Positions 1 through 64,000 of a stretch of DNA of 64,000 nucleotides are shown here, in pieces; the first letter of the stretch is position 1; each line of letters opens with the position of its first letter. Under the pieces are notes generated by a model. It did not search any database. It had not been told where the DNA came from and worked only from the letters and a program-made list of their open reading frames with translations. The DNA is from Bifidobacterium sp. 7101 (GTDB lineage Bacteria > Actinomycetota > Actinomycetes > Actinomycetales > Bifidobacteriaceae). The stretch covers positions 62,001 through 126,000 of the forward strand of contig NZ_AWUN01000003.1 in the NCBI RefSeq assembly GCF_000499285.1, written 5' to 3'. Made by a program: the position numbers and the translations under genes.

Positions 1-1293
1 AGTCGCCTGCCTTTTGGTATCCAGAGGGATGTGGAAGGGAATCCAAGGATGTCTCGGACCTGGCTGCCCAGACAGAGCTAGTAACCGTAAGGACCGATTT
101 GCACAATCAGAGCCGAGTCAAGGGTTTGGCACAGTTGTGAGCAGGCAGCTGTGCCGCCGTCTTCTGTTTCGCCTGTATCAGCCGGTTATTCCATACCGAC
201 TTTCTACGCGATGATAAATACTTCACCATGGCTGGAGGACCAGATGGGGAATTAGACCACCGGGGTCCGCAGAGCCGTATCTTCAGCCTTACCAAACACT
301 GGTGAGGCATCGAAAATCGTTGCGAGGTGTCTTTGACTCGGGTGAGACCGAAGGAATCTGAGCAGCGCCTGGGCACTCCGGTGCACCAAATTGCGCCTCG
401 TGTTATGCCCGACTTTTGAGCAAGTTGAAGTTTTAAGGAGGGTCGATCACCGTTCAGCGGTTCACCTGCTTCGATCCGTTTGGTGAAACGGCCTGCCACG
501 CTCTGAGATTGGGGTCGGCGACCACTGTCGACCGGTTTGGACATCCATGTCATGTCTTCACTATTGTACAGGTTTATTTGCATGTTGGTTCCGGTTTAGT
601 GAAGAGGAACTTCTGGAAAGTGTGCTCGTTGTTGTCTGATGCTGGCGCGCCACATTCTCTGTAAATACTGTATGGAAAAGATGAAACTCAACGAAGGAGT
701 GCGAAGTGACCATACCCGGTACCTTTATAGAGTCTCATCGATATCCGCAACATGCTTTGCTCCAGGACCTCGTCTTGCCGATGGAACGACCTTGCCGCGG
801 ATGGAGTGAAAAGACAACTGTTGCGGTCCGGCATGCATCCAGGCGATTCTGGATGCCGAAGGACTTCCTGTACCGACTCTCGACACTTTGTTGGCTGAGG
901 GGATTGAGAGCGGAGCCTACGATGTCGCCAAAGGGTGGGTATTGAGGGGTCTTCTCGAATTGGGATGTTCCTATGGCTTGGATGGTGAGGTTTTCACTGA
1001 AGTCCCAATCGGTTTTCTGGAAGGTCTACCCGCAGTCCACGTTGCTCATATAGTCTCTGTATTTTGCAACTTACGGCCACTTGGTCGTATTTCGTGGCAC
1101 TTGGGCGTCTAGCACAGAAGGTGAAGTCTGCTGCTGCGATGATCCTTCAACCCAGGGAGCTACTGTCGAAGAAGTGGAACGGACTAGATTTTGGTCAGGT
1201 TTATCCGGTCGTGCGCTCATCTTGAAAGGGCGAAAGCCTGGCAGGGGTTGCGTTCGGTTATTGAGGATAAAGCTTAAGAAGCATATCTTGTTA
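1..1293. other. Decayed accessory DNA with no intact gene
   Basis: No reading frame here gives a convincing protein. The longest open frame, on the minus strand at 107-583, codes 158 residues I do not recognise. A plausible gene start exists at GTG 706 behind GAAGGAG (693-699), but its frame loses any protein-like character within about 80 codons, and a different frame (888-1112) takes over. This suggests a frameshifted remnant. The stretch runs into the aldo/keto reductase pseudogene to its right, so the whole of 1-1800 is best read as a degenerating gene block. I see no tRNA, IS element or CRISPR repeat in it. Confidence 0.45.
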
Positions 1294-1805
1294 CTCGAAG
1301 ACCCATCCAGTTTCTTTGACATTGCCAATGTTTGTCCGCATAGGAATTCTGAACGATATCTGGGTTAGGGCCTGAAGAAGTAGCGAAGTAGGACGGAATC
1401 GCCGTTGCCACCAAAGTCTTCTTTCTCCCAGTCGGATCGCTCCAACTAGCGCTTGCATTTCTGTTGGCCTATTATGCAGCAAATCGACCATAGCCTGGAT
1501 CGTTTTGGGAATAGACTACGTAGTTCTAATCAGTCACCGCTGGGAATACCTCATATCATCGAGGAGAATATGGATGCTCTGTACTATCTGGTGAAAGCGG
1601 GAAAAGTACGTTACCTGGGAGCAAGCGCCATGTACGCCTGAAATTCTGGAAATAATGATACGTGGCGGCAAGCCGCGGATAGGCTCCTTAGTTTTGATGC
1701 GGAGCCATATGGACCTGATCTATTCCCTCTGCCAGGACGGGAACATCACCATCGCTCCATACAGATCCTCTGCCTGGACGTCAAAATCGGACAAGGGTCT
1801 CAGCT
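1294..1805 (+). pseudogene. Aldo/keto reductase pseudogene, multiply frameshifted
   Basis: Pieces of the aldo/keto reductase fold occur in the right order in changing plus-strand frames. SFFDIANV followed by NSERYLG (from about 1309) corresponds to the usual FFDTANVY...SER motif with the catalytic Asp/Tyr region. IAVATKVFF lies near 1397-1422 (the ATKV strand with the catalytic Lys). VKAGKVRYLGASAMYA ends at about 1638, and a stretch around 1700-1770 matches the MQNHxNLxY...GIxxxPYSPL region. In-frame stops and frame changes separate the pieces, and the N-terminal beta-hairpin is not recognisable. The gene cannot make a working NADPH-dependent reductase. The order of motifs makes family membership fairly sure; edges are approximate. 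Confidence 0.72.
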
Positions 1806-1890
1806 AGGGGAGCGTTCATAAAGTCATATTCCTCGGGTCTGTGACCGTCTACTTGACTTTCGCAACTGGGAAGCTTCGATTGCGGCGAGA

Positions 1891-2865
1891 CTAACGAACA
1901 CTGTTGTGCTGTTCCCTCCAAGTGATTGGAGCGATCCCGGTTTCTCTGGTGAAAGCCGCGCTGAATGAACTGGGACGCGTATATCCGACCCGCCTGCCAA
2001 TCCGGGCAATGTCTTCCGTGGTTGATGAGAGAAGGAGGCGGGCCTGGTCCATTCTTTGCTCTCTGATGTACCTGGCCAGACTTGTGCCGGTCTGACGTCT
2101 GAAGGTGAGGCATAAACGTGTGCGTCCCACATACAGGGATTGGGCTATCTGATCGATGGAGAGGTCGCCGCCCAGATGGGATTTGATGTGGGTTTTGATC
2201 TGCTGGACCAGGTCTCGGTCGTGTGATGATTCGTGGCTCTGCTCAGGCGCGGAGGAAACCTGGGCCAACATTGCCATGAGGAGGTCGATGTGTGCTTTGA
2301 TGAGAAACTCCGTCTGGCCCGGCCTTCCGGGGGACAACTTTGACATGGCGGTTAAAGCGGCCAGGGCAATATCGGATGGCCAGGGTTGGCAGAAGGCGTC
2401 AAAGAGTCCCTTGACCTGGCCAGGCCATTGGTTTTCCAACTCCATGAAATAGTCGGGCAGGATGCAGATGCTTCGGGTCCGCGAGCGGGAGCCTGCCGGC
2501 ATACGGTTGGTGACCGAGCCCGCCTGTTGGACCAGGGAGACCATATTGTCCTCCTGCAACGTACACGGTTGCACCTCGTAAGGAACGGGGTTGGCTGCAG
2601 GGCTTTCATCCAAGATCAGGCAGGCGTAGTCGGTCATGGCGTACTCGCTGAAATCCATCTCGCGCAGGAAAGTGATGTCGTGCCATATGATCAGGCAATA
2701 AGGACCCACCGGATTGGCTTGGAATCTTCCCCGACAGATGTCGCCATCGACATGTCCTTCCAGTCCACCCGACCGGTGATGGAGTTCCATGCCAAGTTGC
2801 TCCACCTGGGGGCGGTACAGGGTCTGTATCTCACGGGATTCGGAGTCTATCGCGTGGTCTGTCAT
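1891..2865 (-). CDS. AraC-family transcriptional regulator
   Basis: The 324-residue protein ends in a double helix-turn-helix of the AraC/XylS type: LSIDQIAQSLYVGRTRL is the first helix-turn-helix and VGYTRPSSFSAAFTRETG the second. The N-terminal two thirds has no clear sugar-cupin signature and looks like the sensor half of YbtA/PchR-like regulators. The minus-strand frame is open further upstream to 3483, but that part is antisense to the ABC gene. The start at 2865 was chosen because it puts the gene divergent from the transporter and has an AGGTG-like ribosome site. It shares a 177-bp intergenic region with the fused ABC genes at 3043-6819 and most likely controls them. The inducer is unknown; siderophore or another exported small molecule is inference from the gene arrangement. 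Confidence 0.85.
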   Translation of the reverse strand: MTDHAIDSESREIQTLYRPQVEQLGMELHHRSGGLEGHVDGDICRGRFQANPVGPYCLIIWHDITFLREMDFSEYAMTDYACLILDESPAANPVPYEVQPCTLQEDNMVSLVQQAGSVTNRMPAGSRSRTRSICILPDYFMELENQWPGQVKGLFDAFCQPWPSDIALAALTAMSKLSPGRPGQTEFLIKAHIDLLMAMLAQVSSAPEQSHESSHDRDLVQQIKTHIKSHLGGDLSIDQIAQSLYVGRTRLCLTFRRQTGTSLARYIREQRMDQARLLLSSTTEDIARIGRRVGYTRPSSFSAAFTRETGIAPITWREQHNSVR

Positions 2866-3042
2866 TGCGCACCTGGTTTCATCCTGCCGGCTTTGTGCCG
2901 ATTTCGGCAGACTTTCGTTTTCGTTCGCACCTTTTATGGATTCATCCGTCGCTCTGTGACGGTCTTCCGGGCATTGACTTCTCAGATTACGTTCGATGGC
3001 AACGGACGGCAAGGGTTTTGAATGCAAATCAGGAGGAAAGGG

Positions 3043-5061
3043 ATGACCACAGACCAGGTGGATTCGGTAAGCAAGCCGAATCCTACAGAAGATAAAGCAC
3101 AGGGTGGGGGAGGCCGGCCTGGACAGGAGAGGTCGCATGGGCGTAGTTCCCTCAGGCGGCTGCTTGATTTCGCCGGCCCTCGCAAGGTGTTCTCCTATCT
3201 CGGCTGTGGTCTGTCCGCCCTCTCCACGATTGCTGGCCTTGGACCCTACATCTGCATATGGCTGGCGGTAAAAGACCTCCTCGCCGTTGCTCCGGGGTGG
3301 TCTCAGGCTAAAGGAATTGCCATATACGGATGGGCTGGATTGGGTTTTGCAGCGGCTTCCGTCATTCTGTACTGTGCAGGACTGTTGATGGCGCATCTGG
3401 CAGCTTTTCGGAGTGCCTCCAACATGCGTAAAGAGGCCGTAAGCCACCTGATGAGCCTGCCTCTGGGGTATTTCGACCTCCATGCTTCAGGCGAGTTGCG
3501 TCGCACCATTGATGGCTCGGCTGGCGATACCGAGAATCTGCTTGCCCATATACTTCCTGATGCAGCCGGCTCTTTCGCCATGATTCTGGGTATGCCAATA
3601 CTGATGCTGATTTTCGACTGGCGTATGGGCCTGGCCTGTCTCTTCCCCATCCTGATTGCCCTGGTCTGCATCCGTGTCATGATGAACGATCAGGGACAGT
3701 CCTTTATGAAGGAATACCAGGATGCCCTGGTGCGAATGTCCAAGACGGGAACCGAATATGTCCGTGGCATTCCGGTGGTCAAGGTCTTCCAGCAAACGGT
3801 TTATTCCTTCAAGGCCTTCCATGAGGCCATTGAGCATTACAGCAGAATAGCCGGGAACTATGCCATGAAAATCTGTCACCTGCCTCAGACCATTCAGATG
3901 ACGGCCCTGAACGGGACTGTGGTTTTCCTTGTTCCTGTAGCCATCCTGCTGGCTCCAGGGCAGAGTGACTTTACCTCTTACCTGACCGATTTCGCCTTCT
4001 ATGCCGTCTTCTCGGGCATGGTTCCCACGGCCATGACCCGTCTGCAGTTCTCCAGTGAGTCCTTCAGCAAGGCTGACGATGCCTTGGACAGAATCACCGG
4101 CGTGCTCAGTATTGATCCCCTGACGGTAGCTGCCCAACCGAAACACCCGAAGTCGGCGGATGTGTCTCTGGATCAGGCGTCATATACCTATCCGGGTGCC
4201 AATCGTCCGGCACTGGACCGGATTGACTTCAAGGTGCCGGAGGGTGGGATGGTGGCCCTGGTCGGTCCCTCAGGAGGAGGAAAATCGACCTGTGCCAGCC
4301 TGGTGCCGCGCTTTTGGGATGTGGATTCCGGCAGGGTCGCCGTGGGTGGTATTGATGTCAGGTCCATCGATCCCCACGATCTGATGGGGCAGGTCGCCTT
4401 CGTTTTCCAGACCAACAGGCTCTTTTCGACGACCATCCTGGAGAACGTCCGCGCAGCCAGACCGGAAGCCACTCCTGAGCAGGTCATGGATGCGTTGAGA
4501 GCGGCTCAGTGCATGGACATTGTCGACAAGCTTCCTGATGGGCTTAACACCATGTTCGGTTCAAATGGAACCTACCTTTCCGGGGGAGAGGTCCAGCGTG
4601 TGGCCCTGGCCAGGGCGATCCTCAAGGAGTCTCCCATTGTGGTCCTGGATGAGGCGACTGCTTTTGCCGATCCCGAGAACGAGGTCCTGATACAGAAGGC
4701 GCTGACCAAGCTGACCCGGGTTGAAGGAGGCCGACGGCGAACCGTTCTCATGATTGCCCACCGTCTGTCGACTGTGGCGCATGTCGATCGAATCCTGGTG
4801 CTGGATGGGGGCCGCCTGGTTGAGCAGGGCACTCATAACCAGCTGCTTGATGCGCAGGGTACCTATGCCCGTCTCTGGTCTGATTACGAGCGGGCGGTCT
4901 CCTGGAAGGTCGACAACTCTTCGAAGGCTGTCGACAAAGCGGATCAAAATCCCGCAGGCTTCACTGTGGTTGAGGATCGCACCGTTCCCGGTACAGAGCC
5001 ATTCGCTGCGGACTCGTCGACCGGTGATTCCGCCATCCAGAGGGAAGGAGGTGAGGCATAA
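3043..5061 (+). CDS. ABC transporter, fused membrane and ATPase domains (first half of heterodimer)
   Basis: The 672-residue protein has an N-terminal six-helix exporter-type membrane domain (about residues 45-335) and a C-terminal ATPase domain. Visible motifs are Walker A GPSGGGKST, signature LSGGE, Walker B IVVLDEATAFAD and switch histidine IAHRLST. The start at 3043 is set by a perfect AGGAGG at 3031-3036, six bases before ATG; an ATG at 3022 lies upstream of that site. Asp follows the Walker B glutamate at a distance as DEATAFADPENE, a variant I associate with YbtP/IrtA-like siderophore transporters rather than multidrug exporters (family memory, not searched). It abuts the partner gene directly and is divergent from the AraC gene. 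The substrate is unproven. Confidence 0.88.
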   Translation: MTTDQVDSVSKPNPTEDKAQGGGGRPGQERSHGRSSLRRLLDFAGPRKVFSYLGCGLSALSTIAGLGPYICIWLAVKDLLAVAPGWSQAKGIAIYGWAGLGFAAASVILYCAGLLMAHLAAFRSASNMRKEAVSHLMSLPLGYFDLHASGELRRTIDGSAGDTENLLAHILPDAAGSFAMILGMPILMLIFDWRMGLACLFPILIALVCIRVMMNDQGQSFMKEYQDALVRMSKTGTEYVRGIPVVKVFQQTVYSFKAFHEAIEHYSRIAGNYAMKICHLPQTIQMTALNGTVVFLVPVAILLAPGQSDFTSYLTDFAFYAVFSGMVPTAMTRLQFSSESFSKADDALDRITGVLSIDPLTVAAQPKHPKSADVSLDQASYTYPGANRPALDRIDFKVPEGGMVALVGPSGGGKSTCASLVPRFWDVDSGRVAVGGIDVRSIDPHDLMGQVAFVFQTNRLFSTTILENVRAARPEATPEQVMDALRAAQCMDIVDKLPDGLNTMFGSNGTYLSGGEVQRVALARAILKESPIVVLDEATAFADPENEVLIQKALTKLTRVEGGRRRTVLMIAHRLSTVAHVDRILVLDGGRLVEQGTHNQLLDAQGTYARLWSDYERAVSWKVDNSSKAVDKADQNPAGFTVVEDRTVPGTEPFAADSSTGDSAIQREGGEA

Positions 5062-6819
5062 GTGCTCGCCTCATTCAAGAAGAAGTACGCACTGTCCGAC
5101 CAAGGTATGAAGATCGTGGTTCTGGGAACGCTGTGGACCACGCTGACCAATCTGATCATCATGGCGGGAACGGCCTTCCTTCTGCTGGTCATGAAGGTTT
5201 TTGTTGAGCACCTGACAGCAGGGGCGCCCCTGCCGGGGATCTTGCCCTACCTGGCTGGTCTCCTGGCTTTTGCCTTGGTTCTCTTCGGCTCCTCCTGGTT
5301 TCAATACAGTTATTCCTATGGCGCGGTCTTCAGCCAGACCGGAACGCAGCGGATTGACCTGGCCGAGAGACTGCGCAAACTGCCGCTCTCCTTTTTCGGG
5401 CGGCGTGACCTGGCTGATCTGACCGATACCATTCTGGGTGATGTGGCCACCATGGAGCATGCCTACGCCCATGCCTTGAGCCAGCTCTATGGTGCGGTCG
5501 TCTCATCCGTCCTGATATTCCTGTCCCTTCTGCCCATCAATTGGGCTCTTGACCTGGCTGCCTTCTGGAGTGTGCCAGTGGCCTTCGCTATCATCTTTGC
5601 CACTCGTGGATTCGTTGAAGCTTCGTCACGGCGCACGAGGCAGGCCCAGGTTCGGGTCAGTGATGGCATTCAGGAGGCGCTTGACTGCGTTCGGGAGATT
5701 CACGCCACCAACCAGGAGGAGAGGTATCTGGGCAGGCTCTTCTCGATCATCGATGACACCGAAGCCACCACAGTCCGAACCGAGATGACCAATGGCCTCA
5801 TATTGAACTCCGCCATGGTGGTTTTGAGGTTGGGTGTGGCAACGACCTTCCTGGTGGCTGCCGGGTTAATCATTGAGGGCAGGATTGACTTCATGGTCAT
5901 GTTCCTCTTTCTCCTGATGGTCTCACGGATCTATTCCCCGTTTGATCAGGCGCTGATGCTGGTTTCGGAGCTCTTCCAGTCCCAGGGTGCGGCACGGCGG
6001 ATTCGTTCCATCACTGAGGAACCTGTGGCCGAGGGGAGTGCGGAATTCCGCCCCAATGGGCACGATATCGTCTTCGACCACGTTGCTTTTTCCTATCCTG
6101 CGCTTGCGGGTAAGGCGGTAGGCGAGCCGGTTCTTGAAGATGTGAGTTTCACCGCCCGGGAGGGGGAGGTCACGGCCCTGGTCGGCCCTTCGGGTTCCGG
6201 GAAATCGACCTGTGCTCGGCTGGCGGCTCGCTTCTGGGATGCTGCTGCAGGCTCCATCACCGTAGGAGGAGTGGATGTGAGCCAAGTGGATCCGGAGGTT
6301 CTTCTGCGCGACTATGCCGTGGTCTTCCAAGACGTGATGCTCTTTGATGACACGGTCATGGGCAATATACGGATGGGTCGGAACGGTGCTACTGATGAGG
6401 AGGTGTTGGCTGCAGCCAGGGCCGCCAACTGCGACCAGTTCGTCTCGTGCCTGCTACAGGGGTACCAGACGATGATTGGTGAAAACGGCTCCAGACTTTC
6501 CGGGGGCGAGCGGCAACGAATCTCTATTGCCAGAGCCATCCTCAAGAATGCACCGATTGTCTTGCTTGACGAGGCTACCGCCTCCCTGGATGTAGAGAAC
6601 GAGACACAGGTGCAGGAAGCCTTGTCGCAACTGCTGGTGGGGAAGACCGTCATGGTCATTGCTCACCGGATGCGTACCGTCGAGCAGGCCGACAAGATTG
6701 TGGTTCTGGGCCATGGGTGCGTGGTCGAGCAAGGCTCCCCGCAGGAGCTCATGGCCGCAGATGGTGAATTTGCGCGGATGGTTCGTTTGCAGGGGGCGAG
6801 CGCAGACTGGTCCTTGTAG
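5062..6819 (+). CDS. ABC transporter, fused membrane and ATPase domains (second half of heterodimer)
   Basis: The 585-residue protein has the same domain order as its upstream partner: six membrane helices, then an ATPase domain with GPSGSGKST, LSGGERQR, IVLLDEATASLD and IAHRMRT. Its GTG start follows the partner's TAA with no gap, and AAGGAGG at 5045-5051 lies inside the end of the upstream gene, so translation is probably coupled. Two non-identical half-transporters made from adjacent genes is the pattern of heterodimeric type IV ABC proteins. With the divergent AraC gene this resembles the ybtA-ybtPQ arrangement. Multidrug or peptide export is the alternative. Confidence 0.88.
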   Translation: MLASFKKKYALSDQGMKIVVLGTLWTTLTNLIIMAGTAFLLLVMKVFVEHLTAGAPLPGILPYLAGLLAFALVLFGSSWFQYSYSYGAVFSQTGTQRIDLAERLRKLPLSFFGRRDLADLTDTILGDVATMEHAYAHALSQLYGAVVSSVLIFLSLLPINWALDLAAFWSVPVAFAIIFATRGFVEASSRRTRQAQVRVSDGIQEALDCVREIHATNQEERYLGRLFSIIDDTEATTVRTEMTNGLILNSAMVVLRLGVATTFLVAAGLIIEGRIDFMVMFLFLLMVSRIYSPFDQALMLVSELFQSQGAARRIRSITEEPVAEGSAEFRPNGHDIVFDHVAFSYPALAGKAVGEPVLEDVSFTAREGEVTALVGPSGSGKSTCARLAARFWDAAAGSITVGGVDVSQVDPEVLLRDYAVVFQDVMLFDDTVMGNIRMGRNGATDEEVLAAARAANCDQFVSCLLQGYQTMIGENGSRLSGGERQRISIARAILKNAPIVLLDEATASLDVENETQVQEALSQLLVGKTVMVIAHRMRTVEQADKIVVLGHGCVVEQGSPQELMAADGEFARMVRLQGASADWSL

Positions 6820-7230
6820 AGGGGGCTTGGATCGACTCTTGGCATCGCCAAACGGCAGAGAAGGACAACACTACATCATAGGCAGTCAGATTATTTCCGA
6901 ACAAACTGAGGAACTAGTGGCTGAATGCGAGATTTCATTCCAAAATTGATTGTTCCTAAGGCTGTTCCGAGTAAGCTTGAACTGTTTACATTTATGTTGC
7001 TGACTTTATCAACGCACAGTATAAAGTTTTAATTTATAAGTTTTAATGTAAGCTCACATGCTTCACAAGGAGGTGGCTTTACAAAGAGAATTGGATCTGA
7101 CTGAGCCTCTTCTGCCGCTCGAAACAAGCCATGAAATTTGATCAGCATCATCAAAGGTAAGTTTCGCTGGACAATCAAGCAGCTCGGACATGTCGAAATT
7201 AGCCTGGTGGCGTCTGCGAAAGGTGGCACG
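6820..7230 (+). other. AT-rich intergenic region with possible promoter and leader peptide remnant
   Basis: This 411-base gap is clearly richer in A and T than the ABC genes on its left. A possible promoter lies at TTGCTG (6997-7002), 17 bases, TATAAA (7020-7025). The 10-mer AAGTTTTAAT occurs twice close together just downstream (about 7024-7050), which could be a regulator site. A strong AAGGAGG near 7070 precedes only a 22-codon GTG frame that ends at a TGA near 7140. This may be a leader peptide or the stump of a lost small gene, for example a peptide precursor. No function can be assigned. Confidence 0.4.
6997..7025 (+). promoter_or_regulatory. Candidate sigma-70-type promoter of the FtsX-like operon
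   Basis: TTGCTG and TATAAA are separated by 17 bases in an AT-rich stretch about 205 bases upstream of the first operon gene. The -10 match is five of six, the -35 match only three of six. No transcript data; prediction by eye. Confidence 0.35.
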
Positions 7231-7680
7231 GTGAGACGCTTTATGGATAGATCGATACTGAGGCTCAACAATCGCCTTGAGTTGGTCTTTCTGTATTTGG
7301 GCTGCTTTCTATTGGCTGGGTTTTTCGTGTATTTGAAACACCAGGCGGATGATTCGGAAGTGTTGATGAGTTACATCAAATTCATGATCGAAAAACGGCG
7401 CGCTTTCGTTCTGGGATTTTCTGCGTTTGTGTTGGTGTTTCTTTATCAATTGGTGACAAAAGCCGGAACTGAGGTCAGATGCCGGGTACTGGTGGGGGAT
7501 ACGTTGAGGCAGATAAAACTCAGGTATCTTGTCGAATGCCTGATATTGCTCGGCATTTCTTTCTTGCTTTCGACTGTGGTCCATCTGCTGTTGGGCTTCG
7601 AGATAGTCGATAGCTTCTATGTGCTCCTGGCCCTGGCCGCATACGTACTGTTGAGCGCTGTGTTCTTGGGGGCAAGATGA
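7231..7680 (+). CDS. Small FtsX-like membrane protein of an ABC operon
   Basis: The 149-residue protein has about four membrane segments: residues near 12-30, 53-72, 100-120 and 127-146. The order of a first helix, then a charged loop, then three helices with a soluble loop carrying DTLRQIKLRY resembles an FtsX/MacB permease in which the large extracellular domain has been cut down to about 20 residues. GTG 7231 was chosen because AAGGTGG (7219-7225) sits just upstream; a TTG at 7138 and an ATG at 7243 are alternatives. The stop overlaps the next start as ATGA. It is likely one half of a permease whose other half is the 407-residue neighbour. GC content is low compared with the housekeeping genes, which suggests acquisition. 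Confidence 0.6.
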   Translation: MRRFMDRSILRLNNRLELVFLYLGCFLLAGFFVYLKHQADDSEVLMSYIKFMIEKRRAFVLGFSAFVLVFLYQLVTKAGTEVRCRVLVGDTLRQIKLRYLVECLILLGISFLLSTVVHLLLGFEIVDSFYVLLALAAYVLLSAVFLGAR

Positions 7681-8900
7681 AGGTTTTCCGCTTCTTTCTG
7701 ACTCGTGTATTTCTCAGGAAACCAATCTTTGCCATAGGTGCACTGATCTTGTTCTTGATGGCCAACTACATGGCATTCCTGACAGCTCATAGTGTCTTGT
7801 CCACGCGTGAGGGATACCAGCAAATGGCGCATTTTGACAAGGAGGGAACATTCGTAGCGAACCTGGATCCGGATTCAGATTTTGGTAACAAGGACATCTC
7901 AAAAGCATCGATTCAGAAAGTCTACGATCGTCTGGACAGCCGATATCACTACGCGCTCTATACGGACGGAATGATGACCAATCTGGCCAATGGGCGCGGG
8001 GTTAAGGTTCCGGTGAGTTATATGAACCAGCGATATAACGACCTGGATGGGTTTCCCATTGCTCAAGGACGCGGGTTGAAGTTTGATTACAGCCTGGGGC
8101 GGAAGGATGCGATTCCCGTGTTGGTGGGCGAGGGACTGGCCGACGACTATCCACTTGGCACGCAATTCAAGATGTATGACCCTGCCCTGCTGCGAGAAGT
8201 AAGGGTGAAGGTCGTCGGTGTTATCGCCGAGAACTCGGTGCGTTCAAACTTCTACGCGCTTAATTCGAAGAAGTACTATAACTTTTCAGTAGTTGTGCCC
8301 GTCACCACGGCTTTCATCAAACAGGCCGATGTCAGTTTTAATATCAACGCGCTCAACGATCTCGTTCTATCTGATACCGATCGTGCGGACGTGTCCGAAT
8401 TGGGCGATTACATCGACAAGACGATTGGGGCCAAGTTCAACCTTTACAGTTATCAGGACAACATTGACTATTACAACGAATATTTGTTCTCTTCTTTGCG
8501 TTTTCTGACCGTGGCTTCCGGTGTACTGCTTATTCTCATCGTTTTGCTGTCTGTCTTGAGTGCACTGATCAGTGTGCGGGTAATGATGCGTGATTTCACG
8601 ATCAACCTCATGGTGGGGCTGAGCTATGGCAGACTTCGTCGGCTTTTCTACGCATATTATGCGGGTCTTTCCTTAATTGCATTGCTTGCTGTTTTCGCCA
8701 TGGCAGCTTATTCGCGGCATAGCTACTGGCGAAAGAAAGATGCATTCTTAATGACCTATGGCTTGTGTGGAATGATCAGGATGGACTGGCTGGCCTTACT
8801 TGTCGCGTCGCTGTTCGATTTTCTTCTGGTTGCTATGCTCGCTCAATTGACCACCTGGAGGCTCAGGCGTGTTCCTATCTCATTGGGGGTGCTGCAATAA
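7677..8900 (+). CDS. FtsX/MacB-like ABC transporter permease
   Basis: The 407-residue protein shows MacB topology. One helix lies near residues 14-34, an extracellular domain of about 235 residues follows, and three helices sit near 278-300, 325-345 and 370-390. The cytoplasmic loop RDFTINLMVGLSYGRLRRL corresponds to the coupling loop contacting the ATPase. The start overlaps the upstream stop (ATGA) and the stop overlaps the ATPase start (TAATG), so this is one tightly coupled transcript. Such permeases usually move or sense extracellular peptides and lipoproteins rather than pump across the whole membrane. Bacteriocin export or self-protection is possible from the gene layout, but no precursor peptide gene is visible. 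Confidence 0.75.
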   Translation: MKVFRFFLTRVFLRKPIFAIGALILFLMANYMAFLTAHSVLSTREGYQQMAHFDKEGTFVANLDPDSDFGNKDISKASIQKVYDRLDSRYHYALYTDGMMTNLANGRGVKVPVSYMNQRYNDLDGFPIAQGRGLKFDYSLGRKDAIPVLVGEGLADDYPLGTQFKMYDPALLREVRVKVVGVIAENSVRSNFYALNSKKYYNFSVVVPVTTAFIKQADVSFNINALNDLVLSDTDRADVSELGDYIDKTIGAKFNLYSYQDNIDYYNEYLFSSLRFLTVASGVLLILIVLLSVLSALISVRVMMRDFTINLMVGLSYGRLRRLFYAYYAGLSLIALLAVFAMAAYSRHSYWRKKDAFLMTYGLCGMIRMDWLALLVASLFDFLLVAMLAQLTTWRLRRVPISLGVLQ

Positions 8901-9565
8901 TGGACAAGGTCATTGATCTCAACCTGGATCATAAAACATACAGGAAGGGCTCATCTTCAGTCACTCTTCTTGAACATTTCTCGCTGACAGTCACCGAGGG
9001 CGAGAAGGTCGCAATCGTTGGAGAGTCTGGCGTTGGCAAGAGCACATTACTGAACATCCTCGGTCTGCTCGATACACGCTATGAAGGCTCTTACAGGCTG
9101 CTGGGCAGATCCGCGCGCACGCTGTCCGACCTCGAATCGGCCGCATGGAGAAACGAGAAAATCGGGTTCGTCCTGCAGGAATCAGCACTTATCAGCTCCT
9201 TGAGCATCGCGGACAACATCAGGCTGCCCCTGCTTTACGCGCGGACACCGCGCAAGGGGGATTCTCGAAGATTCGACCAGGTGGTGGACTCTTTAGGCAT
9301 CGGGTCGATACTGAGCAAAAAACCGCTTGAATGCTCCGGAGGGGAAAAATCAAGAGCAGTCTTCGCCCGGGCCATCATTATGAACCCCGAGGTTGTTTTT
9401 GCCGATGAGCCCACTGCCTCACTCGATTCGGAGAACCGGTCGAGGATCATCGCCCTGCTCTTTGCCCTGAACCGCGATTCGGGATCCACAATCGTCACCG
9501 TTACCCATGATGCCTCACTGGCTGACCAACATGATCGAATCATCAAACTTCAACGAAAGGACTAG
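8900..9565 (+). CDS. ABC transporter ATPase, LolD/MacB type
   Basis: A 221-residue single ATPase domain. Walker A is GESGVGKST, the Q-loop region is IGFVLQES, the signature is CSGGEKSR (Cys in place of the usual Leu), Walker B is VVFADEPTASLD and the switch histidine is in VTVTHD. Length and motifs match the LolD/MacB group that works with FtsX-like permeases; I also recall similar short ATPases in lactococcin 972-type bacteriocin loci. The start overlaps the permease stop. A three-base gap separates it from a tiny membrane protein gene downstream. Confidence 0.85.
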   Translation: MDKVIDLNLDHKTYRKGSSSVTLLEHFSLTVTEGEKVAIVGESGVGKSTLLNILGLLDTRYEGSYRLLGRSARTLSDLESAAWRNEKIGFVLQESALISSLSIADNIRLPLLYARTPRKGDSRRFDQVVDSLGIGSILSKKPLECSGGEKSRAVFARAIIMNPEVVFADEPTASLDSENRSRIIALLFALNRDSGSTIVTVTHDASLADQHDRIIKLQRKD

Positions 9566-9568
9566 AGC

Positions 9569-9718
9569 ATGGGTTTCTGGATTATGGTATTCGAGGCTTT
9601 GCTCGGGCTGGTGCTTCTAATTCTGGGAGTCGTTCGGGGCAAGAATGACAAGCGCTGGTTTGCGCTGTGCATATTGGGCGTAGCATGCCTGGCGTTCGCC
9701 GTTTGGCTTGCCATATGA
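9569..9718 (+). CDS. 49-residue two-helix membrane protein
   Basis: This short frame starts at ATG 9569, three bases after the ATPase stop, with AAAGGA at 9556-9561 as ribosome site. The peptide is almost entirely two hydrophobic helices (about residues 4-22 and 30-48) joined by a basic turn RGKNDKR. Position and spacing make it the fourth gene of the FtsX-like ABC operon. It could be a small stabilising subunit, an immunity peptide or a regulator of the transporter. I do not recognise the family. A 7-bp inverted repeat follows at 9734-9750. Confidence 0.6.
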   Translation: MGFWIMVFEALLGLVLLILGVVRGKNDKRWFALCILGVACLAFAVWLAI

Positions 9719-10109
9719 GCAGCCGGTGAAACAATGCCGGTGGCCGGCATCGAGTGAGTATGAGTAGCGGTTGCTGACGGGAGGGGAGCAGCAGATAGCT
9801 TATTGGGAGAGCCAAAGAGATTCCGAATTGCCATGGCTGATCGAATTAATGAGTGAGTTTTGCTTCTTTCCATGAACATGCAGGAGATACTGTTGATTCG
9901 CTTGATTCGCCAAAGATTTGAGATACCTGTTCCTCTTTAAATCTGTAGACAGGTGCTTGAGCATTCGGTCCTAACAGCTAGCGGTTCTGATGCCGATATA
10001 TTTCAATCACCACTGGTGGTACTCTTTTCGAAGAGTGTCTGGCAGGTTTGGCCGCTCAATGCAATGAAACTTTAACGAACCGCTGTACCTACCATAAAGG
10101 GTGGCACCA
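9719..10109 (+). other. Intergenic region between two ABC operons
   Basis: No convincing gene on either strand; the minus-strand frame at 9562-9879 is antisense to the small membrane gene and has no protein-like character. The left end holds the perfect hairpin ATGCCGG-TGG-CCGGCAT (9734-9750), which may end transcription of the operon to its left although no T-run follows. The right end supplies AAAGGGTGG (about 10096-10104) as ribosome site of the next gene. I see no clear promoter. Confidence 0.4.
9734..9750 (+). terminator. Inverted repeat after the FtsX-like operon
   Basis: Two perfect 7-bp arms, ATGCCGG and CCGGCAT, are separated by three bases, 16 bases after the small membrane gene. 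There is no run of T after it, so it is a weak or factor-dependent terminator candidate. Confidence 0.35.
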
Positions 10110-11024
10110 ATGAATGCTGCTATAGAACTTGGCAATCTGGTTAAAGAGTATGAAACACCGGCAGGGGTTATCAAGGCGCTGGACCACCTTGATCTAATTG
10201 TCCCTGAAGGAGGTATCTTTGGTCTGTTGGGCCCTAACGGTGCTGGAAAATCAACAACGCTCGAAATAGCTGTCGGCTTGAGAAAACCGACTTCTGGAAC
10301 TGTCAGCATATTTGGCAGGAATCCGCAGACCGACTCGCAGTGGGTACATCAGCGGGTTAGTATTCAACCCCAGGAGTCCACTATCTTTCCCCAGGAAAGA
10401 GTGGGCGAGATACTGTCATTTTGGGCCAGTCTTTATGATCACCCGCGCGACGTGGATCAAGTCGCAAAATGGATGGGCCTGGATGAATTGCTGCTCCGCA
10501 AGGTGGCGAAATTATCAGGTGGACAAAAACAGCGTCTGAACGTTGGTCTATCCATCATTGGACGTACGAAATTAGCCATACTTGATGAACCTTCCACTGG
10601 TCTTGATGTAATGGCTCGAGACAACCTTTGGAAGGTGCTTAGGTTTCTGGCTGAAGAAGGTACGACGATTGTCCTATCGACACATGATCTAGATGAAGCG
10701 CGAGTTCTCTGCCACGAAGTAGCAGTGATAGATCATGGTCGGTCTGTAGCCCAAGGCAGTCCAGAGGAACTCATAAGGAAACATGTCAAGGGAACGTTAA
10801 TATCCTGCCAAGTAACACCAGATGGAATATTGGACCTTGTGAGCATGCTTCGAACTTTTGGCGAACCGGAAGTTATTGATAAGACAACCATCTCAATACG
10901 TGCCGACGATACGGATCCTGTTATTGCTGTGCTGTCGAGCAATCCTGCGGTTTCCCAATTACGTATGAACGAACCAAGCCTTTATGATGCCTTCGTGAAA
11001 TTGACCGGGCATGATTTTGAATAA
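10110..11024 (+). CDS. ABC-2 type transporter ATPase (DrrA/CcmA-like)
   Basis: The 304-residue protein has a single ATPase domain in its first 220 residues: Walker A GPNGAGKST, signature LSGGQKQRL, Walker B LAILDEPSTGLD, switch histidine LSTHD. The C-terminal 80 residues form the small beta-rich tail common in DrrA-like ATPases. ATG 10110 was chosen over GTG 10101 because the GTG is part of the AAAGGGTGG ribosome site. It pairs with the six-helix permease 31 bases downstream. Exporters of this type move antibiotics, lipids or peptides; nothing here shows which. Confidence 0.88.
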   Translation: MNAAIELGNLVKEYETPAGVIKALDHLDLIVPEGGIFGLLGPNGAGKSTTLEIAVGLRKPTSGTVSIFGRNPQTDSQWVHQRVSIQPQESTIFPQERVGEILSFWASLYDHPRDVDQVAKWMGLDELLLRKVAKLSGGQKQRLNVGLSIIGRTKLAILDEPSTGLDVMARDNLWKVLRFLAEEGTTIVLSTHDLDEARVLCHEVAVIDHGRSVAQGSPEELIRKHVKGTLISCQVTPDGILDLVSMLRTFGEPEVIDKTTISIRADDTDPVIAVLSSNPAVSQLRMNEPSLYDAFVKLTGHDFE

Positions 11025-11055
11025 TTGATAATACTCATTTTTGTTAGGACTCCAG

Positions 11056-11811
11056 ATGATAGAAAAAAGGCACCTTCGCCCCCTCTTGGCGCTGCAGACT
11101 CGTGAACTAGTCAGGAACACTTCGTATTTTATTTTTGTCATAATTTTCCCTTTTGGCATGGCGGGAATGTTCCTTCTCATGTCCGAGATGATGAAAGGGC
11201 AGGCTGATGCTCCGGATTTCAGCCCATTTGTCATGCCCATGGCGCTCTTTCTGGCAGTGACCGGTACAGCTTTGACCATGACTGCAGGTCCTTTGGCCGA
11301 GGTCAGGCAATCAGGAGCTCTTCGGGTATTTTCAACAACGCCTATTCGAAAAGCAGACTATTTGATGACGTATCTGGCTGTAAGGCTCATTATGGCGACC
11401 GTGCAGATCCTTGTCATAGTAGGCGCTTCGGTATTGCTGAATCTGCTTCCGTTTAGGGATATTGGTCGGGTTTTTGTCGTGTCCTTATTGGGACTGGTCA
11501 TGTTTCTTGCCTTGGGGTATTTAATGGGTGGGTGGCTTTCGTCACCGCAGTTGGCAACCAACTTGGGAGCTCTCGTGCAACTGTTGGCTTTGTTCCTCAG
11601 TGGCCTGGCCATACCCTTCGCCATCCTTCCGGATTGGTTGACGAATGTTATCAGATGGATTCCGTCGACTCTCTTTGGAGATCTCATTTTCTGGGCATCA
11701 AAAAATCCCCTGCAGCAAACGGGCGCTATGCTTTCAACCTCCATTGTGCTTGCTGTTACTGCAGTGCTTGTGTTTTTGGCGGTTCGTGGTTTCAAATGGG
11801 ATGTGGAGTGA
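11056..11811 (+). CDS. ABC-2 type transporter permease
   Basis: The 251-residue protein has six predicted membrane helices. The first is near residues 20-40, and the others are crowded between residues 55 and 250. The segment before the second pair carries FSTTPIRKADYL, like the coupling helix of ABC2_membrane proteins. ATG 11056 is preceded by AGGA at 11046-11049; TTG 11041 would add five residues. It follows the ATPase by 31 bases and should form the membrane half of the same exporter. Confidence 0.85.
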   Translation: MIEKRHLRPLLALQTRELVRNTSYFIFVIIFPFGMAGMFLLMSEMMKGQADAPDFSPFVMPMALFLAVTGTALTMTAGPLAEVRQSGALRVFSTTPIRKADYLMTYLAVRLIMATVQILVIVGASVLLNLLPFRDIGRVFVVSLLGLVMFLALGYLMGGWLSSPQLATNLGALVQLLALFLSGLAIPFAILPDWLTNVIRWIPSTLFGDLIFWASKNPLQQTGAMLSTSIVLAVTAVLVFLAVRGFKWDVE

Positions 11812-12134
11812 GTTTGGAGCCCGAAGTGTCATTGATTAAAAATGTTTGAAAGTTAAAATATTCAAGCAAGTCATAAGTTATCCATGCCACCAGCCATAGG
11901 ACAGTTGGAGGGCCAAGCTCGGTTTTTCTCTTGCTTATTTGTCCATGTCTTGGACTGCCACACCATACTCTGTTGTTTTGATTTAGCTCGTCCACGCTAC
12001 CCTCAGCGCCTGCGGTTATTTCTCCTGATATGAATCTGATCTTGCTGTCAGCCGGGCGGCGGGGCCGCTATCATGAGAGCCGGAACAGGATCGAGCGGGT
12101 CCTTCGGATTGGGGCCCGATGAAGGAATGCGTAC
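11812..12134 (+). other. Intergenic region, nothing recognised
   Basis: These 323 bases begin AT-rich after the ABC-2 permease and become GC-rich toward the LOG-family gene. I see no strong hairpin with a T-run, no tRNA and no convincing small gene. GAAGGA at about 12121-12126 is the ribosome site for the next gene. Confidence 0.4.
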
Positions 12135-12902
12135 ATGGCGGATATGGTTGACAATCACAATGACGACGAAGGCCCGGACCTGGGCAGGACCTACCACAGC
12201 GGTCCGGTCATCATGCGCGGGCCCATGATTCCCGAGGCGGATGCCAATGCTGGGTTGCTCTCGTCGGGTGGCGATACGGACTGGCTGCACATGGATCCTT
12301 GGCGGGTGCTGCGCATCCAGGCTGAGTTCGTCGACGGGTTCGGTGCGCTGGCGGAACTGGGTCCGGCGGCAGCGATCTTTGGGTCAGCGCGGACCGGCAG
12401 GGATGATCCCACCTATGCGGCTGCACGCAAGATGGGCGGCGACCTGGCCAAGGCCGGTATGGCGGTCATCACCGGGGGAGGGCCAGGCATCATGGAGGCA
12501 GCCAACAAGGGCGCAGCTGAGGTCGGCGGCAAGTCCGTCGGTCTGGGCATCGAATTGCCCATGGAGCAGGGACTGAACCGCTGGGTGAATTTGGGTATCA
12601 CCTTCCGCTACTTCTTCGTACGCAAGATGATGTTCATGAAATACTCCTCGGGCATCATCGTCTGCCCCGGTGGGTTCGGCACCCTGGATGAGATGTTCGA
12701 GGTACTGACCCTGGTGCAAACCCATAAGGCACCCAGCATGCCCATCGTCCTCTTCGACAGGGCCTACTGGCAGGGACTCTTCGATTGGATCTCGGACACG
12801 GTGAAGCAGCGGGGCATGATTTCTGATCTGGACCCCGATCTGGTCATCCGCACTGATGATCCTGATGAGGCTGTCGAAGCCATCCTACGACACCGTGCCT
12901 GA
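12135..12902 (+). CDS. LOG family protein (putative nucleoside monophosphate phosphoribohydrolase)
   Basis: A 255-residue Rossmann-fold protein with the hallmark loop PGGFGTLDEMFE and an upstream ITGGGPGIMEAANKGA phosphate-binding segment. In characterised LOG proteins these residues cleave N6-modified AMP to the free base and ribose 5-phosphate. The Arg and Glu of the active-site motif are present (RKMMFMKYS and TLDEMFE). The first 50 residues are an acidic, probably flexible extension. In bacteria the physiological substrate is usually unknown. It stands alone between the ABC-2 genes and a convergent methyltransferase gene. Confidence 0.85.
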   Translation: MADMVDNHNDDEGPDLGRTYHSGPVIMRGPMIPEADANAGLLSSGGDTDWLHMDPWRVLRIQAEFVDGFGALAELGPAAAIFGSARTGRDDPTYAAARKMGGDLAKAGMAVITGGGPGIMEAANKGAAEVGGKSVGLGIELPMEQGLNRWVNLGITFRYFFVRKMMFMKYSSGIIVCPGGFGTLDEMFEVLTLVQTHKAPSMPIVLFDRAYWQGLFDWISDTVKQRGMISDLDPDLVIRTDDPDEAVEAILRHRA

Positions 12903-12920
12903 ATGGTAGGTGGGCGGCAG

Positions 12921-13607
12921 TCAGTGGGCGCGGGTGGCCATGATCATGCCCGTGCCGACGGGCAGCAGGCAGGATTCCCAGTCATTGTCTTTGCTTATGG
13001 CCTCCATGATGGTCCGTAGGGTGGTCGTTTTGGCGGATCTGTTGGCCGGGTTGAGCACGCCGCCCTTGTCTGGGTCGTCCAGCAGATCGAAGGCATCCGT
13101 GAAGATCAGCTGTCCCCGGTCCTTGAGCAGACGTGGGGCCTGGTCCATGACCTGTTGGTAGTTGTCACCATTGCCCGAGACGACGATAAGGTCGTAGTCG
13201 CTGGGATTGAGCCTGGGGAAATAGGTCCTTGCAGCCGCGTTGACCGCCCGCAGCCTCATGCCTGGATGGACTTTCTCCATTCCTGCGAATATTTTTTTGA
13301 CCAGAGAGGTGCCTTGGGCTGTGGAGTCAACGGCGGTGAACTGGCCATGGCCATGCAGACCCGTCATCAGGCGCAGGGCTTCGACCACGGAGCCGTTGCC
13401 CACCAGGATGATGGATGCCGGAGCGTTCCGGCCGGCCAGGAACTGCAGAAAGGCGCCTTGAGACCTGGAACACTGGGCGAATCCGGCCTCCGAAGCCTTG
13501 TCTCGCAAGGCCTGCAACTTGTCGGATTCGACGTTCAGAGCGCTTGCCTCGGCGAATTCCCATCCTCTGGCGATGTTGTTGTACGAGGTTTTGTCCATGC
13601 TAACCAT
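12921..13607 (-). CDS. O-methyltransferase-like SAM-binding protein
   Basis: The 228-residue protein has a class I SAM-methyltransferase layout: ASIILVGNGSVVEALRL as the first strand and SAM loop, FTAVDSTAQG as motif II, and DLIVVSGNGDNYQQVM as the acidic motif region. It is close in size to bacterial catechol-type O-methyltransferases, but the Gly-rich SAM loop is GNGS rather than GxGxG. ATG 13607 and 13598 are three codons apart and neither has a strong ribosome site. It is transcribed toward the LOG gene, with 18 bases between the stops. Substrate unknown. Confidence 0.75.
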   Translation of the reverse strand: MVSMDKTSYNNIARGWEFAEASALNVESDKLQALRDKASEAGFAQCSRSQGAFLQFLAGRNAPASIILVGNGSVVEALRLMTGLHGHGQFTAVDSTAQGTSLVKKIFAGMEKVHPGMRLRAVNAAARTYFPRLNPSDYDLIVVSGNGDNYQQVMDQAPRLLKDRGQLIFTDAFDLLDDPDKGGVLNPANRSAKTTTLRTIMEAISKDNDWESCLLPVGTGMIMATRAH

Positions 13608-13671
13608 GGTAACGACTAGAGGGCACAAGCCTGTCGCCTGCTCACGCTGGCCTGTGTATGCATGAGTTTGG

Positions 13672-14871
13672 CTACTCCTTGACGGCTTCGACCAGCTTCC
13701 ACATCTCTTCGCCCACGTCAATCCCTCTGGGGCAGGGTCGGGTGCAGGCCCGTATGGACTGGCATGCCTGGATTCCGTCCACCTGGTCAATGGCCTCAAG
13801 GCGTTCCTGCCGATGACTGTCGCGGGAATCGTTGATGAATCGAGCCGCTGCTATCATGGCCGCCGGGCCGGCAAAGGCCTCACCGCCCGCATAAATAGGA
13901 CAGGCGCCCTGGCAGAGCCCGCAGGCGATGCAGGTGCTGAGCAGTTCGTACCGGGCCAGCTCTTCAGGAGTTTGCCGGTATTCTGACGCTGGTTCTGCGT
14001 TGGCTGCCTTTGTCTGGGCTGCTTGGCTGCTATCAGCAGAGGAATCATCATTGATCAGATAAGGCTTGAAGCGTCGAATTTGGTCAAACATGGCATCGGT
14101 GTCCGCTATCAGGTCTCTGAGAGGGGTGAAGCCGGGAAGCGGGCGGATCTCTACTACTGAAGATTCTGCATAGCTTGATGTTTCAGTAGGGTGTGGTGTG
14201 TCAGTATGGCTTGTAGCTGCTGTAACGGTTGCGGTTTCCGTAGGATTTGTAGCCGAGAAGTCTGTGGCCGTCGAGTCTGAGACCGAATCCGAATGCGATA
14301 ACGACGGGGATACGGCCGTTTTGGAGGTCGCTGTGCCGGTGCGACGGAAGGCTGGAGGCTGCTGATCCTGCGGATTTCCAGTAGCTACACCGGGTGTGGC
14401 GTATGCGTTCGGCATGGTTTTGGATGCGGAAAGGCAATCGGCGATGGTTGCTGTGCAGAGCAGATCCGGACGACCGTTGATGAGCACGGCATCCGATCCG
14501 CACATGCCATGTCCGCAGGAGTACCGGAAGTTCAGTGTGGGGTCCACCTCCCGCTTGATCTGCAGCAGGGCATCCAGAACAGTGCGCTGTGGGGCAATGC
14601 GGATCGTATACTCCTGCGTCCAGCGGCGGCCTCGGGCCCGTCGGTTGCCAGCTGTGGCAAAGGGGTTGCTCTTGGCGAATGGGTTGGTTCGTGCCGGGCG
14701 CTCTGATTGGGGTCGTGGGGTGAACCGGGCTATTCGGAAGGTCACCGGACGGGGATCGCGGTCCGGTGCAGGTGCCTTGGATCCGTCTGAGCCGGTGGAC
14801 TGTGATGTCACGGTTGCTCCTGTCCTTGCTCGGGATATGGCCCGATGCCCATTGATATGCGCGGACTCCAT
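13672..14871 (-). CDS. sdhB: Succinate dehydrogenase/fumarate reductase iron-sulfur subunit with low-complexity insert
   Basis: This 399-residue subunit passes electrons from the flavoprotein through three Fe-S clusters. The [2Fe-2S] ligands are in SCGHGMCGSD and the later DLLC; Asp in the third position is normal for SdhB. The [4Fe-4S]/[3Fe-4S] motifs are CIACGLCQGACP and CQSIRACTRPCP. Typical SdhB proteins are about 235-260 residues. This one has an N-terminal extension of about 80 residues and a Ser/Thr/Ala/Pro-rich insert of about 90 residues (near 205-295) between the two domains. ATG 14871 was taken because an AGGGA site precedes it and it clears the sdhA gene. It lies 82 bases downstream of sdhA in the same direction. 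No membrane-anchor subunit is next to it. Confidence 0.9.
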   Translation of the reverse strand: MESAHINGHRAISRARTGATVTSQSTGSDGSKAPAPDRDPRPVTFRIARFTPRPQSERPARTNPFAKSNPFATAGNRRARGRRWTQEYTIRIAPQRTVLDALLQIKREVDPTLNFRYSCGHGMCGSDAVLINGRPDLLCTATIADCLSASKTMPNAYATPGVATGNPQDQQPPAFRRTGTATSKTAVSPSLSHSDSVSDSTATDFSATNPTETATVTAATSHTDTPHPTETSSYAESSVVEIRPLPGFTPLRDLIADTDAMFDQIRRFKPYLINDDSSADSSQAAQTKAANAEPASEYRQTPEELARYELLSTCIACGLCQGACPIYAGGEAFAGPAAMIAAARFINDSRDSHRQERLEAIDQVDGIQACQSIRACTRPCPRGIDVGEEMWKLVEAVKE

Positions 14872-14953
14872 CCTAATCCCTGACTGACCAGGTTCGGTGT
14901 CGAACAGGTGCCTGTCTGACCAGATTGGATTCAGAGTCCATAATCGGGGTCCA

Positions 14954-16855
14954 TCAGTAGTTGCGGCCCTTGGGAGGCATGTCGACGATATGAACAGGCT
15001 GCCAGGAGACGTCTTCATTAGCATCGATCATGGTGTGAGCCAGATAGTGTTCGTCATCGCGCTGCGGAAAATCGCGGCGATGCAGGGCGCCGCGGGATTC
15101 CTGACGTTGCAGACTGGCATTCAACACAGCCCGGGCCAGTGTCAGCAGGTTGTCCACCTCCATGATGGCGGTGACTTCCTGGTTGAGTACTGCTGTCTCA
15201 CTGTGCGCACGTAGCTGTTTTGCATCAGTTTCCAGTTGATCCAGACCGCGCAAACCCTTTTCAATGCTGCCCTGATCGCATCGGACGGCAACGGCCTCCT
15301 CCATCAGCCGTCCTAGTCGGCCCATCAGCGCATAAGGGTTGTTCAGGCTGGCCTCGTCACCGGGGTCGGAGGCTTCGCCTTGGTCGTCAGCCAATGCTGG
15401 TTCCGAGGGTTCGCCGTTGCTTGCGCCAGCCAGCAACTCGTCCAGGAAGGCCTGACGCTTTTGCAGAGCTTGTGTGAGCGGAGATGTGTCGGTCGTGTCG
15501 TTTGGCTCATCGGCTTTGGATATGGCGGCGGCGATGGTCTGCCCGGTCCTGGTGCCAAAGAGGCAGGCGTCCAGCAGGGAGTTGCCGCCCAGTCGGTTGG
15601 CTCCGTGAACGCTGACACAGGAGCATTCCCCGGCGGCGAACAGTCCGTCCACGATTCGACGGTGGCCATTCTGCCAGCGGTAGACGCGACCACGATCGGT
15701 AATGGGAATGCCTCCCATAGTGTAGTGGGCGGTGGGTTTGACCGGAACCATGTCCACAGTGGGATCCAGGTGGGCATAGCGATGGATGGTCTCGGTGACC
15801 TGGGGGAGTAGGGCGGTCATGCGCTTGCTGTCAATGCCGGTCATGTCCAGCCAGACGCAATCATGAGGCCCGTCCGGGTCCGATGGATCGGCCACTCCTC
15901 GGCCTGCATCAATCTCGGCCATGATGGAACGGCTGACGACATCCCTGGCGGCCAGGTCGCCGTGTCCCGGTGCGTAGTCCTGCATGAAGGCCCGGCCCTG
16001 ACTGTTCCTGAGCACGCCGCCTTCTGCCCGGGAGGCCTCAGAAAGCAGGATGCCAGTGTGGCCCAGGCCAGTGGGATGGAATTGGATGAACTCTACATCC
16101 TCCAGCTGCAGACCGGCCTGTAGTGCGAGCGCCATGCCATCGCCGGTCAGATCCCAGGAGTTGGAGGTCGTATGGAAGAGCCGGCCGGCCCCGCCCGTGC
16201 ACAGGACGATATTGTCGGCTTGGATGGCTTGCAGCTTGCCGGCGTGAGTGTCCAGGACGATCAGTCCACGGGCCTGGCCGCCGGATTCCTCATCAACGGG
16301 TGGGTCAACGACCAGGTCGGTCACATACCATTCCTCAGCGAACTCGACTCCCAGACGCAGGCACTGCTGCCAAAGGGCGTGCAGGATCTGATGGCCGATA
16401 CGGTCGGCTGCGTAGGCTGCTCTCCTAACTGGATGGCCTCCATAATCGGCGGTATGGCCGCCAAACTTCCGCTGGGCGATGTGCCCGTCTTCAGTTCTTG
16501 AGAAGGCCACTCCGTCATGCTCCAGTTCGATGACGATGCCCGGAGCCTGCTCGGCCAGAATCCGCACGGCATCCTGGTCGGCCAGCCAGTCGCTGCCCTT
16601 GACGGTGTCGTAGTAGTGCCAATGCCAGTCGTCCTTCTCCTGATTGCCCAGACTGGCCGCAATGCCGCCCTCCGCCGATCCGGTGTGGGATCGCAGGGGC
16701 TGCAGCTTGGAGACAACCAGGACCTTTGGCAAAGAGCCGTTCCTGTTTCCGTCGCTCTCCAGAGCTCTGTACAGTCCCAGAGCCGTCGACAACCCGGCCG
16801 CTCCGGCTCCGACGATGACGGCATCATAGCGGTTTCTGACCTTCTGCGGATTCAT
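14954..16855 (-). CDS. sdhA: Succinate dehydrogenase/fumarate reductase flavoprotein subunit
   Basis: A 633-residue flavoprotein that interconverts succinate and fumarate. The N-terminal FAD dinucleotide motif is VIVGAGAAGLS. RSHTGSAEGGI carries the His expected to bind FAD covalently. FIQFHPTG and SRAEGGVLRN form the substrate and active-site region, HYTMGGI the conserved His/Met, and NRLGGNSLLDA the C-terminal FAD site. The start at ATG 16855 leaves 78 bases to the divergent ogt-type gene; the frame is open upstream but only as its antisense. It forms an operon with the iron-sulfur subunit. Direction in vivo (oxidation with a respiratory chain or fumarate reduction) cannot be told from sequence. 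Confidence 0.93.
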   Translation of the reverse strand: MNPQKVRNRYDAVIVGAGAAGLSTALGLYRALESDGNRNGSLPKVLVVSKLQPLRSHTGSAEGGIAASLGNQEKDDWHWHYYDTVKGSDWLADQDAVRILAEQAPGIVIELEHDGVAFSRTEDGHIAQRKFGGHTADYGGHPVRRAAYAADRIGHQILHALWQQCLRLGVEFAEEWYVTDLVVDPPVDEESGGQARGLIVLDTHAGKLQAIQADNIVLCTGGAGRLFHTTSNSWDLTGDGMALALQAGLQLEDVEFIQFHPTGLGHTGILLSEASRAEGGVLRNSQGRAFMQDYAPGHGDLAARDVVSRSIMAEIDAGRGVADPSDPDGPHDCVWLDMTGIDSKRMTALLPQVTETIHRYAHLDPTVDMVPVKPTAHYTMGGIPITDRGRVYRWQNGHRRIVDGLFAAGECSCVSVHGANRLGGNSLLDACLFGTRTGQTIAAAISKADEPNDTTDTSPLTQALQKRQAFLDELLAGASNGEPSEPALADDQGEASDPGDEASLNNPYALMGRLGRLMEEAVAVRCDQGSIEKGLRGLDQLETDAKQLRAHSETAVLNQEVTAIMEVDNLLTLARAVLNASLQRQESRGALHRRDFPQRDDEHYLAHTMIDANEDVSWQPVHIVDMPPKGRNY

Positions 16856-16933
16856 ACCATCGATACTGTCACGACCTATTGATACCGGCAGCCCCACCAG
16901 TGCATGTCTGCTTGCGTGGGCAAAATAGGTCGT

Positions 16934-17278
16934 ATGACCGAGCTTTCCTTCTCCCAGCAGGTTTATCAGGTCGTCAGGCGGATTCCTCGCGGCAAGGTCG
17001 CCACCTATGGCCAGGTCGCCTCCCTGACTGGTCATCCGTGCAACGCCAGGTTCGTGGGTTATGCACTTCATGACAATCCTGAACCTGGGGTGATTCCCTG
17101 TCATCGCGTGGTCTTTCGTGATGGTTCTCTGGCCCCGGGATTCGCCTTTGGCGGTCCTGAACGTCAGCGTCAGCTGCTGGAGGATGAGGGTGTTCATTTT
17201 GTTCCTCCCCGTAGCGATGAATCTGCTGGTGCAGATGGCTGGGTGGTTGATTTGGATCGCTGTCGCTGGAAGGCCTGA
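16934..17278 (+). CDS. Small methylated-DNA--protein-cysteine S-methyltransferase family protein
   Basis: A 114-residue protein equal to the C-terminal active-site domain of Ogt/Ada. The core is RGKVATYGQVA, then GNA-like NARFVGYAL and the acceptor loop IPCHRVV with its Cys present, so it can in principle take O6-alkyl groups off guanine, unlike ATL proteins that have Trp or Ala there. The N-terminal ribonuclease-like domain of full-size Ogt is missing, as in many bacterial homologues. ATG 16934 follows AGGT; an upstream start in frame at 16904 adds ten residues. Its last 85 bases overlap the end of dprA on the other strand. Confidence 0.85.
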   Translation: MTELSFSQQVYQVVRRIPRGKVATYGQVASLTGHPCNARFVGYALHDNPEPGVIPCHRVVFRDGSLAPGFAFGGPERQRQLLEDEGVHFVPPRSDESAGADGWVVDLDRCRWKA

Positions 17279-18855
17279 TTCATTGGATCTTCAGCTACGA
17301 CGCATCCGTCCTGCAGCCTGATCAGGCCACGAATCTCCAGGGACCCCAGTAGTTGCATCAGATGCCTGACTGAGAGCTCATGCCCCTGATTGGCTAGCTC
17401 AGCGCGAAGCTGCCCAGTCATTGGCGGACCTCCCTGACGCTGGTAGGTGCGGATAGCTGCCAATACGGTTGCCTCTCCCTCGGTTAGACGATCGTCGTCG
17501 GTTTTTTCATATTCATGGTCCTTATCTGGACTCGATGACGGGGTTAAAGGATGCTCTTTGTGCGGAGAGCGACTCGAAAGCCCACCTCTATCTGTCCGGG
17601 GTTGTTTGACTGTGATTGAGGACGGTTGACCGCCATGTATTGTCTGGATCGGATGATCGGAGTCAAGCGGTGGTATGCGCTGCCTGGGCTGTCTGCTTGC
17701 TTGGTGCTCATGATCTTCGGTGGTTTTGACTGAACCGCCGGTTCCTCCTTGGACTGGCTTGTCAGGGTGGATAGGTGCATGGGTGGGATGGCAGATCTCT
17801 TGGATGTCGGATGCCGATAGGAGCAACTCCGCCTTGCCCTCATGGATAAGTCGGTTGCAGCCGGTGTTTTCCGGCTGATCGATTCTGCCGGGGGCAGCCA
17901 GCACACGACGGCCCAATTCCACGCCCCAGTTTGCTGTATTCAGTGCGCCTGATCGGTGCCGTGCCTGTGCTACTACGATATCGGAGGCCAGGGCTGCAAT
18001 GATTCGGTTGCGCAGCAGGAACCGACGCGCCTCGGGGATGGTGTCAGGGGGTAGCTCGCTGATCAGTGCGCCGCCATCTGTCTCAATGTTCTCGAACAGA
18101 CGGCTGTTGCGTTTGGGCCCCATATGCCGCAGGCCTCCGGCAAAAACGGCTACTGTGCGTCCGCCGCCGGCGGCCAGGGCTCCCCAGTGGGCTGCGGCGT
18201 CCGTGCCCATGGCTCCGCCGGAGACGACCAGGTGGCCTTGGCTGGCGGCCTGTCTGGCAATCTGGTGGGCGATGGACCGGCCATACTCGTCGCAGGCCCT
18301 GGACCCGACCACGGCCAAGGGTTGATCACAGCAGATCAATGCTTCAGGATCGCCACGTCCCCATAGACAGAGGGGAGGGGCCCAGTCGGATCGGCGTGCC
18401 AGGTCATCCACCTGGCCTGGCCAGCAGGAATCACCTGGGGTCATCACCCAGAATTGGCCTCCACCAGTCATCATGGTCCGTACTTGGCCAGTGTCCATGG
18501 CCAGCAAGGGCGTCAGGCGTCTTCGCCAGGTGTCGCTGGTCTTGTGGAACCGGATGAGGTCCTCAGGCCTTGTTTGTCGTCCCCACCGAGCCGTCCCCTT
18601 CAGAAAGCGTTCGTCCAGACTGACGCGAGCCGCGTCATGAGGGTCGTCGCCATCCGGCTGATTCGGCGCTCCCAACTCGATCAGGTTTCGGCACAGGTCG
18701 GCCGCCTGGTCCGAGCCCAGCAGGCAGGCAATCATGAAGGCATCGGGGCCGTCTGCCGCCAGAGTCAGCACAGCCCTGGCAAGCCAGTCGTTTTCAACCA
18801 TGGTCATCGGTCTCGGCTGGCCGTCGGGCATGGTTCTCATCAAGGGTTCGGCCAT
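17194..18855 (-). CDS. dprA: DNA-processing protein DprA
   Basis: The 553-residue protein loads RecA on incoming single-stranded DNA during transformation. The Rossmann-like DprA core is visible as AVVGSRACDEYGRSIA, VSGGAMGTDAAAHWGAL and RRFLLRNRIIAALA. The C-terminal winged helix (EGEATVLAAIRTYQRQ and following) is separated from the core by a disordered His/Ser/Pro-rich linker of about 100 residues, making the protein much longer than the usual 300-400. The start codon lies one base beyond the comM stop, so translation is coupled. The canonical GID of the second motif reads GTD. The 3' end runs antisense into the ogt-type gene for 85 bases. Confidence 0.92.
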   Translation of the reverse strand: MAEPLMRTMPDGQPRPMTMVENDWLARAVLTLAADGPDAFMIACLLGSDQAADLCRNLIELGAPNQPDGDDPHDAARVSLDERFLKGTARWGRQTRPEDLIRFHKTSDTWRRRLTPLLAMDTGQVRTMMTGGGQFWVMTPGDSCWPGQVDDLARRSDWAPPLCLWGRGDPEALICCDQPLAVVGSRACDEYGRSIAHQIARQAASQGHLVVSGGAMGTDAAAHWGALAAGGGRTVAVFAGGLRHMGPKRNSRLFENIETDGGALISELPPDTIPEARRFLLRNRIIAALASDIVVAQARHRSGALNTANWGVELGRRVLAAPGRIDQPENTGCNRLIHEGKAELLLSASDIQEICHPTHAPIHPDKPVQGGTGGSVKTTEDHEHQASRQPRQRIPPLDSDHPIQTIHGGQPSSITVKQPRTDRGGLSSRSPHKEHPLTPSSSPDKDHEYEKTDDDRLTEGEATVLAAIRTYQRQGGPPMTGQLRAELANQGHELSVRHLMQLLGSLEIRGLIRLQDGCVVAEDPMNQAFQRQRSKSTTQPSAPADSSLRGGTK

Positions 18856-18856
18856 C

Positions 18857-20443
18857 TCAGACGGCCCTTGTCCTGAGCAGGATGCCGGTGGTCACATCGT
18901 CGGCACCGGGGCTGGTCCGTCCGTCCAGGTCTGCCAGAGTCCATGCCAGTCGCATGGTCCTGTCGGCCCCGCGCAGACTGATCCGTTGCTTGCGCAGGGC
19001 CTGATCCACGACCGAACGTGCCTTGGCTGAAGTGTTCTGACGCAGCCATTCGCCGCTGATCTGGGCGTTGCAGGTCCAGCCTTCCCTGTGAAAACGCTCA
19101 TTTGCTGCCTGGCGGGCGCGGGTCACACGCTGACGGATCAGGGCGCTGCGCTGGCGTGGACGGTGGTCATCGAATCCCGGGTCGGTTACCGGAGGAACTG
19201 TGGTCTGTATGTCGATGCGGTCCATAATGGGGCCTGACAGCCTGTTCCAGTAGCGGAGGCGCTCGCGGGGCGTGCAGGTGCAGCGCTCGCCGGTTCCGTA
19301 TCCGTATCCGCAGGGGCAGGGGTTGGCGGCCATGACCAGCTGGAAACGAGCCGGGAAGGTGGTGCTGCCCTTGGCCCGGGATAGGAAGATTCGCCCGATC
19401 TCCAGAGGCTCACGCAGGGATTGGATCACTCTTGGTGAGAATTCCGGAGCCTCATCCATGAAGAGGACACCACGATGGGCGCGGGTGATGGCGCCAGGCG
19501 TGGCCAGTCCTGCACCGCCCCCGACCATGGCCGCCATGGAGATCGTATGATGAGGGGCCTCGAATGGTGGCACATCGGTGATCCCATACTGGCTCAGCGT
19601 GCCGCACAGGGATCGGATGGAGGCCACTTCCAGCTGTTGGACAGCATCCAGAGCGGGCATGATGCTGGGAAGCCGTTCCGCCAGCATGCTCTTACCGGCC
19701 CCCGGTGGACCGACCATGAGCATGTGATGACCGCCGGCCGCGGCCACCATCATGGCCCACTTGGTCTCTTCCTGGCCTATCACGTCAGCCATGTCCGGCT
19801 TGGGTGGAGCTGGGTCGGAATTGGCGGGGGGATTGGCTTCATGACCTGAGTTCATGTGGTGCACGCTCGCTACGGGTGTCGATTTGTCAGAGTCTTGGCG
19901 AGTGTCTGCTTCGGGGATGGCGATCCTGCTTCGCCCACCCAAGGCCTGGATGAGCTGGCCCAGGTGGCGCAGTCCCACGACCTCGATATCGGGAACCAGA
20001 CGGGCCTCGTCAAGGTTGTCTGCAGGGACGAAAGCCCGTGTGATCCCCTGGGCTCTGGCTTGCGTCAGAATGGGCAGCAGACCATTGATGGGCAGAATCG
20101 TGCCGTCCAGGTTGAGTTCACCCAGGATGACCGTATGGTCCAGCCCTTCCGTTGGCAATGCTCCGCCGGCTTCCAGAACACTGGTCGCAATGGCCAGATC
20201 ATGTGAGGAGCCATGCTTGGGTTTTGAAGCAGGAGACATGTTGACGGTGACCCTGGTCTGCGGCCACCGGAATCCGCAGGCCGAGCAGGCGGATTTGACC
20301 CGTTCTCGTGACTCCGACAAGGAGGCATCCGGCAGGCCGATGATGGAGAAGTAGGGCAGACCCGGGGAGATGAAGGACTGCACGTGGATAAGAAAGGCCT
20401 TGAGGCCTATCAATCCCACGGATTCAGCGGATCCAAGACGCAT
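18857..20443 (-). CDS. comM: YifB/ComM-family Mg-chelatase-like AAA+ ATPase
   Basis: The 528-residue protein has the N-terminal ChlI-like domain (FISPGLPYFSIIGLPDASL), a central AAA+ module with Walker A GPPGAGKS and Walker B LFMDEAPEF, and a C-terminal Mg_chelatase_C domain. Characterised ComM is a DNA helicase that helps branch migration during transformation. The start at 20443 is fixed by GGGAGG seven bases upstream, and it overlaps the yraN stop as TGATG. The yraN-comM-dprA order is common in actinobacteria. Confidence 0.92.
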   Translation of the reverse strand: MRLGSAESVGLIGLKAFLIHVQSFISPGLPYFSIIGLPDASLSESRERVKSACSACGFRWPQTRVTVNMSPASKPKHGSSHDLAIATSVLEAGGALPTEGLDHTVILGELNLDGTILPINGLLPILTQARAQGITRAFVPADNLDEARLVPDIEVVGLRHLGQLIQALGGRSRIAIPEADTRQDSDKSTPVASVHHMNSGHEANPPANSDPAPPKPDMADVIGQEETKWAMMVAAAGGHHMLMVGPPGAGKSMLAERLPSIMPALDAVQQLEVASIRSLCGTLSQYGITDVPPFEAPHHTISMAAMVGGGAGLATPGAITRAHRGVLFMDEAPEFSPRVIQSLREPLEIGRIFLSRAKGSTTFPARFQLVMAANPCPCGYGYGTGERCTCTPRERLRYWNRLSGPIMDRIDIQTTVPPVTDPGFDDHRPRQRSALIRQRVTRARQAANERFHREGWTCNAQISGEWLRQNTSAKARSVVDQALRKQRISLRGADRTMRLAWTLADLDGRTSPGADDVTTGILLRTRAV

Positions 20444-20961
20444 CAGAAAGCCTCCCTGGTGTGCCTGAGGAAGACTGATCCCGGATTCCAACCACCCCTG
20501 CTCGAATGGTTGGATCCTCTGGCGGCCTTGGCGGAAGTCTGGCAGGAAGCCGGGGGATAGGCGCCCTCGGAATGCGTGCTTCTGCCAGGGTCGGATTTGA
20601 CTGACAGGCTGATGACATCGAAACGTGTGCCACGATGCCGTGCGCTGGGATCTCGGTCATGGCTGATCAGCCATCGGACTGCCGCGCGACGAAGGTGGGT
20701 CTGCTTGCGCGGGCCGACGGCCTGCTCTGGGGATCCGAACCGACCGGTGCGTCTGGTTTTGACCTCTACGAAGACCAGAGTCGCCTCGGGATCCAGAGCG
20801 ATGATGTCCAGCTCGCCGAACCGGCTTCGCCAATTCCGAGCCAGGATTTTCCAGTTTCGTTGTCGCAGCCACTGGCAGGCGTAGTCTTCGCCCAATCGTC
20901 CCAGTTCTCGGCTGTTTATGCCACTGGCTCTGATCTGTCGTTCAATACCTGCCATCTCCAT
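20443..20961 (-). CDS. YraN family (UPF0102) endonuclease-like protein
   Basis: The domain begins at SRELGRLGEDYACQWL and carries the restriction-nuclease-like core GELDIIAL...LVFVEVKTRR, with the D-ExK catalytic pattern, so metal-dependent nuclease activity is possible. The family has no proven role. Starting at ATG 20961 gives 172 residues. The frame stays open to an ATG at 21171, which would add 70 Arg/Thr-rich residues unlike the family; no strong ribosome site decides between them. The C-terminal 50 residues are Ser/Gly-rich and extend past the usual end. First gene of the yraN-comM-dprA operon. Confidence 0.82.
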   Translation of the reverse strand: MEMAGIERQIRASGINSRELGRLGEDYACQWLRQRNWKILARNWRSRFGELDIIALDPEATLVFVEVKTRRTGRFGSPEQAVGPRKQTHLRRAAVRWLISHDRDPSARHRGTRFDVISLSVKSDPGRSTHSEGAYPPASCQTSAKAARGSNHSSRGGWNPGSVFLRHTREAF

Positions 20962-21171
20962 GTCGGAAGATTCATGGTTGTTCCTGCCTAACCTGGTTCT
21001 CCTAGGTTGCGTGGTTTCTGGATTGTCGACGGACCTTATGGAATCGGGCAGAGCGCTTACGGGTCGCGCGACCAATGGGTCTGTGGTCATAACGTCGAGG
21101 CCAGCTCTGTCGCCCCTATAGCGGGGAACTGTGCGGAGATTACTTGGTCTAGTCAGTGCTTGTGTGTCCAT

Positions 21172-21718
21172 GTTTCTAGGAGACCACCGAAAGGAAATCG
21201 GTGACTAGTCAAACCAGGCATGTGGTCGAATGAACCTGCGCACCCACGAAAGTGGATGAACTAGTGGATTTACGATGCTTACGCTGTATCGATTGCACTC
21301 ATCTCGGTATCAGACAGAGGCGGCAGAGGCAAGAAGGACCGAAACAGAAAGCAAGGTAGGCAGAAACCAAGCAAAGCGGGACTAAGTCGAGCGGAACTTA
21401 GGAAACAGAATCCATGGAAATAAAAACGAGTGATACCAGGTAAAGCAAATGAACAAGGGGAGCGGGGCAATAGGCAGGCAAAAGAACCAGAAGCAAAGAG
21501 ATAACAGAGGCCGGAAGACATCGCCGGCGGATTCGCTGGCAACGCCTTCCGGCCTGCTCTGGTCAACTGATCTTTATGACTGATTGATTACCTTGTCAGC
21601 CGAGTATTTGTCTAAAAGGAATACAGCGATTGAGGTGGTCTGGGTTCCATTTGTCCACTCTTGTCTTCCGCTCTTGACAAATACCCAGACTCTCAGGTGG
21701 TTTTCACCGGCCTCGGGC
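21172..21718 (-). other. Long intergenic region with strongly pyrimidine-rich minus strand
   Basis: No believable gene. From about 21305 to 21510 the plus strand is made mostly of A and G with few T, so an RNA read from the pdxK-type gene (minus strand) would be rich in C and U and poor in G for about 200 bases. A 10-bp inverted repeat (21508-21555) lies between the kinase stop and this tract. The minus-strand frame at 21279-21566 only reflects the skewed composition. C-rich, G-poor RNA after a hairpin is what Rho loading sites look like. Confidence 0.45.
21508..21555 (-). terminator. Inverted repeat downstream of the pyridoxal kinase gene
   Basis: AGGCCGGAAG (21508-21517) and CTTCCGGCCT (21546-21555) are perfect 10-bp arms around 28 bases that can fold further (GCCGGC / GCTGGC). 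On the minus strand the hairpin is followed by a T/C-rich stretch (TCTGTTATCTC...). This makes a moderately good end for the kinase transcript. Confidence 0.5.
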
Positions 21719-22615
21719 TCACTTCTCCGGCACCAGAGCGGTCATCTGTCCCAGGTCCAGCTCGAAGCTGACCCCGCGCTGCTGATAGTCGGGCTGGTTG
21801 CGTGTGTGCTGCATGGCCGAGCGGACGAATTCGCCGGCGATCCGGGCGGCATCGGCCAGACATCGTCCTGCAAAGAGCGCCCCGCAGAGGCTGGATGCAA
21901 AGGCATCGCCGGTTCCGTGGATCATGAAGGGCAGCTTGTCATGGACCAACTCGGTGCGCTCGCTGACTCCGCCATGATCTGCCGAGGCCACGAAGTTGCG
22001 CAGCTTGCCGTCCTTCCGGTCGATGCCCTTGATGATGACGTTTTTCGCACCCATGTCCAGCAGACGGCCCAGACGCTCACCAACCTGGGCATCGTCAAGG
22101 TCCTGGCCTTCGTAGTCGATGCCGGTCAGCAGGCTGACCTCGGTCAAGTTGGGCATGAGCAGGTCGGCCCCATCGACCAGATTCGTCACGGCCCGGCACA
22201 TTTCCTCGGTGTAGGTGGGATACATGGATCCGCCGTCGCCCATGACCGGGTCGACCAGCCGCAGGGCCTTGGGGTATTCCCGATACATGCGCTGAATGAT
22301 GTCGACCTGCTCGGCGCTACCCAGGAATCCGCTGTAGATCCCATCCAGTTCGACGCCCTCCTTCTGCCAGGCATCCAGGTATCCCGGCAGCATATCGGTG
22401 GTGTCGTGGAAGGTGTAGTCCTTGAACATGGTGTGCGCGCTGAACAGGGCTGTGGGCACCGGGCAAACGTCGCATCCGGCTGCTGAAAGGATGGGGATTG
22501 CGGCCGTCAGCGAGCACTTGCCATACCCACACATGTCATGCACAGCGGCGACTCGGGGAATGTACTTGCTGTCGCGCTGGTAGAGCCTGTTCTGATCGTC
22601 CGACTGTCCGGCCAT
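21719..22615 (-). CDS. pdxY: Pyridoxamine/pyridoxal kinase
   Basis: A 298-residue ribokinase-superfamily enzyme that phosphorylates pyridoxal or pyridoxamine in vitamin B6 salvage. The N-terminal substrate region VHDMCGYGKCSLT is typical of the PdxY/PdxK group of Gram-positive bacteria. LVDPVMGDGGSMY is the conserved strand before the ATP site, and HGTGDAFASSL holds the anion hole and catalytic Asp. ATG 22615 has AAGGAG eight bases upstream. It is divergent from the O-acetylhomoserine sulfhydrylase gene, itself a PLP enzyme, which makes the pairing sensible. Confidence 0.9.
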   Translation of the reverse strand: MAGQSDDQNRLYQRDSKYIPRVAAVHDMCGYGKCSLTAAIPILSAAGCDVCPVPTALFSAHTMFKDYTFHDTTDMLPGYLDAWQKEGVELDGIYSGFLGSAEQVDIIQRMYREYPKALRLVDPVMGDGGSMYPTYTEEMCRAVTNLVDGADLLMPNLTEVSLLTGIDYEGQDLDDAQVGERLGRLLDMGAKNVIIKGIDRKDGKLRNFVASADHGGVSERTELVHDKLPFMIHGTGDAFASSLCGALFAGRCLADAARIAGEFVRSAMQHTRNQPDYQQRGVSFELDLGQMTALVPEK

Positions 22616-22686
22616 CTTTTGAACTCCTTCATGCCTGCTGAGGCTGTTCGCATCGGAGCCTTCTCCGTTGCTTATTCGACTCTACA

Positions 22687-22795
22687 GCGGAGGGGTTAAA
22701 CGGGTACCTCCGCGTGTGCAATGTTGAGATGAAAAAGGCCTGTTTTCAACCTTTTGGAAGCTGTTATAAAAAAGGACGATACCGAAAAGTCCTTT
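22687..22795 (+). promoter_or_regulatory. Series of three inverted repeats in the metY leader
   Basis: Three perfect inverted repeats follow one another in the region before metY: GCGGAGG/CCTCCGC (22687-22693 and 22707-22713), AAAAGG/CCTTTT (22733-22738 and 22750-22755) and AAAGGAC/GTCCTTT (22771-22777 and 22789-22795). They could be a repressor operator, an attenuator or a structured leader. I could not match them to a known SAM-type riboswitch by eye. Confidence 0.4.
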
Positions 22796-22882
22796 CCGGC
22801 TTGAACAGGTGGGCTTGGGCCGCTTATGGTCACATTCAAGAACTTAGAAGATGACGCACGTCACCAACAGATAGGAATCGAC

Positions 22883-24202
22883 ATGACCGACCAGAACCCG
22901 CACAAGTACCATTTCGAGACGCTTCAGCTCCACGTGGGCCAGGAGCAGGCCGACCCCGCCACTGATTCCCGGGCCGTGCCCATCTACGCCACCACCAGCT
23001 ACGTCTTCCACGACTTCGACCACGCCGAGGCCCGGTTCGCGCTGAAGGACCCGGGCAACATCTACGGCCGTCTGACCAACTCCACCCAGGGGGTTTTCGA
23101 GGATAGGATCGCCGCCTTGGAGAACGGCACTGCCGGTTTGGCCGTGGCCTCGGGAGCCGCTGCCGTGGAGTATGCATTCCGCAACATCACCCAGACCGGG
23201 GATCATATCGTATCCTCCAAGAACATCTATGGGGGCACCTTCAACCTCCTCAAGCACACCCTGCCCCGCGATGGTGTCGAGACCACCTTCGTGGATCCTT
23301 CGGACCCGTCCAACTTTGAGTCGGCCATCCAGGACAACACCAAGCTGGTCTTCTTCGAGACCTTCGGCAACCCCAATGCGGACCTGCCCGACTTCGAGGC
23401 CATCTCCAAGATCGCTCATGACCACAACCTGCCGGTGATTGTCGACAACACTTTCGCCACTCCTTACCTGTTCCGGCCGCTGGAGCACGGGGCTGACATC
23501 GTCGTGGAATCGGCCACCAAGTTCATCGGCGGCCATGGCACCACCCTGGGCGGGGTCGTCGTGGAAGGCGGCAAGTTCGACTGGGCGGCAGTGCCCGGCA
23601 AGTTCCCAACCTTGACCGAACCCGACCCCAGCTACCACGGTCTGCGCTTCTACCAGGATCTGGGCGCTGCGGCCTTCGTCACCCGTATCCGCGCCATCCT
23701 CCTGCGCGACACCGGCGCCGTCATCTCGCCCTTTGCAGCCTTCCTCCTCCTGCAAGGGACCGAAACGCTCTCGCTGAGGGTTGAGCGCCACGTTGAGAAC
23801 GCCCTGAAGGTAGTGGACTACCTGCAGACCGTGCCGGAGGTCGCGTCGGTCAGCCACCCGGCCATCGAGGGGCGCCCCGACCACGAGCTCTACAAGCGCT
23901 ACTTCCCGAACGGTGCCGGCTCCATCTTCACCTTCGACCTGAAGGGCGGCAAGGATGCGGCCAGGGTCTTCATCAACAACCTGCATCTCTTCTCCCTCCT
24001 GGCCAATGTGGCTGATGTGAAGTCCCTGGCCATCCATCCGGCATCGACCACCCACTCCCAGGAGACGCCGGAGGAGCTGGAGGATCAGGCCATCCATCCA
24101 GGTACCATCAGGCTCTCCATTGGCACGGAGAACATCGAGGATATTCTGGATGACCTCAAGGGTGCCTTCCAGGCATTGAAGGAGTCCGGTTTGGCCAAGT
24201 AG
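22883..24202 (+). CDS. metY: O-acetylhomoserine aminocarboxypropyltransferase (sulfhydrylase)
   Basis: The 439-residue PLP enzyme makes homocysteine from O-acetylhomoserine and sulfide, or cysteine-like products from related thiols. Motifs include [10 protein letters not shown], the PLP lysine in [15 protein letters not shown], and a C-terminal region [10 protein letters not shown] typical of the Cys/Met gamma-family. Length near 430 residues favours MetY over MetB (about 380). ATG 22883 is behind AGGA (22873-22876); the frame is open to 22826 but that part lacks family similarity. A strong intrinsic terminator follows at 24270. Confidence 0.92.
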
Positions 24203-24269
24203 CCGGCAATCATACTTCCTTCTTGGTGCCGTATATGCGTGATATATGACCAAGAAGGCGAGCAAGCAG

Positions 24270-24314
24270 AAGGCGCCCATCGAAACCTCATTACGTTTCG
24301 ATGGGCGCCTTTTG
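24270..24314 (+). terminator. Strong intrinsic terminator after metY
   Basis: A perfect 17-bp stem (left arm 24270-24286, right arm 24295-24311, beginning AAGGCGCCC and ending GGGCGCCTT) with an 8-base loop is followed by TTTT. Because the left flank also carries an A, it may work in both directions. Confidence 0.9.
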
Positions 24315-24398
24315 TATATGCCCTCTCCTCACCTCTCTCCAGTGGCAGACAGCACCTGACATGCGAAGCGGAAATACTGTGGTGGGTAAGATGGGGGC

Positions 24399-25289
24399 AT
24401 GAAACATGGAGCAAAGACGAGGTCGTCTTCTGATTCGTCGTCCGGTGCGGGGAAACCGAGGCAGATCGCTCAGGTGGCCATCAAGGCCAAGGGATTGACC
24501 AAGGACTATGGGAGTGGGGAGAACCTGGTCCATGCCTTGCGGGGCGTAGACGTCGAATTTGAGCGGGGCAGGTTCACGGTCATCATGGGTCCCTCCGGGT
24601 CGGGCAAATCCACCCTCATGCATACCCTGGCTGGCTTGGACACCGCTACCTCCGGACATGTCTACCTGAACGGGGCCGATGCTGCCGGGGTGAAGGGCAA
24701 GCGGGTCCACCGTCAAGGAGGGCTGAGGGGAGTGGTCGACCTGACCAAGCTCAACGACAATCAGCTGACCCTCTTGAGGCGCCAGAGCCTGGGCTTTATT
24801 TTCCAGAGCTTCAACCTCCTGCCCATGTTTACGGCCAAGCAGAATATCCTCATGCCTCTGATACTGGATGGGGCCAAGCCAGACACAGCTTGGCTGGAGG
24901 TTCTGGCCAAGACCCTGGGCCTGGAGGAGAGGCTGGACCATCGGCCCAGTGAGCTATCGGGTGGCCAGCAGCAGCGTGTGGCCATCGCCAGGGCCCTCAT
25001 CACCAAGCCTTCGATTGTCTTTGCTGACGAGCCTACGGGAAACCTGGACACGGCCTCTTCGACCGAGGTGCTCAGCTTCCTTCGGGATTCGGTCCGCGAG
25101 CTGGGGCAGACCATCATCATGGTCACGCATGATGTCTTTGCGGCCTCATTCGCCGACCGGGCTTTGGTATTTGCGGATGGGCGGATCGTGGCAGACCAGG
25201 ACAGACCCACTGTGGATTCCATGAACTCCCTGCTCTCCGAGGGAGTCATGGCCTCCGCAGCTACAGCTGGCTCAGCTGCTCATCGCTGA
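24399..25289 (+). CDS. MacB-like ABC transporter ATPase, copy 1
   Basis: A 296-residue ATPase with GPSGSGKST, LSGGQQQRV, IVFADEPTGNLD and MVTHD, the signature set of the LolD/MacB/FtsE class. It has an extra Lys/Arg-rich insert between Walker A and the Q-loop (about residues 95-115) and a basic, Ser-rich N-terminal tail of about 30 residues. The permease starts 11 bases downstream. The protein is closely related to the ATPase at 28399-29283, and DNA identity over the C-terminal half is very high. Likely role: antimicrobial-peptide resistance or export of peptides; substrate unknown. Confidence 0.9.
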   Translation: MKHGAKTRSSSDSSSGAGKPRQIAQVAIKAKGLTKDYGSGENLVHALRGVDVEFERGRFTVIMGPSGSGKSTLMHTLAGLDTATSGHVYLNGADAAGVKGKRVHRQGGLRGVVDLTKLNDNQLTLLRRQSLGFIFQSFNLLPMFTAKQNILMPLILDGAKPDTAWLEVLAKTLGLEERLDHRPSELSGGQQQRVAIARALITKPSIVFADEPTGNLDTASSTEVLSFLRDSVRELGQTIIMVTHDVFAASFADRALVFADGRIVADQDRPTVDSMNSLLSEGVMASAATAGSAAHR

Positions 25290-25300
25290 GGTTGATGCTT

Positions 25301-27994
25301 ATGTGGTTCGTCGCCAGAAAAATGATGCGGCATGACCTGGGCATGATGGTTCCCGCCGGCATCGCCATTGTCGTCGGGACACTGTTTATTGCCATGACCT
25401 TCCTCTTCGGCAACACCATGGACGTTTCCATGCGGCGGATGGTCTCATCCGATGCGGCCCAGGCCAACTACGCCATCATCCCCGCGGAGGGCAGCCATCC
25501 CGATCAGAAAAGGGTGAAGGACTTCAAAACCGAGGAACTGGCAAAAGTCCCAGGCGTTCACGCAGTCAGATCAGACACCCAGCTTATGGCGGATGTCCGC
25601 GCCGGCAAGATCAAAAGCGAGAGCGTGATTGCCATTCCTATGGCGGGTTCATCGCTGATGCCGGTCGGACTTGCCAAGGGATCCTGGCCCAGTGCCGACG
25701 ACCAAGTGGTCCTACCCGGGCCGACTGTGTCCAGGCTCAGGCTCTCCCTAGGTGACAGGGTGAATCTGAATCTGTCGCCTAACATGCTGTATATTTCCGA
25801 GGATCTTGGGTCGAAAAATCAGGCCAGTGCCGACCAGGTGGCGGGCAGGTTCATATCGATGCCCTTGACCTTGTCGGGCGTAAGTTCGAACCAAGGCAAC
25901 GAGGGCGGCGAGTTTGGCGAGTCGGGCGGTGCAATCGTGCTGACCCCCAAGACCATAGATGCCTTTATGGCTACAGCAGGCCTTGGCGACATGGGTAATC
26001 TGTATGCCCAAAATGCATACTTGAATGTTGCCGGGCAGGGCAGCGACCTCGATGGGACTCTGGCCTCTCTGCGCAAGCTCATGCCTTCGGGCTATTCCCT
26101 TGAGGACCGTCACACTATGGAGGACCGACTGGTCAAGACCGCGCTCGGCGGTTCCCAAAACCCCGTGACCACCTTCCTTCTGGTCTTTGGCACACTGGCC
26201 ATGTTCGTGGCTGCCACCGTCATCGCCAACACCTTCCAGGTCATGGTCGCACGGCAACGTCGCTATTTGGCCCTCCTGAGGACGATAGGCGCCAATAAGA
26301 ACCAGGTCAGGGCCAGCGTCCTGATGCGTTCCATTATCCTGGGTGCTGTGGCATCCCTGATCGGTGTTGGTGCCGCCATCGGCATTATGGCTATTCTTGG
26401 TGTAGCCAAGGTTCATACGAATTCCCTCTACTTCCAATTGAAGCTGACCCCGGCAGTCTTCCTGGTGCCCCTCGTTTTCGGCATCGTCGTTACGGTCCTG
26501 GCCTCCCTGGGCTCCTCATGGGCCGCCACCAGAGTCAGTCCTTTGGAGGCTCTGAGGCCTGCCGATCTTCTGGAGAACAAGCAGACGAGCAGGATGCGTC
26601 TGTTTATCAGCGTGGTCATGATTCTGCTGGGCATCACCATGACGGTCTGGTCCCTCTGGCAGGTCAGGCTCAGTGCCACGGCAGACAAGGCCAGCAAGAC
26701 ATCCGGAGACGGGCCGAACATTGTTGCTGCCATGGCTGTCATCGGCATTGTTCTTACCTTCCTGGGCATTTTGTTCAGTGCCAATCGTTGGATTCCTTTC
26801 ATGCTCAAGGGAGTCGGGTCCCTGGTTTCGCGGATCGGGCCCTCGTCCACAATCGCTGTGGCTAACATCGCACGGAATCATTCCCGTGTGGCGGCTACGG
26901 GTACCGCCCTTCTAATCGGCGTGACACTGGTCGCCACCCTGGCCACGGGCGCCGCCAGTGCCAAGCAGACCATGGCCAACATGTTGGACGAGCACTACTC
27001 CGTCGATCTGCAGATCAGCGCCGATGGCCTGGATGACAAGGCTCTGAATGCCATTCGTCGAATCGACGGGGTCGCTCAGGCCGAGCTGGTGCCCCAGTAT
27101 GCTGCCATGGTCAAATCAGGCGGCGAGAACGGTGCGGGAATGACTATTTTCGCCCTTGACTCGCAGAAGATCGATCGTCTTCTGAACGCCAAGGTCGGCA
27201 AGGATCTTTCCGGACAGGATGCCCTTTTGCTTCCAGAAAGCCTCATGGACAAACAGAAGGATTTTCATGACGGAGGGAATCTGGGGCTCAATATTCTCAA
27301 CCCGATTCAAGGAGATGCTCATGGGGGATCCGCATCGGTGGCTCAAAGACTCTTCGTGACCAGTGTCTATGCGCCCTTCCAGGGGATTGATGCCAGTAAT
27401 TTCTATGGTCTGACTGACTCATCCTCGCTAAATGGCGTTCAGCCTCAGACCGTGCAGATCTGGGCCAAGGTCGATGGTTCACCAACAGTCCCGACATTCA
27501 TCGACAAGGTAAAAGACGCGCTTTCTGGTTATTCGGCTGTTACCGTCAAGGGTGGGTTGGCTGAAAAGCAGCAGTGGGATCGGACCATCGACAGCCTGCT
27601 CATGATCATCCTGGCTCTCTTGGCGGTGGCGGTGGCCATCGCCCTGATTGGCGTGGCCAATACGCTTTCCCTCTCGGTGCTGGAACGCCGACGGGAGTCC
27701 GCCACCCTGCGGGCCATCGGGATGACCCGGAAGCAGATCAGGATGTCCCTGGCTGTGGAGTCAGGGTTGATAGCTCTAGTGTCGTCCTTGTCTGGCATGG
27801 TCCTGGGCCTGCTCTTCGGATGGGCTGCAGCCTATGAGATCTTTTCCTCTCTGGGTACGGTGGCTTTCCCCATTCCTTGGACCATAGGCATAGTGATTCT
27901 GCTGGTGGCGCTCGTAGCCGCGATCTTGGCAAGCGTCCTGCCTGCAAGACGCGTCAACCGGACTCCACCGGTCGTGGCTCTAGCAGAGGAATGA
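25301..27994 (+). CDS. MacB/FtsX-like ABC permease with two FtsX domains, copy 1
   Basis: An 897-residue permease. It has an N-terminal helix (about 12-35), a first extracellular domain, an FtsX core of three helices (about 285-410) with coupling loop RRYLALLRTIGANKNQVRA, a middle helix pair, a second extracellular domain and a C-terminal FtsX core with RRRESATLRAIGMTRKQIR. This ten-helix layout is typical of actinobacterial MacB-like and BceB-like permeases. ATG 25301 was chosen since GAGG lies nine bases upstream and it aligns with the start of the paralogue; ATG 25295 is possible. It works with the ATPase just upstream. Confidence 0.88.
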   Translation: MWFVARKMMRHDLGMMVPAGIAIVVGTLFIAMTFLFGNTMDVSMRRMVSSDAAQANYAIIPAEGSHPDQKRVKDFKTEELAKVPGVHAVRSDTQLMADVRAGKIKSESVIAIPMAGSSLMPVGLAKGSWPSADDQVVLPGPTVSRLRLSLGDRVNLNLSPNMLYISEDLGSKNQASADQVAGRFISMPLTLSGVSSNQGNEGGEFGESGGAIVLTPKTIDAFMATAGLGDMGNLYAQNAYLNVAGQGSDLDGTLASLRKLMPSGYSLEDRHTMEDRLVKTALGGSQNPVTTFLLVFGTLAMFVAATVIANTFQVMVARQRRYLALLRTIGANKNQVRASVLMRSIILGAVASLIGVGAAIGIMAILGVAKVHTNSLYFQLKLTPAVFLVPLVFGIVVTVLASLGSSWAATRVSPLEALRPADLLENKQTSRMRLFISVVMILLGITMTVWSLWQVRLSATADKASKTSGDGPNIVAAMAVIGIVLTFLGILFSANRWIPFMLKGVGSLVSRIGPSSTIAVANIARNHSRVAATGTALLIGVTLVATLATGAASAKQTMANMLDEHYSVDLQISADGLDDKALNAIRRIDGVAQAELVPQYAAMVKSGGENGAGMTIFALDSQKIDRLLNAKVGKDLSGQDALLLPESLMDKQKDFHDGGNLGLNILNPIQGDAHGGSASVAQRLFVTSVYAPFQGIDASNFYGLTDSSSLNGVQPQTVQIWAKVDGSPTVPTFIDKVKDALSGYSAVTVKGGLAEKQQWDRTIDSLLMIILALLAVAVAIALIGVANTLSLSVLERRRESATLRAIGMTRKQIRMSLAVESGLIALVSSLSGMVLGLLFGWAAAYEIFSSLGTVAFPIPWTIGIVILLVALVAAILASVLPARRVNRTPPVVALAEE

Positions 27995-28398
27995 CGGCAA
28001 GCCAACCTTCACCCAGGCGCATCTTGGTTGAAGCCGGGAATGAATGACTCATTCTGCCGGGTGATGGTTTCCTTGATGCTGCTTAGGTGTTCCTGTAGTC
28101 ATTCATGGGAATCCAGGCAACTGTTTCACTCCCTTGGTCCGAAGGTTGCATGTCTTGTGACTCGTGTCTTTTGTGTTGAGCAAGACGCTTGACGTGATTT
28201 GCTCCATCTCCGCAAATGTCCATCCCCGCCGCCCCGCGTTGGTTTGGATGGTGTCAGCCTAACAGGAGGAGTTCTTCATCGCACTCATCCGTAAGGATGA
28301 TTATCTTCATCGCTCCCAGGGAGCATATCGCGGCAGCTAATAGCCGCATAGGGTCGGAAGCTGACGGGAGAAAGGCTTCCTCGCGGATAAGGAGCACC
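27995..28398 (+). other. Intergenic region between the two MacB-like systems
   Basis: These 404 bases hold no convincing gene. Near the left end CCGGGAATGA...TCATTCTGCCGG (28034-28060) can fold with GAATGA/TCATTC arms and may be a weak terminator. Near the right end lie the palindrome GCTCCCAGGGAGC (28312-28324) and GCGGC/GCCGC (28330-28347), either of which could be an operator for the second copy. AAGGAG at 28389-28394 is the ribosome site of the next gene. Confidence 0.4.
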
Positions 28399-29283
28399 AT
28401 GCAGAACAAAGCGGATACTTCGTCTTCACAAGGGTTAATCGACAGAGCAGGTCCAGGCGTCGTGGGACAGCCGGCCGTCAGCGCCAGGCAGCTGACCAAG
28501 GATTATGGGCAAGGATCGAACGCCGTCCATGCCCTGCGTGGAATCGACGTGAATTTCGAGCGTGGCCGGTTCACTGCCATCATGGGTCCTTCAGGTTCGG
28601 GCAAGTCAACGCTCATGCACGTTCTGGCTGGTCTGGATACTGTCACCTCAGGCCATGTCTATATAGCCGCTGATCTTCTGCATTCGAAGAGCGGAGATCG
28701 TCACCATCCATCGATTGATCAGGCCGGCCGAGTCGACCTGACACGAATGGACGACCGTCAGCTGACCCTTATCAGGAGACGGCATCTGGGATTCATCTTC
28801 CAGAGCTTCAACCTATTGCCCATGTTCACTGCCAAACAGAACATCCTCATGCCGCTGGTACTGGACGACGTTCGGCCCGACACCTCATGGATGGAGCAGC
28901 TGGTAGAGACTCTGGGATTGTCGGAGAGGCTGGACCATCGGCCCAGCGAGCTCTCGGGTGGCCAGCAGCAGCGAGTGGCCATCGCCAGGGCCCTCATCAC
29001 CAAGCCTTCGATCGTCTTTGCGGACGAGCCTACGGGAAACCTGGACACGGCTTCCTCGACCGAGGTGCTCGGCTTCCTTCGGGATTCGGTCCGCGAGCTG
29101 GGGCAGACCGTCATCATGGTCACGCATGATGCCTATGCCGCATCCTACGCCGATCGTGCGCTGGTCTTTGCCGACGGACGGATAGTCGCGGACCGACAGA
29201 ATCCGACAGTGAAGGCCATGAATGACCTTCTGGCTGAACAAGTGTCGGCTGGCACTGCTGGCGATTCCCAGGTACGGGACTAG
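28399..29283 (+). CDS. MacB-like ABC transporter ATPase, copy 2
   Basis: A 294-residue ATPase with the same motifs as copy 1 (GPSGSGKST, LSGGQQQRV, IVFADEPTGNLD, MVTHD) and the same insert after Walker A, here with a His-rich stretch. ATG 28399 has AAGGAG five bases upstream. From the signature motif to the end of Walker B the DNA is nearly identical to 24950-25130, while the N-terminal tails and inserts differ. That points to duplication with later gene conversion or strong constraint. The permease follows after 10 bases. Confidence 0.9.
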   Translation: MQNKADTSSSQGLIDRAGPGVVGQPAVSARQLTKDYGQGSNAVHALRGIDVNFERGRFTAIMGPSGSGKSTLMHVLAGLDTVTSGHVYIAADLLHSKSGDRHHPSIDQAGRVDLTRMDDRQLTLIRRRHLGFIFQSFNLLPMFTAKQNILMPLVLDDVRPDTSWMEQLVETLGLSERLDHRPSELSGGQQQRVAIARALITKPSIVFADEPTGNLDTASSTEVLGFLRDSVRELGQTVIMVTHDAYAASYADRALVFADGRIVADRQNPTVKAMNDLLAEQVSAGTAGDSQVRD

Positions 29284-29293
29284 GGGGTGCACT

Positions 29294-31969
29294 GTGTGGC
29301 GGATAACCCGTACGATGATGAAGCGCGATGCACGTATGATGATGCCGGCTGGTCTGGCCATCGTTATCGGCACCCTCTTTATGTGCCTGACGCTCCTTTT
29401 TGGCAACGTGGCGAAAGCCTCCATGCGTCGCGAGATCAGCGTGGATGCTGGTCAAGCCAACTATGTTGTGGCCTCCAGAGAGGATCAGGACAAGCCAATC
29501 CTGTTCGACGAGTTTGACGGCAAAGGACTGTCGAACTTGCAGGGGGTTCGTGGTCTGCGCCCTGATGTCAGCCTCTTGGTGGATACGGAAGCGAACGGTC
29601 AATCCAGCAAAGAAATTCTGGCCATTGCGGGTGCCAGGCAGGAACTCATGCCTGTTGATCTGGTCCGGGGGCAATGGCCGGATTCAGATGATCAGGTTGT
29701 GCTGCCGCATCCCGTCTCCGACAGGCTCCAGGCGGGCCTGGGTGATAAGGTGCGCCTCCATCTGTCCACCTCGATGCTGCCAGGTAGTGATAGCGATAGT
29801 GCTCAGGATTCTGCAAGCAAAGAACGCCTTGTTGACCAAGGAACCGTGGACTTGACCATCTCAGGCATCAGCAAGAGCCGTGGTCGACAGTACGATGCCT
29901 TCGGTGGAGCTGTGGTGCTGAGGGATTCTCGGATTGAGTGTCTGCTGAGTATGGCGGGAATAGTTGGACCGGAGTCTCCTCCTGTGAATAATGTCTATCT
30001 GCAGGTTGATGGCCAAGGCAAGGAGCTTCAGAAGGCTCTGCAAAATATCAGGCGATACGTTCCCAAGGGATACCAGCTGGAGGATCGTCGTACCATGGAG
30101 GACAGGCTGCTCAGAGAGCAGACCGGCGATGGTGTGGACATCACAACTCTTTTCCTCATGACTTTTGGTTTGCTGGCCATGGTGGTGGCTGCCTTGGTGA
30201 TTGCCAACACCTTCCAGATCATGGTGGCCAGACAGCGCAGGTATCTGGCCCTGCTGAGGATCATTGGTGCTGATCGACGGCAAATCAGGGTAGGCGTGCT
30301 GCAGCAGGCCCTGCTTCTTGGTGTCATATCGTCCCTGATCGGCATCCTGCTGGCCATGGGTTTGATGGGCCTTGCCGGTTGCCTTGGTCTGCATTCGGGC
30401 ACCATGAAGTTTGAACTCCTGCTTACACCCGCCTCCCTCCTGGTTCCGTTTGTGCTCGGTGTTTTGGCAACCCTGGTGGCTGCCTTTGGATCTAGTCATA
30501 GGGCTATCAGAGTCAGACCGCTTGAAGCCCTGCAGCCAATGGATTATCAGGAGCAGGGCAGCAGGAATCGGACCGGTTTACGAATCAGTATCCTGCTGGC
30601 TGTCATTGGTCTGGCGTTGGTGACCTGGTCATCTTGGCGCGTAGGGGAGTTAGTCCGGACAAACTCTGGCGATACAGTCCAGACCAGTAATCAGCAGGAA
30701 CGATTGCTGGGTCTCGCAGTATTGGGTGTTTTGCTGATCTTTCTGAGTGCGCTGATAGGGGCTCGGCGATGGATTCCGGCTCTTCTGCGTTGTTTGGGTA
30801 AACCTGTGTCCAAGATTGGACCATCTTGCAGGGTCGGAGTGGCGAATATCGCTCGAAATCCCTCACGAGTCGCTGCCACAGGTGTTGCTCTGCTGATTGG
30901 CGTGACTCTGGTCTCAACTCTGGCTACGGGTGCGGTAACCGCTAAACGTACTTTGTTCAAGGATATTGATCAGCGTTATTCCGTGGATATTGAAATATCT
31001 GGTCAGGGGCTGAACAAGAGAAATGTGCGGGCCATTGAGCGTATCGAAGGTGTTGCAGATGCAGAGCTGGTGCAGCGATTCAATGCCAAGGTCGAGTCAG
31101 GAGGCCCCTCACAAGCTTCCATGACTGTCTATGCCTTGGATGCTTCACGGATCAGGCGAGTGCTTCATGCCGATCTGGGCCCAGGTATGCAAAGGTCGGA
31201 TGCATTGTTGGTGTCGACCAGAACGATTTCCAAGCATTCCGGTTACCGGGATGGAAGTCGGCTGAAGTTGTCGATAGCTGATCCTCAGGCGGACGATGAA
31301 CGTGAAAAGGAGGCAGATGCAAGAAGAACATTGACTGGGGTCTTTGCCGGATTCGGCGGGCTGGATACCAGTGGCGTCTATGCAATCACGGACTCCCGGA
31401 ATGTCGCCGGGATTGACACCAAGACGCATGAAATCTGGATTAGGACCCAGGGAGATCGCGATACCGCACTGCTCTTGGATGACATACGTCAGGCTGTAGG
31501 AGAGCATGACGATATGGCTATGAGCGGAGGGCTGACGCAAATGAGGACATGGAGCGAAAGAATCGATTCCTTGTTGGCGATCATGGTGGCATTGCTGGGC
31601 GTTGCTGTGATTATCGCCCTGATAGGGGTTTCCAACACTTTGATGATGTCGGTGCTGGAACGCCGTCGTGAGACTGCCACGCTCAGGGCAATCGGCATGA
31701 GCAGCGTCCAGGTTCGTCGATCCTTGGGAGTCGAGGCCTGCATGATAGCCCTGGGAGCCAGTCTGGCTGGAATCGTTCTAGGAACGCTTTTCGGATGGAT
31801 AGGAGCCTACCAGGTCTTTGTGCCCTTAGGGTCCGTGACTTTCACCGTGCCATGGTCGGCTTTTGTGCTGATACTGCCAGTGGCCTTGCTGGCTGCTGTG
31901 GCAGCCAGTGTGCTGCCAGCCAGGGAGGCAGTCAAGGTTTCACCCATTGAGGCGCTTAGTGACGATTGA
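29294..31969 (+). CDS. MacB/FtsX-like ABC permease with two FtsX domains, copy 2
   Basis: An 891-residue paralogue of the permease at 25301, with the same topology: coupling loops RRYLALLRIIGADRRQIR in the first core and RRRETATLRAIGMSSVQVR in the second. The extracellular domains have diverged more than the helices. GTG 29294 aligns with the start of copy 1 and has AGGGGG at 29282-29287. The stop is 19 bases from the stop of the convergent response-regulator gene. A neighbouring two-component system is often the sensor for this type of transporter, which is a reasonable but untested link. Confidence 0.88.
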   Translation: MWRITRTMMKRDARMMMPAGLAIVIGTLFMCLTLLFGNVAKASMRREISVDAGQANYVVASREDQDKPILFDEFDGKGLSNLQGVRGLRPDVSLLVDTEANGQSSKEILAIAGARQELMPVDLVRGQWPDSDDQVVLPHPVSDRLQAGLGDKVRLHLSTSMLPGSDSDSAQDSASKERLVDQGTVDLTISGISKSRGRQYDAFGGAVVLRDSRIECLLSMAGIVGPESPPVNNVYLQVDGQGKELQKALQNIRRYVPKGYQLEDRRTMEDRLLREQTGDGVDITTLFLMTFGLLAMVVAALVIANTFQIMVARQRRYLALLRIIGADRRQIRVGVLQQALLLGVISSLIGILLAMGLMGLAGCLGLHSGTMKFELLLTPASLLVPFVLGVLATLVAAFGSSHRAIRVRPLEALQPMDYQEQGSRNRTGLRISILLAVIGLALVTWSSWRVGELVRTNSGDTVQTSNQQERLLGLAVLGVLLIFLSALIGARRWIPALLRCLGKPVSKIGPSCRVGVANIARNPSRVAATGVALLIGVTLVSTLATGAVTAKRTLFKDIDQRYSVDIEISGQGLNKRNVRAIERIEGVADAELVQRFNAKVESGGPSQASMTVYALDASRIRRVLHADLGPGMQRSDALLVSTRTISKHSGYRDGSRLKLSIADPQADDEREKEADARRTLTGVFAGFGGLDTSGVYAITDSRNVAGIDTKTHEIWIRTQGDRDTALLLDDIRQAVGEHDDMAMSGGLTQMRTWSERIDSLLAIMVALLGVAVIIALIGVSNTLMMSVLERRRETATLRAIGMSSVQVRRSLGVEACMIALGASLAGIVLGTLFGWIGAYQVFVPLGSVTFTVPWSAFVLILPVALLAAVAASVLPAREAVKVSPIEALSDD

Positions 31970-31988
31970 TGCTGTATGACGTCCAGGT

Positions 31989-32678
31989 TCATACCAGATG
32001 GTTTTCGTAGGCGAAGACCACCGCCTGGACGCGGTCGCGGGCATTGATTTTCTGGAGAATGTGAGTGACGTGAGTTTTCACCGTGGGCAGTGAGATCCCC
32101 AGATTGTCGGCTATCTCCTGGTTGCTCAGACCTTGGGCTATGTGAATCAGGACCTGCAGCTCGCGATCGGTGAGCAGGTCCGCTTCGGGATCGCGATAGG
32201 TCGATCCCGATGTCATGGCCCCGGTCTCAGGCACGTCATGGGCCATGTGTTCGATCAGGCGTTTTGTAGCCGAAGGAGCGATGATCGCATTGCCCCGGTG
32301 AACTGTACGGATGGAGGACAGGAGGGTTTCAGGCTCGGTATCCTTGAGCAGGAATCCTGATGCACCGGCTTTTATAGCAGCCATGACGTATTCGTCAAGA
32401 TCGAAGGTTGTCAGCACAATGACCCTGGACTCCGGACGGTCAGGTGACAAGGCAGTGATTCGGCGGGTGGCTGTCAAACCATCCACGCCGGGCATGCGTA
32501 CATCCATGAGGATTACATCGGGCCGCAGGCGTGAGGCCAGATCCACTGCTTGTTCGCCGTCTGCGCCTTGGCCGACCACGGTCATGTCATCCTGGGAGCC
32601 GATGACCATGGCAAAACCGGCCCGGACCAGATTCTGGTCATCCACGATGGCAACGCTGATGGGTTTGGTCCGTTCCAT
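31989..32678 (-). CDS. NarL/LuxR-type response regulator
   Basis: The 229-residue protein has a receiver domain with the acidic pocket IVDDQ, phospho-acceptor Asp in ILMDVRMPG, Thr in VLTTFD and Lys in LLKD. It ends in a LuxR helix-turn-helix (LTDRELQVLIHIAQGLSNQEIADNLGIS is the region, residues about 165-192). A linker of about 30 residues joins them. It lies 276 bases downstream of the double histidine kinase gene in the same direction and should be its phosphorylation partner. Candidate targets are the two MacB-like ABC systems that converge on it. Confidence 0.92.
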   Translation of the reverse strand: MERTKPISVAIVDDQNLVRAGFAMVIGSQDDMTVVGQGADGEQAVDLASRLRPDVILMDVRMPGVDGLTATRRITALSPDRPESRVIVLTTFDLDEYVMAAIKAGASGFLLKDTEPETLLSSIRTVHRGNAIIAPSATKRLIEHMAHDVPETGAMTSGSTYRDPEADLLTDRELQVLIHIAQGLSNQEIADNLGISLPTVKTHVTHILQKINARDRVQAVVFAYENHLV

Positions 32679-32954
32679 GATTGCCTGCTTCTTTCCGTTA
32701 GATGGTAGCCAGCGCTACCATTCGATTTTATCTGAGTTGAGTGTTGCCAGGAATTACGGCTGGTTTCGATTTGTGGCTAAGGCAATCGCTGTAAGTTTTG
32801 CCCGAACATCCGTTGCCGGAGTAACTGTCAAATAACAAAACGACTTACCCTGGTCATTGATTCCTGGGGCAGGTTAATGTTCGGATGCATGATTCGTGGG
32901 GTGCTTGATTCTTTGGTTGTGCTGATTACCTGCTGTGCTCATTAGTGCTCATTA

Positions 32955-35696
32955 TCAAGAATGCTCATGCCTGGTGTCCGGTTGGACATGCGTCGGTTTC
33001 TTGTCCCGTTGCGAGTGTTGCGAAGGGTTGTCAACCTGATCGTCAAGATCTACTGGCAGGGGTTTGGCTGGGTGAAGAGCCGTCATAGGTGGGGTTTTGT
33101 GGGTGGATTCAGCCTTGTGGCTCCCATCTGAATTAAAACTCTTGTTCGGGTCATAGATGGTCTCGGTGTCTGAATGCGGATCGGTGCTGGAGCTGTGACG
33201 CAGGACTGTTAGCAGTTGCCGCATTCGAGCCAGGGCCTCGCGTCCTTGGCTTGCAATGTCGCCGAAGGCTTGCGCTATCTGTTCCGGGGGAGGGTCCACT
33301 CCCTTGACTTGATAATCGTTCAACACGCCGATGGCTTTAGTGGCGGCTGCAATGACTGTATTTAGTGTGTCAGCTACTTCTATCTGCATGGTGGCGCCGA
33401 TAAGTTCCCGCTCCTGATTGGCGGCCAGAGCCTGGCTTTCCTGCAGGGTCTGGCTTAGCGCGCGCTCGCGTTCCTGCTGCAGAAGAAGGACCGAACCACG
33501 AGTGCGTTGGTGCGACGCAATCAGAATGGTCAGCAGACAGATCAAGGCCGGCGCGGCCATCACTGTGAAATGCGTTAAATTGGATGCAGAAAAAGGTGAT
33601 TCTGCTGGTCGTTCTGTAATGTATGACAGAACGGTGGGACACCCTTGGTTATTGGCCACACATCTGGCAGCCCATAAAACCACATCCGTGATGACCGCGA
33701 ATGGAACCCATCGCCTGGTGGTGTCTTTACCATAAACCACTGCCGAATAGATGGCGATGGGGGAACAGATCGCAGCCTCTGGCAGCCATGGCGAGAAGAG
33801 CAGCAGCAGGGCGGCAGCTGCAGCCACTAGGGCGGCGCAAATGCCGGGACGGACTCTGCGCACAATCAGAGGCAAAGTGATACCTAGCGTAGCGATGATC
33901 CTTACTGGTCGGCCCGGGTCATATTGGGGCGTGACAGGTGCTATAGAAAGAGCTTGACCTGGATTCCCTACCAACACAAGTCCGATTACCAAACCCAGGT
34001 CGGCCGTCAATGGATGGCGTTGAAACCAAATGAAGAGTTTCGAGACAATCGAGCGCAAGGACCACTGAGCTTGTCGATTTGCGTATATTCCCATTTCGGG
34101 GTCAGATTGTGGCGGTGCGACAAAAGGAATCCATACCTGAAGGTGGTAACCGCCATCTGGTTTGGGGCCAGCTTGAAGGTTGCCTCCCAGAGATGTCAGT
34201 CGTTCCTGCATCCCCAAAAGTCCGAAGCCTGAATGCTCAGGTTGTTCCATCTGCGTCTGAGAATCTGAAATAGTAGTGGCAAGGTCAAGCGGGTAGTCGT
34301 CAATAGTCAGGCTCAAACCGTCCGTGAGCCACTGCTCTTCAATCAGCACGTGTGAAGCAGGAGCGGCATGCTTGCGAACATTGGTCAATGCTTCTTGCAG
34401 GACCCTATAAGCAGTTATGGCGCGGCTGCGATCCAACCTTTGTGGTTGGGGTCGGCCTTCGACGTGCCGGCTGAATTGGGATTCTGGCTGAGTGAGTCGA
34501 GCCGCATCTATCAGGTCTGTCCATGATCCGTAGCTGGTCGGTGGGTTGCTTGAAGAGGTGGCAGCCGAGGGCCAAGTATGTGCATTGTCGGCCGTATCAA
34601 CATTGGCCTTGACAGTGTCAACAGTTGGAGTCTCTTTAATTGTGGGAGGATGACCGCTGGCTTGTCTTGGTTGAGCACCTTCTGCATCAACTGAATTGCG
34701 ATCATGCGCGTTCGCAAATTGATGAGTAATGCTCGTTTGGGTAGCTGCTTGAGATCGGTCAAGTATTCTTGGGGAAGACGGGTGTTGACCTGGAGGGAAA
34801 TCCGTTGTTTTTTGGCTGTTTTCGGCCACCGGGTTGGTTGGAGCCCTGAGTTTGCCGAAGAGCGAGCTCAGCTCACGTAGGGCGCGACGGCCCTCTTGAT
34901 CAATGGTGCGCATGGTCTTGAGGGCCAGGTTGGCATCGGCAGTGGCAGCATATCTGCCGGCATCTGCCTGTACGATAACAATGGACAGTGTGTGTGCGAC
35001 GACATCGTGCATATCACGGGCCATACGGGCCCGCTCAGCGCTTGCAGACAGGGCCGCGCTTTGTTCTGCCTGCAGGGCCAAGGCGTGGTTGCGTTGCCGG
35101 GCCTCGTCAAGGGCATCCCGCCTGGTCTGCGCCCAGTAGGACGCAATGATGGCGACGAGCAGCAGAAGCCCATCGAACAGAAAGTTCAATAGGAAGTTAA
35201 TCGTCAGATCTCTCAATGAGCCCGGCGACATGAAGGTGCGGTCCTGCCGTGTCCTGCCTGGAGGCAGAAACCCCGAATTGACCAACGTGAAGGCCAGGCA
35301 GGCCAAGGACACCATGACCCAGGCCAAGATCAGGTAGAGTCGACGCAGGGATGGGCGTCCGTAGAGCAGACAGGAATAGACCATTATCAGGCAGACTGCA
35401 TCAGCTAGCATGATGGCAGGCCCCAACAGGAGCTGAGCCAGAGCCACAGCGATGAAGAGCCCGGCTGCCAGGTCGGGGAATCGGCGACGGATAATGACAG
35501 GCGCTATGATCAGGATCGTCCAGATCAGGATTTGGATTTTCTGCGAGGGAATCAGGGCTCCATCTATTGGAACGGAGGCGGAGGTGGGGCCGCTCACTAG
35601 TAGAAGTAGAAGGATGGCCAAGAGAGTGTCAGTCAGCAGCGTTCGACCGTTGGACCTGGTGATCGGCCGCTGCGCTGTTTGACTGACTGTGTTCAT
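32955..35696 (-). CDS. Histidine kinase fused to a second, degenerate kinase module
   Basis: The 913-residue protein has two sensor-kinase modules in a row. Module 1 has five or six helices (20-190), a HisKA_3 helix with RDMHDVVAHTLS (phospho-acceptor His230), a 120-residue low-complexity linker (280-400) and an HATPase domain with N-box EALTNVRKHA (about 435) and G-box GFGLLGMQERL (about 490). Module 2 repeats the membrane part (about 565-730) and the dimerisation helix (about 755-795), but the His position is Gln771 (MQIEVADTL), the later His is Asp776, and no ATPase domain follows. The C-terminal 80 residues are disordered. The catalytically dead half could be a dimer partner or an extra sensor. 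The ribosome site before 35696 is poor. Confidence 0.87.
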   Translation of the reverse strand: MNTVSQTAQRPITRSNGRTLLTDTLLAILLLLLVSGPTSASVPIDGALIPSQKIQILIWTILIIAPVIIRRRFPDLAAGLFIAVALAQLLLGPAIMLADAVCLIMVYSCLLYGRPSLRRLYLILAWVMVSLACLAFTLVNSGFLPPGRTRQDRTFMSPGSLRDLTINFLLNFLFDGLLLLVAIIASYWAQTRRDALDEARQRNHALALQAEQSAALSASAERARMARDMHDVVAHTLSIVIVQADAGRYAATADANLALKTMRTIDQEGRRALRELSSLFGKLRAPTNPVAENSQKTTDFPPGQHPSSPRILDRSQAATQTSITHQFANAHDRNSVDAEGAQPRQASGHPPTIKETPTVDTVKANVDTADNAHTWPSAATSSSNPPTSYGSWTDLIDAARLTQPESQFSRHVEGRPQPQRLDRSRAITAYRVLQEALTNVRKHAAPASHVLIEEQWLTDGLSLTIDDYPLDLATTISDSQTQMEQPEHSGFGLLGMQERLTSLGGNLQAGPKPDGGYHLQVWIPFVAPPQSDPEMGIYANRQAQWSLRSIVSKLFIWFQRHPLTADLGLVIGLVLVGNPGQALSIAPVTPQYDPGRPVRIIATLGITLPLIVRRVRPGICAALVAAAAALLLLFSPWLPEAAICSPIAIYSAVVYGKDTTRRWVPFAVITDVVLWAARCVANNQGCPTVLSYITERPAESPFSASNLTHFTVMAAPALICLLTILIASHQRTRGSVLLLQQERERALSQTLQESQALAANQERELIGATMQIEVADTLNTVIAAATKAIGVLNDYQVKGVDPPPEQIAQAFGDIASQGREALARMRQLLTVLRHSSSTDPHSDTETIYDPNKSFNSDGSHKAESTHKTPPMTALHPAKPLPVDLDDQVDNPSQHSQRDKKPTHVQPDTRHEHS

Positions 35697-36091
35697 GGAA
35701 CCAACAATATTCGTGGGTGATGGGAGGCGCTATCAGTCCGAGGGATGATGTGGTCAAATGTGGTCTCTGGCTATCGCAAGGTGGATGAGCCAGAGCAGTC
35801 ACAATCGGGGGTGGGCGCTTGATGATTGGTCGAAGAATTGTGGCTTTGCAGATGTGGTTACTGATCATCGGTTTAGCCACCTCGAGGGGCTTAATGCCGT
35901 TCCCTCACTCAAATACCAGTCAGGCCGACTCCCCGTCGTGCATTCCACAACGGTTCGTCGGCCTGACAAAGCCGGGGGAGACCGGTCCACTTGCCTAATC
36001 GTTGGACCCTGACCAATGGACCTTGGTCATAAGATCCCGGTGGACTGATCCCGATGGCTCGACCTTATGGTCCGCCCCCGAGCGCCCGGTC
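35697..36091 (-). other. Intergenic region with an 11-bp inverted repeat
   Basis: No gene is supported in these 395 bases. GTCAGGCCGAC and GTCGGCCTGAC (35919-35929 and 35957-35967) form a long stem that could end the ribokinase transcript. A smaller hairpin GACCAA/TTGGTC lies at 36011-36028. The promoter of the histidine kinase gene should be in the left part, but I cannot pick it out. Confidence 0.4.
35919..35967 (-). terminator. Inverted repeat downstream of the ribokinase gene
   Basis: Perfect 11-bp arms are separated by 27 bases. Reading from the ribokinase gene, the stem is followed by TGGTATTT, a weak T-rich tail. The long loop makes it less certain than a classic terminator. Confidence 0.4.
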
Positions 36092-37075
36092 TCAGGAGAA
36101 ACGCAGCCGAATCTGCTCGGCTGTGCCGTAGGAGGCCTGCGCCCCCTGCCCGGTGGCGGCGTAGGCGGAGACGTAGGAGGCCAGCTGGGCGGCCTGCACC
36201 AGGGTCATGTCGGAGGCCAGGCCGGCCAGCACGGTGCCCATGAAGGCGTCCCCGCAGCCGGTGGTGTCCACGGCGTCCACATGCACGGCGTGAATTCGGT
36301 AGGTCTGGCCCTGGTCCAGCACCATGGATCCTTCGCCGCCCAGGGTGACGATGGCCCGGTGGAAGCCGAAGTCCTGCATGGTCTGGTTGATCCGGTCCCA
36401 GTCGGCCCCCAGCCAGTCGCCATCCTCGGGCTCGTCGATGCCCAGCAGCTGGGCCATCTCATGCTCGTTGACCAGGATCAGGTCCGAGTTGGCGATCAGG
36501 TCGGCGGGCAGGTCGGCGCGGAAGGGGGAGTCGTTGAGCAGCACGGTCATGCCGGCCTCGTGGCCCATGCGCGCCGCCTCGGTGACCGTCTCGATGGGGC
36601 TCTCCAGGCACAGTCCCAGCACCTTGGCCGAGGTCAGGGCCTGGCGTGAGCGATGGGCGTAGTCCACATCCACCTTGCCGTTGGAGCCGGGGGAGTAGAC
36701 GATGGTGTTCTCGCCGCGCGCATCTACGGTGATGACTGTGGTTCCGCTGGCTCCCGGCACGGTCATCACGTGGGAGACGTCCACCCCGGCGTTGCCCAGC
36801 TGCCCCAGCAGGAAGTCGGCGTTGGAGTCGGATCCGACGGCTCCGAAGAGCCTGACCTGGGCGCCGATGCGGGCCGCAGTCGCCGCCTGGTTGGCCGACT
36901 TGCCCCCGGGCAGCACCTGCAGGGGACCTCCGTTGATGGTCTCGCCGGGCTTAGGCAGCCGGTCGGTGTTGACGGTGTAGTCCGCATTCATGGACCCGAC
37001 CACCGAGATGGATCCCGTGATGGTATCCAGTCCCTTGAGCACCTGGTCGGGTTCTGCCGCCATATCTTGAATCAT
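36092..37075 (-). CDS. rbsK: Ribokinase (PfkB family)
   Basis: The 327-residue kinase makes ribose 5-phosphate from ribose, or acts on a related nucleoside sugar. PfkB signature 1 is GGKSANQAATAARIGA and signature 2 is DTTGCGDAFMGTVLAGL. The anion-hole Ala of GAGD is Cys here, a mild change. ATG 37075 has GGAG four bases upstream and begins well before the first strand (SISVVGSMNADY). It is the second gene after the LacI regulator, 54 bases apart and co-directional, so it is probably controlled by it. Confidence 0.9.
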   Translation of the reverse strand: MIQDMAAEPDQVLKGLDTITGSISVVGSMNADYTVNTDRLPKPGETINGGPLQVLPGGKSANQAATAARIGAQVRLFGAVGSDSNADFLLGQLGNAGVDVSHVMTVPGASGTTVITVDARGENTIVYSPGSNGKVDVDYAHRSRQALTSAKVLGLCLESPIETVTEAARMGHEAGMTVLLNDSPFRADLPADLIANSDLILVNEHEMAQLLGIDEPEDGDWLGADWDRINQTMQDFGFHRAIVTLGGEGSMVLDQGQTYRIHAVHVDAVDTTGCGDAFMGTVLAGLASDMTLVQAAQLASYVSAYAATGQGAQASYGTAEQIRLRFS

Positions 37076-37129
37076 GTTTCTCCGTTCCTTGATGAGCTTG
37101 TCCGCCTTGATGATCACGCTGTGACAGGT

Positions 37130-38164
37130 TCAGGGATCCTGGCCGGTGTGCGCGGGCGGGCGACCCACCGAGGCGCAGTGGCGGTAGCTGGTCTGCAGCC
37201 GGACCGACCGCACGGGCGAACCTGCCATCAGAGCCAGGAGCATGTCCACGCAGCGGGTCCCCATGGTGTCGATCTGCTGGGAGATGGTCGATACGGCCGG
37301 GGTCAGGATGCGGAAGACGGGCAGGTCGTCGAAGGTGATCATGGACAGGTCCTCGCCGATGCCGATTCCTCGGGACTGGGCCGTTTTGATGGCGCGTATG
37401 GCATCCAGGGAGGATCCGAAGAGCACGCCGGTGATGCCCTGCCGGGCCCAGAGGTCGATCATGTCGGGGTCGAAGGTGCCTGGCTCTACCTGGTCGGCCA
37501 GGGGGTCGTCCATGCCCTCGATGCCTGCCAGCAGGTCCCGGTAGACGTTCAGGCGTTCGCGGAAGGTGGCCGATTCCTTGAGGGGCCCGGGCACCAGGGT
37601 GATGCGTCGGTGGTCCTGGGCGTGCAGATCCTCAAGGGCCTGCCTCAGGCCGGGCTCGGGGTCGGCGTCCACGCAGGGGATGGCACGCCCGTCGCGTCCG
37701 GCGGCGCCCTCGGCGGCACGGTCCACGCAGACCAGGGGCAGTCCGCGTCTGGTCAGCTCCTCCAGGGTGTGTGAGGAACGTGGCCCGGGCACGATGATGG
37801 CTCCATCGATGTGTTGGCCCAGCAGGTTGCGCACCTGGGCCCGGTCCTCGCCGGGGTCGCCCTGGGTGGAGGTGCAGATCAGGGTCTGGAAGCCGTGGTT
37901 GAGCAGCTGCCCCTGGATCAGGTAGGCCAGGTCTGCGAAGTAGGAGTTGCGGATGTCGGGGATGAGCAGACCGATGGTGCGCGAGTGGGCTGAGTGCATG
38001 GACCGGGCCCGGGAGTCCGGCACATAGTGCAGGTCGTGGATGACCTGGTTGATGCGCTGTCGTGTGGCGGGGGAGATGCGCCCGGAGTCGTTGAGGGCTC
38101 GGGAGACCGTCGATACGGAGACTCCGGCCCGTTGGGCCACATCCCTGATCGTCGCGTACGCCAT
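37130..38164 (-). CDS. LacI-family transcriptional regulator, likely of ribose or nucleoside use
   Basis: A 344-residue regulator. The N-terminal helix-turn-helix TIRDVAQRAGVSVSTVSRAL and hinge are intact, followed by a periplasmic-binding-like ligand domain (IGLLIPDIRNSYFADLA, DGAIIVPGPR, TVSTISQ-type C-terminal region). ATG 38164 was preferred because AAAGG is five bases upstream; ATG 38167 is the alternative. Its neighbour is the ribokinase, so ribose is the expected effector. The palindrome at 38277-38292 in its own upstream region suggests autoregulation. Confidence 0.9.
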   Translation of the reverse strand: MAYATIRDVAQRAGVSVSTVSRALNDSGRISPATRQRINQVIHDLHYVPDSRARSMHSAHSRTIGLLIPDIRNSYFADLAYLIQGQLLNHGFQTLICTSTQGDPGEDRAQVRNLLGQHIDGAIIVPGPRSSHTLEELTRRGLPLVCVDRAAEGAAGRDGRAIPCVDADPEPGLRQALEDLHAQDHRRITLVPGPLKESATFRERLNVYRDLLAGIEGMDDPLADQVEPGTFDPDMIDLWARQGITGVLFGSSLDAIRAIKTAQSRGIGIGEDLSMITFDDLPVFRILTPAVSTISQQIDTMGTRCVDMLLALMAGSPVRSVRLQTSYRHCASVGRPPAHTGQDP

Positions 38165-38276
38165 CATGGCCTTTCGTCGAAGTGGTCGGCCGCCGGGCCG
38201 GACTGCCGACCTCGGCGGTTGCCTGACCGCCGCCATGGGCAGGCGAACGGTTCTGACAGCCTTCAGTTATATCAGT

Positions 38277-38292
38277 GCGGTAACGATACCGC
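38277..38292. promoter_or_regulatory. Candidate LacI-family operator
   Basis: GCGGTA-ACGA-TACCGC has 6-bp perfect arms and lies 113 bases upstream of the LacI-family gene. Its size and symmetry fit LacI-family operators, which often have a CG-containing centre. Confidence 0.5.
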
Positions 38293-38601
38293 AACTTTCA
38301 CAGCATGGCCCGTCGAGGCTTGGCTATGAGTGAAGGCGGGCGCGGCTGAATGCTCGGGGATGAAGCTGCTGTTTACGCGATTATTTTGAGATTGGGAGGT
38401 CGACAGCAGCCGGGCTGGCTGGGATCTATATATCCGTGGCCGGCTTGGCCATGTTTCCTTCTCTCCTAGGCGGAGGTGGGGGCGTGCATGCCTGCCCTCG
38501 GCTCCTGTCTGCAGAAGTGTGGTGGGGGCGCGGGAGGGAGTGTCGGCTCTCTTGGGGTTTGAGCCTTAAATGACACGTTTCCTCCCTGCTCCCCCTAAAT
38601 G

Positions 38602-38635
38602 GGCCGGGGCGGGGGGATTGATACGCCGCCCGGCC
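38602..38635 (-). terminator. GC-rich hairpin after the RCC1 surface protein gene
   Basis: GGCCGGGCGG and CCGCCCCGGCC (minus-strand sense) pair with one bulged base, starting five bases past the stop. No T-run follows, so termination is only suggested. Confidence 0.4.
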
Positions 38636-38639
38636 GCTC

Positions 38640-41600
38640 TTACTCATGCGAAGCGTGAAGCAGCTGGTGTTGTTCTCTCCGGTGGCGGCGTGATGCCAGG
38701 ACACCGCCCGTGCCGGTCATGCCGGTGGCCAGGGCGAGCAGGATGCCTTCCCCGCCTGCCTTGGGGAGCACGCCTGCTGGCAGGTACGTGTACCTGAGGG
38801 AGGTGTCCGGCGTTTGGGGTGCGCCGCCCAGCGTGTAGTCCACGCTGACCGTGACCGTGCCCGGCTGGTGTGCAGGCGTGAGCACGCTGACGCTGCTTCC
38901 ATCACCGCTTTTCAGGTTCGTGCCGGGGCTGGTGTCAAATATGACACCCGTGATAATCCGCTGCAGGTTGAACACCACCGGTACAGGAACAGGACTATAG
39001 CTGCCTGTGGGGATGCTGTCGTTGCCGAGTTCTCCATAGTTGTTGTATCCCCAGGCGTAGGCGTTGCCGTCGCTGCCCACGGCCAGCGAATGAGAGCCTT
39101 TGGCGCTCACCTGCACGGCTTTCAGTCCTTTGCTCGTGTCGGTGGGGCTGGCGGGGTCATGCACGCGCACAGGAACGGAGGAGTTGTAGCTGCTGTTGTC
39201 GCCGAGCTGGCCATTGCCGTTGTACCCACAGGCATAGGCGTATCCGTTGCTGCCCACGGCCAGCGAATAATGTAACCCGGCGCTGACTTGTGTGGCTTTC
39301 AGCCCTTTACTCGTGTCGGTGGGGCTGGCGGGGTCGCGTACACGCACAGGAACAGGATTTACGGTGGAGCCTCTGGTGTTGTTGCCGAGCTGGCCAAATA
39401 AGTTGCATCCCCAGGCGTAGGCGTATCCGTTGCTGCCTAATGCCAGCGAATGATCGCCTCCGGCACTGACCTGCACGTAAGTGAAGTCCGCAGGCGCCCC
39501 CACCGTGACTGGCGTAGTCCGGTTGGTGGTTGTCCCGTCGCCGAGTTGGCCTTGCGCGTTGTATCCCCAGGCGTAGGCATTGCCGTCACTACCCACAGCC
39601 AGGGAATGACTACTTCCGGCGCTGACCTGCAAGTAGGTGAAGTCCGCGGGCGTGCCTTCAAGCTTCCGCACCTTGACCGGCGTATACTGCCTGGTACTCG
39701 TTCCGTCGCCGAGCTGGCCATAGTTGTTGTTCCCCCAGGCGTAGGCGTATCCGTCGTTGCCTATGGCCAGCGAATGATCGTATCCGGCGCTGACCTGCAG
39801 GTAGGTGAAGTCCGCGTGCGCGTCTGCAGGCTTGCTCACTTTGACTGGCGTAGTCCGGTTGGTGGTTGTCCCGTCGCCGAGTTGGCCTTGCGCGTTGTAT
39901 CCCCAGGCGTAGGCATTGCCGTCACTACCCACAGCCAGGGAATGCCGGTATCCGGCGCTGACCTGCAAGTAGGTGAAGTCCGTCGGCAAGTCCGGATACG
40001 TCTTGCGATCAGGCGTCCTCACCATGACTGGCGTACTCCGGGTGGTTCTTGTCCCGTCGCCGAGTTGGCCATAGCTGTTGTTTCCCCATGCGTAGGCGTT
40101 CCCGTCGCTGCCCACAGCCAAAGAAAAACCATAGCTGGAATCTTTCCCTCCACTAACCTGGCTGAACCTGATGTTCCTGCTGGTGTCTGGCGGTGTGATG
40201 ATGGTGGATTCCCAGCCCAGTTGGCTGCCCTGGTCGGGGCTGATGCTCCATGTGCTGTTCCGGCTTTCGGTCCAATTAGCGGTCAGGGTGAGGTCCTTGG
40301 TGACTGGCTTGCTGAAATCGTAGGCGACCTGCCCGATAAACCATCCGTCGAACTGGAAGCCTTTGCGCGCAGGATCGGTGGAGGGCCGCTTCACCCTGCT
40401 GTTTAAAGTGGAAAAATGCTGGTCTTCTGGTTCTGGGCTGCCACCGCCCGTGTCGAAGCGGACCGTAAATGTGGATCTTGGTTCGACATCTCGTGTCAGC
40501 GGCTGGTCGACCGTGTACTTCAGGCTCCTGGTGAAGGGCTGGTTGTCTTGTTTGCCGGCGATGAGGATGGTGGCTAGTCCCGGCTTGCGAGCGGGTATGT
40601 CCGTCTGCCAGGAGTCTTCTTTTTTGTTGAATCTGAGCGGCTTGCTGTCCATGCTGGCTGTTTCCAGTATGGGCGCTGTGGCGGTGTCGAGTCTGGCTGG
40701 CTTGCCGGACTGACCCTGCTCGTCTATGCTCCACATGAATATGCCGCCCTGCCTGCTGATGGCGGTGATCCTGCTGCCGGTGCTGGCGGCCTGCATGTAC
40801 TGCTGACTCCCGTCGTCCACGCGCTTGGGCGCTTCGCCGGGCTTCCAAGCCCAGACGCGGCCGTCCTTGCAGGTTATCGTGGCCTGGTCCTTGTTGGTGG
40901 AGATTGAGTTGGCTTTCATGTCTTCCGACAGTTCGACGGCTGCTGAATCGGTTGTGTTGTCGGTCAAATACCGGACGTGTCCGTCCGCGTCCTGGAGGAG
41001 GAACCCCTGGTTGAGGGCTTGGGCTTGGACGGTGCGCATGCCCGGGGCCTGCCTGACGCGTTCGGGTTTGACTTTGCCGGTCTTGCTTGCGTCCCAGGTC
41101 CAGGCCTGTCCATCTGCGTCCACGATGAGAGCCTGGCTGTCGGATGCTGTGGCGGTGACGGCCTGTACTTTTCCGGGCAGGCTGGCCGTGGCTAGCTTTG
41201 TGAATTTCGGGTTCAGATCCTGGCTGTCGGCATTATTGACCCGGTAGGCGTGGATTCGTCCCTGCTGGTCCACGGCCAGGAGCCGATTATCGTTCATGCT
41301 GATGCTGGTGAACCTGGTATTCTGATTGGAGTTGATAATCGTGGGCGCCGCTTGTCCGCTGGCCCATGTGTAGATGTGCTGGTCAGATCCCAGAGCGGCA
41401 TGCCATCGGCTGTCAGCTACGGCCTGCAGATAATGTAACCCGCCGGATGTCTGGGCGGGGAAAGGCATCTGTTTGGGTGTGCCGTCTTGCGTCCAGGTGC
41501 GGATGCGGCCGTCACCGGTCAGGCCGACAGCCTGGTCTCCCGCGGCCTGGAGGCTGACGTGGTATGGCTCCTGCCTATTGGGCGGGCTGATGGTCAGCCG

Positions 41601-41837
41601 CGCACCGGTAGCGGGCCCGTGGTCCGGGCTCAGTGTCCAGTCCGTTATCTTCGACCATTGTGCTTTCAAGGCCATGTCCTGGAGGACGGGGGTCTGGAAG
41701 TCAAAGGGCTGCCCGTCATGAGCCCACCCGTCGAACCGGAAGCCGGGACGTTGAGGATTGTGTTGCGGGGGGTGGCGAGAGTGCCGGTTTTCACGGTTGA
41801 CTGTGTGGGTTTGGTTCCGTCGGCCGGGTCGAAGCAC
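38640..41837 (-). CDS. RCC1-repeat, sortase-type surface protein: main body, out of frame with its signal peptide
   Basis: This frame carries most of a large cell-wall protein. Two halves each begin with an InlB-type B-repeat (FRFDGWAHDGQPFDF near residue 35; FQFDGWFIGQVAYDF in the middle) and continue into a seven-blade RCC1-like propeller. The first propeller is degenerate. The second has clear blades such as HSLAVGSDGNAYAWG and GQLGDGTTTNRTTPV. Near the C-terminus LPKAGGEG, a hydrophobic helix and RRHRRE form a sortase signal with Ala in place of Thr. The first 20 or so codons listed here are not family-like. One extra base in the six-G run at 41767-41772 joins this frame to the signal-peptide frame. 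The ligand is unknown; adhesion is the likely use. Confidence 0.78.
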   Translation of the reverse strand: MLRPGRRNQTHTVNRENRHSRHPPQHNPQRPGFRFDGWAHDGQPFDFQTPVLQDMALKAQWSKITDWTLSPDHGPATGARLTISPPNRQEPYHVSLQAAGDQAVGLTGDGRIRTWTQDGTPKQMPFPAQTSGGLHYLQAVADSRWHAALGSDQHIYTWASGQAAPTIINSNQNTRFTSISMNDNRLLAVDQQGRIHAYRVNNADSQDLNPKFTKLATASLPGKVQAVTATASDSQALIVDADGQAWTWDASKTGKVKPERVRQAPGMRTVQAQALNQGFLLQDADGHVRYLTDNTTDSAAVELSEDMKANSISTNKDQATITCKDGRVWAWKPGEAPKRVDDGSQQYMQAASTGSRITAISRQGGIFMWSIDEQGQSGKPARLDTATAPILETASMDSKPLRFNKKEDSWQTDIPARKPGLATILIAGKQDNQPFTRSLKYTVDQPLTRDVEPRSTFTVRFDTGGGSPEPEDQHFSTLNSRVKRPSTDPARKGFQFDGWFIGQVAYDFSKPVTKDLTLTANWTESRNSTWSISPDQGSQLGWESTIITPPDTSRNIRFSQVSGGKDSSYGFSLAVGSDGNAYAWGNNSYGQLGDGTRTTRSTPVMVRTPDRKTYPDLPTDFTYLQVSAGYRHSLAVGSDGNAYAWGYNAQGQLGDGTTTNRTTPVKVSKPADAHADFTYLQVSAGYDHSLAIGNDGYAYAWGNNNYGQLGDGTSTRQYTPVKVRKLEGTPADFTYLQVSAGSSHSLAVGSDGNAYAWGYNAQGQLGDGTTTNRTTPVTVGAPADFTYVQVSAGGDHSLALGSNGYAYAWGCNLFGQLGNNTRGSTVNPVPVRVRDPASPTDTSKGLKATQVSAGLHYSLAVGSNGYAYACGYNGNGQLGDNSSYNSSVPVRVHDPASPTDTSKGLKAVQVSAKGSHSLAVGSDGNAYAWGYNNYGELGNDSIPTGSYSPVPVPVVFNLQRIITGVIFDTSPGTNLKSGDGSSVSVLTPAHQPGTVTVSVDYTLGGAPQTPDTSLRYTYLPAGVLPKAGGEGILLALATGMTGTGGVLASRRHRREQHQLLHASHE
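39506..39608 (-). repeat. 103-bp exact direct repeat, copy 1 (RCC1 blade 4)
   Basis: Identical over all 103 bases to 39842-39944, 336 bases (112 codons) apart. Both code for a GYNAQGQLGDGTTTNRTTP-type blade of the second propeller. Recombination between copies would remove or add two blades without shifting frame. Confidence 0.9.
39842..39944 (-). repeat. 103-bp exact direct repeat, copy 2 (RCC1 blade 2)
   Basis: Partner of the repeat at 39506-39608, same orientation. The two flanking blades differ in sequence, so the identity is local and points to recent duplication or conversion. Confidence 0.9.
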
Positions 41838-42184
41838 ACTATGTGCGTGGCTTGATCATCCGTCTTCTCTGCTGATTTAGCCGGCGAGGAGTCTACGCTG
41901 TTCGGATTGCCTGTCGTCAATGACGGGATGCCAGGGCTTGGCGTTGCGGAACTCAATGGTGTGGTGGTTTGTATTGGCGATGGTGAGGAATGTGGAGTAT
42001 CTGATGCGCTGCCGGGGAGAATGGCGGGGGTTTGCTCAGCTATTGAGGGGGTTTGACCCGACCCCCCCCCCCCGCTAAACACAGGAGCGTCCGCGTTGGC
42101 GGACGCGACGCCAAGGCCTGCCAGCAGGCTGATCAGGACGGTCATCATCGCCATGATGCGACTCAGACGGGAAACCAGATGCAT
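41666..42184 (-). CDS. RCC1 surface protein: signal peptide and linker, truncated by frameshift
   Basis: This frame supplies the beginning of the surface protein. A classic signal peptide (basic MHLVSRLSR, hydrophobic MTVLISLLAGLGVA, cleavage after SANA) is followed by GGGG encoded by the 12-G run, a Ser/Thr/Pro linker and the first strand of an InlB-type repeat (HIVCFDPADGTKPTQ). It leaves the family consensus at about 41770 and stops at 41666 after 172 residues. As written, only this secreted fragment would be made. The downstream body at 38640-41770 is intact in another frame, so this is one gene broken by a single-base indel, real or a sequencing artefact. Confidence 0.75.
   Translation of the reverse strand: MHLVSRLSRIMAMMTVLISLLAGLGVASANADAPVFSGGGGSGQTPSIAEQTPAILPGSASDTPHSSPSPIQTTTPLSSATPSPGIPSLTTGNPNSVDSSPAKSAEKTDDQATHIVCFDPADGTKPTQSTVKTGTLATPRNTILNVPASGSTGGLMTGSPLTSRPPSSRTWP
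41767..41772 (-). other. Six-base G/C run at the frameshift point of the surface gene
   Basis: On the coding strand CCACCCCCCGC. With one more C, the frame reads LATPPQHNPQRPGFRFDG, restoring a continuous InlB-type repeat from the signal-peptide frame into the body frame. It marks either a second phase-variation site or a length error in a homopolymer. Confidence 0.65.
42062..42073 (-). repeat. Homopolymer of 12 C (12 G in coding sense) inside the surface gene
   Basis: The run codes for four glycines directly after the signal peptide. At 12 the signal-peptide frame continues. With one base more or less the frame meets a stop within about a dozen codons in both cases. This is the build of a slipped-strand on/off switch. 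Confidence 0.85.
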
Positions 42185-42437
42185 GAAACCAAAACCCCTT
42201 CACCAAATACCAAGCGGAGCAAACGCCGCCTGCCTAATAAAGTCCCTCTTGTCGGAAAGCCACCCATAGCTCAATACCAGCCCGTGCAACAGACTACACG
42301 AGCCATGACAAAAGTCAGTTGTCTTCTCGACATCCCCTGCTTTTTACCCTACCACCCAGCCCACCAACAACACACAAGCCAGGTCCAACCGCCCGGCGAC
42401 AATGAACCCGACTGATCTCAAAGAAAGGAGCCAGCGC

Positions 42438-43817
42438 ATGACCAACCAGGGATACTATCTGCCGGGACTCTACGTTCGGGAGGGGTCCATCCCCGTTCCC
42501 TTGGACTGGGCGGGCAGTGAACCTGGCGTCTGGCGAGCCGAAGATCATTCGGACCAGGCGGTCGTCCGCTGCTTTTACCGCGTGGTCTGCGCCCCCGAGC
42601 ACATCCACGACGACCTGCCGCTGCTAGTCTATCTGCAGGGCGGGCCCGGGTATGGGGCTCCACGGCCGCTGAACGCCACTGCCGACGGGTGGATGGCCGA
42701 GGCCCTACGCCACTTCCGCATTGTTCTTCCCGACCAGCGGGGTACGGGCCGGTCCAGCGCCATTGACGGCTCCACCATGGCCTCCCTGGGCGAGCCCCGG
42801 GCCCAGGCCGACTATCTGAAGCATTTTCTGGCGGACTCCATCATCAGGGACTTCGAGCACCTGCGTCGTACGGTCTTCGTCGGCCGTCCCTGGGTCGCCC
42901 TGGGGCAGAGCTTCGGCGGCTATCTGACCCTGGCCTACCTGTCGAACTTCCCCCAGGGGCTGGCTGCGGCCTTCACTGCCGGGGGCGTGCCTCATATCCC
43001 CACTGATGCTTACGAGCTCTTCTCTCATACCTTCACCAAGATGGCCCAGCGATCCCAGATCTTCTATCAGCGCTATCCAGGGGACCAAGACCGTGTGGCG
43101 GCCATTGCCGACCGGCTGGCCCAGGGCGATGTGGTTCTGCCCGGAGGCGACCCCCTGAGCGTGGAGCGGCTGCAGACCCTGGGCGCTGACCTGGGCAAGA
43201 GCGGCGGGTTCGAGCGTCTCCACTGGCTGCTGGACACGGCCTTCCTGGACGGCGACGGCAGCCTGCCCGCTTCCGGCTCTAGCAGCTCCCGGGCCACCCT
43301 CTCGCAGACCTTCCTGGAGGGGGTGCGGGCGGCCACTACGGTTACACCGCTCTACTGGCCCCTGCAGGAGTTCATTTACGCCGATGGGGACTGCGAACCC
43401 CTGCGCTGGGCTGGACAGCGGGTGCGCGATGCCCGTCCTGAATTCGACACTGCTGCCCGCCCGCTCATGTTCACCGGAGAGGCGATCTTCCCCTGGATGT
43501 TCGAGCAGGAGTCGGCCCTGCGCCCCTTCGGCCCGGCGGTCAGCCTGCTCATGGAGGAGGGCTCCTGGGGCCACCTGTACGATCCCGAGCGTCTGGCCGG
43601 CAATCAGGTTCCCCTGCAGGCCGCGGTCTATGCCGACGACCTCTACGTGCCCTCCGAGCTCCAGCTGGACACCCTCTCGCGCGTGGGTCACGCCCATGCC
43701 TGGGTGACCAACGAGTTTGAGCACGACGGTCTGCACGGGGACAGGGTCTTCGCCCACCTCTACCGGCTGGCCCTGGAGCGCGGCGATCTGGAGGGGCTTT
43801 TCCCGGCGCGCAGCTAG
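42438..43817 (+). CDS. Proline iminopeptidase-like alpha/beta hydrolase (S33)
   Basis: A 459-residue hydrolase that removes N-terminal proline from peptides. YLQGGPGYGAP is the oxyanion region HGGPG with Gln in place of His, DQRGTGRS is the conserved S33 strand, GQSFGGYLTLAYL holds the catalytic Ser, and GHAHAW near the C-terminus holds the catalytic His. The length matches the larger bacterial prolyl aminopeptidases rather than the 310-residue type. AAAGGAG at 42424-42430 fixes ATG 42438; the frame is open to 42402. ProC starts 10 bases after it, a sensible pairing in proline metabolism. Confidence 0.88.
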   Translation: MTNQGYYLPGLYVREGSIPVPLDWAGSEPGVWRAEDHSDQAVVRCFYRVVCAPEHIHDDLPLLVYLQGGPGYGAPRPLNATADGWMAEALRHFRIVLPDQRGTGRSSAIDGSTMASLGEPRAQADYLKHFLADSIIRDFEHLRRTVFVGRPWVALGQSFGGYLTLAYLSNFPQGLAAAFTAGGVPHIPTDAYELFSHTFTKMAQRSQIFYQRYPGDQDRVAAIADRLAQGDVVLPGGDPLSVERLQTLGADLGKSGGFERLHWLLDTAFLDGDGSLPASGSSSSRATLSQTFLEGVRAATTVTPLYWPLQEFIYADGDCEPLRWAGQRVRDARPEFDTAARPLMFTGEAIFPWMFEQESALRPFGPAVSLLMEEGSWGHLYDPERLAGNQVPLQAAVYADDLYVPSELQLDTLSRVGHAHAWVTNEFEHDGLHGDRVFAHLYRLALERGDLEGLFPARS

Positions 43818-43827
43818 ACTTGAGGGC

Positions 43828-44631
43828 ATGAACACGGACTCATTGACTCTCGGATTCATCGGATACGGCAACATGGCCCAGGCCATGGCCCAGGGGCTTG
43901 TCGACGCGGGTGTGCTACCCGGCGGCCGGATTATGGCCTGCGCAGCCCATTATGACCGGCTGGTGGAGCGGGCGGCTCAGCTGGGGGTGCGGCCCATGCA
44001 CTCCGGAACCGAGGTGGCTGCAGCCGCCGACCTGGTGATTCTGGCCGTCAAGCCGGGGCAGGTGGCCCAGGTCTGCGAGCCCATCCGCCATGAGCTGGCT
44101 GATCCGGACCGCATGGTCCTTTCTGTTGTAGGCGGCATGACCCTTGAGGACTATGCCGACATCCTGGAGGAGGGCACCCACCTGATCTGCGCCATCCCCA
44201 ACACCCCCATTTCGGTAGGGCAGGGGATTCTGGTCACCCAGGAGGACGATACCCTGACCGACCAGGAGCGGGAGCTGTTCACCCAGATCTTCGACCCGGT
44301 GGCCATGATCGAGCGTCTGCCTCGGGAGCTGGTCTCGGTGGGTACGACCATCGCCGGATGTGCGCCCGCCTACACAGCTATGTATATGGAGGCCCTGGCC
44401 GATGCCGGGGTGGAGCACGGGCTGCCCAGGCAGGCGGCCTACCGGCTGGCGGCGCGAATGGTTCAAGGGACCGGGGCCCTCTATATGGCCACCGGCACCA
44501 ACCCCGGGGCCATGAAGGACGCGGTCTGCTCGCCGGGCGGAACCACCATCAAGGGGGTCGCCTCCCTGGAGAAGCACGGCTTCCGTGGAGCGGTCATCGA
44601 TGCCATCGATGCGGTGGAGCGCGGCCACTAG
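43828..44631 (+). CDS. proC: Pyrroline-5-carboxylate reductase
   Basis: The 267-residue enzyme carries out the last step of proline synthesis with NAD(P)H. The Rossmann motif is GFIGYGNMAQAM, the second half has LVILAVKPGQV and SVVGGMTLEDY, and the signature near the C-terminus is the CSPGGTTIKGVASLE loop. The start at ATG 43828 was chosen over in-frame upstream codons inside the peptidase gene; GAGGG is close before it. It follows the proline iminopeptidase gene and precedes ychF. Confidence 0.93.
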   Translation: MNTDSLTLGFIGYGNMAQAMAQGLVDAGVLPGGRIMACAAHYDRLVERAAQLGVRPMHSGTEVAAAADLVILAVKPGQVAQVCEPIRHELADPDRMVLSVVGGMTLEDYADILEEGTHLICAIPNTPISVGQGILVTQEDDTLTDQERELFTQIFDPVAMIERLPRELVSVGTTIAGCAPAYTAMYMEALADAGVEHGLPRQAAYRLAARMVQGTGALYMATGTNPGAMKDAVCSPGGTTIKGVASLEKHGFRGAVIDAIDAVERGH

Positions 44632-44673
44632 GGGGAGCCACGCCGGGGCAGTCCGGGCAATAGACTGGTACAT

Positions 44674-45780
44674 ATGTCGTTAACCATAGGAATCGTCGGG
44701 CTGCCCAACGTCGGCAAGTCCACACTCTTCAACGCCCTCACCCGCAACAACGTTCTGGCGGAGAACTACCCCTTCGCCACCATCGAGCCCAACACCGGCA
44801 TCGTGCCCCTGCCCGACGACCGGCTGCCCGTCCTGGCCAAGCTGGTCCACACGGACAAGATCGTGCCCGCCACGGTCACCTTCGTGGACATCGCCGGCAT
44901 CGTCAAGGGGGCCTCGGAGGGGGAGGGGCTGGGCAACCAGTTCCTGGCCAACATCCGCGAGGCCGACGCCATCTGCGAGGTAGTCCGCGCCTTCAATGAC
45001 GACGACATCGTCCACGTCAACGGCAAGGTGGATCCGGCCGACGACATCGACACCATCAATACCGAGCTGATTCTGGCCGACATGCAGACCATCGACAAGG
45101 CCCTGCCCAAGCTGGAGAAGGACCAACGCGGCGGCAAGATCAAGCCCGCCTACCTGGACACCGTCCGCAAGGCCAAGGAGATTCTGGGCCAGGGCCGGAC
45201 CATCGACCAGGCGGCCCAGGCCGGGGACATCGACAAGGACGAGCTCTACGACCTGCATCTGATGACCGCCAAGCCATTCATATACGTCTTCAATGTGGAC
45301 GACGACGAGCTGCAGAACGAGGACATGAAGAAGCAGCTGGCTGATTCCGTGGCTCCCGCGCCAGCCATCTTCCTCAACGCCCAGTTCGAGTCTGAGCTGA
45401 CCGAGCTGGACGAGGCAGACGCCCGCGAGATGCTGACTGACGCCGGACTCAAGGAGTCCGGCCTGGACCAGCTGGCCCGGGTGGGCTTCGACATCCTTGG
45501 CCTGCAGACCTTCCTGACCGCCGGGGTCAAGGAGGTGCGCGCCTGGCAGATCCACAAGGGCTGGACCGCCCCCCAGGCTGCCGGTGTTATCCACACCGAC
45601 TTCGAGAAGGGTTTCATCAAGGCCGAGGTGGTCTCCTACGACGACTTCGTGGCCGCCGACGGCTCCTATGCCAAGGTGCGCGAGGAGGGCAAGATGCGCC
45701 TTGAGGGCAAGGACTACGTCATGCAGGACGGCGACATCGTGGAGTTCAAGACCGGCATTCCCTCCGGTTCCAAGAAGTGA
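44674..45780 (+). CDS. ychF: Redox-regulated P-loop ATPase YchF (Obg family)
   Basis: A 368-residue Obg-like ATPase that binds ribosomes and acts in stress control. G1 is GLPNVGKST, G3 is DIAGIVKGAS. The G4 position has NVDD instead of NKxD, which in YchF/OLA1 shifts specificity to ATP. A coiled-coil insertion (near 130-200) and the C-terminal TGS domain (GKDYVMQDGDIVEF) are present. The GTG start of the next gene overlaps its stop. Confidence 0.95.
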   Translation: MSLTIGIVGLPNVGKSTLFNALTRNNVLAENYPFATIEPNTGIVPLPDDRLPVLAKLVHTDKIVPATVTFVDIAGIVKGASEGEGLGNQFLANIREADAICEVVRAFNDDDIVHVNGKVDPADDIDTINTELILADMQTIDKALPKLEKDQRGGKIKPAYLDTVRKAKEILGQGRTIDQAAQAGDIDKDELYDLHLMTAKPFIYVFNVDDDELQNEDMKKQLADSVAPAPAIFLNAQFESELTELDEADAREMLTDAGLKESGLDQLARVGFDILGLQTFLTAGVKEVRAWQIHKGWTAPQAAGVIHTDFEKGFIKAEVVSYDDFVAADGSYAKVREEGKMRLEGKDYVMQDGDIVEFKTGIPSGSKK

Positions 45781-46577
45781 GCGCCAGGCCCGGGTTCGCC
45801 ATTCGCCGGGGCCATGGGCTGCCGCTGATCTTCGTGCATGGGTCCGGCGTGGACCACCACATCTTCGACGACCTGGATTCCGTCTTCGAGCGGGTGGGCG
45901 ACTTCGAGCGGATCTATCTGGATCAGCCCGGCTTTGGCCGCACGCCGCCCGACCCGTCCATTCTCGATCTGGACGGTCTGGCCCGGTGGCTGGATGATCA
46001 GGTGGACATTTTCTGCGGTGGCGGCCCCTTCGCCCTGGTGGGTAACTCCCTGGGCGGGCTGCTCAGTCGCCATGCCGCCGCCGGTCGGTTGGACCGTTGC
46101 CGGGGGATGGCTCTGCTCTCTTCAGTGGTCGACCCGGTGACCGCCCACAGGCGCCTGCCCCCGCGTCAGGTGCTGGTCCGGGACGACCAGGGACTGGCCG
46201 ATGTGGACGAGTTCACCAGGCATGCTTACCGGCAGATGGCTGTGGTTGAGTCCCGGGAGCATCTTGAGGCCTACCAACGCACCATCATGCCCGGCATTCG
46301 TTCGGCCGATGCCGATACGGTGGCTCGAATGGAGGGGCACTACCAGCTGGATATGGACTTCGACCAGGTTTGGTCCGGATTCATAGCCCCTGTGCTCTTT
46401 GTCTGCGGCCGCCAGGACGACCGTGTGGGCTACCTGGACCAATTCGACCTGGCCTGTCGCTTCCCCCGGGCCTCCTACTCGGTGCTGGACCAGGCCGGCC
46501 ACAATGTGCAGATCGAGCAGACCGCCCTGGTGTGCGACCTGCTGGAGGATTGGGCCAGGCAGGTGCTGAAAGGCTGA
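45777..46577 (+). CDS. Alpha/beta hydrolase of unknown substrate
   Basis: A 266-residue hydrolase. FVHGSGVDHHIF is the oxyanion strand, GNSLGGLLSRHAA the nucleophile elbow, CGRQDDRVG the acid and AGHNVQIE the catalytic His, so the triad looks complete. The GTG start is inside the ychF stop (GTGA), so the two genes are translationally coupled. Esterase or C-C hydrolase activity is possible; family alone does not set the substrate. Confidence 0.82.
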   Translation: MSARPGFAIRRGHGLPLIFVHGSGVDHHIFDDLDSVFERVGDFERIYLDQPGFGRTPPDPSILDLDGLARWLDDQVDIFCGGGPFALVGNSLGGLLSRHAAAGRLDRCRGMALLSSVVDPVTAHRRLPPRQVLVRDDQGLADVDEFTRHAYRQMAVVESREHLEAYQRTIMPGIRSADADTVARMEGHYQLDMDFDQVWSGFIAPVLFVCGRQDDRVGYLDQFDLACRFPRASYSVLDQAGHNVQIEQTALVCDLLEDWARQVLKG

Positions 46578-46631
46578 GTCCGCCTTGTTTCCTTCTGCCG
46601 CTAAAATGAACTGTGCATATAGGTTCGTTCG

Positions 46632-47447
46632 ATGGCGACGAAGGGGAAGGACATGGCTGTCTGGGGATTGGATAGCAAACGCCTTAAGCGGCGTGTGCTT
46701 GCCATGCTCCGTTGGCTGCTGGACCCTGTCCGCCGCACGCCTGTGGTGGTGACAACCGCCCTGTTGACGCTGTTGTTGACAGTCATGATTGTCAACCTGA
46801 TTCAGCCGGTGGATGCGGCTCATGCGGAACGATCAGCAGGTGCGAGCGCTTCCAGCACAGCCACTGTTTCGGCGAGACAATTTCCCAAGGCGCATCATTC
46901 CGGTAAATCCGAGTCCTCCTCTTCATCAGCGACAAAGAGGCACACAAAAAAACAAGATGAGGAGCAGACAAAGGTTCAGACGACCGAGCCTGCTGGCGCA
47001 TCTGCACAGCCTGTCGATTGGCTCAAGCCTTCACAGCAGATCGATTACCCGGATCCTGCGGCCCACCCTGGCCTCTCCCTGGAGGTCAGCCTTCAGGATC
47101 AGCGGGTCTATGTGCGCGACGGGTCTCAACTGCTCTACACCATGTACGCCTCGACGGGTATGGATGACTCCACGCCCAGGGGCAGCTTCCGTATCCAGTC
47201 TGAGCGCGGCGACCACTTCTACAACCCTAGGGAGGGGATGGGCGCCCGCTACTACACCAGCTTTCTGAACCACGGGGTCTTCCTCTTCCACTCGGTCCCC
47301 ACTGATTCCAGCGGCAGCTACATCAAGGAAGAAGCTGACCTGTTGGGCATTCGACCCAGCTCCCATGGTTGCATCCGGCTGACCGTGCCCGATTCCCTGT
47401 GGATCATGCAGTCCGTGCCCACCGGCACTCCCGTCCTGATCAACTGA
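46632..47447 (+). CDS. L,D-transpeptidase (YkuD domain)
   Basis: The 271-residue cell-wall enzyme has a basic N-terminus, a single membrane anchor (VVTTALLTLLLTVMIV, about residues 38-53), a Ser/Thr/Lys-rich spacer of about 75 residues and a C-terminal YkuD domain. The catalytic Cys is in SSHGCIRL and the upstream His in HGVFLFHS. It should form 3-3 cross-links or attach peptides to peptidoglycan. ATG 46632 and ATG 46653 are both possible; the second has AGGGG six bases upstream. The gene stands alone between the hydrolase and the BASS transporter. Confidence 0.88.
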   Translation: MATKGKDMAVWGLDSKRLKRRVLAMLRWLLDPVRRTPVVVTTALLTLLLTVMIVNLIQPVDAAHAERSAGASASSTATVSARQFPKAHHSGKSESSSSSATKRHTKKQDEEQTKVQTTEPAGASAQPVDWLKPSQQIDYPDPAAHPGLSLEVSLQDQRVYVRDGSQLLYTMYASTGMDDSTPRGSFRIQSERGDHFYNPREGMGARYYTSFLNHGVFLFHSVPTDSSGSYIKEEADLLGIRPSSHGCIRLTVPDSLWIMQSVPTGTPVLIN

Positions 47448-47568
47448 ATTCCAGTCGGAGCCGGAACAGCCTCGTCCAAAATGTGACCATTCGCCGTCGT
47501 GCCTGCCCTCGGTTTTCTAACTTTGCTCTACCACAGAGAGAACTATCGAGAGGAAGTGGTCAGGAATC

Positions 47569-48576
47569 ATGCAAAAGGTGCAGCGGTTCAGTGACTGGTT
47601 GACTAAGTGGTTCATTCTGGTGGTCCTAGCGTGGGCCGCCATCAACTTCTTTGTCCCGCAGATTAGCATTTGGGCCCGCAGCTACACCAACTACTTCCTG
47701 AGCATTATTCTCTTCGGCATGGGACTGACCCTGAGCCTGGACGACTTCAAGCGAATCGTCAAGATGCCGCTCATGGTCATCGTCGGCACTATAGCCCATT
47801 ACCTGATCATGCCCCTGCTGGCCGTGCTGCTCTGCCGCATCTTCCGACTGGACGGCATGATCGCTGTGGGAGTCATCCTGGTGGGCTGCTGCCCGTCGGG
47901 GACCTCCTCCAACGTCATGTCCTACCTTTCGCGCGGTGATGTGGCCCTGGACGTATCAATAGGACTGCTTTCCACCTTGTGTGCGCCCTTCATGATCCCC
48001 ATGCTGATGAACCTGCTGGCCAGCCAGTATGTGGCCATCCCCACCAAGCAGCTCTTCCTGACCGCCCTTGAGGTGGTGCTGATCCCCATCGCCCTGGGCC
48101 TGGCCGTCCACGCCATCTTCAAGGAGAAGGTGCAGAAGGTGACCGTGGCCCTGCCGGCCGTCTCGCAGATTGCCATCCTGGTCATCATCGGTGTGGTGGT
48201 CTCGGTCAACCATGCCAAGCTCTTCACCGCTGCCACTGCACTGGTTCTGCCGGTGGTCATGCTCCACAACCTGTGCGGGTACGGGCTGGGCTTCCTCTTC
48301 AGCCGGCTCATGTACCGCATCTACCCCAAAGGCTTCCGCTACGCCCAGCAGAAGGCCATCACCTTCGAGGTGGGCATGCAGGATTCCGGACTGGGCGCGA
48401 CCCTGGCCCTGCAGGCCTTCGCAGCCGACCCGATCGTGGCCATCCCCTCCACCTTCTTCAGCGTCTGGCACAACATCTCCGGATCGGTACTGTCCGCCTG
48501 GTGGCGTCGGCATGACGACCGTCTGGGGATTGCCGCCGACTCCGCCCAGGGTCGTCCGGAACCGGCTCGCGCCTGA
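47569..48576 (+). CDS. Bile acid:sodium symporter (BASS) family transporter
   Basis: A 335-residue protein with ten membrane helices. The characteristic BASS segment VGVILVGCCPSGTSSNVMSY (second half of the first repeat) and GMQDSGLGATLAL (second repeat) are both present, the latter holding the sodium-site residues. Family members import bile acids, pantoate-type organic anions or pyruvate. Bacterial substrates vary, and bile acid itself is not implied. AGGA a few bases before ATG 47569 supports the start. Confidence 0.88.
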   Translation: MQKVQRFSDWLTKWFILVVLAWAAINFFVPQISIWARSYTNYFLSIILFGMGLTLSLDDFKRIVKMPLMVIVGTIAHYLIMPLLAVLLCRIFRLDGMIAVGVILVGCCPSGTSSNVMSYLSRGDVALDVSIGLLSTLCAPFMIPMLMNLLASQYVAIPTKQLFLTALEVVLIPIALGLAVHAIFKEKVQKVTVALPAVSQIAILVIIGVVVSVNHAKLFTAATALVLPVVMLHNLCGYGLGFLFSRLMYRIYPKGFRYAQQKAITFEVGMQDSGLGATLALQAFAADPIVAIPSTFFSVWHNISGSVLSAWWRRHDDRLGIAADSAQGRPEPARA

Positions 48577-48608
48577 TTCCGGAACGCCTTGATTGCTGGC
48601 CGGACCTG

Positions 48609-48989
48609 CTATATGCCCGGTCCGGCCAGCAGGAAGCCCAGGGCCGTCAACAGAGGCGGCAGGAAGATCGAAGCTGTTAGATAGCACAGGGCTGCCAGAT
48701 GCCGTCTCTGCCGGGCCAGGGCCAGCACCTCGTTGACCGCTGTCGAGAAGGTGGAGAAGCCGCCCAGCAGTCCTGTGGCCAGCAGGAGCCGTCCCCAGTT
48801 AGGCAGTCCGTGGAAGGTGGCCAGGGCGGCCACCAGCCCTGCGGCCAATCCGGCCAACAGGTTGATGATCATGGTCGACAGGGGCAGGTCCACCTGCCAG
48901 CGGGCCTTGACCAGGGCATCCAGTAGGTAGCGCAGTCCGGCCCCCAGGCCGCCGCACAGGCAGATTAGCAACGTAAACGTAATGGTCAT
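48609..48989 (-). CDS. crcB: Fluoride channel CrcB, second copy of tandem pair
   Basis: A 126-residue four-helix membrane protein of the Fluc/CrcB family that exports fluoride. The conserved features are GGLGAGLRYLLD, a helix with NLLAG and TGLLGGFSTFSTAVNE (Phe-box and Ser/Thr track). The start overlaps the first copy's TGA (ATGA), so the frame open upstream to 49169 is only antisense to that gene. The two copies likely form a heterodimer, as in other Gram-positives with paired genes. Confidence 0.92.
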   Translation of the reverse strand: MTITFTLLICLCGGLGAGLRYLLDALVKARWQVDLPLSTMIINLLAGLAAGLVAALATFHGLPNWGRLLLATGLLGGFSTFSTAVNEVLALARQRRHLAALCYLTASIFLPPLLTALGFLLAGPGI

Positions 48990-49423
48990 CGCGCACCCGC
49001 CTGGACGCGTGCGGCAAGACGCGCTCCCAGCGCTGCCATGGCCCAGGAGACCGAGAGGCCTCCGGCGAAGGAGATCAACAGGTAGGCAAGGGTTGCCTGG
49101 ATTTGACCGCCCGACAGGCCCTGGACCAGTTCCAGCGAGAGGGTGGACATGGTTGAAAGTCCTCCGCACAGGCCCATGCCCAGGCCCTTGTTGGTCAGCT
49201 GCCTTCGGCGCGCATGCGTGCTTTTGGGCAGCCCGGCCAGGAAAGCGGTCAGCAGGGCGTAGCCTGCGCAGGCGATCAGGTTGGCCAGGAGGGTTCCCGG
49301 ATGCAGTGGGCCGCTCTGGCCCGGCAGCAGGCTCAAGGTGTACCGGCAGCCGGTGCCCAGGATTCCGCCCAGAATTACGACCAGAGCCGTGGCCATATCA
49401 GGTCCGGTAGGGGGTTTGGTCAT
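48986..49423 (-). CDS. crcB: Fluoride channel CrcB, first copy of tandem pair
   Basis: A 145-residue four-helix protein with GGILGTGCRY near the first helix, NLIACAGYALL in the second and GLCGGLSTMSTLSLE in the third, the CrcB signature pattern. ATG 49423 with GAGG six bases upstream was chosen; in-frame ATGs further up lie next to the riboswitch and give a long extension unlike the family. It lies about 95 bases behind a fluoride riboswitch and is followed by the second crcB in an overlapping start. Confidence 0.9.
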   Translation of the reverse strand: MTKPPTGPDMATALVVILGGILGTGCRYTLSLLPGQSGPLHPGTLLANLIACAGYALLTAFLAGLPKSTHARRRQLTNKGLGMGLCGGLSTMSTLSLELVQGLSGGQIQATLAYLLISFAGGLSVSWAMAALGARLAARVQAGAR

Positions 49424-49518
49424 TGGAGGCCTCGGTTCCCGACGGATCAGCATCCGCGGGGTCGGGCTGAATGGCATGCGCCTGCACCCGGCCCGCAGAC
49501 GGGGTCGTCGAATCATGG

Positions 49519-49578
49519 TGCAGGAACTATCAGCAGTTTGCGGTTCGGGGCTCAAGCCCCGGGCGGGTTCCATCGCCC
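49519..49578 (-). ncRNA. Fluoride (crcB) riboswitch
   Basis: In minus-strand sense the sequence GGCGATGGAACCCGCC, a GGGGCTTGAGCCCC hairpin and CTGATAGTTCCTGC follow each other, matching the crcB-motif consensus (GGCGATGG...CGCC, variable hairpin, CTGAT...CCTGC). The 3' end CCTGCACC can also pair with GGTGCAGG further on (plus-strand 49481-49488), giving a ready alternative fold. It sits in front of the tandem crcB genes, the expected target. Confidence 0.88.
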
Positions 49579-49615
49579 CAGGTCCATTCTAGGGGCGCTA
49601 GAGGACCGTAACTGT

Positions 49616-50968
49616 TCACTCGGTGTGATTCTCGGGGTCCAGGGTCAGCCGATCATCGTCGGCATCGTAGTCGAAGAGCTCGCCGTAGCGGCCCCAGGTG
49701 ATGGCGGTGTCGAACTGCTGGACGGCTTCCTTGTCCGAGTGGTGGGCCCGCAGCAGGTCCAGGATCAGGGAACCATGCAGACTCTTGTCGTCGCTGTTCT
49801 TCAGAGCCCTGTCGATGATGCGGATTAGCGGAACGTGGTCCATCAGCATCTTTGAGAACATCTCCTTGCTCTCCAGAATGTCCGCATCATGCCAGGCCCG
49901 GCCCTGGTCGGTCAGCCTGACATGTCCGTTGTCCGCCTGGAAGATACCCAGCATGAGCCCGGCGTCGATCAGAGGGAAGAGGTCATCCACTTCGAAGGAG
50001 AGCTTGGCGGCCAGGTCGGCCAGGTCCATGCCGTTGGGCTGGTTGACCATGACATCGGCCAGACCGGCCAGGCCGCCGGGGGTTGCGTCGGGCAGGTTGC
50101 GCTCCGCGGTCTCCTCGTCCCGCACCGAGTCCCGCACGGCCTGACGGTTGCGTACCTTGGTCTGCAGACGGCGGCGGATGTCCTCGCTGTCGCGCTGGCC
50201 GGTCAGGATGGAGTAGAGGTAGTCCACGCAGGACTGGAAGAGGTCGGACTGCTTGTCCCGAGGCCTGTCCAGGTTGATGGGCACGTTGGCGATGACCCGG
50301 CCCGGATGCGAGTCCAGGACCAGGACCCGGTCGGCCATCTCCACGGCCTCCTCGATGTTGTGGGTGACGATCAGGACCGACTTGACGCTGCCAGCCTCCT
50401 CGGACCAGACCTTGAGGACCTCCTGGCGTAGATTCTCGGCGGTCAGCACGTCCAGGGCCGAGAAGGGCTCGTCCATGAAGAGGGCGTCCGGCTTGAGGAC
50501 CAGGGCCCGGGCGATGCCCACGCGCTGGCGCATGCCGCCGGAGAGTTCCTTGGGGTAGGCGCTCTCGAAGCCGTCCAGGCCGATGGCGTCGATGGCGGCC
50601 AGGGAGAGTTTCTCGCGCTCCTTCTTGGGCACACCCCGGGCCTGCAGGCCCAGTTCGACGTTGTCCTTGACGGTCAGCCAGGGCATCAGGGCGAAGCTCT
50701 GGAAGACCAGTGCCACGCCGGGGTTGGGCCCGTCCAGCTGCTTGCCCCGGTATTCGACGCTGCCCTTGCTGGCCGGAACCAGGCCGGCCAGGATGCGCAG
50801 CAGGGTGGACTTGCCAGCGCCTGAGCGGCCCAGGATGGCCACCACCTCGCCCTCATGCAGGGTGAAGTCGATGTTGTCCAGGACGGTCAGCTCCGCGCCC
50901 TTGTCGGACTGGTAGGTCTTGGTCACGTGCTCGGCCGTGATGATTCCGTTGGAATTGATCTTGGTCAT
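49616..50968 (-). CDS. NitT/TauT-like ABC transporter ATPase with C-terminal AAA-associated domain
   Basis: The 450-residue protein has an ATPase domain (1-260) with GRSGAGKST, LSGGMRQRV, ALFMDEPFSALD and IVTHN. A second region (about 310-440) resembles the AAA-associated C-terminal domain: DVMVNQPNGMDLADLA, then a long helical part ending acidic. ATG 50968 is behind AGAGG; the frame continues upstream only as antisense of the permease gene. It follows the double permease by 20 bases. No substrate-binding protein gene is nearby. The leader of the operon matches an M-box, so the substrate may be Mg2+ or another metal rather than nitrate or sulfonate. Confidence 0.9.
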   Translation of the reverse strand: MTKINSNGIITAEHVTKTYQSDKGAELTVLDNIDFTLHEGEVVAILGRSGAGKSTLLRILAGLVPASKGSVEYRGKQLDGPNPGVALVFQSFALMPWLTVKDNVELGLQARGVPKKEREKLSLAAIDAIGLDGFESAYPKELSGGMRQRVGIARALVLKPDALFMDEPFSALDVLTAENLRQEVLKVWSEEAGSVKSVLIVTHNIEEAVEMADRVLVLDSHPGRVIANVPINLDRPRDKQSDLFQSCVDYLYSILTGQRDSEDIRRRLQTKVRNRQAVRDSVRDEETAERNLPDATPGGLAGLADVMVNQPNGMDLADLAAKLSFEVDDLFPLIDAGLMLGIFQADNGHVRLTDQGRAWHDADILESKEMFSKMLMDHVPLIRIIDRALKNSDDKSLHGSLILDLLRAHHSDKEAVQQFDTAITWGRYGELFDYDADDDRLTLDPENHTE

Positions 50969-50988
50969 TGTCGAACCTCTCAGACTTC

Positions 50989-52752
50989 TCATGTCAGGGA
51001 ATAGCGCCGTTGTGCCAGTGATTGCAGGGGAGACCAGAAGAACCGGTCGGCCAGGACCACGAAGATGCTCATGACGGCCACCCCCAGGATGATGCGGGGG
51101 GCGTCGCCGGTGGCGGTCACCTGGGCGATGTAGGCACCCAGGCCCTTGGCCGTCAGCTCGGTTTTGCCGTAGGAGACCACCTCGGAGACGATGGATGCGT
51201 TCCAGGCCCCGCCGGCCGCTGTGATGCCGCCGGTGCACCAGGAGCCGAACAGGGCCGGCAGGATCAGGGTCTTCCATCGTTGCCAGCGGTTCTGGCCCAG
51301 GCTGCGCGACATCTCCAGCAGGTCGTCGGGGATGGCGGAGGCACCGGCGATGACGTTGAAGAGGATGTACCACTGGGTGCCCAGGGCCATGAGCAGGATG
51401 CTGCCCCAGTTGATGTCGATTCGCCAGATGATGAAGACCATGGTAACGAAGGGGAAGATGAAGTTGGCCGGGAAGGAGGCCAGGATCTGCACCAGAGGCT
51501 GCAGGTAGCGGGAGATGCGCGGATTCATGCCGATCAGGGCACCAATCGGAACCCAGACGATGGTGCAGACCACCATCAGGATCAGCACTCGCAGGAAGGT
51601 CAGCAGACCCAGCTGGAAGACATGCCCGACCTCGCCCAGACCCAGTGGACGGATGACCAGACGGTCCAGCTGCCAGAGTCCCCACAGGCCGATCAGAGCC
51701 AGGCAGACCCACCAGACCAGGTCGCTTGCCCGCCTGCGTCCGCCGCCACGGCCCCAGCGCGCCCCGGTGCGGCCCAGTGGGCGGGTGATTCGGTCCAGCA
51801 GGTCGGCCAGTGGATGACCCACCAGGCCCAAGAGGTCCTTGACCCCGGACAGACGGATGACCGTCAGCACCAGGCTGTGCCGGGGCTCGGTGGACTGGCT
51901 GCTGGTGTAGCGGAACTTCTCGGCCCAGGCGGTCAGCGGCTTCCAGAGCAGGAAGTCAATCAAGAGGACCACCACAATCATGGTCAGGATGGCCAGGCCC
52001 ACCTTGCCCAGATCCTGCTCGGCGGTGGCCTCCTCCACGAAGGAGCCGATGCCGGGCAGAGCCAGGGTCCTGTTGTTGACCGAGATCATCTCGGAGGCGG
52101 TCAGGAAGAACCAGCCGCCGCCCATGCTCATCATGCAGTTCCAGAGCAGGGGAATCATGGAGTTGGGCACGTCCAGCTTCCAGAAGCGCTGCCAGCGGGT
52201 CAGGCGCATCAGCCTCACCGCCTCGTCCAGGTCGGTGGGCTCGCTGGTCAGGGAGTTGTAGAAGGAGAAGGCCATGTTCCAGGCCTGGCTGGTGAAGATG
52301 GCGAAGATGGAGGCCGCCTCCACGCCCATGATGGACCCGGGGAAGAGGACCAGCCAGATGGAGATGGTGGCCGACAGGAAACCCAGGACGGGCACCGACT
52401 GCAGGATGTCCAGCAGGGGGATGAGCACGGCGCCCAGGCGGCGGGAGCGCGCGGCGGCCAGTCCGTAGACAAAGGCGAAGACCAGGGAGATGATTAGGGC
52501 CGCGAACATGCGGAAGAGGGAGCGCAGCGCGTAGTAAGGCAGGTTGGCCGGGTCGGTGGAGACGTGGGAGGGAACGCCGGCGGGACCGATGGGGGCACCC
52601 AGGGCCGGCAGCAGATAGGCCAGGGCCCCCAGCAGGACCAGTGCGCCTATGGCTACGGCCAGGCCCGTCCATATGCGGGTGGAGCGCGATGCCTGGCTGC
52701 GGTCGTCGTTCAGTGGCGAACGGAGCATTCCTGGCAGTGCGACAGTATTCAC
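50989..52752 (-). CDS. NitT/TauT-like ABC permease with two membrane domains in one chain
   Basis: The 587-residue permease joins two MetI-type membrane domains. Each has the EAA-like coupling loop: DEAVRLMRLTRWQRFWKLD in the first and EMSRSLGQNRWQRWKTL in the second. About six helices flank each loop, with a basic linker between. GTG 52752 is set by GGGAGG five bases upstream; the open frame further up to 53268 is leader and antisense DNA. Fusion means one chain replaces the usual homodimer. A 5' leader of about 230 bases contains the M-box-like structure. Confidence 0.88.
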   Translation of the reverse strand: MNTVALPGMLRSPLNDDRSQASRSTRIWTGLAVAIGALVLLGALAYLLPALGAPIGPAGVPSHVSTDPANLPYYALRSLFRMFAALIISLVFAFVYGLAAARSRRLGAVLIPLLDILQSVPVLGFLSATISIWLVLFPGSIMGVEAASIFAIFTSQAWNMAFSFYNSLTSEPTDLDEAVRLMRLTRWQRFWKLDVPNSMIPLLWNCMMSMGGGWFFLTASEMISVNNRTLALPGIGSFVEEATAEQDLGKVGLAILTMIVVVLLIDFLLWKPLTAWAEKFRYTSSQSTEPRHSLVLTVIRLSGVKDLLGLVGHPLADLLDRITRPLGRTGARWGRGGGRRRASDLVWWVCLALIGLWGLWQLDRLVIRPLGLGEVGHVFQLGLLTFLRVLILMVVCTIVWVPIGALIGMNPRISRYLQPLVQILASFPANFIFPFVTMVFIIWRIDINWGSILLMALGTQWYILFNVIAGASAIPDDLLEMSRSLGQNRWQRWKTLILPALFGSWCTGGITAAGGAWNASIVSEVVSYGKTELTAKGLGAYIAQVTATGDAPRIILGVAVMSIFVVLADRFFWSPLQSLAQRRYSLT

Positions 52753-53119
52753 GATGGCCTCCCTCCAAGGTGCGGAACATCCCTGTCGGCAGCCTCGAAG
52801 ACGGCGTGGCAATCGGCCCATGAGCCGATCATTGTCATCGTTCAAGCTTCGGCTTCGCATGGTATTTGGCCCTGCATTAGTCCCTGCCTTGATCCGACGG
52901 GGACTGTTGACCTGCGCGGGGTGTCTCCACCACTTTGCGGCAGCATGCCTTGTCCATGCGGTAGCTTCACCTACCGACCACCCAATAACATAGATGGGCC
53001 CTGGGGGCAGTGTCAAGCATTTGCCTAACCAGTGTTGCCGTCCTTGCCAGGACTGACAATGACAAGGGTCTGCACGCAGTCGGTGCAGGTGCGAAATGGA
53101 ATGTAAGGAGTGAATCCCT
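52753..53119. other. Leader region with M-box, between divergent ABC operon and oxidoreductase gene
   Basis: The left two thirds is the 5' leader of the minus-strand ABC operon, with the M-box-like element (52831-52986) and the hairpin ATCGGC/GCCGAT (52812-52829) near the start codon. The right part should hold the divergent promoters. CTGCAC-GTGCAG near 53073-53091 is a 6-bp inverted repeat in front of the oxidoreductase gene. Confidence 0.6.
52831..52986 (-). ncRNA. M-box (ykoK, Mg2+-sensing) riboswitch
   Basis: Read on the minus strand, the leader has the M-box elements in order: GGTAGGTGAAGCTACC (P2 region), GCATGCTGCCGCAAAG (core), GGAGACACC, AGGTCAACAG, the long P5-like hairpin CAGTCCC/GGGACT, TAATGCAGGGC, and CATGCGAAGCCGAAGCTT near the 3' end. 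Short ATTG...TCG / CGATGACAAT ends can form P1. These are the diagnostic strings of the known Mg2+ riboswitch. It lies directly upstream of the double permease. Mode of control is unclear: the later hairpin has no T-run. Confidence 0.82.
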
Positions 53120-53752
53120 ATGAAGATCGTGGCAGTCACGGCCAACCCCGAACCCAAGAGTCTGACCGATGCGGCGGGCAACGCCCTGCTGGACGGTGCG
53201 GCCGAGGGCGGGGCTCGCACCGAGTTGATCGACCTTTGCGCCGAGGGGTTCAATCCCGTCTTCGGCATGGAGGACAGGACCCACTACCTGGGCCAGGGAC
53301 CCATGCCCGAGGATGTCCAGGCCATGCAGGAGCGAATCAAGGATGCGGACGTGCTGGCCCTGGTCTTCCCCGTTTACTGGTACAGCATGCCGGCCATCAT
53401 GAAGGGCTTCATTGACCGGGTCATCTGCAGGGGATTCGCCTATAACGCTGATGGAACCCCGGGAGCTCTGGCCGGACGGCGTGTGGAGCTGGTCATGCTG
53501 ACCGGCGGAGACAAGGAATGGTACCAGTCCAGCGGCATCGGAGAGGCCCTGGACAACCAGCTGCGCAGGCAGACCTTCCTCAAGTACTGCCAGGTCGCGC
53601 AGGTGGAGACCATCTATGTGGACAATCTGGATTCGGGCAACGACGAGCAGCAGGCGCGCGAGGCGGCCGACCGGCACCTGGTGGCCCTGGCCCTCAAGGG
53701 TCGTCAGCTGGCCGCAGGGACCGAGCCTGAAGCAGGCCAGGACGCTCAGTGA
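53120..53752 (+). CDS. Flavodoxin-fold NAD(P)H oxidoreductase (MdaB/NQO family)
   Basis: A 210-residue FMN/FAD-type quinone reductase. The conserved segment LVFPVYWYSMPAIMKGFID (flavin phosphate and dimer region) and LTGGDKEWY later in the chain are typical of the flavodoxin-like fold 2 family. It probably reduces quinones by two electrons to limit radical formation. ATG 53120 is well placed and has AAGGAG ten bases before. The next gene's GTG overlaps its TGA. A disordered acidic tail of about 15 residues ends the protein. Confidence 0.87.
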   Translation: MKIVAVTANPEPKSLTDAAGNALLDGAAEGGARTELIDLCAEGFNPVFGMEDRTHYLGQGPMPEDVQAMQERIKDADVLALVFPVYWYSMPAIMKGFIDRVICRGFAYNADGTPGALAGRRVELVMLTGGDKEWYQSSGIGEALDNQLRRQTFLKYCQVAQVETIYVDNLDSGNDEQQAREAADRHLVALALKGRQLAAGTEPEAGQDAQ

Positions 53753-54912
53753 CGCTCAGCATCGGATTCGTCTTCGATGACACCCTGGATGTGTTTGACG
53801 GGGTCCAGCAGCACATTCTGACCCTGGGACGGGAGCTGGGCAGGCGGGGCAATAGGGTCCAGTACCTGGTCGGTCAGACCGCCCATCCGCCGGTTGATGG
53901 GGTTCACTCCCTGTCCCGCAACGTCATGGTCTCCTTCAACGGCAACAGGATGCGCATACCTCTGCCTGCGCCCAAGGCGCCCATCCGCCGGGTCCTGGAG
54001 GCCGGGCACTTCGACCTGCTGCACGTCCAGGCTCCTTACAGCCCCTTCCTGGCCGGCCGGGTCATCCGCGCCGCCAACCCGGCCACGGCCCTGGTGGCCA
54101 CTTATCACATCGCCCCCACGGGAAACCTGCAGCTGCTGGGCGGTCGGCTGCTGGGGATGATCAACCGCAGGACCCATAGACGCATCGACAGGGTCATCGC
54201 GGTCTCGTCCGTGGCGGCCAGCTATGCTCGGCAGACTGCCGGCGTGCCCAGCAGGGTGGTGGCCAACCCCGTGGACGTGGCTGCCCTGCGTCGGGCCCGA
54301 CAGGCCGCTGGCGACCAGGAGGTGGCACGCCTGCATGGCCAGGGGCCTCATCTGGTCTTTCTTGGACGGTTCGTGGCCCGCAAGGGGGCGGGGATCCTGC
54401 TGTCAGCCCTCCAGGCGGGGGAGCGGGCCGGTATCCTGCCCGAAGGCCTACATGTGACCATGGCAGGCAAGGGCCCGTTGCTGGAGGACTGCCGTCGAAA
54501 GGCCGCCGCCCTGCGCACACCGGTGGCCTTTCCCGGTTTTGTGGACGAGAAGGACAAGCCCGCCCTGCTGGCCTCCTCCGACCTGACCGTCTTTCCCTCC
54601 ACAGGGGGTGAATCCTTCGGCATCGTCCTGCTGGAGGCCATCGCCTCGGGCACGGCTCCGGTGCTGGCCGGGGACAACCCTGGCTACAGGTCCACCCTGA
54701 TGGGCGATGAACGGGCTCTGGTGTCCGTCGACTCGCCCAACACCCCCGAACTGCTGGCCTGGCGAGTTACCCAGGCTCTGGGGGACCCATCCTGGAGGCG
54801 GAAGGTGCGCCATGACCAGCTTGCGCTCTTGGACCGCTACGACGTGACCACTGTGGCCGATCAGGTGGAGGAGGTCTACAGGCAAGCCATTCAAGACCGC
54901 CGTCTCATGTAG
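53749..54912 (+). CDS. GT4-family glycosyltransferase, phosphatidylinositol mannosyltransferase-like
   Basis: The 387-residue GT-B enzyme has the N-terminal acceptor loop FDGVQQHILTLG and the C-terminal donor site with ESFGIVLLEAIASG (E-x7-E). FLGRFVARKGAG is the usual start of the second Rossmann half. Sequence order and size resemble PimA/PimB and other lipid mannosyl- or glucosyltransferases of actinobacteria. The GTG start overlaps the oxidoreductase stop. It may act on glycolipids in the membrane; the acceptor is not shown by the sequence. Confidence 0.85.
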   Translation: MTLSIGFVFDDTLDVFDGVQQHILTLGRELGRRGNRVQYLVGQTAHPPVDGVHSLSRNVMVSFNGNRMRIPLPAPKAPIRRVLEAGHFDLLHVQAPYSPFLAGRVIRAANPATALVATYHIAPTGNLQLLGGRLLGMINRRTHRRIDRVIAVSSVAASYARQTAGVPSRVVANPVDVAALRRARQAAGDQEVARLHGQGPHLVFLGRFVARKGAGILLSALQAGERAGILPEGLHVTMAGKGPLLEDCRRKAAALRTPVAFPGFVDEKDKPALLASSDLTVFPSTGGESFGIVLLEAIASGTAPVLAGDNPGYRSTLMGDERALVSVDSPNTPELLAWRVTQALGDPSWRRKVRHDQLALLDRYDVTTVADQVEEVYRQAIQDRRLM

Positions 54913-54921
54913 GGTAGGTAC

Positions 54922-57900
54922 ATGTCATTCTTTGATTTCTTCGGTTCCATGTTCGACCCTATGGGCGGTCCAGACGGACCAGGCCGGCGTCGCAATGAAG
55001 ACGACCCGGTCATCCTGCACGTGCAAACCGATGGGGAGGGTTCCGGCCAGGAGGGCGGCGGTACGCCTCGCTTCCGCTTTTCCGGACCAGGTGACCCCCG
55101 GCTGACTTCCCGCAGGAAGGGCAATGACGGGCCTTCCCGGGGCTCGAGGATCCTGGCCGTGGTTGTGGCCGTCGTCCTGGTCGTCTTCCTGCTCCTGTTC
55201 GCGCTCAGCCGCTTCATCACTGATGTCATGTGGTTCTCCCAGCTGGGAGCGGCGCAGATTGTCTGGACCCAGCTGGGCATCAAGGTGGGACTCTGGCTGG
55301 CCTATGCACTGCTGCTGGCTGCGGTGACCCTGCTCTCGGCCATCCTGGCCATCCACAGCCGCCCCGATTCGCCTGACGGGTCCACAATCAGGGTCAAGGG
55401 CGATCTGATCGAGGTAGGCAAGGGGGTCTCCTCACGCACCGCGCTCAAGGTGGCCGTGGTGGTCTCCCTGGTCGTCGGCGTCTTCTTCGGCTTCCAGTTC
55501 AACGCCGACTGGAAGCAGGTGTTGCTGCTCTTCAACGCCCAGTCCTTCGGGGTGCGCGACCCCCAGTTCGGCCTGGACAACGGCTTCTATGTATTCATCC
55601 TGCCCGGCCTGCAGCTGCTGGTCTCCTCCCTGCTGATGATGCTGCTGGCGGCCACGATATTCAGCCTGGTCACCAACTTCCTCATGGGCGGCATTCGCTT
55701 GACCATGCCTGTGCACGGACACGGCATTCTGGAGATGACCCGTCCCGCCCGTCGCCAGGTAGCCGTCTGGCTGGTCCTGTTCATGCTGGTCTGGGCCGGT
55801 GACACCGCACTGGGCGTCTTCGGCAGGCTGACCGAGGAAGGCGATCGGATCACCGGCGCCTCCTACACCTCGGTCAAGGCGGCCATCCCCGTCACCCTGA
55901 TCATGGCTGTGGTCATGGCCCTGCTGGGTATCATCCTGGCGGTCTGGATTCTGCGCTCGCGCACCTTGGAACCCGGCCGTGTCCATGCAGGTTCCCTGGG
56001 TTCGGCCGTCAAGCAGTGGCGGGTGCCCGTCCTGGCTGTGGCCGTCACCGTTGTTCTGTCCCTGCTGCTGACCGTCTTCTGGCCGGCCCTGGTCCAGCGC
56101 TTCCGGGTCAACCCCAACGCCCAGGAGATGGAGTCCGCCTACATCCAGCGCAACATCGCCGCGACCACCAACGCCTATGGGCTGGACAAGCTCAAGACCG
56201 AGGCCTATGACGCCACCACCGAGGTCCAGTCGGGCGCGCTCTCCCGTGATGCGGAGACCACAGCCCAGATTCGTCTGTTGGATCCCCAGGTGGTCTCGCC
56301 CACCTTCCGGCAGCTGCAGCAGTCCAAGCAGTACTACACCTTCGAGGACACCCTGGCCGTAGACAAGTACGACATCGACGGAGTCAGCCAGGATACGGTC
56401 ATCGGCGCTCGCGAACTGGACCTGGAGGGCAACGACAACCGCAACTGGGTCAACGACCATACGGTCTTCACCCACGGCTACGGCATTGTGGCCGCCTATG
56501 GCAACAAGGTCACCCCGGACGGGCAGCCCGAATTCTTCGAGCAGGACATTCCCACCAAGGGCAAGCTGACCGACAGCCAGCACTACGAGCCGCGAATCTA
56601 CTTCTCGCCCAACGCGCCCGAGTACTCCATCGTCGGCGCGCCCCAGGGCTCATCGGGCTGGGAGTTCGACTATCCCACCGGCTCCAAGGGAGCCACCAAC
56701 ACCTTCAAGGGCAACGGCGGCCCCTCGGTGGGCAACTTCCTGGCCCGGGTCCTCTACGCCATCCGCTTTGGATCCGACCAGATCCTCTTCTCGGACCGCG
56801 TCACCCCTGACTCGCAGATCCTCTACAACCGCTCGCCCAAGGAGCGCGTGGCCCAGATTGCCCCCTATCTGACCCTGGACGGGCGCGTCTACCCGGCTGT
56901 GGTGGACGGACGGGTCAAGTGGATTGTCGACGGCTACACCACCTCTGACGCCTACCCCTACTCCCAGAAGGTTGACCTGGGGCCCATCACCCAGGACACA
57001 ACCACCCTGAGCTCCGAGGCCGTCAAGGGCCTGGGTTCCCAGAAGGCCAATTACATCCGCAATTCCGTCAAGGCCACGGTCGATGCCTACGACGGCTCGG
57101 TGGATCTGTATGCCTGGGATGCCAAGGATCCTGTGCTCAAGGCCTGGCAGAAGGTCTTCCCCGGCCAGTTCAAGCCGCTCTCATCCATTTCGGGCGACCT
57201 GATGAGCCACATGCGCTACCCGGAGAGCCTGTTCAAGGTGCAGCGCCAGCTCCTGTCCCAGTACCACGTCAACTCGGCCAGCCAGTTCTTCTCCGGTGAG
57301 GACTTCTGGCAGACCCCTGTGGATCCGACCGGTACCAGCAAGGAGCAGAAGGCCGGGATCAAGCAGCCTCCCTATTATCTGACCCTGCAGACCCCGGGGA
57401 CCGACAAGCCCGCTTTCTCGCTGACCTCCACCTTCATTCCTGCGGGCACCTCCACCAGGGAGATCCTGACCGGGTTCCTGTCCGTGGATTCCGATGCCGG
57501 GTCGACCAAGGGGGTGATAGGCCCGGACTACGGAACCATCCGGCTGATGGAGCTGCCCAAGAATTCCAACGTGCCCGGCCCTGGGCAGGCCCAGAACAAC
57601 TTCAACTCGGATGCTGCGGTCTCCACCGAGCTCAACCTGCTCCAGTCGGGGTCCACCAAGGTCAAACGTGGCAACCTGCTGACCCTGCCCATAGGTGGCG
57701 GACTGATCTACATCCAGCCGGTCTATGTGCAGTCCAGCGGCGCCACCAGCTTCCCCTTGCTCAAGCGGGTCCTGGTGGCCTTCGGAGACAAGGTCTCCTC
57801 CTCGGCCACGCTGGATGCGGCCCTTGACAAGACCTTCCAGGGCAACTCGGGCGCATCGGCAGGCGATGCCGACAACACCGGACGTACCAATTCCGATGCT

Positions 57901-58128
57901 GACCAGAGCGAGCAATCCGGTAAGGCTCCTGACAAGACCGCCGGGTCCGGCGGGACATCGACCACAGGAGGACAGGCCCTGAAACAGGCCTTGGACAAGG
58001 CCAACCAGGCCATGAGCGACGGGGATGCCGCCCTGAAGAAGGGCGACTTCAGCGCCTACGGTGAGGCGCAGAACCGTCTGCGTGAAGCCCTCAAGGAGGC
58101 CTCCGACCAGGAGGGCGGCGACAAGTGA
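54922..58128 (+). CDS. UPF0182 family membrane protein
   Basis: A 1068-residue protein typical of actinobacteria. It has about seven helices in the first 390 residues (starting VAVVLVVFLLLFALS near 76), followed by a large extracellular domain of about 550 residues and an acidic, Ser/Ala-rich tail after 960 ending in a coiled-coil-like ALDKANQAMSDGD. UPF0182 proteins have no firm function. AGGG shortly before ATG 54922 supports the start, nine bases after the glycosyltransferase stop. The GNAT gene overlaps its end as GTGA. Confidence 0.9.
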   Translation: MSFFDFFGSMFDPMGGPDGPGRRRNEDDPVILHVQTDGEGSGQEGGGTPRFRFSGPGDPRLTSRRKGNDGPSRGSRILAVVVAVVLVVFLLLFALSRFITDVMWFSQLGAAQIVWTQLGIKVGLWLAYALLLAAVTLLSAILAIHSRPDSPDGSTIRVKGDLIEVGKGVSSRTALKVAVVVSLVVGVFFGFQFNADWKQVLLLFNAQSFGVRDPQFGLDNGFYVFILPGLQLLVSSLLMMLLAATIFSLVTNFLMGGIRLTMPVHGHGILEMTRPARRQVAVWLVLFMLVWAGDTALGVFGRLTEEGDRITGASYTSVKAAIPVTLIMAVVMALLGIILAVWILRSRTLEPGRVHAGSLGSAVKQWRVPVLAVAVTVVLSLLLTVFWPALVQRFRVNPNAQEMESAYIQRNIAATTNAYGLDKLKTEAYDATTEVQSGALSRDAETTAQIRLLDPQVVSPTFRQLQQSKQYYTFEDTLAVDKYDIDGVSQDTVIGARELDLEGNDNRNWVNDHTVFTHGYGIVAAYGNKVTPDGQPEFFEQDIPTKGKLTDSQHYEPRIYFSPNAPEYSIVGAPQGSSGWEFDYPTGSKGATNTFKGNGGPSVGNFLARVLYAIRFGSDQILFSDRVTPDSQILYNRSPKERVAQIAPYLTLDGRVYPAVVDGRVKWIVDGYTTSDAYPYSQKVDLGPITQDTTTLSSEAVKGLGSQKANYIRNSVKATVDAYDGSVDLYAWDAKDPVLKAWQKVFPGQFKPLSSISGDLMSHMRYPESLFKVQRQLLSQYHVNSASQFFSGEDFWQTPVDPTGTSKEQKAGIKQPPYYLTLQTPGTDKPAFSLTSTFIPAGTSTREILTGFLSVDSDAGSTKGVIGPDYGTIRLMELPKNSNVPGPGQAQNNFNSDAAVSTELNLLQSGSTKVKRGNLLTLPIGGGLIYIQPVYVQSSGATSFPLLKRVLVAFGDKVSSSATLDAALDKTFQGNSGASAGDADNTGRTNSDADQSEQSGKAPDKTAGSGGTSTTGGQALKQALDKANQAMSDGDAALKKGDFSAYGEAQNRLREALKEASDQEGGDK

Positions 58129-58655
58129 GCGCCACCCCGCGCATCCGGCTCTGCCGTCGCGGGGACCTGGAGGCGGTCACTGCCATCTACAACCAGGCGG
58201 TCATGGATGGCGGCTCCACGGCGGATACGGCCCCGGTCAGCCTGGACCAGCGCCTGCGATGGTGGCTGGAGCACGATCCTGACCAGGGTCATCCGGTCCT
58301 GGTCCTGGAGCAGGAGGGCAGGGTGCTGGCCTTCGGTTCCCTGTCGGCCTACTACGACCGGCCCGGCTACCAGGAGACCTGCGAGCTCAGCTATTACGTG
58401 GATCGCGACAGTCGTGGACGGGGTCTGGGCGCCCTGATGGTCCATTCCTTGCTGGAGCGCGCCCAGCAGGTGGGCATGCGTCTGGCCGTGGCGATCATCT
58501 TCGATGACAATTCGGCTTCCAAGGCCCTGCTGCACCGGTTCGGTTTCAGCCGCTTCGGCCTCCTGTCCCAGGCCGCCTGGGACCGGTTCGCCTTGCATGA
58601 CGTCTCCTACTGGAGCCTGTCCCTTGAGCGAAACGGGGTCGGGGAGCCTGTGTAG
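58125..58655 (+). CDS. GNAT N-acetyltransferase, phosphinothricin-acetyltransferase-like
   Basis: A 176-residue acetyltransferase. The acetyl-CoA loop SRGRGLGALMVHSLL (motif A) and the ASKALLHRFGF segment (motif B) are clear. The N-terminal IRLCRRGDLEAVTAIYNQ, the AYYDRPGYQETCELSYYV strand and the overall length match the Bar/PAT subgroup. These acetylate amino acids or related amines, including methionine derivatives. GTG 58125 overlaps the UPF0182 stop. A 40-base gap and AGGAGGT separate it from pth. Confidence 0.85.
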   Translation: MSATPRIRLCRRGDLEAVTAIYNQAVMDGGSTADTAPVSLDQRLRWWLEHDPDQGHPVLVLEQEGRVLAFGSLSAYYDRPGYQETCELSYYVDRDSRGRGLGALMVHSLLERAQQVGMRLAVAIIFDDNSASKALLHRFGFSRFGLLSQAAWDRFALHDVSYWSLSLERNGVGEPV

Positions 58656-58695
58656 AATCTCACCGTCCCGTTTGAGAGCAGGAGGTATCACCTAC

Positions 58696-59295
58696 ATGGT
58701 ATCCGATTTCTGGCTGATAGCCGGACTGGGCAACCCGGGTGACGAGTATGAGGGCACCAGGCACAACATGGGCTTCATGTGCGCCGATCTGCTGGCCGAA
58801 CGCTGGTCGGTCAACCTGCGCGACCACAAGGGTCTGGCCCAGCTGGGCAGGGGCACCCTGGATCTTGACGGACGGCGCATACCCTTCTTTCTGGCCAAGC
58901 CGCTGACCTTCATGAATGACTCCGGCGATGCCCTGGCCTCCATCTGCTCTTACTACCACATACCTGTTGGCCGGGTCGTGGTCATCCATGACGATATGGA
59001 TCTGGAGTTCGGTCGGATCAAGGTCAAGGCCGGCGGGTCCTCGGGCGGGCACAACGGCATCCGTTCCATCGACCGTTCCCTGGGCAGCAACGCCTACGCA
59101 CGGGTCCGCATGGGCGTAGGGCATGCCCGGAGAGGTCCTGATGCCCACCGCCGAACTGTGGACTGGGTTTTGGGCACCTTTGTCGGCGATCAGCGCAAAC
59201 GCCTGCCCGAGTTCCTGGCCGACGGCGCAGATGCCGCGGAAATCGTGATCACCAAGGGCCTCAACCAGGCTCAGGAGCAGTTCAATGGTCGATGA
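58696..59295 (+). CDS. pth: Peptidyl-tRNA hydrolase
   Basis: The 199-residue enzyme frees stalled tRNA from peptides. Near the N-terminus GLGNPGDEYEGTRHNMGF includes the catalytic His. KPLTFMNDSGDAL, VVIHDDMDLEFGRIKVKAGGSSGGHNGIRS and RVRMGVGHA are present as in the family. AGGAGGT (58680-58686) fixes ATG 58696. Its stop overlaps the mfd start. The pth-mfd-eno order is standard for bifidobacteria as I know them. Confidence 0.96.
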   Translation: MVSDFWLIAGLGNPGDEYEGTRHNMGFMCADLLAERWSVNLRDHKGLAQLGRGTLDLDGRRIPFFLAKPLTFMNDSGDALASICSYYHIPVGRVVVIHDDMDLEFGRIKVKAGGSSGGHNGIRSIDRSLGSNAYARVRMGVGHARRGPDAHRRTVDWVLGTFVGDQRKRLPEFLADGADAAEIVITKGLNQAQEQFNGR

Positions 59296-62200
59296 GGATA
59301 CACAGAAGGCGGAACCCCAGGAATCGCTGAACGGGTCCCTGCGTCCTCTCCTGGACGACCTGCAGGCGGATGCTGCCTTCAAGAGGTTGGTCCAAGGAGA
59401 CTCCGAACCTGCGGCTGACACCGACACCTCCCTTATGGTCCAGGCTCCCCAGGGCATCAGGCCGGCCCTGGCAGCCGCTGCAGCCGGTCGGGCTCCGGTG
59501 GTTCTGGTGGTCCCCTCAGAGCGTGATGCCCAGGAAATGACCGGCGCCATCCGCTCCTGGTATGAGGGCGACCCGGGTGATGTGGCCCTGTTGCGCTCCT
59601 GGGAGACCCTGCCTCATGAGCGGCTCTCGCCTCGTGCAGACACCGTGGCCTCCAGGATGGCCGTCTTCAGGCGGCTGGCCCATCCGGTCCAGGACGATCC
59701 CGACTTTGGACCCATCCGCATTCTGGTCATGCCCGTGCGCTCCCTACTGCAGCCTGTGGTCAAGGGTCTGCAGGATGTGGAGCCCCTGGTCTTTCTGCGT
59801 GGCCAGGAGCTGCCCTTGGACCAGGCGGTCGAAGCCCTGGTACGCAACGCCTACACCCGGGTGGACCTGGTCATGGAGCGCGGCCAGTTCGCCGTCCGAG
59901 GTGGCATCCTGGATGTCTTCGTCCCCACCATGGCCCACCCGGTGCGCATCGAGTTCTTCGGCGACGAGGTGGACACCATCCGCAGCTTCCACGCCTCCGA
60001 CCAGCGCACCTATGGTCCCGACCTGGACCGGATCTGGGCGCCGCCCTGCCGCGAGCTGCAACTGACCGACCAGGTCCGCGCCCGCGCACGTTCCCTGATC
60101 GGGAGCATCCCCAACGCCGATGACATGCTGGAGTCCATCGCCCAGGCCATTCCGGTGGAGGGCATGGAATCCCTTCTGCCTGCCCTGGTCGACGACCTGG
60201 TGCCGGTAGGATCCATGCTGCCCGAGGGCGCTCTGATCCTGCTGTCCGAGCCGCAGCTGCTGGCTCGCTCCGCCCAGGACCTGGTCAAGACCGCCAACGA
60301 GTTCCTGGCCGCGAGCTGGCATGTGGCCGCCTCAGGGCAGGGCTCGGGCGCACCCATCAGCTTCGACAGGGCCAGTTTCCTGGACTACGACGAGGTCATC
60401 TCATCCCTGGAATACCGCAAGGGGGAGGTCTGGAAGCTGACCGACCTGTCGGTGGACCCGGACCGGGAGGGGGCCGAGCGTCTGGATGCCCTGGCACCGG
60501 ACCAGTACCGCGGCGACGAGGATCGGGCCGCTTCGGGCATCGCCTCCCTGCTGGAGCGCGGCGACCGGGTTGTGGTGACCGCTCCGGCACAGGGAACGCT
60601 GAGCCGTCTGCGTCGGGCCGTGCAGACCACGGGAATCACCGGGCTGGAGTACCACCGCTCCCTGGCTGTGGACGGTTTCGTGGACCAGTCCGCCCACCTG
60701 GCCCTGCTGACCGAGCGTGACCTGACCGGGCGCACCAGCGTGGCCGCCGGAAGCAAGACCTCCAACCGCCGACGCAAGGCCATCGACCTGGACGAGCTCA
60801 AGCCCGGCGACTATGTGGTCCACGACCAGCACGGCATCGGCCGCTTCCTGGGTATGCGTCAGCGCAGCGTGGGCGTGGGCCCCAGCAAGGGCAGCCGGGA
60901 GTATCTGGTCCTGGAGTACGCCCCCTCCAAGCGCAACGCCCCGCCGGACAAGCTCTTTGTGCCTGCCGACCAGCTGGACCAGGTCAGCCGCTACATCGGT
61001 GCCGAGATCCCCAGACTCAACAAGTTGGGCGGATCCGATTGGTCGGCCACCAAGGCCAAGGCCCGCAAGCACGTCCACAAGATCGCCCAGGGCCTGGTCA
61101 AGCTCTACTCGGCCAGGCAACGCACCAAGGGCTTCGCCTTCAGTCCCGACACCCCCTGGCAGAAGGAGCTGGAGGATGCCTTCCCCTACCAGGAGACCCC
61201 AGACCAGCTGACCGCCATCGACGATGTCAAGGCTGATATGGAGAAGCCGGTGCCCATGGACCGGCTGATCTGCGGGGATGTGGGCTTCGGCAAGACCGAG
61301 ATAGCCATCCGTGCTGCCTTCAAGGCCGTCCAGGACGGCAAGCAGGTGGTGGTCCTGGTGCCCACGACCCTGCTGGTCCAGCAGCACTATCAGACCTTCA
61401 CCGAGCGCTTCGAGGGCTTCCCGGTGGATGTGGCCGCCATGAGCCGCTTCCAGACCGCCAAGGAGAATCAGGCCACTATGGAGGGCCTGGCCAGCGGGGC
61501 CGTGGACGTGGTCATCGGCACCCACAAGCTGCTCAACCCGCGCATCCGCTTCAAGGATCTGGGTCTCATGATTGTGGACGAGGAGCAGCGCTTCGGCGTG
61601 GAGGCCAAGGAGACCCTCAAGGCCATGCGGACCAACGTTGACGTCCTGTCCCTGTCGGCCACGCCCATCCCTCGCACCCTGGAGATGGCGGTGACCGGCA
61701 TCCGGGAGATGTCCACACTGGCCACGCCCCCCGAGGACCGTCTGCCGGTGCTGACCTATGTCGGCGCCTACGAGGATGCCCAGGTGACGGCGGCCATTCG
61801 CCGCGAGCTCTTGCGCGGGGGCCAGATCTTCTACATCCACAACCGGGTGGAGGACATCGGCAAGGTTTCGGCCAAGGTGCAGGCCCTGGTCCCCGAAGCC
61901 AAGGTTGGTGTGGCCCACGGCAAGATGGGCGAGAAGCAGCTGGACGGGGTCATCCGTGATTTTTGGCACCGGGACATCGATGTGCTGGTCTGCACGACCA
62001 TCGTCGAAACCGGCCTGGATATTCCCAACGCCAACACACTGATCGTGGACCGGGCCGACCGCTTCGGGCTTTCCCAGCTCCATCAGCTGCGCGGCCGGGT
62101 GGGGCGAGGACGGGAGCGCGCCTACGCCTACTTCCTCTACGACCCCAGCAAGCCCATGACCCAGACAGCCCACGACCGACTGGCCACCATCGCCCAGAAT

Positions 62201-62887
62201 ACGGCCCTGGGGTCCGGCTACGACGTAGCCATGAAGGACCTGGAGCTGCGTGGCACCGGCAACCTGCTGGGCGACGAGCAGTCCGGCCATATCGAGGGGG
62301 TCGGCTTCGACCTCTACGTGCGCATGGTCTCCGAGGCGGTGGAAGAGTACAAGGATCCCGGGCGGACCGAGCCGGTCACCGTCAGCATCGACCTGCCCCT
62401 GGAGGCCTCCATTCCAGTGGACTACATCGACTCGGACAAGCTGCGTCTGGAGGCCTACCGCAAGCTGGCCTCGGCCCGCAACGAGCAGGATCTGCGCGAC
62501 CTGCACGAGGAGCTGACCGACCGCTACGGACGTCCGCCGGCCCAGTTCGACACCCTTTTCGCGGTGGCCAGGCTGCGGGCCAAGGCTCGCTCACTGGGCA
62601 TTGCGGAGATTGCCTCCCAGGGCTCCAGGGTGCGGATCAGGCCCGTAACCATGCCCGACTCCCTCCAGGCTCGAATCGCCCGCATCTACAAGGGCAGCCA
62701 GTACCGCCCGGTGACGCAGACCCTGCTTATTCCGGCTCCCTTCGCGGGCTCCCTGGGTTCAGGCCCCATGGATTCGGCGGCCATGACCGCCTGGGTGGAC
62801 ACCCTGCTGGACGACCTGGCCTGGGGGCTGCCCAAGTCCTCCGACGATGGCACGCCAGCGGGTCCCTCGCCCGTCCAACAAAACTAG
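59285..62887 (+). CDS. mfd: Transcription-repair coupling factor
   Basis: The 1200-residue ATP-driven translocase removes stalled RNA polymerase at DNA damage and recruits UvrA. It has the UvrB-homology region (GGILDVFVPTMAHPVRIEFF), the CarD-like RNA-polymerase-interaction domain (about 500-570, PGDYVVHDQHGIGRFLG), the helicase core with GDVGFGKTEIA, DEEQ in VDEEQRFGVEAK and QLRGRVGRGRERAYAY, and the C-terminal TRCF domain. ATG 59285 overlaps the last codons of pth. No change in the key residues is visible. Confidence 0.97.
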   Translation: MVDEDTQKAEPQESLNGSLRPLLDDLQADAAFKRLVQGDSEPAADTDTSLMVQAPQGIRPALAAAAAGRAPVVLVVPSERDAQEMTGAIRSWYEGDPGDVALLRSWETLPHERLSPRADTVASRMAVFRRLAHPVQDDPDFGPIRILVMPVRSLLQPVVKGLQDVEPLVFLRGQELPLDQAVEALVRNAYTRVDLVMERGQFAVRGGILDVFVPTMAHPVRIEFFGDEVDTIRSFHASDQRTYGPDLDRIWAPPCRELQLTDQVRARARSLIGSIPNADDMLESIAQAIPVEGMESLLPALVDDLVPVGSMLPEGALILLSEPQLLARSAQDLVKTANEFLAASWHVAASGQGSGAPISFDRASFLDYDEVISSLEYRKGEVWKLTDLSVDPDREGAERLDALAPDQYRGDEDRAASGIASLLERGDRVVVTAPAQGTLSRLRRAVQTTGITGLEYHRSLAVDGFVDQSAHLALLTERDLTGRTSVAAGSKTSNRRRKAIDLDELKPGDYVVHDQHGIGRFLGMRQRSVGVGPSKGSREYLVLEYAPSKRNAPPDKLFVPADQLDQVSRYIGAEIPRLNKLGGSDWSATKAKARKHVHKIAQGLVKLYSARQRTKGFAFSPDTPWQKELEDAFPYQETPDQLTAIDDVKADMEKPVPMDRLICGDVGFGKTEIAIRAAFKAVQDGKQVVVLVPTTLLVQQHYQTFTERFEGFPVDVAAMSRFQTAKENQATMEGLASGAVDVVIGTHKLLNPRIRFKDLGLMIVDEEQRFGVEAKETLKAMRTNVDVLSLSATPIPRTLEMAVTGIREMSTLATPPEDRLPVLTYVGAYEDAQVTAAIRRELLRGGQIFYIHNRVEDIGKVSAKVQALVPEAKVGVAHGKMGEKQLDGVIRDFWHRDIDVLVCTTIVETGLDIPNANTLIVDRADRFGLSQLHQLRGRVGRGRERAYAYFLYDPSKPMTQTAHDRLATIAQNTALGSGYDVAMKDLELRGTGNLLGDEQSGHIEGVGFDLYVRMVSEAVEEYKDPGRTEPVTVSIDLPLEASIPVDYIDSDKLRLEAYRKLASARNEQDLRDLHEELTDRYGRPPAQFDTLFAVARLRAKARSLGIAEIASQGSRVRIRPVTMPDSLQARIARIYKGSQYRPVTQTLLIPAPFAGSLGSGPMDSAAMTAWVDTLLDDLAWGLPKSSDDGTPAGPSPVQQN

Positions 62888-62897
62888 TATCCTGTAA

Positions 62898-64000
<1,103 letters not shown>

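Follow-up and report, generated by a model that had tools for sequence, protein, structure and literature searches.

The M-box operon and its surroundings

The window (the whole stretch of 64,000 nucleotides from Bifidobacterium sp. 7101 analysed here) contains, on its minus strand, an M-box followed by genes for a fused ABC permease and an ABC ATPase (Table 1). An earlier note, made from the sequence alone, had placed the M-box at 52831-52986 and had named a covariance search as the check. In cmscan against Rfam, RF00380 (M-box, ykoK leader) was matched over the whole model (1-169), at 95.3 bits and an E value of 8.9e-20 and well beyond the gathering score of 44; the match runs from 52985 to 52827, and the placement had thus been correct to a few bases. 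A genome-wide scan found no second M-box in the source genome, this copy being the sole one. The aptamer can be aligned with 26 other M-boxes with 23 columns invariant, i.e. its conserved core is present, and the stretch 3' of the CUAAUGCA string is shorter than in the model. A promoter-like site has its 3' end one base 5' of the modelled M-box; across 48400-53300, three such sites were found against 0.5 expected from shuffles. A transcript starting 6-8 nt past this site would begin inside the unpaired 5' end of the aptamer.

Table 1. Features at and around the M-box operon, in window positions
Feature	Position	Strand	Basis
Sigma-70-like promoter, TTGACA-18 nt-TATGTT	52987..53016	-	Pattern scan, 10/12 matches; consensus match only
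M-box (ykoK leader) Mg2+ riboswitch aptamer, RF00380	52827..52985	-	cmscan
Putative translational expression platform	52758..52812	-	RNA folds and terminator scan
Fused (duplicated) ABC permease, 587 aa, GTG start	50989..52752	-	PF00528 twice
ABC ATPase with C-terminal AAA_assoc_C, 450 aa	49616..50968	-	PF00005 and PF09821
Fluoride riboswitch (crcB RNA motif), RF01734	49514..49586	-	35.2 bits, gathering score 34
crcB-like fluoride channel gene 1	48986..49396	-	PF02537; ORF open to 49573, start 49396 inferred
crcB-like fluoride channel gene 2	48609..48989	-	PF02537; ORF open to 49169, start inferred

A terminator scan of the window gave no terminator-like site in the stretch that separates the M-box from the GTG start, which makes control at the level of translation, perhaps with the participation of Rho, most likely. 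The analogy is with the pe20 M-box of M. tuberculosis, likewise actinobacterial, whose expression platform is translational and works with Rho according to the excerpts of PMC12810186. The two cases differ in that the pe20 M-box governs PE/PPE genes and the one in the window an ABC transporter; moreover, the conserved uORF rv1805A with its N-terminal proline, which the same excerpts place 3' of the pe20 M-box (with mgtC in the operon), has no counterpart in the leader of the window. The candidate platform in the window has a pyrimidine-rich 5' arm (about 52793-52803) that could pair with the Shine-Dalgarno sequence GGAGGGAGG (52758-52766), and in predicted folds of nine distinct short leaders the Shine-Dalgarno sequence was judged by eye to be at least partly paired. 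Its pairing reached p 0.05 or better against shuffles in just 5/31 leaders and that of the other arm in 1/31, while the fold of the whole window leader had no extra stability over shuffles (z -0.17). Because complementarity across the 31 leaders is no better than in shuffled sequences, we present the translational platform as putative. An anti-Shine-Dalgarno element able to pair with the Shine-Dalgarno sequence as well as with the 3' aptamer strand was considered and left aside as unsupported, the overlap occurring in 13 of 31 distinct bifidobacterial leaders against 10.2 expected.

The earlier note had described the pair at 49616-52752 as a fused permease and an ATPase with a C-terminal AAA-associated domain, lacking a substrate-binding gene. 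Pfam bears out the former, and no binding-protein gene was found among the ORFs of the operon. The BPD_transp_1 permease and NitT-type ATPase are those of a NitT/TauT-type transporter; it is the dedicated binding protein of this type that the operon lacks. Binding proteins of the NMT1_2 family (PF13379) have zero matches in the source genome, and PF13379 is missing from 24/27 genomes of the genus. Two NMT1 (PF09084) matches occur in the source genome, a weak one of 22.6 bits (cut-off 20.5) and a strong one of 166 bits, whose gene is directly followed by a permease gene (PF00528) of its own. One CorA above the curated cut-off is present in each of the 27 genomes of the genus, MgtE in 0/27, and the CorA gene of the source genome has no M-box. 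Among the matches listed, the permeases of the B. mizhiense and B. apousia loci, which we take to belong to the asteroides group, are 98% identical to that of the window.

By sequence, the nearest solved relatives of the permease are CmpB (bicarbonate) and NrtB (nitrate), both anion transporters; by fold, these two are joined by FbpBC, a ferric importer. The CmpBCD and NrtBCD systems differ from the transporter in the window in that their permeases are separate chains, their ATPase chains are of two kinds and their substrates are anions. Profile matches to the NtrB, TauC and NtrC/D families all fall under the curated cut-offs, and so do the best profiles of the ATPase (taurine, SaoA, NtrCD). 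In the AlphaFold model of the permease (pLDDT 80.6, pTM 0.82), the two permease halves are visible; as a clue to the substrate, which it did not reveal, the model was discarded.

A fluoride riboswitch lies 29 nt 3' of the ATPase gene and is followed by two crcB-like genes (48609-49586, minus strand), placing two different ion riboswitches serially in one gene run. Pairs of crcB genes follow the transporter also in loci L075, L081 and L087 and in 4 of 17 family loci L186-L202 (L186-L189); the fluoride riboswitch exceeds the gathering score once among these 17 loci (L188). The crcB pairs were regarded as neighbours in some lineages, and a fluoride link as part of the Mg2+ story was set aside. 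Elsewhere in the window, 38640-41837 on the minus strand encodes a large repeat protein, probably exposed at the surface, with RCC1-like GxNxxGQLG repeats (recognized by eye) and an LPKAG-like tail for cell-wall sorting at its end.

Distribution of M-boxes at transporter loci

In a sample of 59 genomes (the source genome and others of its genus, family and order), the M-box was present in 24, all of them in the genus (24/27), and the permease was located directly 3' of it in 24/24. Across the family, 41 of 189 genomes contain an M-box, one apiece. It adjoins a permease orthologue in all 41, 40 being full-length and one 5'-truncated (G167), with adjacency in G164 judged from coordinates only; 0.02 adjacencies would be expected if each of the 41 M-boxes fell anywhere in a 2.1-Mb genome. 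Full-length orthologues were detected in 67 family genomes (65 as a single match, 2 as two matches of one frame), 40 with an M-box and 27 without. No hidden M-boxes were found in the 27 M-box-free leaders, all of which were covered by the combination of Rfam searches at E <=1 (9 loci) and our own model with filters off (24 loci). The latter search gave one strong match, L213, which is the known M-box of G164, and the next best had an E value of 0.08 over 52 bases. At the locus of the truncated gene (L034, G167), the M-box abuts a permease gene without its first two thirds, the ATPase gene still being downstream; to all appearances, this is a decaying permease copy beneath an intact riboswitch.

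For a wider comparison, 83 loci were used, 79 drawn from the best 80 among 583 relatives confirmed in bacteria and archaea and four from plasmids, and all counts out of 83 refer to this set. The ATPase gene is present within 1.5 kb 3' of the permease gene in 78/83 loci. An M-box model built here gave 20 matches in 19/83 loci, and in 16 of these the M-box is upstream of the transporter on the same strand: six Bifidobacteriaceae, four Tsukamurella, four Nocardia, an uncultured Anaerolineae (L114) and Citrifermentans bremense (L152). The gene order in the Tsukamurella and Nocardia loci is M-box-mgtC-permease-ATPase (MgtC was checked with Pfam in two of the eight), and in L114 and L152 the M-box stands directly before the permease. 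A hairpin with a T-rich tail, of 12 pairs in L114 and 11 pairs in L152, lies 3' of the M-box, an arrangement like that of riboswitches that act by terminating transcription; as bare patterns, hairpins of this kind are not unusual, with 2 per stretch against 0.5 (L114) and 0.9 (L152) in shuffles. In three loci (L074, L086 with two M-boxes, and L123), the M-box is aimed at another gene. No M-box was found in 64/83 loci, including all cyanobacterial and Burkholderiaceae ones; the role of the transporter may therefore differ by clade, and we do not extend our claim to the whole transporter family.

The earlier note had also suggested a search in front of orthologous pairs in other actinobacteria, and M-boxes are indeed present there, in Tsukamurella and Nocardia (via mgtC) and in L171, a further actinobacterium with the M-box ahead of a permease of 49% identity. 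L171 comes from sampled genomes of the phylum, 22/296 of which contained an M-box. At L086 (Streptomyces orinoci), two near-identical M-boxes flank the transporter, the left one facing away and the right one facing an NRAMP gene; the genome contains 8 M-boxes, several of them close together.

Among the matches listed, MgtC is encoded in the transporter locus of 13/32 actinobacterial genomes against 0.09 expected. These genomes, all outside Bifidobacteriaceae, contain 44 MgtC copies in total and contribute one locus each; the count omits L151 (a second locus, with no MgtC match) and a weak partial match in L086 (37%, 73 aa). NRAMP-type genes occur in 7/83 loci (L074, L086, L089, L123, L127, L132 and L139, of which L086 alone was checked with Pfam). 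The latter might indicate that the transporter handles another divalent metal, e.g. Mn2+, and that the M-box senses that metal or divalents generally; the excerpts of PMC12810186 likewise describe, for mycobacterial M-boxes, a class associated with manganese transporters, and cite binding of other divalents. MgtC is, however, the commoner neighbour, and we consider this explanation quite unlikely.

In a permease tree of 70 rows, no fewer than three gains or losses on starred branches are required to account for the M-box rows; this count sets them against the MgtC and NRAMP rows only and leaves out the 42/70 rows in none of the three groups. L114 groups with a Chloroflexota row next to those of cyanobacteria, and L152 with a Chlorobium row next to those of proteobacteria. 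The separate M-box placements and the MgtC association strongly disfavour the view that M-box and gene adjoin by descent only, the transporter being an ordinary importer of the nitrate/sulfonate type. The terminator-like hairpins in two other phyla and the lack of a PF13379 binding protein in the source genome also speak against such an importer, and the NtrB, TauC and NtrC/D matches that would favour it stay below their cut-offs; we consider it very improbable.

A probable role in magnesium starvation and possible substrates of the transporter

The association of an M-box with this ABC transporter in bifidobacteria is already published for B. breve. In the excerpts of PMC5746004 (2017), a ykoK leader/M-box is reported in the expressed 5'UTR of the ABC transporter Bbr_0406-07, the permease is assigned to COG4986 and metal-ion homeostasis is proposed. 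Bbr_0406-07 of B. breve UCC2003 resembles the operon in the window in its M-box, COG4986 permease, ABC ATPase and genus, and its COG class and M-box context suggest that the two transporters are orthologous; the study differs in being, as excerpted, a comparison within B. breve without a substrate test. The "new job for this transporter type" suggested by the earlier note had thus, as an observation, been anticipated. Its companion proposal, of a transporter linked to Mg2+ rather than a nitrate or sulfonate importer, is supported as far as the linkage is concerned, M-box or MgtC neighbours being present in three phyla. The M-box link of this transporter outside Bifidobacterium was not found in the literature searched, which covered few subscription papers.

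Since the M-box and MgtC neighbours of the homologues span several actinobacterial families and two other phyla, a Mg2+-linked transporter is supported, and the one in the window is probably a magnesium-starvation transporter. In the reading that we favour (probability about 0.6), the M-box would be OFF at high Mg2+, and the transporter, made at low Mg2+, would import Mg2+ or a Mg2+ complex. Transcription would probably start at the edge of the M-box. Following the OFF logic of studied M-boxes, the folded aptamer would keep the transporter off at high Mg2+, whereas at low Mg2+ the aptamer would refold and the fused permease and ATPase would be made. The M-box, the operon and the recurring association with M-boxes and MgtC are observed; it is the Mg2+ response, the direction of transport and the substrate of the operon that we infer here. 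An M-box-controlled ABC transporter lacking a binding protein, in a genome whose CorA gene has no M-box, fits an inducible Mg2+ system; the NitT/TauT-type permease and AAA_assoc_C ATPase, with no dedicated binding protein, would most likely serve, alongside the one CorA, to import Mg2+ or a complex of it. We know of no established ABC-type Mg2+ importer. Bacterial Mg2+ uptake is known from CorA, MgtE and P-type ATPases; should Mg2+ be the solute moved here, ABC transporters would be a further class, and the "nitrate/sulfonate/bicarbonate" labels of some clades would need renaming.

Because the nearest solved relatives carry bicarbonate or nitrate, the substrate may be a Mg2+ complex or another solute of Mg2+ starvation. 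In the second case, the operon would respond to low Mg2+ but transport a substitute or partner solute, for example a polyamine, an osmolyte, citrate or another anion. Besides the anion importers closest by sequence, the frequent neighbour MgtC is consistent with this, since MgtC, originally annotated as a Mg2+ transporter, need not be one (PMC12810186, excerpts). Against it, M-box control of this transporter is seen in three phyla, and NRAMP metal transporter genes (L086, L123) are among the M-box neighbours at the transporter loci; a non-Mg2+ substrate appears unlikely, though by no means negligible.

Acidic short ORFs in the leaders

Many other bifidobacteria have, between the M-box and the permease, a short ORF (uORF) that begins with acidic residues behind a strong Shine-Dalgarno sequence (MDDVPHHS, MDSDSAHQ, MSDELPSS, MADDPPSS, MKHDSSSS and others). 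Defined by one or more D or E among residues 2-6, Shine-Dalgarno-led acidic uORFs are present in 49/67 family leaders, 24/40 with an M-box and 25/27 without, and an M-box, a uORF or both in 65/67. The 16 M-box leaders without a uORF are those of the window and its 15 closest orthologues by permease score, where nothing similar to MgtL or MgtQ (see below) was found and the permease starts 73-76 nt 3' of the M-box. Examples of a uORF without an M-box are L203-L211, L193 and L194, one group having a close promoter-like site. The M-box-free M(AD/TS)DLPSS group has a promoter-like TTGACA...TTATTTTA, noticed by eye, just 5' of the uORF, the first codons of which are conserved and the flanks not. Codons 2-14 of its seven distinct uORF sequences include nine variable codons, four of them synonymous only and five residue-changing, with 3, 4 and 7 variable columns by codon position; in this small sample of seven sequences, the variation leans towards coding.

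More generally, a short Shine-Dalgarno-led ORF is located 25-260 nt past the aptamer in 46/78 M-box leaders (24/41 bifidobacterial, 22/37 others), a set that omits the short loci L164 and L173 and the copies or near copies L075, L077, L079, L080, L081 and L087. An acidic residue at positions 2-6 is present in all but two of the 22 non-bifidobacterial uORFs (the exceptions being MPGGN in two Nocardia). MPDDSHS precedes mgtC in Tsukamurella, and MS(P/S)xDSP occurs in further M-box loci, presumably mycobacterial. For 22 representatives, chosen out of the 46 for dissimilarity, the mean number of acidic residues at positions 2-8 is 1.59, a value unreached in 20,000 resamples; the controls, Shine-Dalgarno-led ORFs of other loci, average 0.59 (338 short ones) and 0.54 (294 long ones). 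An acidic residue lies at most three positions from a proline in 68% of the representatives as against 16% of the short and 13% of the long controls, and two acidic residues are adjacent or one apart in 10/22 versus 54/632 (Fisher p 1e-5). Because the representatives are partly related by descent, these figures overstate the enrichment. No such ORF was found in 32/78 leaders, 16 of which form the group of the window and most others of which precede mgtE-like or other genes; L114 and L152, the leaders with terminator-like hairpins, also have none.

The joint presence of an M-box and a uORF is already in print (PMC4974804, PMC12810186). In the excerpts of PMC4974804, uORFs are described upstream of mgtC and mgtE of M. 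abscessus, that of mgtE being ribosome-protected and coincident with an M-box; an M-box and a translated uORF thus stand together before a Mg2+ transporter gene. The case differs from ours in its transporter (MgtE, not ABC; vcgB homologue), and the excerpts give no acidic-peptide mechanism. The authors of PMC12810186, as excerpted, deem uORF2 of M. tuberculosis mycobacteria-specific. In the enterobacterial leader peptides MgtL (EPDP, Glu2, Asp4) and MgtQ (Asp2, Glu5), early acids destabilise translating ribosomes, leading to higher expression of Mg2+ transporters (PMC11282234 and PMC8092293, excerpts). The bifidobacterial uORFs are similarly short, have acidic residues at positions 2-5 and precede transporter genes, but they are known from sequence, the window is without one, and the excerpts link MgtL and MgtQ neither to M-boxes nor to actinobacteria. 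By this analogy, the candidate uORFs of actinobacteria would appear to follow the principle of the acidic leader peptides MgtL and MgtQ.

Tentatively, and at less than even odds, we propose that actinobacterial Mg2+ genes might be governed by two stacked sensors, an M-box and an acidic (often acid/proline) leader peptide that would read Mg2+ through ribosome stability as MgtL does. In bifidobacteria, these sensors would be interchangeable, with both, the peptide only, or the M-box only (as in the group of the window) controlling the would-be ABC-type Mg2+ importer. The acidic-peptide reading of M-box uORFs was not found in the literature searched, again with few subscription papers. If true, the leader peptide would be a second Mg2+ sensor able to replace a riboswitch, and the uORFs of actinobacterial M-boxes would be explained.

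In another class of the phylum, NRAMP-type genes are located under M-boxes (L155, L158 and L160, the first two checked with Pfam). The uORFs of these loci start with MDSEPG and MESDPG, in close likeness to the EPDP motif of MgtL.
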